A stretch of 42,353 bases of DNA from Paracoccaceae bacterium (GTDB lineage Bacteria > Pseudomonadota > Alphaproteobacteria > Rhodobacterales > Rhodobacteraceae), in NCBI GenBank assembly GCA_027489355.1, contig JAIXZY010000069.1, forward strand, positions 1 through 42,353. Reading direction: 5' to 3'. The number at the start of each line of letters is the position of its first letter. The stretch's first letter is position 1. A program made the position numbers and the translations under genes. The notes under the pieces were generated by a model. That model saw only the letters and a program-made list of their open reading frames with translations, had not been told where the DNA came from and ran no database searches. Of this stretch, positions 1-42,353 are shown in pieces.

Positions 1-101
1 CACTGACCGCACGCGCGCCGGCGGCATCGAGGACCGGAGCCTAGCGCGGATCGGCCCCGCGTCGACGACCAAAGCGACGTCGGGGCCCGGAAACGACGAA
101 G
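1..101. other. Left chromosomal flank, no gene seen
   Basis: This short stretch lies outside the inferred left attachment site. I see no convincing open reading frame, RNA or repeat in it apart from the start of the terminator copy that follows. It is assigned to the host chromosome only because of its position relative to the attachment repeat. Confidence 0.4.
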
Positions 102-130
102 GCCCCGCGGTCGAAACCGGCGGGGCTTTC
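102..130 (-). terminator. Copy of the initiator-tRNA terminator at the left prophage end
   Basis: Positions 102-150 match 42235-42283 at 48 of 49 bases; the only difference is g120 against a42253. The shared block holds the GCCCCG...CGGGGC hairpin and the last bases of the tRNA. This copy ends in a weaker T-run than the one beside the intact tRNA. It is best read as the chromosomal terminator left behind when the prophage split a tRNA-fMet copy from its downstream sequence. Confidence 0.6.
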
Positions 131-137
131 GGGGTCT

Positions 138-150
138 TGGGTGCGGGAGC
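138..150. repeat. Candidate attL core
   Basis: The 13 bases TGGGTGCGGGAGC are the complement of the tRNA-fMet 3' end including CCA. They recur at 42129-42141, inside the integrase 3' end, and at 42271-42283, inside the intact tRNA. Sequence to the right of 150 is unrelated to the tRNA, so 150 is the inner limit of the left site. A short shared core of this size is what large serine integrases usually leave. The exact crossover base cannot be read from the sequence. Confidence 0.6.
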
Positions 151-183
151 CCGATCTGGTCATGACCCCATAGTCGTCATCGC

Positions 184-197
184 GGCCTGATCAGGCC
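184..197 (-). terminator. Palindrome just past the leftmost gene
   Basis: GGCCTGATCAGGCC is a perfect 14-bp palindrome starting two bases after the stop codon of the leftmost minus-strand gene. It could act as a weak terminator or mRNA end. There is no T-run, so the role is uncertain. Confidence 0.3.
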
Positions 198-198
198 A

Positions 199-591
199 TC
201 ACACCAGCTTCCACTCTCGTTCAATTCGGGCGATCTCGGAGATCAGCTCCTTTCTCAGCACGTCACGGCCAACGTGGACCGTTGCGGGTTGACCAGGTCT
301 GTCAGGCATCAATGGGACCCCCTCCAAACTCGCGCGGATTCTCTCCGACAGGTGCGGGCGGAGACTGGCGTACTCGAACCGATGGACGATGGGATGCCCG
401 CCTGGCGGCACAACATTGACGTCGGCCACCTGCCATCCCTGCAACAGCTCGCGGCGCCACTGATCAACAAGGGCCGCTCGCCTCGCAAGGCGTGCGCGGC
501 GCTTCTCCACGTCCCAGTGAAGATAGGCGGCGGCCCAACCCGCCAGCGCGCCCAGCATCGGCGGGATCACGAACTGGAAGAGGATGTTCAT
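199..591 (-). CDS. Small membrane-anchored protein of unknown function (moron candidate)
   Basis: This predicts a 130-aa protein. The first 22 residues are hydrophobic (MNILFQFVIPPMLGALAGWA), followed by HWDVEKRRARLARR, so the likely topology is an N-terminal anchor with a basic cytoplasmic tail. The upstream in-frame extension to 699 was rejected because it runs through a terminator hairpin (666-697). No family was recognised. It is the last gene before the left attachment site and is cut off from the lysis genes by a terminator. That is typical of moron genes expressed independently in lysogens, but expression is an inference. Confidence 0.6.
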   Translation of the reverse strand: MNILFQFVIPPMLGALAGWAAAYLHWDVEKRRARLARRAALVDQWRRELLQGWQVADVNVVPPGGHPIVHRFEYASLRPHLSERIRASLEGVPLMPDRPGQPATVHVGRDVLRKELISEIARIEREWKLV

Positions 592-665
592 GGCGATAAC
601 GATGCAGTGAGTCGGCACGCAACGGCACCAGCCCCGCCTCCGTCGGACCGTGCCTGAAACGACGA

Positions 666-697
666 AAGCCCCCCGCCCGGTCGGGGCGAGGGGCTTC
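666..697 (-). terminator. Rho-independent terminator after the lipoprotein gene
   Basis: The hairpin AAGCCCC...GGGGCTT is read on the minus strand after the lipoprotein gene that stops at 747, and is followed by a T-rich stretch (TTTCGTCGTTT). It separates the lysis/lipoprotein transcript from the leftmost gene. Confidence 0.7.
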
Positions 698-746
698 AAT
701 GCGGCCCTTGCGGGCGCGGCCGTCGGCCGAGGCTAACGGAGGGGTA

Positions 747-1139
747 TCAGACCTCGACGTCGGCGGGCCATGCAGCCGCCGCATCAGGGGCCACGCTGCA
801 CCGCTTCTGGACGACGTTGCTCTGCACGGCGTCATACTCGCCCTTCAGCCGGGCCAGCTCGCCCTCCTGGTCAGAGCGCGACATGAAGAACAGCGCTGGC
901 CAGAACAGCACCATCCCCACCGCCATCATAGCGGTGTCGTTGTTGGCCCGGCGGCTCTGATTGCCCGTCACCTCATCCACCCGGCGCACGATCCGGTTGT
1001 TCTCTTCGATCAGTTGCTCGCAGGTCCACGCGCTGTAGATCGTCGGCGAGACATAGGTCGCCTGGATGTCATTGGGATGCGTCGCGCACCCGGACACCAA
1101 CATCGCGACGGCCAGCGCCGCACCGGTCAACTTCTTCAT
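747..1139 (-). CDS. Small lipoprotein, probable moron
   Basis: This is a 130-aa protein with a classic lipoprotein signal, MKKLTGAALAVAMLVSGCA, with the lipobox cysteine at residue 18. Mature sequence would be anchored to a membrane by lipid at that cysteine. A second hydrophobic stretch (MMAVGMVLFWPALFFM, about residues 70-85) is followed by a charged helical tail. The motif TYVSPTIYSAWTCEQL is one I associate with a widespread alphaproteobacterial lipoprotein family of unknown role, often mislabelled as a transporter component. A strong GGGAGGG site precedes ATG 1139. It lies beyond the spanins and may alter the lysogen envelope; this is inference. Confidence 0.7.
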   Translation of the reverse strand: MKKLTGAALAVAMLVSGCATHPNDIQATYVSPTIYSAWTCEQLIEENNRIVRRVDEVTGNQSRRANNDTAMMAVGMVLFWPALFFMSRSDQEGELARLKGEYDAVQSNVVQKRCSVAPDAAAAWPADVEV

Positions 1140-1167
1140 TCAGCCCTCCCTTCGGCCCCCCGGGCCG

Positions 1168-1527
1168 TCAAGAAGCGTTACCATAAGATGAACGCCTGTC
1201 CACCCAATCGGCCAAAGGGCTAGTGGTCAAAGGCCCCCCCCCTTCCGCACACGGCGCCAACGCCGCCTCCAGCTCCGCCTCCCGCGCCTCGCGCATCCCG
1301 CGCCCGGCCAGCAGCAGCTTGACCCGTTCCAGCAGGTCCGGGGCCGCCCGCACCGCCTCGGCCGTGTCGGGATAGTCGGGCCTCGCCCCCACCTGGCCAG
1401 CGCAGGACACCGCCACCGGCACCTCGACCCGCACCGTGCGCACGATCGGCTCGATCGGCGGGCGCTCGCCGCCGCACGCGGCCAGGGCGAAGATCAGGAC
1501 GAACAGGATCAGACGAAGGGCATTCAT
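1168..1527 (-). CDS. o-spanin-like lipoprotein (Rz1-type)
   Basis: This 119-aa protein starts with a short lipoprotein signal, MNALRLILFVLIFALAACGG, with the lipid-modified cysteine at about residue 18. A proline- and charge-rich mature part follows. Its ATG overlaps the stop of the preceding gene in an ATGA junction (1524-1527). With that gene it forms an i-spanin/o-spanin pair, which fuses inner and outer membranes in the last step of lysis. The upstream in-frame extension to 1698 overlaps the i-spanin and has no signal, so it was rejected. At 119 aa it is longer than lambda Rz1. The assignment rests on topology and gene order. Confidence 0.7.
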   Translation of the reverse strand: MNALRLILFVLIFALAACGGERPPIEPIVRTVRVEVPVAVSCAGQVGARPDYPDTAEAVRAAPDLLERVKLLLAGRGMREAREAELEAALAPCAEGGGPLTTSPLADWVDRRSSYGNAS

Positions 1528-1937
1528 CGCACGGTCTCCAGGATCAGACGGTCGGCGGCCGCGCAGCGGTCCTCGCCCGGCCGGGGCTGGGCCGCCAGGA
1601 TGCGCCCCGCGTCCCGCTCGGCCGCGCGGACGGTCGCCTGGGCCCTCGCCAGTGCCGCGGCCCCTTCGGCCCTCAGGCGGTCGGATTCGGCCCGCCATGC
1701 GGCGATGGCCTCATTCTGATGCGCCACCTCGCCCTCCAGCAGACGGCGCGACCCGGCGCACCGCTCCAGCTGCGCGACATAGCCCGTCACCGGGTCGTCG
1801 ATCCGCCGCTGCAGCTGGGCCACGTCCTCGCGCAGCATGCGCGACCGCCCCTCGGCCATCAGGGCCCAGGGCACGGCCACCAGGGCGACCAAAGCGGCGA
1901 CCGCGCCCACGATCTCGAAACGGCTGAAACCGAACAT
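1524..1937 (-). CDS. i-spanin-like protein (Rz-type)
   Basis: A 137-aa protein with one N-terminal membrane segment (about residues 9-27, VGAVAALVALVAVPWAL). A long charged helix with heptad character follows (REDVAQLQRRIDD through RAAERDAGRI). This is the usual plan of an inner-membrane spanin: N-in anchor plus periplasmic coiled coil. It follows the endolysin gene with one base between stop and start, and overlaps the lipoprotein o-spanin by four bases. Gene order endolysin, Rz-like, Rz1-like supports the call, since spanins have little sequence conservation. Confidence 0.75.
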   Translation of the reverse strand: MFGFSRFEIVGAVAALVALVAVPWALMAEGRSRMLREDVAQLQRRIDDPVTGYVAQLERCAGSRRLLEGEVAHQNEAIAAWRAESDRLRAEGAAALARAQATVRAAERDAGRILAAQPRPGEDRCAAADRLILETVR

Positions 1938-1938
1938 C

Positions 1939-2373
1939 TCAGGCCCCCAGTTCGAAGTGCGGGCTGTCAGTCTCGCCCCGCTCGCGGGGCTTGCCGTCGC
2001 CGTCCCAGTCGGCGCCCCAGCGGATCTTGACGCCCAGCTCCTCGGCCGCCGCGAACATGGCGCGCGAGATGGCGTCGAACTTCGGAAACCGGGTCGGCCC
2101 CTCCCAGTCGATCGGCCAGGGGGCCAAATCCACGGCGTGACCGAACCCGTCGGACTTGACGAAGTGGTTGGACGTCAGGGTCCAGGTCACGACATCGCCG
2201 GGCTTCGTCCGGCCCTGGGCATAAAGCTCGCGCTGGCGCTGCGGCGTGCGCACGCCTTCCAGAACCAGGAAGTCGACGGCGCTGATCTCGATCGCGCGCT
2301 GCACGACGCGGACCAGCTGGGGATGGACGCCCTTCAGCCGCGCAAGCGACTGGGCGCCGAGCCGAAAGGCCAT
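1939..2373 (-). CDS. Endolysin, M15 family L-alanyl-D-glutamate peptidase
   Basis: This 144-aa enzyme should cleave peptide crosslinks in peptidoglycan during lysis. Recognisable M15/VanY-type features are the start FRLGAQSLARLKGVHP, the core VLEGVRTPQRQRELYAQGRT, the metal-binding HAVDLAPW (His and Asp ligands) and the C-terminal SPHFEL with the last His ligand. Size and motifs match phage T5-like endolysins. Start 2373 is chosen because AGGAGA lies six bases upstream; an earlier ATG at 2409 has no such site. There is no signal peptide, so access to the periplasm would depend on a holin, probably one of the membrane proteins at 3194-3858. Confidence 0.88.
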   Translation of the reverse strand: MAFRLGAQSLARLKGVHPQLVRVVQRAIEISAVDFLVLEGVRTPQRQRELYAQGRTKPGDVVTWTLTSNHFVKSDGFGHAVDLAPWPIDWEGPTRFPKFDAISRAMFAAAEELGVKIRWGADWDGDGKPRERGETDSPHFELGA

Positions 2374-2434
2374 GGTCGTCTCCTGATTTTGAGGGGTCGG
2401 CCCAGTCATCCAGGAATCCCGGACAACTGGAAAT

Positions 2435-2451
2435 GTAGGGTCATGGCCTAC
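2435..2451 (+). promoter_or_regulatory. higBA operator-like site 1
   Basis: The 17-bp element GTAGG-N7-CCTAC is a dyad with 5-bp arms. A copy differing at only two spacer bases lies 34 bp downstream, about three helical turns. HigA-type antitoxins repress their own promoter by binding such dyads, so this is the likely distal operator of the toxin-antitoxin unit. Confidence 0.6.
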
Positions 2452-2468
2452 GTTTTCACTTGCGCAAT

Positions 2469-2485
2469 GTAGGGCGATGGCCTAC
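2469..2485 (+). promoter_or_regulatory. higBA operator-like site 2
   Basis: Second GTAGG-N7-CCTAC dyad, in direct repeat with site 1 (the longer block aatgtaggg..atggcctac is shared). It overlaps an in-frame ATG at 2477. This argues that the ATG is operator sequence and that translation starts later, at 2516. Confidence 0.6.
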
Positions 2486-2515
2486 ACACAATCAACGACG
2501 CAAGGGAACACGGCG

Positions 2516-2809
2516 ATGGAACTGAAAAGCGCAAAACACAAGGCGATCAAGGCGATGCTGAACGGCGACCGCGCGCCCAAGGGCATCGGCGAACGCGACG
2601 CGAAGAAGGTCCGGCACATGCTGTCGGTCCTGTCCGCCGCAAAAACCCTTCAAGAGGTCTCCGCCTCGTTTCCTGGCTGGAGGCTGCACCCCCTCAGCGG
2701 TCCGATGCAGGGCCACTGGTCGCTGGACGTGACGGGGAACTGGCGGCTCACCTTTCGGATGGACCGCCCCGGCGAGATCACCGAACTGGACTTCCGCGAC
2801 ACCCACTAG
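2516..2809 (+). CDS. higB: HigB-like toxin (RelE/ParE superfamily)
   Basis: A 97-aa protein matching the HigB plasmid-maintenance killer family: basic start (ELKSAKHKAIKAM), then FPGWRLHPLSG, then GHWSLDVTGNWRLTFRM and the end ELDFRDTH. Family members are ribosome-dependent mRNA interferases. Start 2516 has AAGGGA upstream and gives the normal family length; the ATG at 2477 lies inside an operator dyad. It is followed by higA on the same strand, in the toxin-first order typical of higBA. It lies on the opposite strand to the lysis genes on both sides. It probably acts in prophage maintenance or anti-phage defence; activity is inferred from family. Confidence 0.85.
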   Translation: MELKSAKHKAIKAMLNGDRAPKGIGERDAKKVRHMLSVLSAAKTLQEVSASFPGWRLHPLSGPMQGHWSLDVTGNWRLTFRMDRPGEITELDFRDTH

Positions 2810-2813
2810 GACC

Positions 2814-2830
2814 GGGGGCTTCGGCCCCCT
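2814..2830 (+). terminator. GC-rich hairpin between higB and higA
   Basis: GGGGGC-TTCG-GCCCCC begins four bases after the higB stop, with a stable UUCG-type loop, followed by TTCCATTCC. It may attenuate read-through from higB so that higA depends partly on its own promoter. The T-run is weak, so full termination is doubtful. Confidence 0.5.
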
Positions 2831-2838
2831 TCCATTCC

Positions 2839-2855
2839 GTAGGCGTTGACGCTAC
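2839..2855 (+). promoter_or_regulatory. Third operator-like dyad, upstream of higA
   Basis: GTAGG-N7-GCTAC has the same 17-bp length and nearly the same arms as the two dyads ahead of higB. It contains TTGACG (2846-2851), which could serve as a -35 element for higA alone. This suggests separate, autoregulated antitoxin expression. Confidence 0.45.
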
Positions 2856-2879
2856 AGATTCGAACATCAGGAGGCCCCG

Positions 2880-3176
2880 ATGCCCTTCATCCCGTCCCAT
2901 CCCGGCGAAATCATCCGCGACGAAACCCTGCCCGCCTTCGGCCTCGGCACGGCCGCCGCCGCGCGCGTCCTGCAGGCTGATCGCGCCAGCCTGCACAAGG
3001 TGCTGACCGCCCAGGCGGCGATCACGCCTGCCATGGCGCTCAAGGTCGAAAAGGCGTTCGGCGTCTCCGCCGACCTGCTGCTGACCCTTCAGGCCAGGTG
3101 GGACCTGGCTCACGCCCGCGAGAACGCCGAACGGCTGACCCAGGGCGTCGACCGTCAGACCGTGCCGGCGGCCTGA
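2880..3176 (+). CDS. higA: HigA-like antitoxin (XRE HTH)
   Basis: A 98-aa protein with the HigA hallmark HPGEIIRDETLP near the N terminus. A helix-turn-helix follows at about residues 24-62 (TAAAARVLQADRASLHKVLT...TPAMALKVEKAFGVSADLLLTLQ). It neutralises HigB and represses the operon by binding DNA. A perfect AGGAGG site precedes ATG 2880. The gap of 70 bases after higB, with a hairpin and operator-like dyad, is larger than usual for a coupled pair. It may allow antitoxin to be made without toxin. Confidence 0.88.
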   Translation: MPFIPSHPGEIIRDETLPAFGLGTAAAARVLQADRASLHKVLTAQAAITPAMALKVEKAFGVSADLLLTLQARWDLAHARENAERLTQGVDRQTVPAA

Positions 3177-3193
3177 CGAACCCGGTTCGCGTT

Positions 3194-3508
3194 TCAGTTA
3201 CCCGACGAAGGCCCTTCGCCGCGCGGCCCCTCCGCCCGCACCTGCCGCAACAGGTTCGCCCACAGCAGCACCGAATACAGCGCCAGCGCTGCGAGAATGG
3301 CCACCTCGCCCGACGTCGCGCGATACCCCTGCACCACGGCCCAGGCATAGGTCGCCAGCACGATCGACAGGCCGGCGCTGGCCCAGCGCACGCACCGGGG
3401 CGCGTCCGGCCAGGGTGAGAAATCGGGCTTCAGCATCTGGGCCCTCAGACCCGTCGTCACCGCCGCCACGACGGCCAGGCTCACGGCCAGGATCGACAGG
3501 GCGCTCAT
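3194..3508 (-). CDS. Small multi-span membrane protein, holin candidate
   Basis: This 104-aa protein has three hydrophobic stretches (about residues 4-21, 42-60 and 66-85), with a charged C terminus ending EGPRGEGPSSGN. Its ATG overlaps the stop of the preceding membrane protein (ATGA, 3505-3508), so the two are translationally coupled. Position between tail fibre and endolysin, and topology, suggest holin or antiholin. No family was recognised. The C-terminal codons include one of the dispersed 13-bp palindromes (3206-3218). The convergent higBA unit separates it from the endolysin. Confidence 0.6.
   Translation of the reverse strand: MSALSILAVSLAVVAAVTTGLRAQMLKPDFSPWPDAPRCVRWASAGLSIVLATYAWAVVQGYRATSGEVAILAALALYSVLLWANLLRQVRAEGPRGEGPSSGN
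3206..3218. repeat. Dispersed palindrome CGAAGGSCCTTCG, copy 1
   Basis: Exact CGAAGG-C-CCTTCG. It lies in the last codons of the holin-like gene and encodes part of EGPSS. Other exact copies are at 8880, 14760, 28336, 32616 and 35033. Confidence 0.8.
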
Positions 3509-3858
3509 TGACCGGCCCCCTGCTTCTCCGCCTCGCGCCGGGCGCGATTGCGCACGCCCAGCAGCAGGAAGGGCAACACCTCCCACGTCAGGGCGCCGAT
3601 GAAGAAGGCGACCGTGCTGGTGTCGCGCAGGTGCACGAACGGGATCACCAGCGTCAGGTTCGGCGCGATCACCACGGCCACGATCACGCCTGTGACGGCG
3701 GCGGCGATGACGTTGGCCAGCGCCCGGATCAGATCCGCGCGCCGCACCGACTGCCCCGTCATGCACAGGGTCACCAGGGTGAACACCCCATAAACCACGG
3801 CCCCCGCAAGCGCCGCCGCCGCAATGCGCAGGCGGTCGGGATCAATGAACTGCCACAT
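3505..3858 (-). CDS. Membrane protein, holin candidate
   Basis: A 117-aa protein with about three to four hydrophobic segments (around residues 10-33, 44-65, 66-78 and 84-101) and a basic C-terminal tail (RNRARREAEKQG). Its start overlaps the tail-fibre stop by one base (TGATG), so it is the first gene after the structural block. With the overlapping smaller membrane protein downstream it could form a holin/antiholin pair that releases the signal-less endolysin. The call is from topology and position. Confidence 0.6.
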   Translation of the reverse strand: MWQFIDPDRLRIAAAALAGAVVYGVFTLVTLCMTGQSVRRADLIRALANVIAAAVTGVIVAVVIAPNLTLVIPFVHLRDTSTVAFFIGALTWEVLPFLLLGVRNRARREAEKQGAGQ

Positions 3859-5975
3859 CAGCCGATCCTCCAGTTCGTCCCGTCCGAATACACCGGCACC
3901 CCATTGGACCCGCCGCCGGCAACGATGCTGGCGAAGGTCGTGGCGTTGGCGTCGGTCACGAAGGCCCGCGCGCCCGCCCCGGCCGTCGTGCCCGAGGCCG
4001 AGGGCAGGCCCGCCACGGTGTAGGTGGTGCCCTTCTGGACGCCGCGCAGGACCGTCCGGGTGTGGCTGGAGTTGCCGAGGGTGATCTCGTTGTCCAGCGT
4101 GCCGAAGGCGTCGTCGCCGATGACGATCTGGTTGACCGGGGCGACCTTCTGGGAGGCGTTGTTGCCCGCGCCAGATCCGATGAAGATCGAACCCGAGCCG
4201 CCGGTCAGGCTGTAGCCCGCCTCATGGCCGATCGCGACGAAGTCCGCGCCCGGCGTCTGGGCCAGAGCCCGATAGCCGATGCCGAGAGCGCGAGCGCCGC
4301 CGTCCACCGCGCCGAGATTGGCCTCGATGTTAACGCCCAGGGCGTTGTGGAAGCTGCCCGCCTCCACACCGATCATGATCCGGTCCGCGCCGGACTTGCA
4401 GTAGCGACCGGCCGCGGCTCCGATGTAGATGGAGTTGTCGCCCGTCTGGGTCAGTTCGGCGACCGTGTAGCCGATGGCGACGCCATTGATGCCTTGGTAT
4501 CGCCAGAAGGCGGAGTCACCGAGCGAGGTCGCGCCTTGGGCCGTGGTGGCGTATTCCTGCGAACGGAAACCGACCGCCGTTGCTCCGACGCCCGTCGTCG
4601 CCGCGCGCAGGGCCTTGGTCCCGATGGCCACCGTGTCGAGGACCGTCAGGCTCAGGTTCATCGCCAACGAGCCGATGGCGACAACGCCGTTCGATCCGGT
4701 GTGCGATTGCAGCGCCAGATCCCCGATCCCGATGACGTTGGAGCTGGCCGTTGAGTTGCCGAGGACGACTTCACCGATCCCGATGCAGCCAAGGTTTCCG
4801 GGCTGACGGTTGCCGGCGTTACCAGCAAACCAGGTGCGGTTCGCCGAGTACCCACGCATGGCGATCATGCCGAACGCTCGGACATCTTCAACCAAATCGC
4901 TGCCAAGGGCTACTTGGTTTTCGGCTGTACAATAGGCGCTCACTCCCAGCGCCGTCTGATTGACCGCCGGGACATGGCCAATCCCTGACCCGCCCGCATT
5001 GTAGCCGAGGAAGGTGCACTGGAAGGAGTCGGTGCCGGCCCCGTTGCCTGCATAGGCACCGACGGCAGTCAGACGGTCCCCAGTCGTGACTTCGAACAGG
5101 CCGTAAGCTCCGACGACCGTCGTGTCGTCACCGACATAGAGGGTCGCTGAGTTTGCGCCAACCGCGACCAGCCGATCTCCGAGCTGGCCATACCCGCCCG
5201 CCGCGTAACCGACGAAGACACCCAGGTCCGCGTCAACCGCAGTCAACCCTGCCGCGGCACCGCAGAATACGTTTTCCGAGCCGTCTATGTTGGCCCGCCC
5301 CGCGGCACGGCCGGACGCCATGTTGTTGTTGCCCGCTTCCGTGTCGCGCAGGGCGCCCTCGCCCCATGCAGAGTTTGCGATCCCGGTCGTGAAGCTCGCG
5401 CCCGCATCGACCCCGGCGGTGATGTTTTCCTCGATGATGAGGCGCAGGTCGTTCAGCGGAACATCGACGCCCGTCTTGACGAACACCAGCGGCGTGGTGC
5501 CGACCGTGATGGCGGCGGCAAGCAGGGGCAGGTGCCAGATCTCACCGCCACCGACCGTCCCCTGCTCAACCAGGAACTCGATCCGGTCCAGATCGGCGGC
5601 GGTGTCAGCATCGGTGGCGCGCGAGGCCGCGCCCGAGGCGGGGACCACATAGATGCCATTCTCAGCGGGGGCCGTCTGCGACCTGAGGAACACCCGGTCG
5701 CCCGTGGCAAGGGTCACCCCGTTCAGCGTGTCGCCGTCTTCAAGCGCGGTCGAGATGGCGACGTTCGCGGTCGAGCGCACCCGCACCGAGGCGATCGGGC
5801 GGCGACCCGCCACCGCGATATTGGCAACCGCAACAGCGGTGTCCACTGCGTCCTCGACGACCCCGGCAAACTCCCGGAACTTGACCTTGTCCGGGCTCTT
5901 GGGGCCTGAGACGGGAAGCCCGTCGATGACATAGTCGGGCGCCATGGCGTTGCCGGCCGTGCGGATCGCACCCAT
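3858..5975 (-). CDS. Tail fibre with YadA-like head repeats
   Basis: A 705-aa protein. The N terminus (to about 180) holds a tail-spike-type domain with the stretch TLNGVTLATGDRVFLRSQT and AENGIYVV. From about 200 to 640 it is made of degenerate VAIG/TALG/VVIG repeats of roughly 14-20 residues. These are the left-handed parallel beta-roll repeats of trimeric adhesin (YadA) heads. It should form a trimeric receptor-binding fibre. Start 5975 has GGAGA upstream. Parts of the repeat region (around 4850-5250) are visibly less GC-rich than neighbours, which fits exchange of host-range sequence. It follows the central tail hub gene, the normal place for a receptor-binding protein. Confidence 0.85.
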   Translation of the reverse strand: MGAIRTAGNAMAPDYVIDGLPVSGPKSPDKVKFREFAGVVEDAVDTAVAVANIAVAGRRPIASVRVRSTANVAISTALEDGDTLNGVTLATGDRVFLRSQTAPAENGIYVVPASGAASRATDADTAADLDRIEFLVEQGTVGGGEIWHLPLLAAAITVGTTPLVFVKTGVDVPLNDLRLIIEENITAGVDAGASFTTGIANSAWGEGALRDTEAGNNNMASGRAAGRANIDGSENVFCGAAAGLTAVDADLGVFVGYAAGGYGQLGDRLVAVGANSATLYVGDDTTVVGAYGLFEVTTGDRLTAVGAYAGNGAGTDSFQCTFLGYNAGGSGIGHVPAVNQTALGVSAYCTAENQVALGSDLVEDVRAFGMIAMRGYSANRTWFAGNAGNRQPGNLGCIGIGEVVLGNSTASSNVIGIGDLALQSHTGSNGVVAIGSLAMNLSLTVLDTVAIGTKALRAATTGVGATAVGFRSQEYATTAQGATSLGDSAFWRYQGINGVAIGYTVAELTQTGDNSIYIGAAAGRYCKSGADRIMIGVEAGSFHNALGVNIEANLGAVDGGARALGIGYRALAQTPGADFVAIGHEAGYSLTGGSGSIFIGSGAGNNASQKVAPVNQIVIGDDAFGTLDNEITLGNSSHTRTVLRGVQKGTTYTVAGLPSASGTTAGAGARAFVTDANATTFASIVAGGGSNGVPVYSDGTNWRIG

Positions 5976-6011
5976 GGGGAAGTCTCCAGATTGTCAGGTG
6001 AAGGCGAGAGG

Positions 6012-8756
6012 TCAGACGGGCTTGACGGTCACGGTCTCGATGTAGTTTCCGACCCAGCCGCCGCCCGAGGCCCCGCCAATATCCAGAAGCAGGGGATCGG
6101 CCAGAGCGCCGCGCGTGGTGCTGACAGTCCCGCCGGAATGCCCCACCTCGATTGGATCGGAGGAAGATCCGGACGGCAGGACCAGGGTCGCGGTATCCGC
6201 CGGGCGCGTGACCGTGGCGGCCGTGGTGGGGATGTAGGAGGTCGCCGTCGATCCCAGCTCGAGTTGGGCGCCCCAGACCTCAACCGTGGCCGCTCCCGAC
6301 GCGCCGAGGCCGCCCCGAAGGCCGACCGTGAACCCGACCGCGGTGCCCGCCGACGTTTCGCCGACCGCAAACCGCTGCCAGGCCGTCGTCACATTGAACA
6401 AGGCATAGCCCGCATCACCGACGTGCCGACAAAGGACCGTGACCGCCGACGACGCGCGCAGCCAGATCGAGCCGCGATAGACCGTCGCCGCCGCCACAGT
6501 GACAGCCTGATCCAGCGTGCTGAAGTCGCTCAGGGTGTTGGACCCGCCCAGATCGAAGACGACCCGATCCGCTGTCGTCGTGCCGTCCGGGGCCGTCGCG
6601 GCGTTTGCCGTGACCACGGGGGCCAGACCAGCGCCGGCTCCCGTCTTCGCCCAGCTGGCGTTGTCGAACTCCTGGCTCCGCAGCAGCAGGTTCGCCGCCG
6701 CCGGCTCGATCAGCAGGCCCTGGTCTGTGATCCGGGGCACGTCCGCGGCGAAGGCCATGACCGTGCCGTCCGCGCTCCGGGCCGTCCCGACGCCCGCGCG
6801 CGAGTAAACCCAACCCTCCAGGCCATCGACCTGGTTGGCCGCCGCCACGCCGACCCGGAAGGGGCCGCCGGGAAAGGTCAGGGACGCCATAGCCGCAACA
6901 CCGTCCACCTCATAGGGCGCGGACCAGTTTGAGGCCGTGCCGCCCGCGAAGGCCATCACGGCCACCTCATAGATGCCGCTGACCGTCAGGGCCGAGGTCT
7001 GCAGGGTCAGGCTGGTTGCGCCGTCCGGCGCCAGCACCGAGGCGCCCGGAGTCCAGCCCTCTTCCGGACCCAATTCAACGTCCTTCAGTCGCCAGCGCAG
7101 CGCAAACCGGTTGCCGCCCAGACCCAGCTCATAGTCGGGATCGACCACGGCGTTCAGCACCCGGACGTCGCCGATCTGAACCGCCGTCAGCGACGACAGG
7201 GCCGGAACGGGCGTCGCGAGGCGAGGCGGGCGGGCCACCGTCCCCGGACCAGCCGCCAGGTCGGGCGTGTCGATTGCCGATCCGGTCGACGGGGCCAGGG
7301 TGAACTCGACGCGCAGCGGGAACAGCTTGCGCACGGCCAGAACCTCGACCTCCTGAGCCGTCGCCAGACTGGGCGGACCGTTCGGCACGGCGCCCAGGGT
7401 GATCCAGCGATGCCCCGGCCAGGTCAGACCCCACAGCGTGGTCACGACCGTGAAGGTCGCCCCGGTTCTCGAGCGGAGCCACCGTCGCCAGGCCAGCCGC
7501 CGCCACTGATCATGCGAGGCCACCAGCGTCAGGCGAAACTCGTCGGACTGTTCCCCGCGCAGGGCGATGTCGTCCTCGTCACGCAGGGCCGTCGCCTGCT
7601 GCTCGGTCCAGCCATGATCGGGCGAGGTGAAGCTGCCGGTCAGCACATTGATTCGCGACGGCGACGACCGACCGCTGGACTTGCGCAGACTGACGACATG
7701 CTTGGCCGGCAGGATCCAGCTCGCCGCCTCATACTTGCCCGCGCGGACCTCGATCGACCCGTCAGGGCGCCGGTACAGGCTGCCGTCCATGCACTCCAGA
7801 TACCAGCGGCGCACCGTCGCGCGGACGTCGCTGCTGACGCAGGTTGCGTGAACCTCATAGCGCGGGCCCGTGCCGCCGCCGGCCTTGGCCACCAGGTCGT
7901 CGCACCAGTCAGCGGCGGCCCGGTTGACCGCCAGCGTCGGCAGGAACCTCCGCGTCCAGTCGGCCCCGAACCGGTGCAGTTCGGTGTGGATCAGGCACAC
8001 GACCGGATTGGCGCTGGCCTCCCAGGTCGAAGGGTCGTCGCGGCGATGTGCCCCCGACCCGCCCGGCACCGTCGAATCCTTGCGGAAGTCATAGAAGGCA
8101 AAGGTGACCAGCCGCGACAGACGCGGGCGGCCGAGCCGATAGACCGTCTGGATCTTGTCGTCGGACGTCTTCCTCAGGATCAGGGCCGAGATCACGCAGC
8201 CCGTCGCCTTGTGTGCCGAGGTCCACAGATCCCCGGCCAGCGCCGTCAGCTCCGAAATCGCCGTCTGACCGGGCTTGCCCAGCTTGCCGTGGACCGACAC
8301 CTTGCCGTCGCCATAGGACCCGTCGGACAGCGCGGCCACCACACCGGTCGTCGCGTGGGGCGTCACCGGATCGTCGTGCAGCCAGGTCTGGCCGAACGCC
8401 GCGGCAGGCCCCTCACAATGATACAGGACGTCGAACCCGTAATCCCGGATGCTCGCGAACAGCAGCCGCGTCCCCGCCAGCCGCTGCGACCCGCCCAACG
8501 GCCAGCGCCGGGGCGCGCGCGTCTGGTTCGCCGGTTCCTTGGCGCTTTCCAGACCCGGCTGATCAGGCCGAGGAACCAACAGGCCGGGGGCCAGATAGGC
8601 CGTCGCATAGATGGTGCCGATCGCCAAAGACGCCGCATAGGTCGAGGCCAGTGACGCGGTCGCCGTCGACACGCCGATGGCCGTCAGGCCGTTGTAGACG
8701 GCGCCGGAAACCCAGGTGGCCACATTTGCGGCGATCCAGCCTACTGCCGCGGGCAT
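6012..8756 (-). CDS. Central tail hub / tail tip protein with C-terminal carbohydrate-binding-like domain
   Basis: This 914-aa protein begins with a small-residue hydrophobic region (AANVATWVSGAVYNGL...). It continues into a tail-tip body with motifs such as RWPLGGSQRLAGTRL and CLIHTELHRFG. From about 660 it changes to a beta-rich domain. There NLLLRSQEFDNASW, APDGTTTADRV and SYIPTTAATVTRPAD are typical of a jelly-roll domain often found on phage tail and head fibres. By order (tape measure, small tail proteins, DUF6950-like, this gene, fibre) it fits the gpJ-like hub. Its start overlaps the preceding gene by 16 bases. Confidence 0.75.
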   Translation of the reverse strand: MPAAVGWIAANVATWVSGAVYNGLTAIGVSTATASLASTYAASLAIGTIYATAYLAPGLLVPRPDQPGLESAKEPANQTRAPRRWPLGGSQRLAGTRLLFASIRDYGFDVLYHCEGPAAAFGQTWLHDDPVTPHATTGVVAALSDGSYGDGKVSVHGKLGKPGQTAISELTALAGDLWTSAHKATGCVISALILRKTSDDKIQTVYRLGRPRLSRLVTFAFYDFRKDSTVPGGSGAHRRDDPSTWEASANPVVCLIHTELHRFGADWTRRFLPTLAVNRAAADWCDDLVAKAGGGTGPRYEVHATCVSSDVRATVRRWYLECMDGSLYRRPDGSIEVRAGKYEAASWILPAKHVVSLRKSSGRSSPSRINVLTGSFTSPDHGWTEQQATALRDEDDIALRGEQSDEFRLTLVASHDQWRRLAWRRWLRSRTGATFTVVTTLWGLTWPGHRWITLGAVPNGPPSLATAQEVEVLAVRKLFPLRVEFTLAPSTGSAIDTPDLAAGPGTVARPPRLATPVPALSSLTAVQIGDVRVLNAVVDPDYELGLGGNRFALRWRLKDVELGPEEGWTPGASVLAPDGATSLTLQTSALTVSGIYEVAVMAFAGGTASNWSAPYEVDGVAAMASLTFPGGPFRVGVAAANQVDGLEGWVYSRAGVGTARSADGTVMAFAADVPRITDQGLLIEPAAANLLLRSQEFDNASWAKTGAGAGLAPVVTANAATAPDGTTTADRVVFDLGGSNTLSDFSTLDQAVTVAAATVYRGSIWLRASSAVTVLCRHVGDAGYALFNVTTAWQRFAVGETSAGTAVGFTVGLRGGLGASGAATVEVWGAQLELGSTATSYIPTTAATVTRPADTATLVLPSGSSSDPIEVGHSGGTVSTTRGALADPLLLDIGGASGGGWVGNYIETVTVKPV

Positions 8757-9211
8757 GCGTCACCTCGCCTTCTGTCCGGCCCCCAGACCGCCAGGGGCCG
8801 GGCGCGCGCCACGATCAGTTCGCCCGTCTCCGACCGGCCTGCCCACCAGCCGCCGCCCAGGCAGACGCCCGCCGCCGAACGAAGGGCCTTCGTCGCCGAG
8901 CCCCAGGGCAGGACCTCCACCAGGCCGACGTGGCCACGGCGCGCGATCCGTCGCGGTGACCATCCGACCGCGCCCAGCCGGCCGTCCACCAAGGCGGTCA
9001 TGCCGCCGGCGGCCGTCACGATCCTCAGTGCACCGCGACAAGAGCCGTAACGGCCGCGCAAGCCCTGCGCCGGATCGACGCCCGACCGGGCGCGCACCCA
9101 GTCGCAGAAGAACAGGATGCAGTCCTGACGGCCCCAGAACCCCTCGAAGGGCCGCGCCTCCTCGGCCGCCAGCCAGGTCGCCAGAAGGTCGGAAGACGGT
9201 CCGTCGGTCAT
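8741..9211 (-). CDS. Tail-tip protein, DUF6950/NlpC-P60-like
   Basis: A 156-aa protein with W-x-R-QDC-x-F near residues 26-35, WVRARSGVDPAQGLRGRYGS, and RRGHVGLVEVLPW around residue 95. The DC and GHVGLV motifs resemble the Cys and His positions of NlpC/P60 peptidases. The LRGRY core is what I know from DUF6950 phage proteins found just before the tail hub. It may help the tail locally degrade peptidoglycan, but the full catalytic triad is not clear. Start 9211 overlaps the previous stop by four bases (ATGA). An exact dispersed palindrome lies inside it at 8880-8892. Confidence 0.65.
   Translation of the reverse strand: MTDGPSSDLLATWLAAEEARPFEGFWGRQDCILFFCDWVRARSGVDPAQGLRGRYGSCRGALRIVTAAGGMTALVDGRLGAVGWSPRRIARRGHVGLVEVLPWGSATKALRSAAGVCLGGGWWAGRSETGELIVARARPLAVWGPDRRRGDACPRQ
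8880..8892. repeat. Dispersed palindrome CGAAGGSCCTTCG, copy 2
   Basis: Exact CGAAGG-G-CCTTCG inside the DUF6950-like gene, where it encodes part of TKALRS. It is one of six exact copies. Confidence 0.8.
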
Positions 9212-9834
9212 TTCAGCGGCCAGTCCGCCGTCGCGCCGAACTCCAGGTTCGGCACATGCTGGAATGCCAGATCCGTCGCATCCCTCAGGGCCTGATCGAC
9301 CGGGGCCACGGTCTGCAGATCCCGCGTCCGCCGATCGGCGAAGTCGCCGACCAGCCGCACCGAGACCTCGCGGCGGCGATGCATCTCGCCCTGGCCGGGT
9401 TCATCCACCCAATCGACCGTCTCGACCTCGCCCTCGAAATCCCAATAGACCGGCGTGACCATGCGCCGGCGCGAATCCAGAAAGGCATAGCCGAACCAGG
9501 CGGCGGCCCCCTGCAGGGCGTCCTGCGCCTCGTCCACCAGAGCCACGGTGCGGGCGTCCACCCCGCTCAACCGCAGTTCGATCGACTGGCTTTCGCCCGC
9601 GAACAGCGACTGAAGCTCGGGCAGGTTGGCCATCATGCCCGCACCGACATAGGCCGCGCCGTCGACCGTCTCGACGGCGTCAGCCGGCAGGCGACGCCGG
9701 CCGATGGAGGACATCGCCCGCACCGGCACGGGGTCAGACGCGATCCGCAGAAAGAACAGGGGCTGGACGACCGACCGGCTGGTGGCCTCCGCCAAGGTTT
9801 GCAGCACAGCCGGCTCGAACGCGGCGGCCGACAT
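9208..9834 (-). CDS. Tail protein of unknown detail (between tape measure and hub)
   Basis: A 208-aa soluble protein, rich in beta-type sequence in its second half (WDFEGEVETVDWVDEPGQGEMHRRREVSVRLVGDF). It is joined to its neighbours by a one-base TGATG overlap upstream and an ATGA overlap downstream, so it belongs to the tail operon. I did not recognise a named family with confidence. In siphophages this slot holds distal-tail or hub-accessory proteins that link the tube to the baseplate. The final DWPLK and the central DEAQDALQGAAAWFGYAF may help in profile searches. Confidence 0.6.
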   Translation of the reverse strand: MSAAAFEPAVLQTLAEATSRSVVQPLFFLRIASDPVPVRAMSSIGRRRLPADAVETVDGAAYVGAGMMANLPELQSLFAGESQSIELRLSGVDARTVALVDEAQDALQGAAAWFGYAFLDSRRRMVTPVYWDFEGEVETVDWVDEPGQGEMHRRREVSVRLVGDFADRRTRDLQTVAPVDQALRDATDLAFQHVPNLEFGATADWPLK

Positions 9835-10553
9835 CAGTCGACCTCGCGCAGATAGTCGAAGCTCTCGACGAACCGCCAGCTGGCCTGAGCCTTCCAGCCG
9901 CGCGTGATTGTCGGCCAGCCCCCCTCCGGCCCCGGCAGGAACTTCATGGTGCAGCGCGGCCAGGCAAAGTCGCAGTCCGCGCCAGCCGGGACGTCCTCAC
10001 GGGCCGGCACGTCGAACGCGATCCGGAACAGATCGTCGTCCTCCTGCTGGACTGCGCCCAGGCAGTAGGCCCGCGCACCGGCCGTGGGATGGTCCCAGGT
10101 GAACATCTCGCCACCGGTCAGGTCCGCCCCGAGAATGCGGCGCACCAGGGCCTCGGTGTCGTTCTCAGCCACGGCCTCTTCCAGGGTGAAGACGATCGGA
10201 GACTGGCTGAAGCGCGCGCCGTCGGCGAAAGCTGCGCCGTCCGAAAAGGCCGTCAAGGCGCGGTTCCGCGGAACCGTGCCGAGGGGCCAAGGGGCCTGAG
10301 GCTCGTCGCAGAAGGGCATCACGATCTCGGTAGCGCCGCCGCGCATTCGCACCAGCAGGGCCCGCAGCAGACGCAGCCGGGCGGGGTCCGCCCGGTCGCC
10401 GAGGTCATAGCTCAACGTCCAGAAGCCGCCGCCAGCCAGCTCCGCCGCCTGCTCCGGCCCGACCAGGGTTGCACCCCCGCCGGCCGTCTGTCCGATGACG
10501 CCGAACGTCAGGCTGCGCGGGCGCAGCAGTTCGCCTGGGAAGATGATCGCCAC
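9834..10553 (-). CDS. Tail protein, probable distal tail component
   Basis: This 239-aa protein starts at GTG 10553 (MAIIFPGELLRPRSLTFGV), which has GGAGG five bases upstream. The longer in-frame extension to 10721 overlaps the tape measure gene and was rejected. Sequence features are the FPGELLRP start, a central MRGGATEIVMPFCDEPQAPWP, and the C-terminal CTMKFLPGPEGGWPT with RFVESFDYLREV. It is the first gene after the tape measure, where Dit-type distal tail proteins sit. Family not recognised by name; role inferred from position. Confidence 0.6.
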   Translation of the reverse strand: MAIIFPGELLRPRSLTFGVIGQTAGGGATLVGPEQAAELAGGGFWTLSYDLGDRADPARLRLLRALLVRMRGGATEIVMPFCDEPQAPWPLGTVPRNRALTAFSDGAAFADGARFSQSPIVFTLEEAVAENDTEALVRRILGADLTGGEMFTWDHPTAGARAYCLGAVQQEDDDLFRIAFDVPAREDVPAGADCDFAWPRCTMKFLPGPEGGWPTITRGWKAQASWRFVESFDYLREVD

Positions 10554-10590
10554 GTCGCCTCCCTCGGCCCGGCCGCTCTGAAAGAAAGTC

Positions 10591-13311
10591 TCAGCCGCCC
10601 TGGTGCGCGACGGCCATCTGCTGGGCGCGGGGCATCTCCCGCAGCGCCATCCGCGCCCCGGCCTGCGCCGCAGACTCGTGCGTGGCTTCCAGCATGGCCG
10701 CCAGCTGGCGGTCCGGCACATATCCCGGCGGCACTTCCAACCGTGAGATCACCGTCATCTCCACCTTGCCGCCGCCGGCGCGACCGCCCGGCCCGGCCAG
10801 CAGCCGCCGGGTCCGTTCGGCGTCGATCACCTGCGATCCGCGCGGCAGATTGACCAGCTCGGGCCCCCGCTCGCCGACCAGGCTGGGCCCGCCGGCCCAC
10901 CAGTCCGTCCCGTTGGCGTTGCGGCCGAACAGGAAGCCGAACGCCGTCGACAGCCAGTTCCCGCCGCCCGACCCGCCGCCGCCCGCGTTCAGGTCGAACA
11001 GGCCGTCGATCATCTTCTCCAGGAACCGGTCCGCCGCCCGGTCCAGCTGGTTCGACAGGGCGTCGCTCAGCCCGCTGTTGCGGATGTCGGACACCAGCCC
11101 CTGCACCCACTCCCGGGCCGCGCCCTGCGCCTCGGCGTCGGCCGCCTCCGCCACCTGCCTGGCAGCCATGTTCCGCCCCTCGCCGAAGTCCAGGCCAAGC
11201 ATCTCCTCGATCCGGCGGGCCAGCTCTTCGGTCTCGCGGTTTATCTCCAGCGCCCGGGCCAGCGGCTCATTGCCCCGCAGCCGCGCCAGATCGACCTCCC
11301 GGTCAGTCTGGGATTCGATCCAGGCCCGACGCTGCGACGCTTCACGCGCCTCCGTCGCCTCGCCCAGCTGGGATGCAGCCACGGCCTCGGCGGTCCCGAC
11401 GTCCACGCCAAGCCGGCGCAGCTCCAGAATCCGCTCTTCCAGATCCAGCCGGTCCCGCAGGCCCTGCGCCAGGGCATGGTTGCCCTCGGCCTCATAGACC
11501 AGCAGCTGCTGGCGATCCTCTTGGGCGGCCAGCTCGCGCGCCTTGATCTCGGCGCGGCCCATATCGATGATCTTCATCTCGGCCGCGACCATCTTTCCGG
11601 CCAGCATCGCCGACAGGTCGTCGTCAACCAGCTCGCGGATCCGGCGTCGGACCTCTTCCTCGCGCTCCAGTTCGCGGACACGGTCGAGATCCTGATAGGC
11701 TTGCGCCTGCTCCAGCTGACGGCCCGCCCGGCGATCCTCGTCACGACGATCCCGGGCCAGGGCGTCGCGGCGCGCACGCTCAGCCTCGGCCTCGGCCGAG
11801 TCGCCCGAGCCACCGCGCGAACCGCCGCGACCGGCGCGGGCCGCACGATCAGCCGCGTCCTGAGCCGCCTGGTTCTCGGCCGCAGCGGCGCTCTGCTGGC
11901 CCGCAACCATCTGTTCGATGCCCAGACGCGTGCCCAGGACCCACCGGTCGCTTTCGCGATCGGCCATCCAGTTTTCATTGGCCCCGGTGCGGCGCCCGTT
12001 CGCGATCTGCCGGTCAATGCCCGCCAGCCGCTCTTCAGGAGTGGTGTAGAGGGCGCGGCCCAGCTGGTCCCAATAGTTCGACACCGCCCGCGAGGCCGCA
12101 TCCCAGGCACTCTCGACCACGCCGATCCGGTCGGCCTGCCCGGCCAGGGCATCCGTCAGCTCTCGCGACAGGACTGTCTGCGCGCCCGTCAAGTCGCCCT
12201 GCTTCTGCAGCGACTCAATATGCTCGATCGTCTTCTGGTCCAGCAGGCCCAGCTCGCGGGTCCAGTCACGCGCGGCCTTGGCCGGGTCCAGCATCCGCTT
12301 GGCCAGATCGGACGTCGCCTGCTTGGCGTCGACGCCATAGGTCGCGGCATAGTCCTTCCCGACCCGGATCAGCTCCGCGATCACCGCCGTGCCGATACGT
12401 CCGGTCTGGACATAGGCCGAGGCCTGCTCCCGCGCCGAGCGCACCGAAACCTCGGCCTGATCCGCCGTGGCCAGAGCCAGGGTCTCCAGTTCGACCGCCG
12501 TCACACCGCTGACGCGACCGAGGCCGCCCACGGCACGTTCCAGCCCGTTCGACTGACCCTCGGCATCATTCCACGCCGCCGCCAGAACCCCGGCAGCGGC
12601 GGCCGTCAGGCCCAGCGCGCCGCCGACCAGCAACAGCGAGGCGCGGGCCTTGATCCCGCTGGTGGCCAGAGCGTCCAGGATCTGCGGACCCTGCTGGATC
12701 GCGATCATGGCCGGGTTCATACCCATAGCCGCCGTCACCAGCACGTCGGCGCCCTGCCGCGTCAGGTTCAGCCGGCTGGCCACCTGGTTTCGCGACAGGC
12801 CCGAGGTGTTTCGCTGCAGGGCTGCCGTCTCGGCGTCCAGCGCCGCCTTCGACCGCGCCTTGAGAGCAATGGCCTCAGCCTCGCTGATCTTGGCGCGACC
12901 CAGCAGCTGGTCGTATTCGCGCAGTTCATCATTGTAGCGCGCCTGGGCGGCGCCCAGCGGGTCGATCTGCGCGCGCAGCAGGGCCGCGCGTCGCTCGGCC
13001 CCATCGTCGGCCGCGAACAGCACGCGGGCGGCCATGTCCGCCCGACCCGCGCCGCCGCCGGTCACGCCCGTGATCTGATCGATGCGGGCCTGCGTCGCGG
13101 ACGGGGCCCGTGCGGCCAGCGCCGCCTGGGTCGAGACCTCCTTCAGCGCCTGCACCTGACCGCGCGCGGCCGTCGTGGCGGCCTCCGTCGCGGCCTTCGT
13201 CTTCGTGGCCGCGGCCACACCGGCCGCCTCGACCTCGCGGAAGGTGCGAACGACCTCGACCCCGCCCTCAGGCTGCAGCCGGATGCTGACGTCGCCGCGG
13301 GCCTTGGCCAT
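10591..13311 (-). CDS. Tail length tape measure protein
   Basis: A 906-aa protein with long alpha-helical, alanine- and charge-rich regions. The hydrophobic segment IKARASLLLVGGALGLTAAAAGVLAAA lies at about 220-250. The conserved block VTAAMGMNPAMIAIQQGPQILDAL at about 193-215 is characteristic of phage tape measure proteins. Coiled-coil stretches fill about 480-680, and the end is PPGYVPDRQLAAMLEATHES. Protein length sets tail length; at roughly 1.5 angstroms per residue this implies a tail near 130-140 nm, supporting a siphovirus. It lies downstream of the frameshifted tail chaperone gene, as expected, with the DUF6441 gene between. Confidence 0.9.
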   Translation of the reverse strand: MAKARGDVSIRLQPEGGVEVVRTFREVEAAGVAAATKTKAATEAATTAARGQVQALKEVSTQAALAARAPSATQARIDQITGVTGGGAGRADMAARVLFAADDGAERRAALLRAQIDPLGAAQARYNDELREYDQLLGRAKISEAEAIALKARSKAALDAETAALQRNTSGLSRNQVASRLNLTRQGADVLVTAAMGMNPAMIAIQQGPQILDALATSGIKARASLLLVGGALGLTAAAAGVLAAAWNDAEGQSNGLERAVGGLGRVSGVTAVELETLALATADQAEVSVRSAREQASAYVQTGRIGTAVIAELIRVGKDYAATYGVDAKQATSDLAKRMLDPAKAARDWTRELGLLDQKTIEHIESLQKQGDLTGAQTVLSRELTDALAGQADRIGVVESAWDAASRAVSNYWDQLGRALYTTPEERLAGIDRQIANGRRTGANENWMADRESDRWVLGTRLGIEQMVAGQQSAAAAENQAAQDAADRAARAGRGGSRGGSGDSAEAEAERARRDALARDRRDEDRRAGRQLEQAQAYQDLDRVRELEREEEVRRRIRELVDDDLSAMLAGKMVAAEMKIIDMGRAEIKARELAAQEDRQQLLVYEAEGNHALAQGLRDRLDLEERILELRRLGVDVGTAEAVAASQLGEATEAREASQRRAWIESQTDREVDLARLRGNEPLARALEINRETEELARRIEEMLGLDFGEGRNMAARQVAEAADAEAQGAAREWVQGLVSDIRNSGLSDALSNQLDRAADRFLEKMIDGLFDLNAGGGGSGGGNWLSTAFGFLFGRNANGTDWWAGGPSLVGERGPELVNLPRGSQVIDAERTRRLLAGPGGRAGGGKVEMTVISRLEVPPGYVPDRQLAAMLEATHESAAQAGARMALREMPRAQQMAVAHQGG

Positions 13312-13314
13312 GAT

Positions 13315-13998
13315 CTATCTCCCGAACTGTCGCGCGATCAGATCCGGGCTGCGCTGGGCCGCGCGGCCCACGATTCCGGCCATGTCCAGCCGCTTCTTCG
13401 TCCGCACCTGCCGCACCAGCAGGAAGACGACGAAGGACCGCCCTTCAGGGCCGTATAGCTTCGATCCCCGGCCCTTGCCGCGATAGGCCGCGACCAGGCC
13501 CCGCGTCCTCTGCGCCGCGTCGGCGACCAGATAGCCGCGACCCGGGCCGTCGGGCACGAAGCGCAGCTTCAGCCCCGTCCGCCGCTCCCAGCCCGCCGGG
13601 GTCACCCGCTCGCGAGATCCGCGGCGGCGAAATGTCGTGGCATTGGCCTTCAGGCCGAACCGGCCCGAGTTTTCCAGCAGCGGCACCGCCAGCCAGCGGC
13701 CGGACCGCGACCGGATCACCGTCGCCTGCAGCGCCGACTCGATGATGTCCGCCGCTGTGTTCCTGACCCGCACCACGCCGGCGGCGTCCAGGCTCTGCCC
13801 GTTCTCGGGAAACACCCGCATCCGCCAGGCCTTCGGCAGGCGGTTCGAAAAGCTGAAAGCCTGGAACGTCTCTTCCCGCACGTCGTCGCGCAGGGCCGTC
13901 GTCGCGGCCTTGACCCCGGCCGTCACCCGCTTGGCCGCATCCACGGCCAGCCGATCGGCCAGGCCGTCCAGACCTTGGGTCGAGATCGCGAAACTCAT
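13315..13998 (-). CDS. DUF6441-like phage protein
   Basis: A 227-aa basic protein. It starts MSFAISTQGLDGLADRL and has the blocks SFSNRLPKAWRMRVFP, SRSGRWLAVPLLEN and GRSFVVFLLVRQVRTKKRLDM, which I associate with the DUF6441 family of phage tail-region proteins. It sits between the tail chaperone (four-base overlap) and the tape measure. Its ends resemble the neck/tail completion proteins in charge and size, but function is unknown. A role in tail assembly is inferred from position. Confidence 0.65.
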   Translation of the reverse strand: MSFAISTQGLDGLADRLAVDAAKRVTAGVKAATTALRDDVREETFQAFSFSNRLPKAWRMRVFPENGQSLDAAGVVRVRNTAADIIESALQATVIRSRSGRWLAVPLLENSGRFGLKANATTFRRRGSRERVTPAGWERRTGLKLRFVPDGPGRGYLVADAAQRTRGLVAAYRGKGRGSKLYGPEGRSFVVFLLVRQVRTKKRLDMAGIVGRAAQRSPDLIARQFGR

Positions 13999-14722
13999 TC
14001 GCCCTCGCCTCCGTCTGGATCTCCGACCTCACCCCTCAGGCCCTGCACCACGATGGCCTCGATTTCCGGCAGAACCTGCGCCAGGAGCGGCGACATCCCG
14101 CCGCCCAGAGCCGTGGCCACCGCCGCGACGGCGGCGAAGTCCATGCCGACCACTCCGCCCATGGGCGCGGACCGGACCTGCCACCGGCACGTCCGGATCA
14201 CCTCCCAGGCGATCAGACCGTCGTCGGTCCGGGGCCGGTTCAGCCTTTGCGGGCAGGCTTCGCAGCGGCCCTGGCCGGGCTCGCGCGCCGGGCAGGCGCC
14301 GCAGTACGCGTCGCCCCCTTCCGGGTGGAACTCCCACCGGGCGAGGGCGCTGAGCCTTTTTTTTCCGCCTGGGCCTCCAGCTGGGGCCCGGCATACTGCC
14401 GCTCAAAGACGGCAAAGGCCGGATACCAGTCCAGCAGGCGATCAATCGCCTCCGGCGACGGCGCCACAGGCTTGCCCTTTGCGTCGCCAATCCCTTCCCA
14501 AGCCACGACGCCGCGCTGCACCAGCGCGCGCGTGAACGCCACCTGGGCTTGCACCAACTGCCCTGCAGACGCCTTGGCCGCCGGATCGACCTCACGTAGC
14601 ACCTCGCGGGACGCCTCCTGGGCCTCCAGATAGGCAGGCGTGGAGATCGGTCGCATCTGCACCCGCGCGCCTTCCGGCAGATCGATCCAGAAGGGCTCGG
14701 GCGTGGGGTTCAGCGTCAGCAT
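13995..14722 (-). CDS. Tail assembly chaperone, -1 frameshift product (gpGT-like)
   Basis: The ribosome is predicted to slip back one base on eight A residues at 14364-14357 (codons GAA AAA AAA). This gives a 242-aa fusion of the first 122 residues of the G-like protein to a 120-residue extension. The extension frame is the one that carries DDGLIAWEVIRTCRWQVRSAP and GGVVGMDFAAVAAVATAL, a recognisable DUF1799/T-like phage domain. It has no good independent start upstream of its first half. It also holds CGAC and CEAC (C141, C144, C154, C157), a likely zinc knuckle. A Shine-Dalgarno-like GGAGG lies nine bases before the slip site. Lambda-type tail chaperones use the same strategy to assist tape measure assembly. 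Confidence 0.8.
14240..14722 (-). CDS. Tail assembly chaperone, unshifted product (gpG-like)
   Basis: A 160-aa protein starting MLTLNPTPEPFWIDL, with an acidic/helical body (EAQEASREVLREV...) and an alanine-, arginine-rich tail (RKGATRTAAPARRASPARAAAKPARKG). That tail is low complexity and differs sharply from the first 120 residues, as expected when the out-of-frame part is under selection for the shifted product. It lies between the tail tube and DUF6441/tape measure genes, the normal gpG slot. The in-frame extension to 14860 runs into the tail tube gene and a palindrome and was rejected. Confidence 0.75.
   Translation of the reverse strand: MLTLNPTPEPFWIDLPEGARVQMRPISTPAYLEAQEASREVLREVDPAAKASAGQLVQAQVAFTRALVQRGVVAWEGIGDAKGKPVAPSPEAIDRLLDWYPAFAVFERQYAGPQLEAQAEKKGSAPSPGGSSTRKGATRTAAPARRASPARAAAKPARKG
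14357..14364 (-). promoter_or_regulatory. Programmed -1 frameshift slippery site
   Basis: Eight consecutive A residues on the coding strand give the heptamer A-AAA-AAA in the zero frame, followed by G. GGAGG at 14378-14374 is nine bases upstream. A near-perfect 8-bp hairpin (14321-14341) starts 15 bases downstream. The layout resembles the dnaX signal. Confidence 0.8.
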
Positions 14723-14759
14723 GGGCTCGCTTTCACGGTCAGGAAGGGATGCGCGTCGG

Positions 14760-14772
14760 CGAAGGCCCTTCG
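14760..14772. repeat. Dispersed palindrome CGAAGGSCCTTCG, copy 3
   Basis: Exact core with 9-bp arms CGGCGAAGG / CCTTCGCCG. It lies in the intergenic space between the tail tube stop (14785) and the chaperone start (14722), so it forms a hairpin in the late mRNA. Confidence 0.8.
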
Positions 14773-14784
14773 CCGCGCGCGGCG

Positions 14785-16077
14785 TCAGTAGGAGGCGACG
14801 TCGTTCACCAGCACCGCGCGCAGCGCGTTCTGGGTCGCCGTGTCCTCGACGGGACGGCACGGGAAGGTCGCCCGGATGCCGCCAGGGCCCGACAGCGGCA
14901 CGCGCACGCGCGGCAGCCGGACCCGGTCCATGACGAACTCCAGCCGCATCGTGGAACTGATCTCCCAGGCCAGCCGCACCCGCAGCGGGGTCCGCGCCTG
15001 CGCCTTGTCGAACAGGACCCGGTCGGCGAAGCGCGCCGTGATGTTCAGGCCCAGCATCAGCATGCCGGGATCCGCGCCGCCGATCCGGCCGTCCGGACGA
15101 ATGCTTTCATCCTTGTCCAGATTGTTGCCGACTTCGATCGTCGCGCTTTCGATCAGGCCCAGCGGGACGCCGTCAGCCTCGATCAGGCCGCTGGCTTGGG
15201 CGAAGCGCAGGACGGCCAGTTCGGCCGCCAGCGTCCCGGCCTGGGTGCTGGTGGCCGAAGTTTCGCCTTGGGCCACCAGCTGCAGGCTGGCGTTCAGCAG
15301 GCCCGTGCGCTGCATCTGGATCGACATCCGGTCGACCATCACGCCGAAATTCATGCCGAAATGCGGGACCTCGGGCATGCCGATCTCGATAGCCGCGTCC
15401 GGATGGTCCTGCTGGCCCGCCGTGAAGACGTGGTTGTAGGGGCCGCTGGTCGCGCCGCCGGCGAGGGTCGAACCCGACAGCGTCGCATTGCTGGCCGGCG
15501 AGGTGGACCGCGCCAGGGTGAAGCTGTTGCCGCCCGTGCCGATCGTGTCGTGCACCACATTGACGACGGTCCCGCTCAGCGAGGCCGAATAGGTCGCCGG
15601 GGTCAGTTCGGCGGCGGTCGAGGCGTTCAGGAAGGCCACCAGATTGGCCACGGTCTCGGCGATCGTCGCCGCGATCTTGACCTGACCCGCCGTCGGCGTG
15701 CCGGTCACCAGGGTGATCTCGACGCCGTTCACGGTCAGGGTGGCGTTGTTGCTCGGCAGGGCCGAGAAGGTGATCGTCCCCTTGGCGGCAACGCCCTGCG
15801 TCGTCGTCGGGGCGCCCAGCAGCAGCTTCAGCCACAGGCCGAAGTTGCGCGCGTCGACCGGCACGACCGCCTGGCCGTCATTGGTGATGACGTCCTCGCC
15901 CGCCTCTTGGGGATTGCGGCCATAGCCCAGCAGGTCGGACTCCAGCAGGCCCTGCTCTTCGCCCAGCTCGAGGCTGACGACCGGAACCGGTCGGAAGCCG
16001 GTCGTCGGGACCGTGCCGTAACCAGCCGAGGAATAGGCCAACGCCACCTTGGCGTTGGCGCCGCGTGCGCGAGCCAT
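14785..16077 (-). CDS. Tail tube protein with inserted beta domain
   Basis: A 430-aa major tail protein. Start 16077 (MARARGANAKVALAYSS) has AGGAGA upstream; the extension to 16230 has none. The N-terminal GYGTVPTTGFRPVPVVS and the later MPEVPHFGMNFGVMVDRMSIQMQRTG and GLLNASLQLVAQGE are tube-type sequence. Residues about 105-220 form a distinct Ser/Thr/Gly/Ala-rich insert (GTITFSALPSNNATLTVNG...SNATLSGSTLAGG), probably an extra beta domain displayed on the tube surface. It sits between the tail terminator and the tail chaperone, the expected slot. It should polymerise into the tube around the tape measure. Confidence 0.8.
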   Translation of the reverse strand: MARARGANAKVALAYSSAGYGTVPTTGFRPVPVVSLELGEEQGLLESDLLGYGRNPQEAGEDVITNDGQAVVPVDARNFGLWLKLLLGAPTTTQGVAAKGTITFSALPSNNATLTVNGVEITLVTGTPTAGQVKIAATIAETVANLVAFLNASTAAELTPATYSASLSGTVVNVVHDTIGTGGNSFTLARSTSPASNATLSGSTLAGGATSGPYNHVFTAGQQDHPDAAIEIGMPEVPHFGMNFGVMVDRMSIQMQRTGLLNASLQLVAQGETSATSTQAGTLAAELAVLRFAQASGLIEADGVPLGLIESATIEVGNNLDKDESIRPDGRIGGADPGMLMLGLNITARFADRVLFDKAQARTPLRVRLAWEISSTMRLEFVMDRVRLPRVRVPLSGPGGIRATFPCRPVEDTATQNALRAVLVNDVASY

Positions 16078-16109
16078 GGGAATCTCCTGTCGAGGGGGAA
16101 AGGGGCCCG

Positions 16110-16541
16110 CTACAGCGGCGAGCGGGTGGAATAGGTCGCCACGATCACGGCGTCGGCCCAGCGGCCGGACGTCGCCCCGGCGACGCTCAGATCGTCCGCA
16201 TCGGGCGCTTCGCAGTCCAGCCAGACGCACAGCCCGCCCAGGAACCGGTCGGCCGCCACTGCGGATCCAATGGCGGTCAGCATTTCGTCCAGCACGACCT
16301 CGGCGGTCTTCGTGGCGGACTCATAGGCCGCGACCTCCAGGGGGATCGCATGGTCATAGGTATGGGTCAGGGGCGACAGATCGACCTCGGGCTCGCCCGG
16401 CGAGCCGTCCCGGACGATTACCGCGCCGCCCGGGCCGACGCCCGCGGGCTTGTCGCGGTTGCGCTTCACGTCGGCGGACGGCAGGGCCGCCGTCACCAGC
16501 GCCAGCACGGCCTGCAGAACCTCTTCGCGACGGCTGGTCAC
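16110..16541 (-). CDS. Tail terminator / tail completion protein
   Basis: A 143-aa protein beginning MTSRREEVLQAVLALVTAALP, with the core VEVAAYESATKTAEVVLDEMLTAIGSA-type sequence and the end RWADAVIVATYSTRSPL. This pattern is that of phage tail terminators, which are sometimes mislabelled acyl-CoA transferase in alphaproteobacteria. It should cap the tail tube and fix its length before joining to the head. It overlaps the upstream head-tail gene by four bases (ATGA at 16538-16541) and precedes the tube gene. Confidence 0.7.
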   Translation of the reverse strand: MTSRREEVLQAVLALVTAALPSADVKRNRDKPAGVGPGGAVIVRDGSPGEPEVDLSPLTHTYDHAIPLEVAAYESATKTAEVVLDEMLTAIGSAVAADRFLGGLCVWLDCEAPDADDLSVAGATSGRWADAVIVATYSTRSPL

Positions 16542-16852
16542 GGCGCGACCTCCGTCACTTCGCAGACCCAGACGCCCTTCCGGTCAAGGCGGGGCTGGGC
16601 GATCACCTTCAGCAGACGGCCGTCCAGCGCCAGCGTGACGACGTCGTCCGCCGCCGGCGCGGCCACCTCGACCTTGCGCACCCGCAGGAAGCGGACGCGG
16701 CGGATGTCGAAGGACTCGCCGAACCCGACCGGATCGTCCCGCTCGCGCGGAATGACCCGGACGGGGTCGGCGATGCCCGGCCAGGTCGCATCCTGCCCCA
16801 GAGTGCGGAACACGGCCGCCTGCTGCCGTGCCACGACGTCGGGAAAGGACAT
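16538..16852 (-). CDS. Head-tail joining protein
   Basis: A 104-aa protein starting MSFPDVVARQQAAVFRTLGQDATW. The central VRVIPRERDDPVGFGESFDIRRVRFLRVRKVEV and the end VTLALDGRLLKVIAQPRLDRKGVWVCEV resemble small FII-like head-tail connector proteins with a beta-barrel fold. It lies between the DUF2190 capsid-associated gene and the tail terminator, where head completion proteins are encoded. Family call is by pattern and position. Confidence 0.6.
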   Translation of the reverse strand: MSFPDVVARQQAAVFRTLGQDATWPGIADPVRVIPRERDDPVGFGESFDIRRVRFLRVRKVEVAAPAADDVVTLALDGRLLKVIAQPRLDRKGVWVCEVTEVAP

Positions 16853-16874
16853 GACCGTTCAGACTCCCGCGTCG

Positions 16875-17336
16875 TCAGGCGACGACGATGCCGGCGGCTT
16901 CCAGGGCGGCGAGGATGGAGTTGATCGCCGTCGCATTGTTGGCGGCGGTCGCCGACCCGGCGGTCGGCACGTCCGCGATGGTCGTGCCGGCCACGTTCCC
17001 GCGCTGCACCAGCAGCACCTTGGCCGTCGCCGCGGTCGAGACCTTGGCCTCGACGGCGAAGCCGATGCGCTGATTGCCGGTCGCCACCGCGGTGACCTTC
17101 TTGGTCGAGTCGTTCCAGTAGACCGGGGCGCCGACGGCGAAGGCCTGGTCCGTGGCATGAGTCGTGGCGGCCAGATCGAAGACGCCGGTCCGCGAACCGG
17201 CGAAGGTCTCGCCTTCCAGGGCCGTGACGGCCGCGACGACAAACAGCGCGCCGAACAGATAGCCGAGGCCCGCGGTGACTCCGCCGGACGGCGCGATCAG
17301 GTCGAGGTTTTCCCCCGGTTGGACGAAGTTCTTCAT
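16875..17336 (-). CDS. DUF2190 protein, probable capsid decoration or head fibre
   Basis: A 153-aa protein starting MKNFVQPGENLDLIAPSGGVTAG, with GYLFGALFVVAAVTALEGE and DQAFAVGAPVYWNDSTKKVT. This is the DUF2190 pattern, common next to major capsid genes and sometimes misnamed RecA-like. The last 25 residues (ATAANNATAINSILAALEAAGIVVA) look like a helix found in head fibre/decoration proteins. It probably binds the outside of the shell and stabilises it. AAGGAAA lies before ATG 17336. It is separated from the capsid gene by 176 bases holding two hairpins. Confidence 0.75.
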   Translation of the reverse strand: MKNFVQPGENLDLIAPSGGVTAGLGYLFGALFVVAAVTALEGETFAGSRTGVFDLAATTHATDQAFAVGAPVYWNDSTKKVTAVATGNQRIGFAVEAKVSTAATAKVLLVQRGNVAGTTIADVPTAGSATAANNATAINSILAALEAAGIVVA

Positions 17337-17392
17337 GGTCGGTTTCCTTGCTCTGGTGGGGGCCCTTGGCGGAACTGCCGCCGGCGAAGACA

Positions 17393-17429
17393 CGCGGTCG
17401 GCGACGAAGGGCATTCGTCGCCGACCGCG
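17393..17429. terminator. Perfect 16-bp stem-loop downstream of the capsid gene
   Basis: The arms CGCGGTCGGCGACGAA (17393-17408) and TTCGTCGCCGACCGCG (17414-17429) are exactly complementary around a five-base loop. The loop region is an imperfect copy of the dispersed palindrome. There is no T-run on the minus strand, so mRNA stabilisation or partial attenuation between capsid and DUF2190 is more likely than full termination. Confidence 0.6.
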
Positions 17430-17463
17430 AGACCTCGTCCGCGGCGCGGGCAGGGGAAAGGAT

Positions 17464-17489
17464 CCGGGGGCCGCTTTCGCGACCCCCGG
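17464..17489 (-). terminator. Hairpin immediately after the capsid gene
   Basis: CCGGGGG and CCCCCGG pair around a 12-base loop, about 24 bases past the capsid stop on the minus strand. With the longer stem-loop at 17393-17429 it makes a double-hairpin intergenic region that could protect the capsid mRNA 3' end. Confidence 0.5.
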
Positions 17490-17512
17490 CAGGTGGCTCA
17501 GGAGGGGTGGGA

Positions 17513-19654
17513 TCAGGCCCCGGCGTTGCGATAGCCGAAGCGGTAGTCGATGGCGCCACAGCCGAAGTCGTGCTCCAGCTGCACGTCGACGCCTTGCTGG
17601 CCGAAGCGGTCCTCGACGCGCAGGCGCGGGGCCTGGAAGCCGTCCAGCAGGCCCCAGGTCCAGTTCGCGCCCATCGACGGGTCGGCGTACAGTTCCCATG
17701 CGTTGCCGGTCAGCTGGCCGCCGACCACCAGGTCCAGACGCCCGCCGAAAGGGTTGGCCTTCGCCGTGTCGTTGACGATGACCGTCGCCAGCTGCTGCTC
17801 GGCCTCGGTCTCCTTGTCCGGCGACACCAGCAGGATGGCCGGGGCGATGCCCATGGCCTGGCCGGCCAGGTTCTTCTGCTTGCGCAGGGCCGCCCGGCCG
17901 ATGCCCAGATTGGCCGTGTTGATGACCGTTCCGGACGACGTGTAGTTGTTGTGGTCGGCGTGGAACACCGCCTTGCCGTCCTCGGCCAGCGTCGGACCGA
18001 CGCCCGAGGCCACATTCTTGGCCGCGAAGAAGGTGATTTCCTCGAACAGGGCGACCGACTGGCCCTGGCTGGCCAGGATCTGGTCCATGGCGCCCAGGTT
18101 GTCGTTGACCAGCAGCTGGCGCGACAGGCCGAAGGTGATGCCATAGGGCACGACATAGACCCGCTCGCGCTTCTCGCCCAGGGTGCCGGACTTGATCTCG
18201 CCGGCCTCGCTGACCTTCTGCAGCTGCGGAAAATCGCCCGGACGCAGCACGTCATGAGCCCGGAAGTCCATGAAGGTCATCTGGCGCGCGATGCGGCGAT
18301 AGACGGGCTGGGCGGCGACATAGTTCTCCAGCAGGCGCGAGTTCAACGCCCCGCTCAGCAGCAGCGGGAAGTCGCTCGTGGTGTGGAAGGCACGCTGGAA
18401 CACGTCGATCCGCTCGGCGGCGCTGCGCGGCATGGTGCGCTCGCCGATCGACAGGGCAGCCAGCTCCGACAGGGTGTGCCGGGCATAGGGCTCGGCCGCC
18501 GCGCGCTGGGCGCGACCGACCTCGGTGTCGGCGAACTCCGCCTGACCGGCCGAACGGCGCAGACCGGCCAGCAGCACCGCCGGAACGCCGGCGCGGATGC
18601 GGTCGGTCTCTTCCACCACCACCCGGGCGCCCGAACCGGCGGGCAGGGCCGAGGTCGCCGCGCGCTGCCGCTCGGCCGAGGCCTCCAGCAGCTGGCGGTT
18701 CGCGGTCTCGATCGAAATCTCGCCGCGGTCGTTCTGGCCGATCAGTTCCTCGGCGCGGGCGGCGACGCCCAAGTCGGCAGCCTGGCGCACGAAGGCCAGA
18801 GCCTCGACGGAAGAGAAGCGCGTGGCGGTGGCCGGGGCGGCGGGGGCCGGAGCGGCCGCGCGCGTCTCGGCGGGCGCCGGAGCCGGGGCGGGGGCCGGAG
18901 CCTGTCCGCCCGCGTCGCGGGGCGCGTCGAAGGTCGCGGCGCTGCGGCCGCCCAGGGAAAGGGAACGTCTCATGTCTTCGTCCTCATGGTGGGTGGCGAC
19001 AGTGCCGGGGGAAGTCGGTTGGGGGTGTGCGCCGGGGGAAGGGGCCGCCGAACGGACCCCGGCGGCGGAGTCGGCGGGTACAGGCACCAGGCTGGCCTCC
19101 AGAAGCTCCCACTTCATGGCCCGCCAGGTGCGCTTCTCGGTCTCCAGATCGATGGCCACGATCTCCCAGGCCTTGGGGTCGTAGCCGATCGACACGCCGC
19201 GCAGCTCGCCGCGGGCGACCATGCCTTCCGCGTCGCGGCCGGCCTGTGTGTCGGCGAAGGACGCCAGCGCAACCAGCGCCTGGGCCCCGTTGATGGTCTC
19301 AAACCGGACCGAGGCGATCGTGCCCAGCATGGCGTCGATGCCAAGGCGATTGTGCGAGTCCAGAAGGGGCACCAGACCCCGGGCGACGCGGCCCAGATCG
19401 ATCGCCTCGGCGGAGATCTCCAGCTCTTCGACGAAGTAGTGCCGATCGACGGCCGACCCCAGCGACAGCACCAGCTCGACCGTGCGCTCCGTGGCATCAT
19501 AGGTCGTCGGCATGAAGGCCGCGAACCGCACCTGCGGACCGGTCGGCGGGTGCGCGCGGCGATCGTCGCCGCCGTGCGGCGCATCGCGCGTCATCGGCGC
19601 GGTCAGGCAGGCCGCGGCCGCAAGGGCCGCCGCCGAAAAGGCGAGCGTCTTCAT
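17513..19654 (-). CDS. Fused prohead protease / major capsid protein
   Basis: A 713-aa fusion. Residues about 40-200 are an S78 (HK97-type) prohead protease with catalytic-type H101 (DSHNRLG) and S155 (RGVSIGYD). About 210-300 is an Ala/Pro-rich linker, probably the scaffold/delta region. From about 300 the major capsid protein follows (FPLLLSGALNSRLLENYVAA, FDLAE-like VFHADHNNYTSSG, ILLVSPDKETEAEQQL). Autocleavage would release mature capsid protein. ATG 18973 (residue 228, MRRSLSLGG) has GAGGA upstream and may give capsid protein alone. The N-terminal 20 residues are hydrophobic and signal-like, which is odd; the start at 19654 has a good AAGGAAA site. Confidence 0.88.
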   Translation of the reverse strand: MKTLAFSAAALAAAACLTAPMTRDAPHGGDDRRAHPPTGPQVRFAAFMPTTYDATERTVELVLSLGSAVDRHYFVEELEISAEAIDLGRVARGLVPLLDSHNRLGIDAMLGTIASVRFETINGAQALVALASFADTQAGRDAEGMVARGELRGVSIGYDPKAWEIVAIDLETEKRTWRAMKWELLEASLVPVPADSAAGVRSAAPSPGAHPQPTSPGTVATHHEDEDMRRSLSLGGRSAATFDAPRDAGGQAPAPAPAPAPAETRAAAPAPAAPATATRFSSVEALAFVRQAADLGVAARAEELIGQNDRGEISIETANRQLLEASAERQRAATSALPAGSGARVVVEETDRIRAGVPAVLLAGLRRSAGQAEFADTEVGRAQRAAAEPYARHTLSELAALSIGERTMPRSAAERIDVFQRAFHTTSDFPLLLSGALNSRLLENYVAAQPVYRRIARQMTFMDFRAHDVLRPGDFPQLQKVSEAGEIKSGTLGEKRERVYVVPYGITFGLSRQLLVNDNLGAMDQILASQGQSVALFEEITFFAAKNVASGVGPTLAEDGKAVFHADHNNYTSSGTVINTANLGIGRAALRKQKNLAGQAMGIAPAILLVSPDKETEAEQQLATVIVNDTAKANPFGGRLDLVVGGQLTGNAWELYADPSMGANWTWGLLDGFQAPRLRVEDRFGQQGVDVQLEHDFGCGAIDYRFGYRNAGA

Positions 19655-19669
19655 GGAATTTTCCTTGGT

Positions 19670-21160
19670 CTAGGCGGCGGCCTGGCGGGGAGCCAGGTAT
19701 CCGGCGGCGGCCTGCAGCACGCCGCTGTCGGTGACCCGGCGCGGGTCGGTGTCCAGCGCCAGGCCGCAGGCGTCGATGATGGCGTTCAGGCGCTGGATCT
19801 CGTTCAGATGCTCTTCCGCATTGATCCCGCGCTCGGCCAGCGACCGGCTCAGCAACTTCAGGCCCGCGCGGACCTCCATGATCTCGGCCATCAGGTCCTT
19901 GATCGGATCGGCCTGCCGGCGGACGGGCAGGGCCCAGGTGCAGCGGACGTCCAGCAGGCGACGATCGCCATGCTCCAGAGCGGCCGCGCGCATCCGGCGA
20001 CGCCACGCGGGCTTGCACATCAGCGGGATCAGGACGTTCTGCTGGTCGTCGTCCAGCAGGTTCCACTGCGACAGGAACGACGCCCGCAGGCCGGAATAGT
20101 TGGCCTGGGACACGTCGCCGGTCATGGCGTGATAAGGGGCCATGACGGCCGAAACGGCCGCCACCTGCTGACGGATGAAGTCGACGCCGCCCTGCGAAGG
20201 CGGCGGGGTGAAGCTGTGGGCCGTCTCGCCGGCCGCCAGATCCAGCACCATGCCCGGCCGGATCGTTTGGTGACTGGGCTCGCGCCCGGACTGTTCCTCG
20301 ACCTCCCGCGTCAGCGGCGACACGCCCTGGCCTTCGGCGCGCTGGCGGATCAGGGCCACACAGGCCGAGACCTTTTCCTGCAGACGCTTGGCATCTTCGA
20401 TGTCGGCGATGTCCCGAAGCGTCAGCGCGACCGGGGCCAGTCGGGAGATGCCGCGCGCCTGGCCGTGGCGCTCTTCCTCATACAGATGATCGACGAACTC
20501 GGCCGAAAAGGACGACGACCGAAAGGCGCTCGAATAGACCAGGCCGCCCGGATGATCCCGGAACAGCCAGTAGGCCAGACGGTCGTCATCGGCATTGAAC
20601 TCGACGCCCTGGATGATGCGCGACCCGTCGGTGCGCATCTCGGTTTTGCCGGCGTCCAGCTGCTCGCCTTCATAGCCCTTGACCTTGCCGTCCGGACCGT
20701 CAGCGCCGGCCTTCCAGACGGTCAGGCTCTCGCCGCCGACATACCAGCCGCGCGTGCAGACCTTGCCGTGGCCATACCAGTCCTTCTCGCCCGAGACCTT
20801 GCCCTCGGCCCAACGGTCCCAGTCGTCCTGCGCCAGCTGGCGCACGACCGGATCGGGGTGCACCGCCATCGGCGCAATGCCGTCGCCCCAGGCCGCCGCC
20901 ACCATCTGACGCACGCCGGCCGCGGCGTACTTGTTGTTCCGCACCAGGTCCTGGACGGCCGCCGAGGCCTTCAGCAGGGCCTTGGCATTGGCGGCATCCG
21001 CACTCTGGGTCCGGCGCTGCCAGCCCTTGGTCGCGCGGCCGTTTCCGGCCACGTCATAGCCGCGGATGCCCTCGACCGCGACGCGGGCCGCCATGCGACG
21101 CGCGCCCGCCGCAGGGCTGACCTCGGCGATCGCCGCATCGATCCAGCGCCCGACGCCCAT
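19670..21160 (-). CDS. Portal protein (lambda family)
   Basis: A 496-aa portal that should form the dodecameric DNA gate at the capsid vertex. Motifs include GYDVAGNGRATKGWQRR, DLVRNNKYAAAGVRQMVAAAWGDGI, the conserved SAFRSSSFSAEFVDHLYEEERHGQARGISRLAPV region and the C-terminal ANYSGLRASFLSQWN and MCKPAWRRRM. These match lambda gpB-type portals. Start 21160 (MGVGRWIDAAI) is one base past the gpW-like stop; the extension to 21208 overlaps that gene. It follows terminase and gpW-like genes in standard order. Confidence 0.9.
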   Translation of the reverse strand: MGVGRWIDAAIAEVSPAAGARRMAARVAVEGIRGYDVAGNGRATKGWQRRTQSADAANAKALLKASAAVQDLVRNNKYAAAGVRQMVAAAWGDGIAPMAVHPDPVVRQLAQDDWDRWAEGKVSGEKDWYGHGKVCTRGWYVGGESLTVWKAGADGPDGKVKGYEGEQLDAGKTEMRTDGSRIIQGVEFNADDDRLAYWLFRDHPGGLVYSSAFRSSSFSAEFVDHLYEEERHGQARGISRLAPVALTLRDIADIEDAKRLQEKVSACVALIRQRAEGQGVSPLTREVEEQSGREPSHQTIRPGMVLDLAAGETAHSFTPPPSQGGVDFIRQQVAAVSAVMAPYHAMTGDVSQANYSGLRASFLSQWNLLDDDQQNVLIPLMCKPAWRRRMRAAALEHGDRRLLDVRCTWALPVRRQADPIKDLMAEIMEVRAGLKLLSRSLAERGINAEEHLNEIQRLNAIIDACGLALDTDPRRVTDSGVLQAAAGYLAPRQAAA

Positions 21161-21161
21161 C

Positions 21162-21359
21162 TCAGCCGCCCTCGAAAACGGCGAGGGTGACCGACGACCG
21201 GCCAGCATCGCGACGACGCTCGAACGCCGCGATGGCCTTCAGGATCTCCGACGTCGACCGATAGGTCACCCGGTCGCCGTCGGATTCGACCGTCAGCTCA
21301 CCCGAGGCCATGGCGGCCTCCAGCGCGGCAATCTCAACGGCGTAATCCGGCGCAGGCAT
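21162..21359 (-). CDS. gpW-like head-tail connector
   Basis: A 65-aa protein: MPAPDYAVEIAALEAAMASGELTVESDGD, then RVTYRSTSEILKAIAAFERR. The length and the pattern (two helices around a beta hairpin with VTYRS) match phage lambda gpW-type proteins, which fill the portal channel during head completion. Its start overlaps the terminase stop (TGATG), and the portal gene follows after one base. Confidence 0.8.
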   Translation of the reverse strand: MPAPDYAVEIAALEAAMASGELTVESDGDRVTYRSTSEILKAIAAFERRRDAGRSSVTLAVFEGG

Positions 21360-23506
21360 CAGAGATAATCCCCCTCAACGTCCACGAACCCCGGCGGGCG
21401 AATGGCCTTCGTTTCTGTGTCGGCCGCCGGCGTCACCGGCGACGTCGGCGGGGCGATCGAGGTCACGCCCGCCAGAAGGTCGCCCTGTGCGGGATCCCTG
21501 GCCGCGTACCGCTCCGCCCTCAGGCGCGCCCAATCGGCCTCCGACAGGGTGTCCAGCATCAGCTTTTCGGCCGCCGCGACGTTGTAGACCCGGCAGTCCA
21601 GATAGTGGTTCTGGCGACCCGGCAGAGGCTGCCACTTCTTCTTCGGATAGCCGTGCTCGACCACGCTCACGATGGTCTCGGCGGTGATCATCTCGAACCA
21701 TTCGTCCGGGGTGTCCCGACTGAAATGGCACAGGCCGCGCGGCCGGTGATCCGCCGCGACGCCCGTCTTCGCCTCTTCGGCCGCCAGCTTCAGCGTCGAC
21801 CTCAGGAAGCCGTAGAACATGGCCTTCACGCCATCGACGCCGACTAGATAGGCCTTGTCCTCGGCCTTCTTGGACGCAAAGCCCGTCCGGCTGCCTTGGC
21901 GTTCGTACTTCAGGTTCTCGCCGCGCCCGAGGATCGGCCGCTGCCATCCCGAGCGGCCGAAGACCACCATGCGGTTCGGCCGCATCCGGGCGTATTCCTC
22001 GGCGGCCTTGGTGTGATAGCCGCCGTCGACGACCTCCCAGTCCAGCGGCAGGGCCTTGCCGCCCGGAAAGGTCGTCGGCTGACGCGACAACCGGTCCAGA
22101 TCGACCCAGGCCCCCTCGCCCGGCACGTCCGTGTTGCCCGGCAGAAAGGCCTGGTGCAGCGACCAGCTCTCCGCATCCGGACCCCAGCCAACCAGCTCGG
22201 TATAGATCCCGTCGCCCTGCACGTCGCTGGCCCGGGTCAGCACGATCGGTCCGACCGGCATCTGGCCCGTGCCCCAGTCCTGCGAACGAAGGGCCTTCAG
22301 TCTTTCATGGTCCGGCGTCGCGCCGCGCAACTCGAACGCCGCCCCGCGGGTCAGCATCGTCCAGCCCATCAGCTTGAACTGGTCGCCGCGGCAGGCGACG
22401 AACTCGACCGCCATGTCGCCCCAGGTCTGGAAGCTGGTCAGCATGCCGTCGATGTCGAACGCGCGCTTGACGCTGCGGGGCATCCGGGCCCGCAACCCCT
22501 GAAACTCTTCCTCCGTCAGCACCAGCGGCAGGGTCTCGCCGTCGATCGATTCCGACAGCCAGCAGTCCGGCCGGATCATCGACAGCTTCTGCCAGTGATG
22601 CGTCACCGTCCCGCAGCAGCGCGGGACCAGATAGGCCTCTTCCGGGCGGCCGTCGGGCCACTGGATGTCGCGCTCGCCGTCCGCCTGCGGGTCCCAGACG
22701 ATCCGGAACCGCGAGGCGCAGTGCGGGCAGGCGTACCAGGCGAACCGGCGATCCACGCCGTCGGCGTTGAAGGCCGCGTCGATCTTGCTCGCGCCCTTCA
22801 CCGTCGGCGTCGAGATCTTGGCCCGCTTCGACAGGCCGCGCCGGCGGTAGACCTTCAGGCGCTGATCGACCATCGCCTCGGGCGAGCCCTGGCCGTCCAG
22901 GTTGTCCGGGAACTGGTCCAGGTCGTCTTCGACCGCATAGCGCATCGTGCGCGACCGCAGCCCCGCCGCCGAGTTCGCCCCCGCCAGCGCCACATAGGAC
23001 GACGACCGGGCGAACCGCAGCTTGTTCTTCGTCGAACCGTCCCCGGTCGCCTCGCCCAGCTGGCGGATCGTGCCGCCGCGCGCCGGGTCCAGCCGGGGCG
23101 TGGACTCGATCATCGGCCACAGCTTCTCCGCCGACCACTCCAGCCCCGCCTTCAGCGTGGCCTGGACGAACAGCATCGGCCCGGGGGCCAGGTCGCTGAT
23201 GTAGCCGATCCAGTTCTCCACCGCCGCCGTGCCGCCCGACTGGGCGCACTTCCTCAGGATGACTTCCTCGCAGGGGTCCTGCGGGGACAGCGCGTCCATG
23301 ATCTCGACCAGATAGGGCGCGGTCTCATGTCGCCACCGGCCCGGGATCGGCGCGTCGTCGCTGAAGCGCCGGTACTTCGCCGCCCACTCCGAAACCAGCA
23401 TCCGCTCGGCGGGCCGGAACCCGTCGGCGAAGGCCTTGTCCAGCCGGCCCGCGTTCGCCTCCAGGATCGGCCGCGTCGTACCGAAGCCCTCCAGATCGAA
23501 CGCCAT
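21359..23506 (-). CDS. terL: Terminase large subunit (gpA type)
   Basis: A 715-aa packaging motor. The ATPase half has the gpA-type Walker A variant (RKCAQSGGT, about residues 85-93) and an acidic Walker B (RYAVEDDLDQF, near 187-197). A CPHC...CC zinc-like cluster follows (YACPHCASRF, VPRCCGTV, about 248-300). The C-terminal nuclease half includes VVDGGYHTKAAEEYARM with its acidic residue. It cuts concatemeric DNA and drives it into the prohead. Homology to gpA suggests cos-type packaging, but no cos site was identified. TGATG overlaps join it to both neighbours. Confidence 0.92.
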   Translation of the reverse strand: MAFDLEGFGTTRPILEANAGRLDKAFADGFRPAERMLVSEWAAKYRRFSDDAPIPGRWRHETAPYLVEIMDALSPQDPCEEVILRKCAQSGGTAAVENWIGYISDLAPGPMLFVQATLKAGLEWSAEKLWPMIESTPRLDPARGGTIRQLGEATGDGSTKNKLRFARSSSYVALAGANSAAGLRSRTMRYAVEDDLDQFPDNLDGQGSPEAMVDQRLKVYRRRGLSKRAKISTPTVKGASKIDAAFNADGVDRRFAWYACPHCASRFRIVWDPQADGERDIQWPDGRPEEAYLVPRCCGTVTHHWQKLSMIRPDCWLSESIDGETLPLVLTEEEFQGLRARMPRSVKRAFDIDGMLTSFQTWGDMAVEFVACRGDQFKLMGWTMLTRGAAFELRGATPDHERLKALRSQDWGTGQMPVGPIVLTRASDVQGDGIYTELVGWGPDAESWSLHQAFLPGNTDVPGEGAWVDLDRLSRQPTTFPGGKALPLDWEVVDGGYHTKAAEEYARMRPNRMVVFGRSGWQRPILGRGENLKYERQGSRTGFASKKAEDKAYLVGVDGVKAMFYGFLRSTLKLAAEEAKTGVAADHRPRGLCHFSRDTPDEWFEMITAETIVSVVEHGYPKKKWQPLPGRQNHYLDCRVYNVAAAEKLMLDTLSEADWARLRAERYAARDPAQGDLLAGVTSIAPPTSPVTPAADTETKAIRPPGFVDVEGDYL

Positions 23507-24138
23507 CAGCCGGCCTCCCGCTCTTCCGCCTCCTCTTCCGCCAGGGCCGAGGCCACCTCGGCCTGGACCGCGGCGTCGTCCTCGGCGTCGTCCGCCTCGA
23601 CCTCGCCGACCGCGCCCGACGCGATCTGCGCCGCCAGATCCGCGAAGGCCCTCTCAATCTCGTCTTCCAGCTGGGCCACGACCGCCCGTGGATCCTTGCA
23701 GGCCGCCAGCCATTCGGCCTGCGACCGCACCACGGACAGCATCCGCTCGCGCGCCACCCGTCCGAACTCCGTCGCCCGCCGGGCGTATTCCTCCAGCGGC
23801 ACCAGGTCCCCGGCCTTGCGGGCGTTGTCCAGCTGCAGCTTCTCGGTCTGCTGACGGATCAGGTCCGTCCGCACGTCCGCCAGGCTCCCGCCCGCCGCCG
23901 CCGGGCCAGCCGGAGCCGCCAGCGGCAAGTCCGCCTGCGGCTGACTGTCCGCCGCCCGAGGCCGGCCCCGTGCCGGGTCCAGCTTTGCGTTCAGCCGCGC
24001 CTCAGTCCTGGCCACGTCGACCAACAGCTTCGCCGGGTTCGCCGGATCCTCGGCCATGACCAGCAGGTCAGCCTTGGCCCAGTTGGAAACCGCCGACGCG
24101 CCAACGCCGCGGCGCTTCGCAAAGGCCCCCTTGGTCAT
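23506..24138 (-). CDS. Terminase small subunit
   Basis: A 210-aa protein from ATG 24138 (MTKGAFAKRRGVGASAVSNW). It opens with a helix-turn-helix like Nu1-type small terminases, followed by a Pro/Ala-rich linker. A central helical domain (DVRTDLIRQQTEKLQLDNARKAGDLVPLEEYARRATEFGRVARERML) and a very acidic C terminus (EVEADDAEDDAAVQAEV) complete it. It binds packaging-site DNA and recruits the large subunit. The frame stays open to TTG 24186, and GTG starts at 24180 and 24162 are alternatives; none has a clear ribosome site. Stop and terminase large start overlap by one base. Confidence 0.85.
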   Translation of the reverse strand: MTKGAFAKRRGVGASAVSNWAKADLLVMAEDPANPAKLLVDVARTEARLNAKLDPARGRPRAADSQPQADLPLAAPAGPAAAGGSLADVRTDLIRQQTEKLQLDNARKAGDLVPLEEYARRATEFGRVARERMLSVVRSQAEWLAACKDPRAVVAQLEDEIERAFADLAAQIASGAVGEVEADDAEDDAAVQAEVASALAEEEAEEREAG

Positions 24139-24277
24139 CAGGACAACGGGCGACTTCACGGAGTTCAAAATCCTATTCACGGCCAAAGCGCTGCGATTTC
24201 GCGCTCTGCCCCACCGTATACAGGCCGGCCCCCTGGAAAGGACCCGCGGCAGTGTCTAGGCCATTGATCGGGCACGA

Positions 24278-24312
24278 AAAAGCCCGCCGGGCCGGGGGGC
24301 GGGGCGGGCTTC
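24278..24312 (-). terminator. Strong terminator between early and late leftward genes
   Basis: On the minus strand, GAAGCCCGCC...GGCGGGCTTTTT forms a long GC stem followed by five T residues. It lies 34 bases past the stop of the last early gene (24346). The rest of the gap (24139-24345) shows no gene. A terminator here implies either late-gene antitermination or a late promoter between about 24140 and 24277. Confidence 0.8.
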
Positions 24313-24345
24313 AGACGCACGTTTCAGAACATCGCTGTTGTGAAC

Positions 24346-25047
24346 TTACGTGCCCCTGATTCGCAAGGCCCCCGTTTCGGCGAGGCTGACCCGCACCTTG
24401 GCCAAGGCGGCCTTCAGCGCCGCGAGGCGCATACGCCGGGCGCCGCCCGAGAGTTCCCGCGGCCCGATCGGGCGACCTTCCACGGCCACGGCGCGCAGGA
24501 CTTCGACGCCGAGAGGGCTGGCCACGGCCCGTTCGGCCGTCGTCACCCGCACCAGCAGGGCCGCCCGACGCAGGCAACCGACGACCCGCGCCGTCGAGGA
24601 CGACGCGCCGCCGCGCACCTCGCCCAGCTGGCCCAGTTGCGACCCCAACCCTGACAGGACGGCCGCCTCGACCAGCGACCGCAGCTGCAGCGCCGTGTTC
24701 GCCTCCGTCTCCGTCAGCGCACCCGACCGCACCAGGGACAACAGGCCGTCCCGGCTCTTGACCCGCTTGGCCCCGGCGTCGTTCCAGTCTTCCAGAGCCC
24801 GGGCGTCGCCCTGGGCCTGGGCCAGAAAGGTCGCCTCACGATCGCGGCTCAGCTCATCGCGCACCTCGGCGGCGATGCGCCCGGCTTCGCCACGTTCGGC
24901 GGGGTCTGCCCTCACGGCCAGACGGGCGGCATAGGCGAGGCGGCGGCGCTGACCCATGTCGGCGCCCAGCATCTCGGCATGCAGGTTCAGGTACACGGCC
25001 AGCGGCTCCCCTTCTTCGCGGTCTCGCATGGTCACGGCGCGGGTCAT
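24346..25047 (-). CDS. Conserved prophage protein at the early/late boundary, possible late regulator
   Basis: This 233-aa protein is helical and basic. Blocks such as VKSRDGLLSLVRSGALTETEANTALQLRSLVEAA, GLGSQLGQLGEVRGG and the C-terminal VLRAVAVEGRPIGPRELSGGARRMRLAALKAALAKV form a pattern I associate with prophage proteins in alphaproteobacteria that lie just upstream of terminase. The C terminus looks like a helix-turn-helix. It is the last gene before the early terminator, the slot of late activators or antiterminators; function is inferred. Three GTTCC boxes of the symmetric array lie directly upstream of its start. Confidence 0.6.
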   Translation of the reverse strand: MTRAVTMRDREEGEPLAVYLNLHAEMLGADMGQRRRLAYAARLAVRADPAERGEAGRIAAEVRDELSRDREATFLAQAQGDARALEDWNDAGAKRVKSRDGLLSLVRSGALTETEANTALQLRSLVEAAVLSGLGSQLGQLGEVRGGASSSTARVVGCLRRAALLVRVTTAERAVASPLGVEVLRAVAVEGRPIGPRELSGGARRMRLAALKAALAKVRVSLAETGALRIRGT

Positions 25048-25262
25048 CGGGCCGGTCTCCCGACCGTTCCGGCGGCGTTCCGGCCTCCGTTCCAGTCTAT
25101 CTTTCTGAATAGTCTATAGAAATAGAGAGGGCGGAACGGTCGGAACGCCTGGAACGCACCTGTGCCCCTCGCCTGCCTGCGCCTGCGCCCACTTGCGGGA
25201 GGATGTTCTGGCGTTCCGACCGTTCCGACCGTTCCGGGCGGCGGTTTCTTCAATGCGATCAT
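25044..25262 (-). CDS. Possible small protein encoded across the iteron array
   Basis: This is a 72-aa open frame whose ATG overlaps the helicase stop (ATGA at 25259-25262). Its stop overlaps the next gene start (ATGA at 25044-25047). Both junctions match the coupling seen through the rest of the operon, which favours translation. Against it, most of the sequence is simply the translation of the repeated GTTCC/GGAAC boxes (GTVGTVGT, FRPFRP), with basic patches and no recognisable domain. It could be a real small basic protein or a bridging frame with no function. Confidence 0.35.
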   Translation of the reverse strand: MIALKKPPPGTVGTVGTPEHPPASGRRRRQARGTGAFQAFRPFRPLYFYRLFRKIDWNGGRNAAGTVGRPAR

Positions 25263-25301
25263 GGGATTGCCTCGGAACGGTCGCCGGAACGCGGCCGGAA
25301 C
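25066..25301. repeat. Mirror-symmetric array of twelve GTTCC/GGAAC boxes (candidate origin)
   Basis: GTTCC occurs at 25066, 25077, 25089, 25213, 25222 and 25231. GGAAC occurs at 25133, 25142, 25151, 25274, 25286 and 25297. Spacings are 11,12 / 9,9 / 9,9 / 12,11 and all pairs mirror around about 25184. Outer triplets share an inverted repeat of about 30 bases; inner triplets share a 9-bp iteron GTTCCGACC. An AT-rich patch (25094-25130) containing TCTATAGA lies between two triplets. It lies across the 3' end of the helicase gene and the region beyond. It looks like a replication origin or a complex operator. Confidence 0.8.
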
Positions 25302-27085
25302 GGTTTCTCAAGCCAGGGGGTAAGGGGGATGGCGATCGACCGCGACTTCCGGCCAATGCCGAACGTCAGCGGCGGCGCAGCCCAGGTCGCGAAGTCGGGC
25401 CCGGCGTCGTCCAGATAGCCCAGCGCGCGACGGTGATCCTTCCATCGGGTCCGGCCGAAGATGCGCTCCACCCCAGGGTGCTGATTGGCCACCAGCAGCC
25501 AAGGCCCGGGCCGACCGTCGGGCGACAGGTCGAAATCGATCCGCAGCCCATGCTCCTTCAGATCGCCGCGATGGTCCTTCGCCGACATGGGATCGCCGCC
25601 CAGCGTGGCTTCCACCAGCTCGCCGATCGACGCTCGCCGCCCACCGTGGACCAGCCCCGAGTCCCAGCCCAGCAGGTGCGCCAGGGCCGCCTGCCCGGCA
25701 TTCACCTCGCCGTCCGCCTCAGCCCGCTCGGCCAGCAACGCGCCCCAGATCCGCGCCTCTTCCGCCGCCTGGTCCTCATCCAGCGCCAGGTCGCTCAGGA
25801 TCAGACGCCGCCCGGCCGCGAGGGCCGCGATCAGATCGGCGTTGCGGGGCGAAGCGCCCCCGTCAACCAGGGCCGCCTTGATGGCCAGCACGTCCTCGCG
25901 ATACCGCCCGGCCAGCCCCAGCGCCCGCCCCAGCAGGCCCGGCGCCGCCCCTCTCGCGCGGGTCGCCGCCGTCGCCAGATCGGTGTCCGACAACCGGGGG
26001 CGGGGGGGTGGCCCATCGGCCGCCCCCCCGCCGTCGTCGCCGGTCCTCAACCTCAGCATCCGCACCTCGGCCACCCGCGTGGCCAAGGCCTGATCCAGCT
26101 TCGGCGGGTCGGCGGCGGCCAGCAGCACGGCCCCGACGGCCGTCTGGGCCACGTCATGCTGCTTTCTGCTGGCCCCCTCGCCGGTCGACATCAGGCGCAG
26201 CGTGTTCAGCACCAGCTCGACCGCGCCGGGCAGACCGTCCCCGGTCGCGCCCTCGGCTTCGTCGACCACCACGGGCCGCGCCATGCCGCTGATCTCCTTT
26301 CGGAAACCCGCGTCGGTGAAGCTGTTCATCACCTCGCCGGCCAAGGCCGACAGCAGGCCATGCACGAACGCGAGGAAGGTCGTCTTTCCCGACCCCGGCC
26401 GGGCATGCAGCAACACATGCACCCGGAACGGCGCCACCCCGCCCAGCAGGGCCAGCCCCACCCAGCCGCAGATCACGTCCGCCCCGGTCAGGCCGTCCTC
26501 ACCGACCGCCTCGAAACTCCAGGCGTCCATGTGATCGCGCAGCCAGCGCCCGACCTCCGGCCCGCACGCCCGCCCCGGCTCCGGCGCCGCCGGCATCAGC
26601 CGGTACAGCGGCCCGCTCCGGGCCTTCAGCGCCTCTGTGACCGACTTGACCACCACCTGGCCGTCGGGGCCGCGGAACTCGACCTCATTGCCCCGGTGCA
26701 GCACGGTCACGCCCGGCCCGCCGGGCCAGACGCCCAGATTGCGCATCACGCGGCCCGCGTCCCACTTGCCCGCATGCCGGCACTGGCGGTTAAACCAGAT
26801 GGTGGCCAGGTCCCGCTGGAACTTGTCGTCGCTGTCGCGCCAATAGGTCAGGAAGCTCTGCCCCGCCTCGCAAGCGAAGATGTCGGTGCGCAGCATCGTG
26901 CCGATCTTGCTGGCCAGTTCGATCCGGATCTCGCCCTCGGGCATGGCGAAGATCACCCGCGGCCCGTCGAAGCCGAGGAACACGACCGGACAGTCGTCCA
27001 GCGGCGGATTCGGAAACGCGCCCAGCCGGCGCTCCGTGTCCGGATCGGCCTCGCTCAGAACGTCCAGGGGCTCTTCCACACTCAC
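25259..27085 (-). CDS. Phage replication ATPase/helicase (DUF927-like)
   Basis: A 608-aa protein with an N-terminal DUF927-like region (about 30-190) and a P-loop ATPase. Walker A is ARPGSGKTT (about 228-236) and Walker B PVVVDEAEG (about 271-279), with an Arg-rich sensor region after LLAAADPPKLDQALATRVAEVRM. Helicases of this type act with a cognate primase at phage or plasmid origins. GTG 27085 overlaps the primase stop (GTGA). Its last codons contain three GGAAC boxes of the symmetric array, so gene and candidate origin overlap, as in lambda O. Confidence 0.8.
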   Translation of the reverse strand: MSVEEPLDVLSEADPDTERRLGAFPNPPLDDCPVVFLGFDGPRVIFAMPEGEIRIELASKIGTMLRTDIFACEAGQSFLTYWRDSDDKFQRDLATIWFNRQCRHAGKWDAGRVMRNLGVWPGGPGVTVLHRGNEVEFRGPDGQVVVKSVTEALKARSGPLYRLMPAAPEPGRACGPEVGRWLRDHMDAWSFEAVGEDGLTGADVICGWVGLALLGGVAPFRVHVLLHARPGSGKTTFLAFVHGLLSALAGEVMNSFTDAGFRKEISGMARPVVVDEAEGATGDGLPGAVELVLNTLRLMSTGEGASRKQHDVAQTAVGAVLLAAADPPKLDQALATRVAEVRMLRLRTGDDGGGAADGPPPRPRLSDTDLATAATRARGAAPGLLGRALGLAGRYREDVLAIKAALVDGGASPRNADLIAALAAGRRLILSDLALDEDQAAEEARIWGALLAERAEADGEVNAGQAALAHLLGWDSGLVHGGRRASIGELVEATLGGDPMSAKDHRGDLKEHGLRIDFDLSPDGRPGPWLLVANQHPGVERIFGRTRWKDHRRALGYLDDAGPDFATWAAPPLTFGIGRKSRSIAIPLTPWLEKPFRPRSGDRSEAIP

Positions 27086-28320
27086 GCCGCGACCCTGCCT
27101 TCCGGACCCTTACGGGCCCTCAGTTCATCGTTGAAATCACGCCCCGGCGCGGGCGCCACGGCGGTCGCGGACTGGGCCCCGGCCGCCTTCCACGCCTGCG
27201 CCGACAACCGCGCGCACAGCCGCGCCCGCGCCTCGGCGTCCAGCGTCACCTCGCACGGCCGCCGCCGCCGGCTGCGCGCCTTCAGGGTCAAGGGGCTCAT
27301 GTCCCGATCGACCCCGATCATCACCCGGGGCACGCCCGGCCAGACGAAGGCGGGCTTCTCGGGATCCGGCTGCGGCGCCCAGGCGTCGATCCGCCGGTCG
27401 TCATCCTTCAGAAGCCGCCCCTGCAGCCGGTCCAGGCTCAGCGCCGCCCAGGCGCGGGGCAGGCTGCCGGTCCGCATCAGATGCAGGCTGGCCAGCGACA
27501 GGCTGGACTCGATGCCCTCGGCCCCGATCGCCAGACCGTCGCCCGCATGGCCCTCCAGCGAAGGTCCGATCAGCCAGGCCCCGCCGGGCCGACCGTCCAG
27601 CGACTGCGGCCCCCACATGATCTTCGACGGCGCATGGTCGCTCTCCGCCTTGCCGGATCCGCCGGGAGCCAGATAGGTCGCGTGGATCCCGCCCGGGGCC
27701 ACCGGCCGCCCGTCCGGGCCCGCCACCACGACCAGGGCGATCATGGCTGGCGCAGTCACCCAGCGCCGCGACCCGTCGTCGAACCACCACTTGGCCGCGG
27801 GATGAAATCTCAGGTTCCGCACCGCCGCCGCGATCACCCCGGGCACGATGCACCGCGCCGCCAGATAGGCCTCGACCGCCGTCCCGGCGGCCGGCCGGGC
27901 GGCGCGCCAGATCTCCGCCGCGATCCGCGCCGTCGTCTCCGATCGCCCGCCCTCGGCCCGTGCCCGCACCGGCGGCCGCGACGGCTTCGGCAGTTCGGTC
28001 ATCCCGGCCAGCCGCCGCGCGGCCTCCAGGATCGACCCGCCCCTCAGCGCCCGCTCCAGATCGACGACGTCGCCGCCCTCGCCGCATTTGTAGCAATGGA
28101 AACGCCCGTCCCGGACCTCGAACGGCTCCGACCTCAGGGCCTTCTTCTTGCGCTTCCTGACCCCGCCCTCGGCCGGCTTCGCCACGGCCCGACATCCCGG
28201 CAGGGGACACGCCCCCCGCCCTCGCGTCAGCTTCGTCGCGCGCCCGGCCAGGGCCTCGATCGACACCTGCCGACACGCCGCATCGACCGCCGCCTTCACC
28301 GTCGCCAGGGCGTCACTCAC
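27082..28320 (-). CDS. DNA primase with CHC2-type zinc finger and Toprim-like domain
   Basis: A 412-aa protein. GTG 28320 is chosen because AGGAGG lies upstream; the longer frame to 28374 runs through a palindrome and the preceding gene. The zinc motif has C38, C43, C76 and C79 (ACPLPGC...FHCYKCGEGGDVVDL). A middle domain (AYLAARCI, LRFHPAAKWW) and a Toprim-like domain follow (AIGAEGIESSLSLASL, then VMIGVDRDMSP), giving the acidic metal-binding residues. It should make RNA primers for phage replication. It is coupled by GTGA overlaps to the small gene upstream and the ATPase downstream. Confidence 0.85.
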   Translation of the reverse strand: MSDALATVKAAVDAACRQVSIEALAGRATKLTRGRGACPLPGCRAVAKPAEGGVRKRKKKALRSEPFEVRDGRFHCYKCGEGGDVVDLERALRGGSILEAARRLAGMTELPKPSRPPVRARAEGGRSETTARIAAEIWRAARPAAGTAVEAYLAARCIVPGVIAAAVRNLRFHPAAKWWFDDGSRRWVTAPAMIALVVVAGPDGRPVAPGGIHATYLAPGGSGKAESDHAPSKIMWGPQSLDGRPGGAWLIGPSLEGHAGDGLAIGAEGIESSLSLASLHLMRTGSLPRAWAALSLDRLQGRLLKDDDRRIDAWAPQPDPEKPAFVWPGVPRVMIGVDRDMSPLTLKARSRRRRPCEVTLDAEARARLCARLSAQAWKAAGAQSATAVAPAPGRDFNDELRARKGPEGRVAA

Positions 28321-28541
28321 GCGCGGCCCTCCTGACGAAGGCCCTTCGCTGGCGGCGTCTTGAAGTCGACGCATCCGGCAGATTTGAGATAGGTCGCCGC
28401 AAGATCGTCGGCGGTCACATCGAAACGACCCCGGCGATGCAGCACAGTCAGCATGCTGCCGATCGCGTGGTTACGCGACCAGGCCTTCAGGCCGGTGTCG
28501 TGGCCATCCAGATAGATGATGCTGGCCTTGGGCAGCTTCAA
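28317..28541 (-). CDS. Small protein between methyltransferase and primase
   Basis: A 74-aa protein (KLPKASIIYLDGHDTGLKAWSRNH...). Start TTG 28541 is inferred from a GGGGAGG site just upstream and a TTGA overlap with the methyltransferase stop. The stop overlaps the primase GTG. It has a central helix-rich region (SMLTVLHRRGRFDVTADDLAATYLKSAG) that could be part of a helix-turn-helix, but no family was recognised. Its last codons contain an exact copy of the dispersed palindrome (28336-28348), so the extreme C terminus (KGLRQEGRA) may be unimportant. Confidence 0.55.
   Translation of the reverse strand: MKLPKASIIYLDGHDTGLKAWSRNHAIGSMLTVLHRRGRFDVTADDLAATYLKSAGCVDFKTPPAKGLRQEGRA
28336..28348. 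repeat. Dispersed palindrome CGAAGGSCCTTCG, copy 4
   Basis: Exact CGAAGG-C-CCTTCG, located 16 bases upstream of the primase GTG start and inside the last codons of the preceding small gene. Confidence 0.8.
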
Positions 28542-29497
28542 ACCACCCTCCCCAGATCCACCAGGATCTCCCAGCCCTCGGCGCTCGGCCGGAACCGCCG
28601 TCCGCCCAGCCGGTCTTCCGGCGCATGTTCCAGCAGCCCGAAGCTCTTCATCGTGGCCAGAACCCCGCCGGGATAAACGCCCGCCAGCGGCGTCACCCCC
28701 CGCTCGCCCCCGTCCCGCGCCACGGCTTCCAGCAGCTGCAGATGCCGGTCCGTCACCTGATCCCCGGTCGACGTCCGCCCGGCCTGGGCCGCGCCCCATG
28801 ACCGGCGCAGGGCGAACCTCAGGTCCGACCGCCGGAACAGCCTCTGGCGCGTCCCCGGCGGAATCGGCTCTACGGCTGGCCGCCAGGCGTCGCCGATCCG
28901 CGCCATGAACCGCTGCGGCCGAAGCTCGGGCTTGATCCAGATGAACCAGGCATAGAAGGCCGCCGACGCCGTCTCCGGATCATACCGGCCGCGCAGCATC
29001 GGCAGGCGCTCGCTGAACGGCGCGATCACCGTCACCGGCCGCTCCCCGAACAGCAGCGGATGCCGCCCGGTCCCTTCCAGGAACCCGGTCCTCAGCAACA
29101 GGGCCACCCCCCGCCGCGCCGTTTCCCACGCCCGCGCCGCGAACGCCGCCGCCGGTTCAAACGGCGGATTGGTGATCACCCAGTCGGGCCGCCCGAACGG
29201 GGTCGGATCAGGGCCCAGAAAGTCATGGATGGCGTTGCCGTCATAGGCATAGGCGTCCGACGTCACGACGTGGGGGAAGGCGTCCCTCAGCCCGTGCGCC
29301 ATATGCCCCGCGCCGCAGGCACACTCCCACACAGTCCGCGCCCCGGGGTCCAGCCGCTTGACGACCTCGGCCCCCGCCCGCGCACCCCAGGGCGGCGTCG
29401 GGAAGAAATCGATGGAGTCCGCCGAGGCGTCGCGCGACGCCATCACGGCCAGAGCATTACGCGGCATCGCGGGCGCGTCGGGGTTCAGGCCGGTCAT
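28538..29497 (-). CDS. DNA N6-adenine methyltransferase-like protein
   Basis: A 319-aa protein. It has IDFFPTPPWGARAGAEVV, an AdoMet-binding motif I (VWECACGAGHMAHGL, about 56-70) and the catalytic NPPF (about 110-113), the signature of amino-methyltransferases acting on adenine N6. FFPTPPWGA is common in phage-encoded versions. The last 75 residues (TGDQVTDRHLQLLEAVARDGGERGVTPLAGV...GWEILVDL) look like a winged helix, perhaps DNA-binding. It likely protects phage DNA from restriction or modulates GANTC-type methylation; target unknown. ATGA and TTGA overlaps link it to its neighbours. Start 29497 avoids overlap with two other genes. Confidence 0.8.
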   Translation of the reverse strand: MTGLNPDAPAMPRNALAVMASRDASADSIDFFPTPPWGARAGAEVVKRLDPGARTVWECACGAGHMAHGLRDAFPHVVTSDAYAYDGNAIHDFLGPDPTPFGRPDWVITNPPFEPAAAFAARAWETARRGVALLLRTGFLEGTGRHPLLFGERPVTVIAPFSERLPMLRGRYDPETASAAFYAWFIWIKPELRPQRFMARIGDAWRPAVEPIPPGTRQRLFRRSDLRFALRRSWGAAQAGRTSTGDQVTDRHLQLLEAVARDGGERGVTPLAGVYPGGVLATMKSFGLLEHAPEDRLGGRRFRPSAEGWEILVDLGRVV

Positions 29498-29703
29498 CCG
29501 ACGCCCCACAGCTTGCGCAGGTCGGCCTCGGCCCGCCCCGTCATCTTCGCCAGATTGCCCCAGCTCACGTTGCGCGCCCGGCCCTCCCGGATCATGGCGA
29601 TCACCGCCCGGTCCCCGGCCAGATCGCCCGGATGCGCGCCCTTGTCGGCGGGCGGGCCGCCTATCCTGTCGGACTGGTGGAAGGCATCCTTGCGGGTCTT
29701 CAT
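29494..29703 (-). CDS. Small HTH-like protein
   Basis: A 69-aa protein starting MKTRKDAFHQSDRIGG. Its second half (DRAVIAMIREGRARNVSWGNLAKMTGRAEADLRKLW) reads as a helix-turn-helix. It is joined to both neighbours by four-base ATGA overlaps. It may be a small regulator or accessory replication factor of the leftward early operon. No named family recognised. Confidence 0.6.
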   Translation of the reverse strand: MKTRKDAFHQSDRIGGPPADKGAHPGDLAGDRAVIAMIREGRARNVSWGNLAKMTGRAEADLRKLWGVG

Positions 29704-30257
29704 CGGGCCGCACCCCGGATGGCCACCATCATGTCGCGCCCGTTCAGATCGAACAGCCACGCCACCTCGCGCGGCGTCCACCCGGCCGCCAGGAACTGCC
29801 GGCACCAGCCCAGCACGCGCGGCGGAATCCTCAGGGGCCTCGGGGCCGCGGCCGTGGCCGCACGGCGCACCGGATGGCCCGACGGGGTCAGATCGGCGGC
29901 CTTCGCCACGACCGGCTCAGGCGCGACGGGCATCGGCGGCGGCGGCACAGCGGCGGGCATCGGCGGCGGCGGCACAGCGACGGGCGCGGGCACAGGCGGC
30001 GCAGTCTCAACCGGATCCGCGACCGCCTCGGGCGCCACATCCTCGACAACCTTGGGCGGCGGCACGGGCCGCCGAGCCGGGTCGACCTCCCCGGCCTTCG
30101 CCGCCGCGCGGGCCTGCACCGTCTCGACCGGCGCCGCGACCTCGACCTTCGCCGCCGCCCGCGCCCGCTTCACCCAGGCCAGACTGCGCCCCAGTGTCCG
30201 CGCCACGCTGTCATCGGCCATCGACGACAGCACCATGCCCCGCTCGAACTCGGTCAT
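29700..30257 (-). CDS. Two-ended HTH protein with proline-rich linker
   Basis: A 185-aa protein. The N terminus (MTEFERGMVLSSMADDSVARTLGRSLAWVKRARAAAK) and C terminus (RVLGWCRQFLAAGWTPREVAWLFDLN) each look like a helix-turn-helix. They are joined by an Ala/Pro/Val-rich linker containing PPPPMP twice, encoded by a 27-bp tandem repeat. It overlaps the next gene by four bases. A DNA-binding role in early regulation is inferred from the two HTH-like ends and its place directly below the Cro-like gene. Confidence 0.55.
   Translation of the reverse strand: MTEFERGMVLSSMADDSVARTLGRSLAWVKRARAAAKVEVAAPVETVQARAAAKAGEVDPARRPVPPPKVVEDVAPEAVADPVETAPPVPAPVAVPPPPMPAAVPPPPMPVAPEPVVAKAADLTPSGHPVRRAATAAAPRPLRIPPRVLGWCRQFLAAGWTPREVAWLFDLNGRDMMVAIRGAAR
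29924..29977. repeat. 27-bp tandem duplication
   Basis: Two adjacent 27-bp units (29924-29950 and 29951-29977) differ at one base. They encode PPPPMP-containing repeats in the linker of a minus-strand protein. Such in-frame repeats change linker length by slippage. Confidence 0.8.
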
Positions 30258-30260
30258 GGC

Positions 30261-30653
30261 TCAGAGATCCGCATAGGGCGCGCGGTATCCCCGCGCCGGG
30301 GCGTCCTCGCCGACCGGCGCGACGGGCTCGGCCGCGTCCGCCAGCAGCTGGTCCACCAGCCCCGCCGCCGCGATCAGGGCGGGCCTCAGCCCCTGGCGCA
30401 CGCCCACATCACCCTGCCGGCCATAGGCGACGGCGGCGGCGGTCAGAACTCCGCACACCAGCCCCCGGGGCCAGGGCGCGGCCGGAACCCAGCACGTGCG
30501 CGCCCTCAGGGCCTGCGACGCCAGCAGCTCCAGCGCCGCCAACGTCGGCGCATCCGTTGCCACCACCTCATGGACCTGCCCGATCAGCTGGGCCCACTTC
30601 GCGCGGTCCTGGGCGTGGTCGACCGGCGGGCTTTCGAGGCGGCGGCGGCTCAC
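30261..30653 (-). CDS. Hypothetical early protein
   Basis: A 130-aa, mostly helical, alanine-rich protein. It begins MSRRRLESPPVDHAQDRAKWAQLIGQVHEVVATDAPTL and ends DAPARGYRAPYADL. GTG 30653 overlaps the stop of the Cro-like frame (GTGA). I did not recognise a family. Its position as the second gene of the leftward early operon suggests a role in the lytic switch or in takeover of host functions, but nothing in the sequence shows which. Confidence 0.5.
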   Translation of the reverse strand: MSRRRLESPPVDHAQDRAKWAQLIGQVHEVVATDAPTLAALELLASQALRARTCWVPAAPWPRGLVCGVLTAAAVAYGRQGDVGVRQGLRPALIAAAGLVDQLLADAAEPVAPVGEDAPARGYRAPYADL

Positions 30654-31303
30654 GCCTGCCCCCCGATCCGTGCTGAACTCGGCGAATGCCCTTCGCCCTG
30701 ATCCTCGCCCTGGCCGTTGCCGACCCTTGCGACTTCATCCCCGACCGGGGCCCGACGCCCGACGCCGTCCGCGTCGGCCGGGCCTTCACCGGCCCGGTCG
30801 TTCACATCATCGACGGCGACGGCCTGTGCGTCGGCGTCGGCCCGCGCCGAGGTCAGGACTGGGTTGAGGTCCGGGTGGCCGACTTCTACGCCCCCGAGCT
30901 GTCCGAACCCGGCGGCGCGGCCGCCCGCGACGCCCTCGCCGCCATCGCCTCCGGCCGGACCCTGCGCTGCGTCGCCGGCCGCCGCAGCTGGGACCGCGTC
31001 GTCGCCGTCTGCACTTTGGACGGGCGCGCCGTCGGCGACCTGATGCGCGAGCGGGGCGTGGCCGAGGGCGGGCGGGGGCGGTGAAAAGAACCAGTCGCCG
31101 GAGAAGGCCAGGCCCCGGCGGTGCGCCTCGGCCCTGACTCTCACCAGAAACGGATAGCCGGGGTTGTCGCGCCCCGTCTCATACCGCGAAATGGCGGGGC
31201 GACTGACGCCGCCGATTTCGGCCATTTCCTCCTGACGGATGTTGAAAACGGCCGTTCTGACCCAGCGAAGCGGCGTCTCGGTGTGGGGCGAATCATGGGG
31301 CAT
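30650..31303 (-). CDS. Cro-like XRE regulator with antisense-encoded C-terminal extension
   Basis: The first 75 residues form an XRE helix-turn-helix (LRWVRTAVFNIRQEEMAEIGGVSRPAISRYETGRDNPGYPFLVRVRAEA). It is divergent from the CI-type repressor, so it is probably the Cro counterpart that opens the leftward early operon. The frame then stays open for another 140 residues of low-complexity sequence (Gly, Ala, Asp rich), entirely antisense to the SNase gene. It stops in a GTGA overlap with the next gene. The true product may be all 217 residues. Start 31303 is chosen because the operator lies just upstream; 31327 is the alternative. No clear ribosome site is visible. Confidence 0.6.
   Translation of the reverse strand: MPHDSPHTETPLRWVRTAVFNIRQEEMAEIGGVSRPAISRYETGRDNPGYPFLVRVRAEAHRRGLAFSGDWFFSPPPPALGHAPLAHQVADGAPVQSADGDDAVPAAAAGDAAQGPAGGDGGEGVAGGRAAGFGQLGGVEVGHPDLNPVLTSARADADAQAVAVDDVNDRAGEGPADADGVGRRAPVGDEVARVGNGQGEDQGEGHSPSSARIGGQA
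30686..31084 (+). CDS. SNase-family (thermonuclease-like) protein
   Basis: A 132-aa protein with a short hydrophobic start (MPFALILALAVADPC), possibly a signal peptide. A staphylococcal-nuclease core follows: FTGPVVHIIDGDGLCVGV, then EVRVADFYAPELSEPGGAAARDAL with the catalytic-type Arg and Glu, and the second Arg in RRSWDRVVAVCTLDGRAVGDLMRERGV. It should degrade DNA or RNA, or bind nucleic acid. It is shorter than secreted nucleases but the active residues are kept. It lies alone on the plus strand inside the leftward early operon, antisense to the Cro-like frame. It may be a moron. The ATG lies inside an imperfect copy of the dispersed palindrome. Confidence 0.75.
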   Translation: MPFALILALAVADPCDFIPDRGPTPDAVRVGRAFTGPVVHIIDGDGLCVGVGPRRGQDWVEVRVADFYAPELSEPGGAAARDALAAIASGRTLRCVAGRRSWDRVVAVCTLDGRAVGDLMRERGVAEGGRGR

Positions 31304-31309
31304 GCGCCG

Positions 31310-31330
31310 TTTGTGCGTGATTCGCACAAA
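31310..31330. promoter_or_regulatory. Immunity operator, leftward side
   Basis: TTTGTGCG-tgatt-CGCACAAA is a perfect 8-bp-arm dyad with a five-base spacer. An adjacent overlapping dyad GCACA-aaa-TGTGC (31324-31336) may be a second binding site. It sits between the divergent Cro-like and repressor genes. Its core TGTGCG-N5-CGCACA is shared with the operator at 32466. Confidence 0.8.
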
Positions 31331-31396
31331 ATGTGCAGCTAGAATGTTCGCCTAATGAACGTGCGAGACGCGAACTTATTGGGGATACGCGGTCGC

Positions 31397-32032
31397 ATGT
31401 CCGACCGCCCCTTCCCGCGTGCGCGCCCCGGCCGACCGGAACTCCCGGTCGAGGAAGACACTCTCGCGGGGCGTTTGCGAGCCCTGCGTAAGCTGGCCAA
31501 ACAGGATCAGGAGGATCTCGCTTCCGCTCTCGGCGTAAGCCGCACCCAGATCTCGAAGTATGAGACGGGCGGCCACCAGCCGCCCGACTATGTGATCGAA
31601 CGGGCCAGCCAGCACTTCGGCGTCACGCCCACCTTCATCCGCTATGGCGATACCGACAGCAGAATGGCCAAGGTCGTCGGCCGCGTCGGGGCCGGCGGCC
31701 ACGTCGAAGCGATCGAACAGGCCCCATGGCGTTACGTCGAGACGCCCGCCAGCTGGCACGACGCCATCGCCCTGGAGGTCAGCGGAACGTCCTGCTGGCC
31801 GATTTACGACGACGGAGACGACCTGGTGATCCGCGGCGAGAGACGGATGGTTGAGGAAGAAATCGTCGGCCGCATGTGCGTCGTCGAAACCTCCGACGGC
31901 CTGGGCCTGGTCAAGCGGGTCAGGCGCGGGACCAGGCGCGGGCTCTTCACCTTGGAAAGCCCGAACGCACCGCCGATCGAGGACGTCCAGCTGGCCAGCG
32001 CCCGCCCGGTCAAGATGCACGCGCCCCGCTGA
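31397..32032 (+). CDS. CI/LexA-type repressor with S24 autoprotease domain
   Basis: A 211-aa prophage repressor. Residues about 24-82 form an XRE helix-turn-helix (RLRALRKLAKQDQEDLASALGVSRTQISKYETG). The C-terminal S24 domain has catalytic Ser132 (SGTSCWPIYDDGDDLVI) and Lys173 (LGLVKRV), with a likely cleavage site near GRVGAGG (residues 96-101). The Ser-Lys spacing fits LexA/CI. RecA-stimulated self-cleavage would induce the prophage on DNA damage. Start 31397 is chosen over ATG 31355, which lies in the operator/promoter region; a GGGGA site lies 12 bases upstream, so the start is not certain. Confidence 0.85.
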   Translation: MSDRPFPRARPGRPELPVEEDTLAGRLRALRKLAKQDQEDLASALGVSRTQISKYETGGHQPPDYVIERASQHFGVTPTFIRYGDTDSRMAKVVGRVGAGGHVEAIEQAPWRYVETPASWHDAIALEVSGTSCWPIYDDGDDLVIRGERRMVEEEIVGRMCVVETSDGLGLVKRVRRGTRRGLFTLESPNAPPIEDVQLASARPVKMHAPR

Positions 32033-32041
32033 TCACTCGCG

Positions 32042-32407
32042 TCAGTCGATGATCTCGACGCAGTCCATGTTCACGTCCCGACAGCGCTCGAACATCTTGA
32101 GCCGGGCCTTCTCCCGGCCGTTGCTGTCGATCAATCCGCAGCTGACGATGCGTGGCGGGCCCAGCAGTTCGACCTCGGGCGCATAGGCCGACGGGGTAAG
32201 TCCGTTCAGCTGATCGGGTCGAGCCTTCATCCACGCCATGGCGCAGGTCGGATGGCCTCCGACCGACGCGATGCGCTTCGCCAGCTCATCGCGCTCGTAC
32301 AGGTTCTCTCCGTGATTCCGGGCCGCCCACAGGATCAGGACGGCAGCCGCGACCAAGGCGAGCACCAGGTACACGACCCAGCCTTGGCCCTTGCCCGTCT
32401 TTTCCAT
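32042..32407 (-). CDS. Single-span membrane protein inside the immunity region
   Basis: A 121-aa protein: short basic N terminus (MEKTGKGQGW), one membrane segment (VVYLVLALVAAAVLILWAA, about 11-30), then a soluble domain with conserved-looking cysteines (GHPTCAMAW, PRIVSCGLI, FERCRDVNMDCVEI). Four cysteines suggest disulfides if the domain is periplasmic. It is convergent with the repressor gene and starts near the rightward operator. That position makes expression in the lysogen likely, and such proteins often block superinfection. No family recognised; the longer frame to 32530 runs through the operator and was rejected. Confidence 0.6.
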   Translation of the reverse strand: MEKTGKGQGWVVYLVLALVAAAVLILWAARNHGENLYERDELAKRIASVGGHPTCAMAWMKARPDQLNGLTPSAYAPEVELLGPPRIVSCGLIDSNGREKARLKMFERCRDVNMDCVEIID

Positions 32408-32465
32408 GCTCGGCCCCCATTCGACGCTCAGGCTAACGACCCCATCTGACAGGTCCACAGGCCAA

Positions 32466-32486
32466 AATGTGCGCGTGACGCACATT
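32466..32486. promoter_or_regulatory. Immunity operator, rightward side, with overlapping promoter
   Basis: AATGTGCG-cgtga-CGCACATT is a perfect 8-bp-arm dyad with the same core (TGTGCG-N5-CGCACA) and spacing as the leftward operator. TTGACG at 32490-32495 lies immediately downstream and is a good -35 element; the matching -10 (around 32513-32518) is weak. A half-site CGCACAAAA follows at 32512. Repressor bound here would block the rightward operon starting at 32548. Confidence 0.75.
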
Positions 32487-32547
32487 CGCTTGACGCAATA
32501 AGTTCGTTCTGCGCACAAAACGCCGGTCACCAGTTTGGAGCCCGGTC

Positions 32548-33045
32548 ATGCCCATCAACGCCGTCCATACGTCAGCTTCGGTCATACCCTTCCCCCGCCG
32601 CGCCGCGCGGCGCGACGAAGGGCCTTCGTCGGCAGTCCTGCGGGTCGTCGAGCCGCCGTCCACGGATCCGCGCGTCGAGGTCGTGGCCGACATGGCGCGC
32701 GAGATGGACCTCTGCCCCTGGATCGCGCCGGTCGTGCGCGTCGTGCGCGGACTCGACCGTCGCGCCCGCGTCCACGTCGCCGTCGGCTGCGTCGCTGCCG
32801 CCCTGTCGGTGTCCGACGCGCGCCTGCTGGCCGCCACCCTCAGGGCCGATCCGGGCCAGCCCGGCAACCTGACCGTCGCCCGTGATCTGGACCGCGCGGC
32901 GCTGTCGGCCGAGCGCCAGTCGGCCGTCCTGGTGCGGGAACCCCTGCGGCCCGAACACGGCCTCGCCCTCTCGCTCTCGGCCGCGGCCATGGCCGTCGCA
33001 GCCCTGCTGCTGGCCGGGGCCGCGGCCCTCTTCCGGGCGGGCTGA
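32548..33045 (+). CDS. Hypothetical protein with C-terminal membrane segment
   Basis: A 165-aa protein, first gene of the rightward operon, with TTGGAG before the start. The middle part (VEVVADMAREMDLCPWIAPVVRVVRGLDRRARVHVAVGCVAAALSVSDARLLAATLRADP) is amphipathic. The last 30 residues are a hydrophobic tail segment (ALSLSAAAMAVAALLLAGAAALF). An exact dispersed palindrome lies in the N-terminal codons (32616-32628), encoding DEGPSS, so that part is probably a tolerated insertion. No family recognised. Confidence 0.55.
   Translation: MPINAVHTSASVIPFPRRAARRDEGPSSAVLRVVEPPSTDPRVEVVADMAREMDLCPWIAPVVRVVRGLDRRARVHVAVGCVAAALSVSDARLLAATLRADPGQPGNLTVARDLDRAALSAERQSAVLVREPLRPEHGLALSLSAAAMAVAALLLAGAAALFRAG
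32616..32628. repeat. Dispersed palindrome CGAAGGSCCTTCG, copy 5
   Basis: Best copy: the arms extend to CGACGAAGG / CCTTCGTCG (32613-32631). It lies in the N-terminal codons of the first rightward gene, about 620 bases before the parB-like gene. Confidence 0.85.
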
Positions 33046-33049
33046 TCCC

Positions 33050-33253
33050 ATGGCCGAACAACGCACCGTCACCCTCGACCTCACCCCGGACGAAGCCTCG
33101 GCCCTGCTGGCCCTGGCGACGAAGGGGCGCGTCTTCCTCGACGTCGACCCCGCCTTCCTGGCCGCCCATGCCCGCCGCCGCGCCGCCCGCGACGCCTTCA
33201 TGCGCCTGCGCATGGCCGCCCGACGCGCCACCGTCACAGGAGTCGCCGCGTGA
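33050..33253 (+). CDS. Small hypothetical protein upstream of the ParB-like gene
   Basis: A 67-aa protein (MAEQRTVTLDLTPDEASALLALATKGRVFLDVDP...), largely helical with a basic second half (AHARRRAARDAFMRLRMAARRA). It overlaps the ParB-like gene by four bases (GTGA), so the two are co-translated. No family recognised. It is not a ParA: there is no P-loop. Confidence 0.6.
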   Translation: MAEQRTVTLDLTPDEASALLALATKGRVFLDVDPAFLAAHARRRAARDAFMRLRMAARRATVTGVAA

Positions 33254-35028
33254 CCGCCCTGAACCTGCTGGCCGTCCAGAACGCCGCCCTCCTTCGCGAA
33301 CTGCAGAAGGAGGGCCCGGACCGGGCCGCAAACGTCTCCGAACTGGCTCGGCGCCTAGATCGCGACGAGTCCAACCTGCGCAAGTCGCTCAAGGCCCTTG
33401 ATGGCGCGCGGCTTGTGTTCGCCGGCACCCTGCGCCTGAGCGGCGACGGCATCGAGCAGCTGGCTGCCATCGACCGCGCCGAAGGCGACGGCGACCGCCG
33501 CCGCTGGCCCATCGACCGCATCCGGCCCAATCCCGCCAACCGCCCGGTCGATCCCGACACCATCCCCGGCATGGCGGACTCTATCGCCGCGCGCGGCCTC
33601 CTCCAGCCCCTGGTCCTTTCGCCGCCCGACGACCGCGGCATCCGCATGCTCTGGGTGGGCGAGCGCCGCTGGCGCGGCCTGCTGATGCTGGCGGATCAGC
33701 ACCGCACCCCGGCTGACCTTATCGACGGCGCGCCGTTTGAGGAAAGGCAGGCCACCGCGGCCGAGGCCCTGGCCATCACCCTCACCGAAAACGTCGAACG
33801 CCAGAACCTGACCCCGCTGGAAGAGGCCTTCCTCTTGCGCGACCTGGCCGACGCCTGGGGCGAGGACGGCAGGCCGCTGACCGCCACCGACCTCGCCGAC
33901 CGACTCGGTCGCGCGCGCCAGCTGCGCCAGATCCAGATCAAGCTGAAGATCGCCCGCGAGGCCACGCCCGAAGCCGTCGACGCCTACCGTCGCGACGGCT
34001 CCTGGGACGCCCTGGTGGCCAGCGTCCAGTCGGCGCGCGCCGAAGCCCCGCCGGCCCCCGCGCGGGTGACCGGCCCCTGGATCCTCGACGGCATCGATTA
34101 TGGCAACGCCACCCGCTACCAGGAGGCACGCTACGCCAAGGGCCTCGACCGCCGGCCGGCCAACGCCGGCGGCGTGGCATCGCGCGCGACGCCGCCGGCC
34201 GACCCCGTCGGCCCGCAACCCGAACCCCTCACCGACGCCCAGCTGCTGGCCCTGGTCGAACTGGCGCATCAGATTTATCAGCAACAGACCGTCGCCCTGC
34301 TGGGCGCCGGCTGGACCGGCAACCCCGACCACGACCTGCGCGCCTTCGGCGCGGCCGTTCATGACTGGTGGCTGGCCGCGGACTTCGCAGACCTGCGCGG
34401 TCTCGGCCTGATTGATCTGGTCCAGCGGCCAGGCGGCGCACCGGCCCTCGCCGTCCTGACGGCCACCGGCATTTCCCGACTGCGCGACGAGGCTGTCCCC
34501 CTGCCGCCCGGCGACGCCGCCACCGCCAGCTGGCAGGTCCGCCTCGGCGGCGGCCTGCGCGGTTTCGACGACATGGCCACGGCCTGGCTCAACGCCCCGT
34601 CGTCATCCGGGCCCCCGAGCCGGGACGCGGTCCCTGCAGAAGAAGGCCCGCCTTGGGACGACGCAGACGCCGAGGCCTTGTCGCTCCCGACTACGGCCGA
34701 GGAAGACGACCGCGACGAATGGGGCCGCACCGACGACGTCGCCGCCGCCGACCTCGCCCTGCTGGACGAAGCGCTCGCCCTGGACACCGAGGCGGACGAC
34801 GAAGACGGCCCGCGCGACCTCGCCGCCCGCCTCGGCTTCGGCGGACCCTTCACCGTCGACGCCGAAGGCGGCCTCTGGTGCTGGGCCCCCGGAGACGAAG
34901 ACGAACGGCGCGAGCTGATCACCGTCGACGTCAACCGCGAGATCCCGACCGAACGCGCCCGCGCCGTCGCCCTCCTGATGGCCTGGGCCCTGAACCGCGC
35001 CCTCGACCACGCTGGGCCCGCGTCATGA
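33250..35028 (+). CDS. ParB-like DNA-binding protein with N-terminal winged helix
   Basis: A 592-aa protein. Residues 1-70 form a winged helix (ANVSELARRLDRDESNLRKSLKALDGARLV). About 85-190 is a ParB/Srx-type domain (RIRPNPANRPVDPDTIPGMADSIAARGLLQPLVL, VGERRWRGLLML, LTENVERQNLTPLEEAFLLRDL). A helix-turn-helix follows (TATDLADRLGRARQLRQIQIKLKIA), and then a long acidic C-terminal half that includes a separate helical domain (LTDAQLLALVELAHQIYQQQ). The order resembles plasmid ParB, but no parA is present. Phage ParB-like proteins may act as transcription regulators or CTP switches. An exact dispersed palindrome follows its stop. Confidence 0.8.
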   Translation: MTALNLLAVQNAALLRELQKEGPDRAANVSELARRLDRDESNLRKSLKALDGARLVFAGTLRLSGDGIEQLAAIDRAEGDGDRRRWPIDRIRPNPANRPVDPDTIPGMADSIAARGLLQPLVLSPPDDRGIRMLWVGERRWRGLLMLADQHRTPADLIDGAPFEERQATAAEALAITLTENVERQNLTPLEEAFLLRDLADAWGEDGRPLTATDLADRLGRARQLRQIQIKLKIAREATPEAVDAYRRDGSWDALVASVQSARAEAPPAPARVTGPWILDGIDYGNATRYQEARYAKGLDRRPANAGGVASRATPPADPVGPQPEPLTDAQLLALVELAHQIYQQQTVALLGAGWTGNPDHDLRAFGAAVHDWWLAADFADLRGLGLIDLVQRPGGAPALAVLTATGISRLRDEAVPLPPGDAATASWQVRLGGGLRGFDDMATAWLNAPSSSGPPSRDAVPAEEGPPWDDADAEALSLPTTAEEDDRDEWGRTDDVAAADLALLDEALALDTEADDEDGPRDLAARLGFGGPFTVDAEGGLWCWAPGDEDERRELITVDVNREIPTERARAVALLMAWALNRALDHAGPAS

Positions 35029-35231
35029 CCGACGAAGGCCCTTCGCTCGCTGGCCGCCCGTCATCCCGCGCCACGACCCGGGACCGGCCGAAGAGCCGGG
35101 ACGGCACCGGCCCCGGACGCCCGCGCCTGCCCCGCATCACCACACCCGCCGCTTCGGTCAGCACGCCCGAGAACGGCCTGACCCCGCGCACGCCGGAAAC
35201 CGGCCGCCCCATCCAGACCCGGGAAACCTGA
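35025..35231 (+). CDS. Small basic, proline-rich protein
   Basis: A 68-aa frame (MTDEGPSLAGRPSSRATTRDRPKSRDG...), starting in an ATGA overlap with the ParB-like stop and ending two bases before the next gene. Tight coupling at both ends supports translation. The sequence is low complexity and likely disordered. The first codons come from the dispersed palindrome. Function cannot be inferred. Confidence 0.45.
   Translation: MTDEGPSLAGRPSSRATTRDRPKSRDGTGPGRPRLPRITTPAASVSTPENGLTPRTPETGRPIQTRET
35033..35045. repeat. Dispersed palindrome CGAAGGSCCTTCG, copy 6
   Basis: Exact CGAAGG-C-CCTTCG, four bases after the ParB-like stop codon. Copies 5 and 6 flank the ParB-like gene. Confidence 0.8.
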
Positions 35232-35233
35232 CC

Positions 35234-35710
35234 ATGACCGACCGCCTGAAGAAGCCCAACACCCGCGACCTGGCCAAGGCCGCATCTCGCGCCAAAGTCC
35301 TCGACGCCGCCCGCGGCCTGTTCACCACCATCGGCTATGACGCCACCACCCTGCGGATGGTCGCCAACCTCGCCGGTCTGTCGACCGGCGCCGTCTTCGT
35401 CCATGTCGAGGACAAGGAAGACCTCTGGCGTCAGGCCATGGGCGGCCCCGCCCCCTCGGTCGCCATCGCGGAACAGATCGCCCTGGTCATGGCCCAGCTG
35501 CCCGGCTGGTCCTGGTCGGTCGGCCGCCCGGCCCAGACCGGCGACACCTTCACCGCCTCGGTCCGCTCCCCGGACTTCAACCCGTCGGTCGTGAACCAGG
35601 GCCGCGTCTTCGCCGGCGAGGGGTACACCCCCGCCTCCGCCCTGGCCCTGGCCCGCCACGCAGCCCTGCCGCACGCCGGGACGGCGCCGCACCTCAAGGC
35701 CGTCGCCTGA
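35234..35710 (+). CDS. TetR-type HTH fused to a phage-specific C-terminal domain
   Basis: A 158-aa protein. Residues about 18-68 (ASRAKVLDAARGLFTTIGYDATTLRMVANLAGLSTGAVFVHVEDKEDLW) are a clear TetR-family DNA-binding domain. The usual helical ligand-binding domain is missing. Instead about 75 residues follow (LPGWSWSVGRPAQTGDTFTASVRSPDFN...GEGYTPASALALARHAA), of a type I associate with small stand-alone phage proteins. It is likely a regulator of the rightward operon or of host genes; ligand control is unlikely without the TetR core. TGATG overlap joins it to the next gene. Confidence 0.7.
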   Translation: MTDRLKKPNTRDLAKAASRAKVLDAARGLFTTIGYDATTLRMVANLAGLSTGAVFVHVEDKEDLWRQAMGGPAPSVAIAEQIALVMAQLPGWSWSVGRPAQTGDTFTASVRSPDFNPSVVNQGRVFAGEGYTPASALALARHAALPHAGTAPHLKAVA

Positions 35711-35856
35711 TGCGCCGGGCGCTGTGCACCGCGGCCCGGGCCACGGCGGCCCTCGCCGCCTTCGCCTTCTGCGCCGCCGTCTGGCTCGCCATCGGCCTCG
35801 GTGGCCTGGCCGTGCTGCGCGCCGTCGCCGCCGCCGTCACGGGGATCGTGCCCTGA
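35710..35856 (+). CDS. Very small membrane protein
   Basis: A 48-aa protein with one or two hydrophobic segments (ATAALAAFAFCAAVWLAIGLGGLAVLRAVAAAV). Its ATG overlaps the previous stop (TGATG). The coupling and clean hydrophobicity support a real gene. It could be a small inner-membrane protein affecting superinfection, but nothing specific can be said. Confidence 0.5.
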   Translation: MRRALCTAARATAALAAFAFCAAVWLAIGLGGLAVLRAVAAAVTGIVP

Positions 35857-35966
35857 TGCGCCCGCCCTGGATCGAATCCGCCGCCCTGCTGGCCGCCCAC
35901 GGCCACGCCGGGCTCAAGCAGCGAGGCCCCGCGGGCCGCGCGATAGCCCCCAGAAAGAGGAAGTCC

Positions 35967-36299
35967 ATGTCCGCCGCCATCCGCTTCGCCTTTATCGCCC
36001 ACGACGACGGGGGCCAGTCCAGGCCCGTCACCTTCTCCGACGTCCACGCTCTCGCCCGTTACATCGAACGCAAGCGCGAGGGCCGCGCGATCGAACTGGT
36101 CGAGGCCGAGGACGTCGAGGTCCCCGGCCGCGCCGCCCTGCAGATCGGCGTCCAGATCTGGACCCGCCTCGACGACGCCCGCGACCGCAACCTCGGCTGG
36201 GCCTGGCTGGACGGCCAGGGCCGCGAACGCCTCGAACTGGCGCTCCGCTCCGCCCGCCAGACCGCCGGCCGCGCCACCGACCGGAGGGCGGCGGCATGA
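35967..36299 (+). CDS. Hypothetical phage protein
   Basis: A 110-aa protein starting MSAAIRFAFIAHDDGGQSRPVTFSDVHALARYIERKREGR, with AGAGGAAG just upstream of ATG 35967. The frame is open back to an ATG at 35856, which overlaps the previous stop, but that version lacks a ribosome site. The C-terminal half (WTRLDDARDRNLGWAWLDGQGRERLELAL) looks folded. It overlaps the next start by four bases. Family unknown. Confidence 0.55.
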   Translation: MSAAIRFAFIAHDDGGQSRPVTFSDVHALARYIERKREGRAIELVEAEDVEVPGRAALQIGVQIWTRLDDARDRNLGWAWLDGQGRERLELALRSARQTAGRATDRRAAA

Positions 36300-37159
36300 C
36301 CCGCACTCCGCAATCTGACGCCCAGGTCGCGCACCGCTTCCGCTTCGCGGCCGACATCCTGGAGAGCATGACCGACGGCATCGACGGCGACCGACTCGGC
36401 GCCCTGGTCCGCTGGGCCCTGCACGGCGAGGCGGCGGCAGACGAAGCCGAGGCGCTGATCCGGATCTTCGAAGCCCCGCACCTTGCCGCGATCGATGAAG
36501 GCGCCTGGTCCGGCGACAGCCGCGCCGAGGCGCTGGCGGACATCGCGCGGGTGACGGCCGCGGCGGACGGCCTTGCTGACGACGCGGCGGCTCGCGTCGT
36601 CCAGTGGTTCTGCGCCGAACGCCGTCGGCAAGTCGACATCGAGGGCTGGAGCCTAGAGCACGACGATCTTTACGACGCCGGCGAAATGGCCCACGCGGCA
36701 GGGTGCTACGCCATCGCCGCCATCCGTCCGGCGAACGATCGCCGTATGGGCCTCGGCTACCCTCCGGACCATTGGCCTTGGGAGGTTCGCTGGTGGAAAC
36801 CAGCCGACCCGTTGACGATGCTGGTGAAGGCAGGCGCCCTCCTGATCGCGGAAGTCGAACGGCTCGAAAGAAGGGGCGAAAGCCGCGCCGAAGCCGAGGC
36901 AGACGTCGCGAGGGTCACGGCCGAGGCGGAAGCCTTGGAGGTGCGCGTCTCCGCGGCGGCGCGCCGGTCGAGAGCGCTCGCGTCACTCCGCGCTCTACAA
37001 GAAGGTGCTGCAATCGCCATGCCCAGCTTTGTGGGCAACGAGGCGGTCTACGACTTCCTGTGCGCCATTCATCGAGAGGCCGTGAAGGGCCAGCTCGCCA
37101 GCGACGACGTCGCCAACGAAGGCACCCTGGGCGCCATGGGAGGTCAGAACCATGGCTGA
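36296..37159 (+). CDS. Conserved phage protein with WPW/WWKP motif
   Basis: A 287-aa protein. The middle block QWFCAERRRQVDIEGWSLEHDDLYDAGEMAHAAGCYAIAAI with PPDHWPWEVRWWKPADPLTMLVKAGALLIAEVERLERR is a conserved phage domain of unknown function that I have seen in other phages. Around it, the repeated helical stretches SRAEALADIARVTAAAD and SRAEAEADVARVTAEAE suggest an internal duplication forming coiled coil. ATG 36296 has GGAGG upstream and overlaps the previous stop. The gene overlaps the next one by eight bases. Confidence 0.65.
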   Translation: MTRTPQSDAQVAHRFRFAADILESMTDGIDGDRLGALVRWALHGEAAADEAEALIRIFEAPHLAAIDEGAWSGDSRAEALADIARVTAAADGLADDAAARVVQWFCAERRRQVDIEGWSLEHDDLYDAGEMAHAAGCYAIAAIRPANDRRMGLGYPPDHWPWEVRWWKPADPLTMLVKAGALLIAEVERLERRGESRAEAEADVARVTAEAEALEVRVSAAARRSRALASLRALQEGAAIAMPSFVGNEAVYDFLCAIHREAVKGQLASDDVANEGTLGAMGGQNHG

Positions 37160-38258
37160 CGCCACCCCCATCGAATGGACCGACGCGACCTGGAACATCG
37201 TCACCGGCTGCAGTGTCGTCTCGCCCGGGTGCACGAACTGCTACGCCATGCGGCTGGCCGGCACGCGCCTTCAGCACCACCCCAGCCGGGCGGGCCTGAC
37301 GACGGCCAGCAAGGCCGGGTCGGTCTCAAGCAGCCCGAAGGGCGATAGGCCAACGAAACATGTCTGGAACGGTCAGGTGCGGTTCAACGCCGAATGGCTG
37401 ACCCAGCCCCTGCGCTGGACCCGCCCGCGCCGCATCTTCGTCGCCGCCCACGGCGACCTGTTCCACGAAGGCGTCACCGACGACTGGCTGGACCAGATCT
37501 TTGCCGTCATGGCCCTGTCGCCCCAGCACACCTTCCAGGTGCTGACCAAGCGGCCCGAGCGGATGCGGGAGTATCTGGCGCCGCTGAACCAGCGGCGCGC
37601 CGACGGCTTGGGTCGATCGGTCATAGCCTTGGGCTATAAAGATCCGCTCGAGTGTTTGCCGTGGCCCCTCCCCAATGTCTGGTTGGGCGTCAGCGTCGAG
37701 GACCAGGCCCGCGCCGACGAACGTATCCCGCCCCTGCTGGCCACCCCCGCCGCCGTCCGCTGGATCTCGGCCGAGCCCCTGCTGGGGCCGGTCGATCTTG
37801 ATGCGATCCCGTCTTCACCCGGGGCCACGACTTACAAGCTGTTCGGCCCCTTGTCGGGCTACTGCCAACGCCACTGGCCACGGACGGACTGCGCGTGCGA
37901 GCGGCAGCAGCCGCGCCTCGACTGGGTCGTCGCCGGCGGCGAGAGCGGCCCCGGCGCCCGCCCCATGCACCCCGACTGGGCCCGCCAGCTGCGCGACCAG
38001 TGCGCCGCCGCCGGCGTGCCGTTCCTGTTCAAACAGTGGGGGGAGTGGGCGCCCGGCGAGAACGCGGGGAGCACGGTCGGCCGGGCCGTCGAGACTGCCG
38101 ACTGGTTCAACGAGGCCTGGGACTTCAAACGCCTGACGGCGGCGACCGCCGCGGCCCAGACGATCGACGAGGAGCCGACGCTCTACCGGGCCGGCAAGAA
38201 GGCCGCCGGCCGCTACCTCGACGGCGTGCTGCACGACGCCTTTCCGGAGGTGCGCTGA
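37152..38258 (+). CDS. DUF5131 (phage Gp37/Gp68) three-Cys protein
   Basis: A 368-aa protein starting [35 protein letters not shown]. C20, C27 and C30 give the three-cysteine motif of the PF07505 family, which resembles radical-SAM iron-sulfur motifs. Further family blocks are [59 protein letters not shown] and [14 protein letters not shown]. The biochemical role is not established; a radical-SAM or nucleotide-modifying activity has been proposed for such proteins. It is directly coupled (TGATG) to a cytosine methyltransferase gene, which suggests a joint role in DNA modification or defence. The usual three-Cys-motif partner protein is not encoded here. Confidence 0.85.
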   Translation: [368 protein letters not shown]

Positions 38259-40156
38259 TGCACGGCCTGATCATCGACAACTTCGCCGGCGGCGGCGGGG
38301 CCAGCACGGGCATCGAGGCGGCGCTGGGCCGCCCGGTCGACGTGGCGATCAATCACGATCCCCAGGCCGTGGCCATGCACCGCCGCAACCACCCCGACAC
38401 CCACCACCATTGCCAGTCGGTCTGGCGCGCCGACCCGCTGGAAGTCACCCGGGGCCGGCCGGTCGCCCTCGCGTGGTTCAGCCCGGACTGCAAACACTTC
38501 TCCAAGGCCAAGGGCGGCAAGCCGGTCGAGAAGAACATCCGCGACCTCGCCTGGGTCGTCGTCATGTGGGCCAAGCGCGTGCGCCCGGCCGTCATCATGC
38601 TGGAGAACGTCGAGGAGTTTCAGACCTGGGGCCCCCTCACCGACGACGGCATGCCCTGCCCGGACCGGCGGGGCCAGACGTTCGAACAGTGGAAGCGAGA
38701 GCTGAAACGCTACGGCTACAAGCTGGAGATCCGAGAGCTGCGGGCCTGCGACTACGGCGGCCAGGTCCTGCCGGCGGCCCCCACGATCCGAAAGCGGCTG
38801 TTCGTCATCGCTCGCTGTGACGGCCTGCCCATCGTCTGGCCCGAGCGGACGCACGGCCCGGCCGATCACCCCGACGTCGTCGCTGGCCGACTGAAGCCTT
38901 GGCGCGTCGCGGCCGACATCATCGACTGGACCCTGCCGTGCCCCTCGATCTTCGACACCGCGGCCGAAATCATGGCCAAGTGGGGTTTGCGGGCCCAGCG
39001 GCCGCTCGCCGACGCGACCCTGCGCCGGGTGGCTCGCGGCGTGACGAAGTACGTCCTGAACAGCCCCCGCCCCTTCATCGTCCGCACCGACATGGCCAGC
39101 GCCGCCGCCCGCAACGGCGTCCACGATCTGTCGGAGCCGATGCGCACTCAGACCACCTCGGGATCCTTCGCCGTCGTCTCGCCGGTCATCGTCCCGAACA
39201 ACACGAACAACGTCGCCAAAGGCGGCGATGAGCCCGTGCCGACGATCACGACGGGCGGGCGGAACATGCTCCTTGCGCCGACGCTGGTTCAGGCCGGCTA
39301 TGGAGAGAGAGAGGGCCAAGCCCCGCGCGCCCTGGACATGCAGGCGCCCATCGGAACCCAGGTCGCGGGCGGCGGGAAGCACGCCGTGGTCGCCGCCTTT
39401 CTGGCCCAGCACAACACCGGCGTCGTCGGCCATGGGGCACAGGAGCCGGTCAGCACCCTGACGTCCAAGGCCGGGCCGCAGGGCGTCGTGGCCGTGCACA
39501 TGACCTATGCCCAGCAGGGCGGCCGGAACCGCGCGGCCGACGATCCGCTGCACACCCTGACGGCCAGCGCCAAGGATCAGAACGCCCTGGTCGCGGCGAA
39601 CCTGATCGCCGTGAACCATGGCGACAGCGGCGGCTCGCGGGAATACGACCTCGATCGCCCGGTCAACACTCAGACGGCCCGGCGGGGCGAGGCCTTGGTG
39701 GCCGCCCACCTTCAGACGCTGCGCGGGTCCGACAGGCGCGACGCCTCGATCGAGGATCCTCTGCGCACCGTCTCCGCCGGCGGCAACCACAGCGCCGTGA
39801 TCGGCGCCTTCCTGGCCAAATACTATGGCGCCGGCGACCCGTCGCAGGGGGTCGACGAACCCTTCCACACCATGACGACCAAGCCCCGCCACGGCCTGGT
39901 GACGGTCCAGGTAGACGGCGAGACCTATGCCATCGCCGATATCGGCATGCGCATGTTGACCCCGCGCGAGCGGTTCCGCGCCCAGGGCTTCCCGGACACC
40001 TACGTCATCGACCACGGCCTCGACGAAGACGGCCACCGCGTGCCCCTGACGCTAGACGCCCAGGGCCGCATGTGCGGCAACAGCGTCTGCCCGCCGCTGG
40101 CCGAGGCCTTGGTCCGGGCGAATGTCGTGGCAGCTGCCGAGCGGGCGGCCGCCTGA
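38258..40156 (+). CDS. DNA cytosine-C5 methyltransferase with internal repeats
   Basis: A 632-aa protein. Motif I is IDNFAGGGGASTGIEAALG (about 6-24), the catalytic loop FSPDCKHFSKAKGG has C78, and ENV is at 116-118. The C-terminal motif is RMLTPRERFRAQGFPDTYV. Between about 285 and 565 lie about eight repeats of the form EP-x-x-T-x-T followed by a hydrophobic A-x-L/V segment (for example EPVPTITTGGRNMLLAPTLV, DDPLHTLTASAKDQNALVAANL). They occupy the target-recognition position. It probably protects phage DNA from host restriction. No partner restriction enzyme is visible, so it is an orphan enzyme. Confidence 0.9.
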   Translation: MHGLIIDNFAGGGGASTGIEAALGRPVDVAINHDPQAVAMHRRNHPDTHHHCQSVWRADPLEVTRGRPVALAWFSPDCKHFSKAKGGKPVEKNIRDLAWVVVMWAKRVRPAVIMLENVEEFQTWGPLTDDGMPCPDRRGQTFEQWKRELKRYGYKLEIRELRACDYGGQVLPAAPTIRKRLFVIARCDGLPIVWPERTHGPADHPDVVAGRLKPWRVAADIIDWTLPCPSIFDTAAEIMAKWGLRAQRPLADATLRRVARGVTKYVLNSPRPFIVRTDMASAAARNGVHDLSEPMRTQTTSGSFAVVSPVIVPNNTNNVAKGGDEPVPTITTGGRNMLLAPTLVQAGYGEREGQAPRALDMQAPIGTQVAGGGKHAVVAAFLAQHNTGVVGHGAQEPVSTLTSKAGPQGVVAVHMTYAQQGGRNRAADDPLHTLTASAKDQNALVAANLIAVNHGDSGGSREYDLDRPVNTQTARRGEALVAAHLQTLRGSDRRDASIEDPLRTVSAGGNHSAVIGAFLAKYYGAGDPSQGVDEPFHTMTTKPRHGLVTVQVDGETYAIADIGMRMLTPRERFRAQGFPDTYVIDHGLDEDGHRVPLTLDAQGRMCGNSVCPPLAEALVRANVVAAAERAAA

Positions 40157-40158
40157 CC

Positions 40159-40311
40159 ATGCCGCCCGCCGCCCCCCTTCCCCGCCCTCAGGCGTCAGAC
40201 GATCCGGTCCTGCCGATCGTGCTGGCGCTTGCGCGGATGGTGGAGCGGCGCCAGCTTCGCGCGCGAGAGGCGGCCGAGGCCCCGTCCGTCCATTCACCAG
40301 ATCCGGAGTGA
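40159..40311 (+). CDS. Small hypothetical protein
   Basis: A 50-aa protein (MPPAAPLPRPQASDDPVLPIVLALARMVERRQLRAREAAEA...) starting two bases after the methyltransferase stop and ending three bases before the next start. A central helix with basic residues is the only feature. Short, tightly packed frames like this are common after phage methyltransferases. Function unknown. Confidence 0.5.
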   Translation: MPPAAPLPRPQASDDPVLPIVLALARMVERRQLRAREAAEAPSVHSPDPE

Positions 40312-40314
40312 CCC

Positions 40315-40572
40315 ATGATCAGCCCATCCGCACTTTCCGAAGCTGCGAAGCTTGCGGACCAGTCGCCCCACAAGGTCGATATTCTTGTCGTCGAACAGGG
40401 CCTTTGGATCAGGGCGCAATCGGGCGAGCTGGTGGGCGAACATGTCGTCCCGTGGCAACAGCTGGTCGGGCGCGTCGACAACCCCGTCTCGGCAGCCATC
40501 ATCAGGCTCAACGCCGAAATCGATCGTGGACTAGAGCTGCAGAAGAAGAGCCTGGCAGAGGCAGGCCTATAG
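40315..40572 (+). CDS. Small hypothetical protein upstream of integrase
   Basis: An 85-aa protein (MISPSALSEAAKLADQSPHKVDILVVEQGLWIRAQSGELVGEHVVPWQQLVGRV...). GGAG lies before ATG 40315. Base composition is less GC-rich than neighbours and the codons are less biased, which suggests a different origin. It precedes the integrase by four bases. Excisionase/directionality factors often sit here, but the sequence shows no clear HTH, so that role is only a possibility. Confidence 0.55.
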   Translation: MISPSALSEAAKLADQSPHKVDILVVEQGLWIRAQSGELVGEHVVPWQQLVGRVDNPVSAAIIRLNAEIDRGLELQKKSLAEAGL

Positions 40573-40576
40573 GCTG

Positions 40577-42172
40577 ATGCGCGTCGCCCTCTACGCCCGC
40601 TACAGCTCCGACCTTCAGAATGAACGGTCGGCCGAGGCCCAGCTGGACGCCCTGCGCGCGGCGGCCGGGGCGCGCGGCTGGCGGGTGACGGCGGACTTTG
40701 CCGATCGAGGCATCTCCGGCGCCGCGATCGCCGGCCGGCCCCAGTTGCAGGACCTGATGCGTCAGGCCGCGTCCGGCGCCTTCGACCTGGTGCTGACCGA
40801 GGCCCTGGACCGGCTGTCGCGCAGCCAGTCCGACATCGCCCGGATCTATGAACTGCTGGCCTTCTCCGGCGTGCGGATCGAAACCCTGTCCAGCGGCCCG
40901 GTCACGATCATGCACGTCGGCCTGGAAGGCACGATGAACCGCATGTTCCTCGACGGCCTGGCCGACAAAACGCGGCGCGGCCTGACCGACCGCGTCAACC
41001 AGGGCTTCTCGGCCGGGGGCCGCTGCTACGGCTATCGCGTGGTCGACAAGGGCGTGCTGGCCATCGACCCGGAAGAGGCGGCCGTCGTGCGCCGCATCTT
41101 CGCCGACTATGCCGACGGCCGCAGCCCGCGTCTGATCGCCCACGCCCTGAACGCCGAGGGCGTGCCCGGCCCGCGGGGCGGCACCTGGGCGCCGACCGCG
41201 ATCGCGGGCGACCGCCGCGCCGGCGACGGCATCCTGTGTCAGGAGCTTTACGTCGGCGTGCGCGTGTTCAACCGCCGCCGATTCCGCAAGCATCCGGAGA
41301 CCGGCCGCCGATCGGGCGTGCTGAACCCGCCCGAGGCCTGGGTGCGCCAACCCGTCCCCGACCTGCGCATCCTGTCCGACGACGACTGGGCGGCGGCCCA
41401 GGCCCGCCACGGGGCCATCTCGACCCAGCCGCGCCAGCGGGCGCGGGCGCCCAAGCGGCTGCTGTCCGGCCTGCTGACCTGCCACCTGTGCGCCGGTGCC
41501 ATGACCCTTCACGGAAACGTCTATCGCTGCAGCACGCACAAGGATCGCGGCACCTGCCCGAACGGCAAGTCGATCGCCGCCCGCTCCGTCGAGCGCAGGG
41601 TGGTCGACGGCGTCCGCCGGCACCTCCTGGCCCCGGACAAGATCGCGGCGGCCGTGCGCGAGATCCACGACGGCCAGGCGCGCGACCGCAAGGCCGCCAT
41701 GGCCGAACGCCTGCCCCGGGAACGCGAGCTGGCCGAGATCGTCCGGCGGCTGGACCGGGCGCAGGAGGCCTATCTGGCCGGCGTCATGGATCTGGCCGAC
41801 CTCGGCCGGCAGACCGAGCCGCTGAAGGCGCGCAGGGCCGAGATCGAACGCCTGCTGCAGGAAGTCGAGGCCCCGCCGGTGATCCAGCTGCACCCCGCGG
41901 CGGCCGAGGCCTATCGCCAGCTGGCCGAGAACGTGGCCGAGGCCCTGGACGCCGAGGACGGCGAGGAACTGCGCATGGCCTTCCGCGGCCTGATCGACCG
42001 CGTCGACTTCATCCCGCTGCCCGACCACGGCCGCTTCCGGCTGGAAGTCCACGGCCGCCTCGCCGACCTCCTGGCCGACCCCCAGGCACAAAAAAACCCC
42101 AGAGCCGCGCGGGACTCTGGGGTTTATCTGGGTGCGGGAGCAGGATTTGAACCTGCGACCTTCAGGTTATGA
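40577..42172 (+). CDS. Large serine integrase
   Basis: A 531-aa recombinase. The N-terminal resolvase domain has YARYSSDLQ with catalytic Ser10, then FADRGISG and EALDRLSRSQSDIARIYELL. A recombinase domain follows (GLTDRVNQGFSAGGRCYGYRV...), then a zinc ribbon (LLTCHLCAGAM...YRCSTHKDRGTCPN) and a long coiled coil (about 375-450), the standard layout. It carries out integration at attP/attB. The last 25-30 residues (from about QAQKNP, ending GAGAGFEPATFRL) are read through a tRNA terminator and tRNA fragment. So the lysogen form of the protein probably ends in chromosomal sequence, unlike the phage form. Confidence 0.9.
   Translation: MRVALYARYSSDLQNERSAEAQLDALRAAAGARGWRVTADFADRGISGAAIAGRPQLQDLMRQAASGAFDLVLTEALDRLSRSQSDIARIYELLAFSGVRIETLSSGPVTIMHVGLEGTMNRMFLDGLADKTRRGLTDRVNQGFSAGGRCYGYRVVDKGVLAIDPEEAAVVRRIFADYADGRSPRLIAHALNAEGVPGPRGGTWAPTAIAGDRRAGDGILCQELYVGVRVFNRRRFRKHPETGRRSGVLNPPEAWVRQPVPDLRILSDDDWAAAQARHGAISTQPRQRARAPKRLLSGLLTCHLCAGAMTLHGNVYRCSTHKDRGTCPNGKSIAARSVERRVVDGVRRHLLAPDKIAAAVREIHDGQARDRKAAMAERLPRERELAEIVRRLDRAQEAYLAGVMDLADLGRQTEPLKARRAEIERLLQEVEAPPVIQLHPAAAEAYRQLAENVAEALDAEDGEELRMAFRGLIDRVDFIPLPDHGRFRLEVHGRLADLLADPQAQKNPRAARDSGVYLGAGAGFEPATFRL
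42090..42125 (-). terminator. Terminator facing leftward within the integrase 3' end
   Basis: On the minus strand AAACCCCAGAG and CTCTGGGGTTT form an 11-bp stem with a 10-base loop, followed by seven T residues. It lies at the normal distance from the tRNA fragment at 42129-42182 and would end transcripts entering from the tRNA side. It is translated through by the plus-strand integrase frame. Confidence 0.75.
42129..42141. repeat. Candidate attR core
   Basis: TGGGTGCGGGAGC is identical to 138-150. To its left lies phage sequence (integrase and terminator). To its right the tRNA fragment continues. If this is the crossover region, the prophage length is 41,991 bp. Confidence 0.55.
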
Positions 42173-42229
42173 GCCTGACGAGGTGAGGCGAGCCGTACAC
42201 GGCGAGACGAACGGGCTGCTCCTCGCGCA
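42129..42229 (-). pseudogene. Broken initiator tRNA copy
   Basis: Positions 42129-42182 are identical over 54 bases to the intact tRNA-fMet (42271-42324), covering CCA, acceptor 3' strand, T-arm and anticodon arm with CAT. In the D-loop, 29 unrelated bases (42183-42211) replace the four bases CTAC, then 11 bases match again (42212-42222). The 5' acceptor strand is altered and cannot pair properly. So it is a non-functional tRNA remnant, probably the integration target. Confidence 0.7.
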
Positions 42230-42230
42230 C

Positions 42231-42263
42231 AAAAGCCCCGCGGTCGAAACCGACGGGGCTTTC
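42231..42263 (-). terminator. Terminator of the intact initiator tRNA gene
   Basis: AAAGCCCCG pairs with CGGGGCTTT around an inner CGGT/ACCG stem with a four-base loop. On the minus strand it ends in TTTT. It begins eight bases past the tRNA CCA end. A near-identical copy lies at the left prophage end (102-130). Confidence 0.85.
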
Positions 42264-42270
42264 GGGGTCT

Positions 42271-42347
<77 letters not shown>

Positions 42348-42353
42348 GCGAAC

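What the first reader, a model, noticed from the sequence alone, without database searches (positions are those of the whole stretch)
25066..25301. Mirror-symmetric array of twelve GTTCC/GGAAC boxes at the end of the helicase gene
Seen directly: four triplets in the order GTTCC x3, GGAAC x3, GTTCC x3, GGAAC x3. Starts are 25066/25077/25089, 25133/25142/25151, 25213/25222/25231 and 25274/25286/25297. Spacings are 11,12 / 9,9 / 9,9 / 12,11, and every box has a mirror partner around about 25184. The outer triplets share about 30 bases in inverted orientation; the inner ones are 9-bp iterons. A 37-bp patch that is about two-thirds AT lies between the first two triplets in otherwise very GC-rich DNA. 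Established: phage and plasmid origins often carry iterons inside or beside the replication gene. Inference: this is the phage replication origin, bound by the helicase/primase system, or a large operator for the gene at 24346-25047. I know of no described origin with this nested symmetry.
Basis: partly seen in the sequence, partly recalled or inferred. Interest (0 to 1): 0.82.

Follow-up and report, generated by a model that had tools for sequence, protein, structure and literature searches.

The report
Phage replication origin with nested iterons
A complete bacterial virus appears to mark the place where its DNA copying starts with twelve short repeats in a mirror pattern next to its own helicase gene, and many other viruses keep such a pattern while the letters of the repeat change, in one large group together with a part of the helicase that may read them.

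Summary
The array recurs at the 3' end of phage helicase genes in two layouts: type A (helicase and primase split, as here) and type B (fused, array inside the last ~100 codons). The two helicase groups are not detectably homologous by sequence; primase, place and layout link them.

A protein-led search found 15 type A relatives: 12 keep GGAAC boxes, 3 keep the layout with other boxes. In 62 distinct type B loci at least 4 of 6 inner boxes are identical, with nine box words; shuffles and upstream coding never exceed 3. In type B, helicase residue 854 tracks the box's first base: 60/60 intact rows, 8/8 independent pairs, 12/12 held-out rows covered by the rule, 7 not covered; a base-3 rule failed in 6 of 18.

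Best reading: the replication origin, bound by the helicase's C-terminal domain, like PICI/SaPI pri-rep-ori replicons but doubled and carried by a complete phage. Binding and replication were not tested. Operator, packaging and hairpin readings fit worse.

The parts
25066..25093 (+). Outer triplet 1: GTTCC at 25066, 25077, 25089 (spacing 11, 12)
   Evidence: kept in type A relatives
25094..25132 (.). AT-rich spacer between triplets 1 and 2, candidate DNA-unwinding element; several relatives carry a TTTCAATAAGATAG-like (IHF-like) element here
   Evidence: mean AT 0.67 in 13 type A arrays versus 0.44 in the mirror spacer and 0.28 in the centre. The window's own copy does not match the IHF consensus at one mismatch
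25133..25155 (+). Inner triplet 2: GGAAC at 25133, 25142, 25151 (spacing 9, 9)
25156..25212 (.). GC-rich centre (57 bp) with the mirror axis at about 25184
25213..25235 (+). Inner triplet 3: GTTCC at 25213, 25222, 25231 (spacing 9, 9)
25236..25273 (.). Spacer between triplets 3 and 4; contains the helicase stop codon (25259-25261)
25274..25301 (+). Outer triplet 4: GGAAC at 25274, 25286, 25297 (spacing 12, 11), inside the 3' end of the helicase ORF
25259..27085 (-). Helicase-like protein (608 aa, phrog_21086; weaker phrog_35358 DNA primase), proposed initiator and origin-binding protein
25325..25384 (-). Last beta hairpin of the helicase model (residues about 568-587), proposed wing of a winged-helix-like C-terminal domain
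   Evidence: secondary structure of the model; winged-helix reading is mine, no search was made with this domain alone
27082..28374 (-). Primase (DUF7146; phrog_510), overlapping the helicase start; related primase is fused to the helicase in type B
24346..25047 (-). Small protein of unknown function (233 aa) just downstream of the array; not required for an array to be present
21359..24186 (-). Terminase small (23506-24186) and large (21359-23506) subunits, beginning 0.9 kb beyond the array

Best explanation
The array is the phage's replication origin. [quoted passage not shown] Two such assemblies, mirrored about 25184 and probably hexamers, load head to head, melt the AT-rich spacer at 25094-25132 and start replication with the phage primase (27082-28374). 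Shown by computation: the array, its place at the helicase 3' end, the conserved layout with switchable box words, and, in the type B group, association of box base 1 with one residue near the helicase C-terminus. Inferred: DNA binding, hexamer stoichiometry, melting site and origin activity, and that type A works as type B does.
Against: No replication, footprint or binding data. Type A and type B helicases are not detectably homologous by sequence (no phmmer hit at 1e-3; hhalign probability 0.25%), so the residue association cannot be carried over to the window's protein, and in type A a comparable K/Q position does not separate box words. The type B C-terminal domain was not modelled. The type A model is weak (pLDDT 62) with low TM-scores, and Pfam gives the window helicase no family. 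Column 854 and the array are neighbours (149 bp to the inner triplet in L082), so inheritance as one cassette could inflate the association, although columns 867-877, nearer the array, score lower. The column was chosen post hoc. The base-3 rule failed in 6 of 18 held-out rows and 7 of 19 rows carry a residue at 854 that the base-1 rule did not cover. Six distant helicase relatives (L007-L012) show no GGAAC cluster. As single-stranded DNA the window's array folds far better than shuffles (z -7.7).
Confidence: 0.8

Rival explanations
1. Large operator: a repressor or activator binds the boxes and controls the downstream operon (24346-25047, terminase).
For: The array lies just upstream of 24346-25047 and the late genes; repeated boxes are common in operators (general knowledge). 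An initiator could also autoregulate.
Against: Downstream genes differ while the array stays: a RuvC-like gene in type B L044, a different gene in L080 (by eye), and no detectable homologue of the 24346-25047 product or of the small terminase within 8 kb of the L024 and L032 arrays (ORFs of 90 aa or more). No sigma-70-like promoter in 24950-25450 (other promoter types not covered). In type B the box word tracks the upstream helicase.
Confidence: 0.09
2. Packaging site (cos/pac) read by the small terminase subunit, with repeated sites like the R sites of lambda cosB (recalled).
For: The small terminase gene begins 0.9 kb beyond the array in the window, and the large subunit is of the gpA kind.
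Against: Arrays persist where no homologue of the window's small terminase is detected (L024, L031, L032). Homologues of its large terminase were found for 4 type B loci, the nearest 5 kb from the array, and for none of the others in the up to 8 kb searched; unrelated terminases would be missed by this test. The type B box word follows the helicase.
Confidence: 0.05
3. Hairpin or cruciform: the inverted arms act as a single-stranded or RNA structure (single-strand origin, attenuator).
For: The window's array folds strongly (z -7.7). In 10 type A arrays spacer bases are more complementary to their mirror within a locus (5.0 of 8) than between loci (3.97; permutation p 0.002).
Against: Swapped, non-mirror spacers score 4.6 and same-arm direct repeats 5.9, so locus-specific 9-bp units can explain it. 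In type B, mirror 3.39 versus non-mirror 3.47 of 4, and 4 of 56 deviating boxes compensated against 4.8 expected. In L073 and L074, 2 of 3 mirror box pairs differ. No Rfam match at 24800-25600.
Confidence: 0.05
4. Centromere-like site for the phage's ParB-like protein (33250-35028).
For: The window encodes a ParB-like protein.
Against: Its gene lies 8 kb away, while the array adjoins the helicase in the relatives with a helicase in the data. ParB genes were not searched for in relatives.
Confidence: 0.01

Closest known systems
PICI/SaPI pri-rep-ori replicon (PMC6092414: found passages and Discussion part 1 read; PMC7581432: passages read)
   Same: Primase plus initiator helicase, split or fused; short iterons immediately 3' of rep; two iteron sets flanking an AT-rich region; reported C-terminal origin recognition by SaPI Rep.
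   Different: Here four mirrored triplets, so the unit is doubled; the array overlaps coding sequence (wholly in type B); the window's carrier is a complete phage, not a satellite. [quoted passage not shown]
SCCmec Cch/Cch2 helicases and the putative SCCmec origin (PMC7581432, passages)
   Same: Best VIA match is Cch (5dgk); Cch2 binds 5-nt direct repeats downstream of its own gene, and its isolated C-terminal domain does so too.
   Different: Three iterons reported for Cch2, against twelve mirrored boxes here.
Phage P4 alpha protein and its ori (PMC6092414 mention; details recalled)
   Same: Primase-helicase initiator that recognises a cognate site with short repeats (recalled).
   Different: P4 is a satellite; its two cis regions are apart (recalled).
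Lambda O-type phage origins (recalled)
   Same: Iterons overlap the coding sequence of the initiator gene.
   Different: O is not a helicase; iterons are longer and not in four mirrored triplets.

Membership tests
PICI/SaPI-type pri-rep-ori replicon | Primase next to or fused with an initiator helicase | tested here: met
   Primase families phrog_510 and DUF7146 at 27082-28374 next to the helicase-like gene; in type B DUF7146+Toprim is fused to a C-terminal ATPase-like part. Initiator function itself not tested
PICI/SaPI-type pri-rep-ori replicon | Short iterons immediately 3' of the initiator gene | tested here: met
   Inner triplets 17-24 bp after the helicase stop in 13 type A rows; inside the last codons in type B
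PICI/SaPI-type pri-rep-ori replicon | Two iteron sets flanking an AT-rich region | tested here: met
   Triplets 1 and 2 flank 25094-25132; mean AT 0.67 in 13 type A arrays. The twin half is not AT-rich; in type B both spacers are 0.52 AT
PICI/SaPI-type pri-rep-ori replicon | Initiator C-terminal domain binds the iterons | tested here: inconclusive
   Association of residue 854 with box base 1 in type B only; no binding assay; no such association seen in type A
PICI/SaPI-type pri-rep-ori replicon | Drives autonomous replication | not testable with these tools
   Needs a plasmid replication assay
PICI (the satellite element) | Satellite that depends on a helper phage for virion parts | tested here: not met
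   Window has portal, capsid, terminase, tape measure, tail fibre and integrase genes
D5_N / Primase_C-term helicases (Pfam) | Pfam match of the window helicase | tested here: not met
   No Pfam family at E<=0.001
SF3/D5- or MCM-like AAA+ helicase fold | Structural similarity | tested here: inconclusive

The most novel reading that the evidence does not exclude
Twelve boxes for twelve protomers: two helicase hexamers assemble head to head on the mirrored array, each subunit's C-terminal domain taking one box. Steps of 9 and 12 bp turn the site by about -51 and +51 degrees on B-DNA, close to the 60 degrees between hexamer neighbours (inference). The fixed layout would be the footprint of a double-hexamer loader, while the box word drifts together with a wing residue that reads base 1, so that co-resident phages keep their origins apart.
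Probability: 0.33. Interest if true: 0.85.

Novelty: new variant of a known kind. Interest (0 to 1): 0.7.

Why it matters
It gives a recognisable candidate origin, with a candidate initiator and melting site, for a sizeable group of mostly uncultured temperate phages. It shows in a complete phage an organisation that a 2018 paper reported as peculiar to phage satellites. It offers a natural series of helicases with matching box words, a possible start of a readable recognition rule, and a fixed geometry that would constrain how a self-loading helicase assembles as two hexamers.

Tried and rejected
Genome-contig scan with the window helicase alone found no relative; tblastn against cultured phages gave 2 weak hits, and for type B 74 partial hits, none covering 80% of the query. 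Distant helicase hits in the window's family (L007-L012, 26-39% identity) show no cluster of 5 or more GGAAC/GTTCC in 240 bp; other boxes were not looked for there. Base-3 rule (residue 855): perfect in training, 12 right, 6 wrong, 1 undefined held out, dropped as a general rule. Type A wing K/Q as a box reader: rejected (L031 and L071 have Q with GGAAC). Sequence homology of type A and type B helicases: not found. Hairpin: see rivals. Small-protein model: pLDDT 70, pTM 0.46, not pursued.

Counting notes. Type B set: 271 relatives, best 80 kept; 7 truncated, 11 duplicates, 62 used. Box phase was corrected in the script for 8 of 62 after looking at them. Held-out set: 32 loci on contigs not in the training set; 5 duplicates, 3 truncated, 24 left; 19 gave an array under the strict phase rule and 5 more only under relaxed phase. 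Three further new contigs were not entered: L169 (protein identical to training row L135) and L276, L277 (truncated). The strict phase rule (gap of 2 mod 3, G at two positions) was set after the first held-out run had mis-phased rows; it does not use the protein residue. L308 (G at 854) reads TGAGG when phased by eye, which fits, but is not in the 12 of 12. Held-out rows with N/H at 854, not in training: 6 of 7 G-first under the strict rule; L278 reads T there and G under the relaxed one. Ten pattern-chosen GGAAC rows were also run (one-sided): 7 K/Q, 1 N, 2 with no residue aligned. Several held-out rows share their C-terminal motif with training clades, so they are not fully independent. Residue 851 gave 9/9 with a fitted split and 8/9 (one without difference) with the split first tried.

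Recalled, from no call: the IHF consensus WATCAANNNNTTR, and details on P4, lambda O and lambda cosB.

The statement that the doubled form was not found in print rests on the paper searches (open-licence PMC only); papers opened: PMC6092414 (passages, Discussion part 1), PMC7581432 (passages), PMC7145576 (passages). All others were seen as listings.

Full report
Observation. All twelve boxes are at the stated coordinates with the stated spacings. The window holds 87 GGAAC/GTTCC; 12 fall within 236 bp here, while the densest 236 bp of each of 100 dinucleotide shuffles holds 3 to 5. A search of the window's own genome with the array found only the array itself and its inverted outer arms. It lies between a helicase-like gene (25259-27085, minus strand), whose last codons include triplet 4, and a 233-aa gene (24346-25047), followed by terminase genes.

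Surroundings. The window carries the genes of a complete temperate phage: tape measure, tail fibre, portal, capsid with protease, both terminase subunits, an S24-type repressor, a ParB-like protein and a large serine integrase. Type A relatives sit in genomes named Brevundimonas and Caulobacter (L052, L060, L063), so the host is probably a related alphaproteobacterium (inference).

Relatives with the same box. A pattern for the inner double triplet hit 32 viral contigs, 21 genome contigs and 2 of 394 genomes of the window's family, the window's own included. By layout 12 of the 53 contigs are type A, 31 type B and 10 others. Type A, like the window, has boxes near -115, -104, -92, -48, -39, -30 and their mirror images; of 13 type A arrays tabulated, 11 have all 12 expected boxes and 2 have 11. 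Type B keeps the inner six and mostly a box at about -87/+88, with varied outer boxes. In type A the helicase stop is 17-24 bp before the inner triplets (13 rows). In type B a fused primase-helicase of about 975 aa runs through the array, so that the boxes are translated as repeats such as GEPGEPGEP and GSPGSPGSP.

How the two types are related. Their primases are similar (shared DUF7146 and one BLAST cluster). Their helicase parts are not detectably homologous: no phmmer hit at 1e-3 and an hhalign probability of 0.25%. They are linked by primase, place and array layout; that both helicases read their arrays in the same way is inference.

Refutation test. A search led by the type A helicase alignment gave 15 loci: 12 keep GGAAC (L069 is cut off after six boxes; L076 deviates in some). 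L073, L074 and L080 have no such boxes, but keep triplets at corresponding places with GTGAC/GGGAC or GGGAC/GGTAC, and an AT-rich spacer on the same side. A type B search gave 80 loci, 62 distinct and evaluable: every one has at least 4 and 55 have at least 5 of 6 identical 5-mers at 9-bp steps in inverted pairs; 186 shuffled regions and 62 upstream coding stretches never exceed 3. Nine words occur. So it is the geometry that is conserved, and the word that changes. Six more distant helicase relatives showed no GGAAC cluster; other words were not looked for there.

Which protein reads the box. On a tree of type B residues 1-800 the word changes at least 25 times and its first base at least 11 times. 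Outside the tail coded by the array itself, association with the word is highest at about residues 841-863, which by sequence look like the end of a winged helix; this domain was not modelled. Residue 854 is K or Q in all 31 G-first rows and R or G in all 31 T-first rows, and in 9 of 9 independent pairs it changes with the base. Of 617 variable columns only 851 and 854 reach 9 of 9, and no column in 1-800 exceeds about 5. Without two rows that contain a stop codon the figures are 60 of 60, 8 of 8 pairs, and at most 4.6 in 1-800. The rule was written down and tried on new loci: base 1 right in 12 of 12 rows to which it applies, 7 rows outside its scope; a second rule for base 3 was right in 12 and wrong in 6. 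Close linkage of this residue and the array could produce part of the association, but columns 867-877, nearer the array, score lower. Type A showed no such separation.

Other features. In type A the spacer away from the helicase averages 0.67 AT, against 0.44 for the mirror spacer and 0.28 for the centre (13 arrays). IHF-consensus-like sites (consensus recalled, one mismatch allowed) occur 76 times in 50 of 62 type B arrays, 6.2 expected in shuffles, clustered at about -78 to -72 and +72 from the centre; in type A 6 of 13 arrays have one, 5 of the 6 at +72 to +79; the window has none at that stringency. The genome encodes four proteins of the HU/IHF family.

Mechanism. The type A helicase model is most like SCCmec Cch and MCM helicases by VIA, and like poxvirus D5/E5 and SaPI Rep proteins by Foldseek, from a model of modest confidence. 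SaPI Rep is reported to recognise iterons directly downstream of its own gene with its C-terminal domain and to bind them apparently as two hexamers (PMC7581432, passages), and PICI origins are described as two iteron sets flanking an AT-rich region 3' of rep (PMC6092414). The simplest account is that this array is the origin, read by the helicase C-terminal domain, with melting at 25094-25132. Twelve boxes with twofold symmetry suit two hexamers; this last step is inference.

Rivals. An operator, a packaging site, a hairpin and a partition site were considered. Downstream genes and terminases vary while the array stays. Mirror compensation is absent in type B (4 of 56, 4.8 expected); in type A a mild mirror excess is nearly matched by swapped spacers and exceeded by same-arm repeats. 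The window's own array does fold strongly, so a hairpin role here is not excluded outright.

Novelty. It works like a PICI/SaPI pri-rep-ori and fails membership in PICIs as elements, because the carrier has its own virion genes. The doubled, mirrored four-triplet form and the change of words with a helicase residue were not found in the paper searches listed. I class it as a new variant of a known kind.

Noticed in passing
L336 (G000:C44:143500-146935), after base 2713: A second helicase of the type B kind (open frame of 1109 aa) in the same genome has 9-bp repeats (GGGGTAGCG-like, seen by eye) after its stop, a different box word; the exact scan found only 3 of 6.
   Followed up: partly
A4 alignment, last ~100 residues of type B proteins: The protein tail is a collagen-like repeat (GEP/GSP or GER/RSP) that is the translation of the boxes.
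   Followed up: partly
type B array centres: Long alternating purine-pyrimidine run in the central 60 bp (mean 25.9 versus 6.5 in shuffles), a possible Z-DNA tract; type A has much less (8.9 versus 6.3, 13 arrays).
   Followed up: partly
L049, L053, L055, L058: Four contigs of one Chloroflexota MAG carry inverted GGAAC triplets; neighbouring genes with Pfam matches in L049, L053 and L055 are cellular (methyltransferase, antiporter, carboxyl transferase). Unexplained and probably a different thing.
   Followed up: partly
L059 and L061: Inverted GGAAC triplets near a D5_N gene (Duganella, L059) and near a Prim-Pol gene with a phage capsid gene (Phycisphaerae MAG, L061), outside the two main layouts.
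   Followed up: partly
L028, 3579-3684 and 11516-11621: One 14-kb viral contig carries two arrays of this kind, 7.9 kb apart.
   Followed up: no
window 33250-35028 and 37152-38258: ParB-like protein and a DUF5131 protein in the phage's right half.
   Followed up: no
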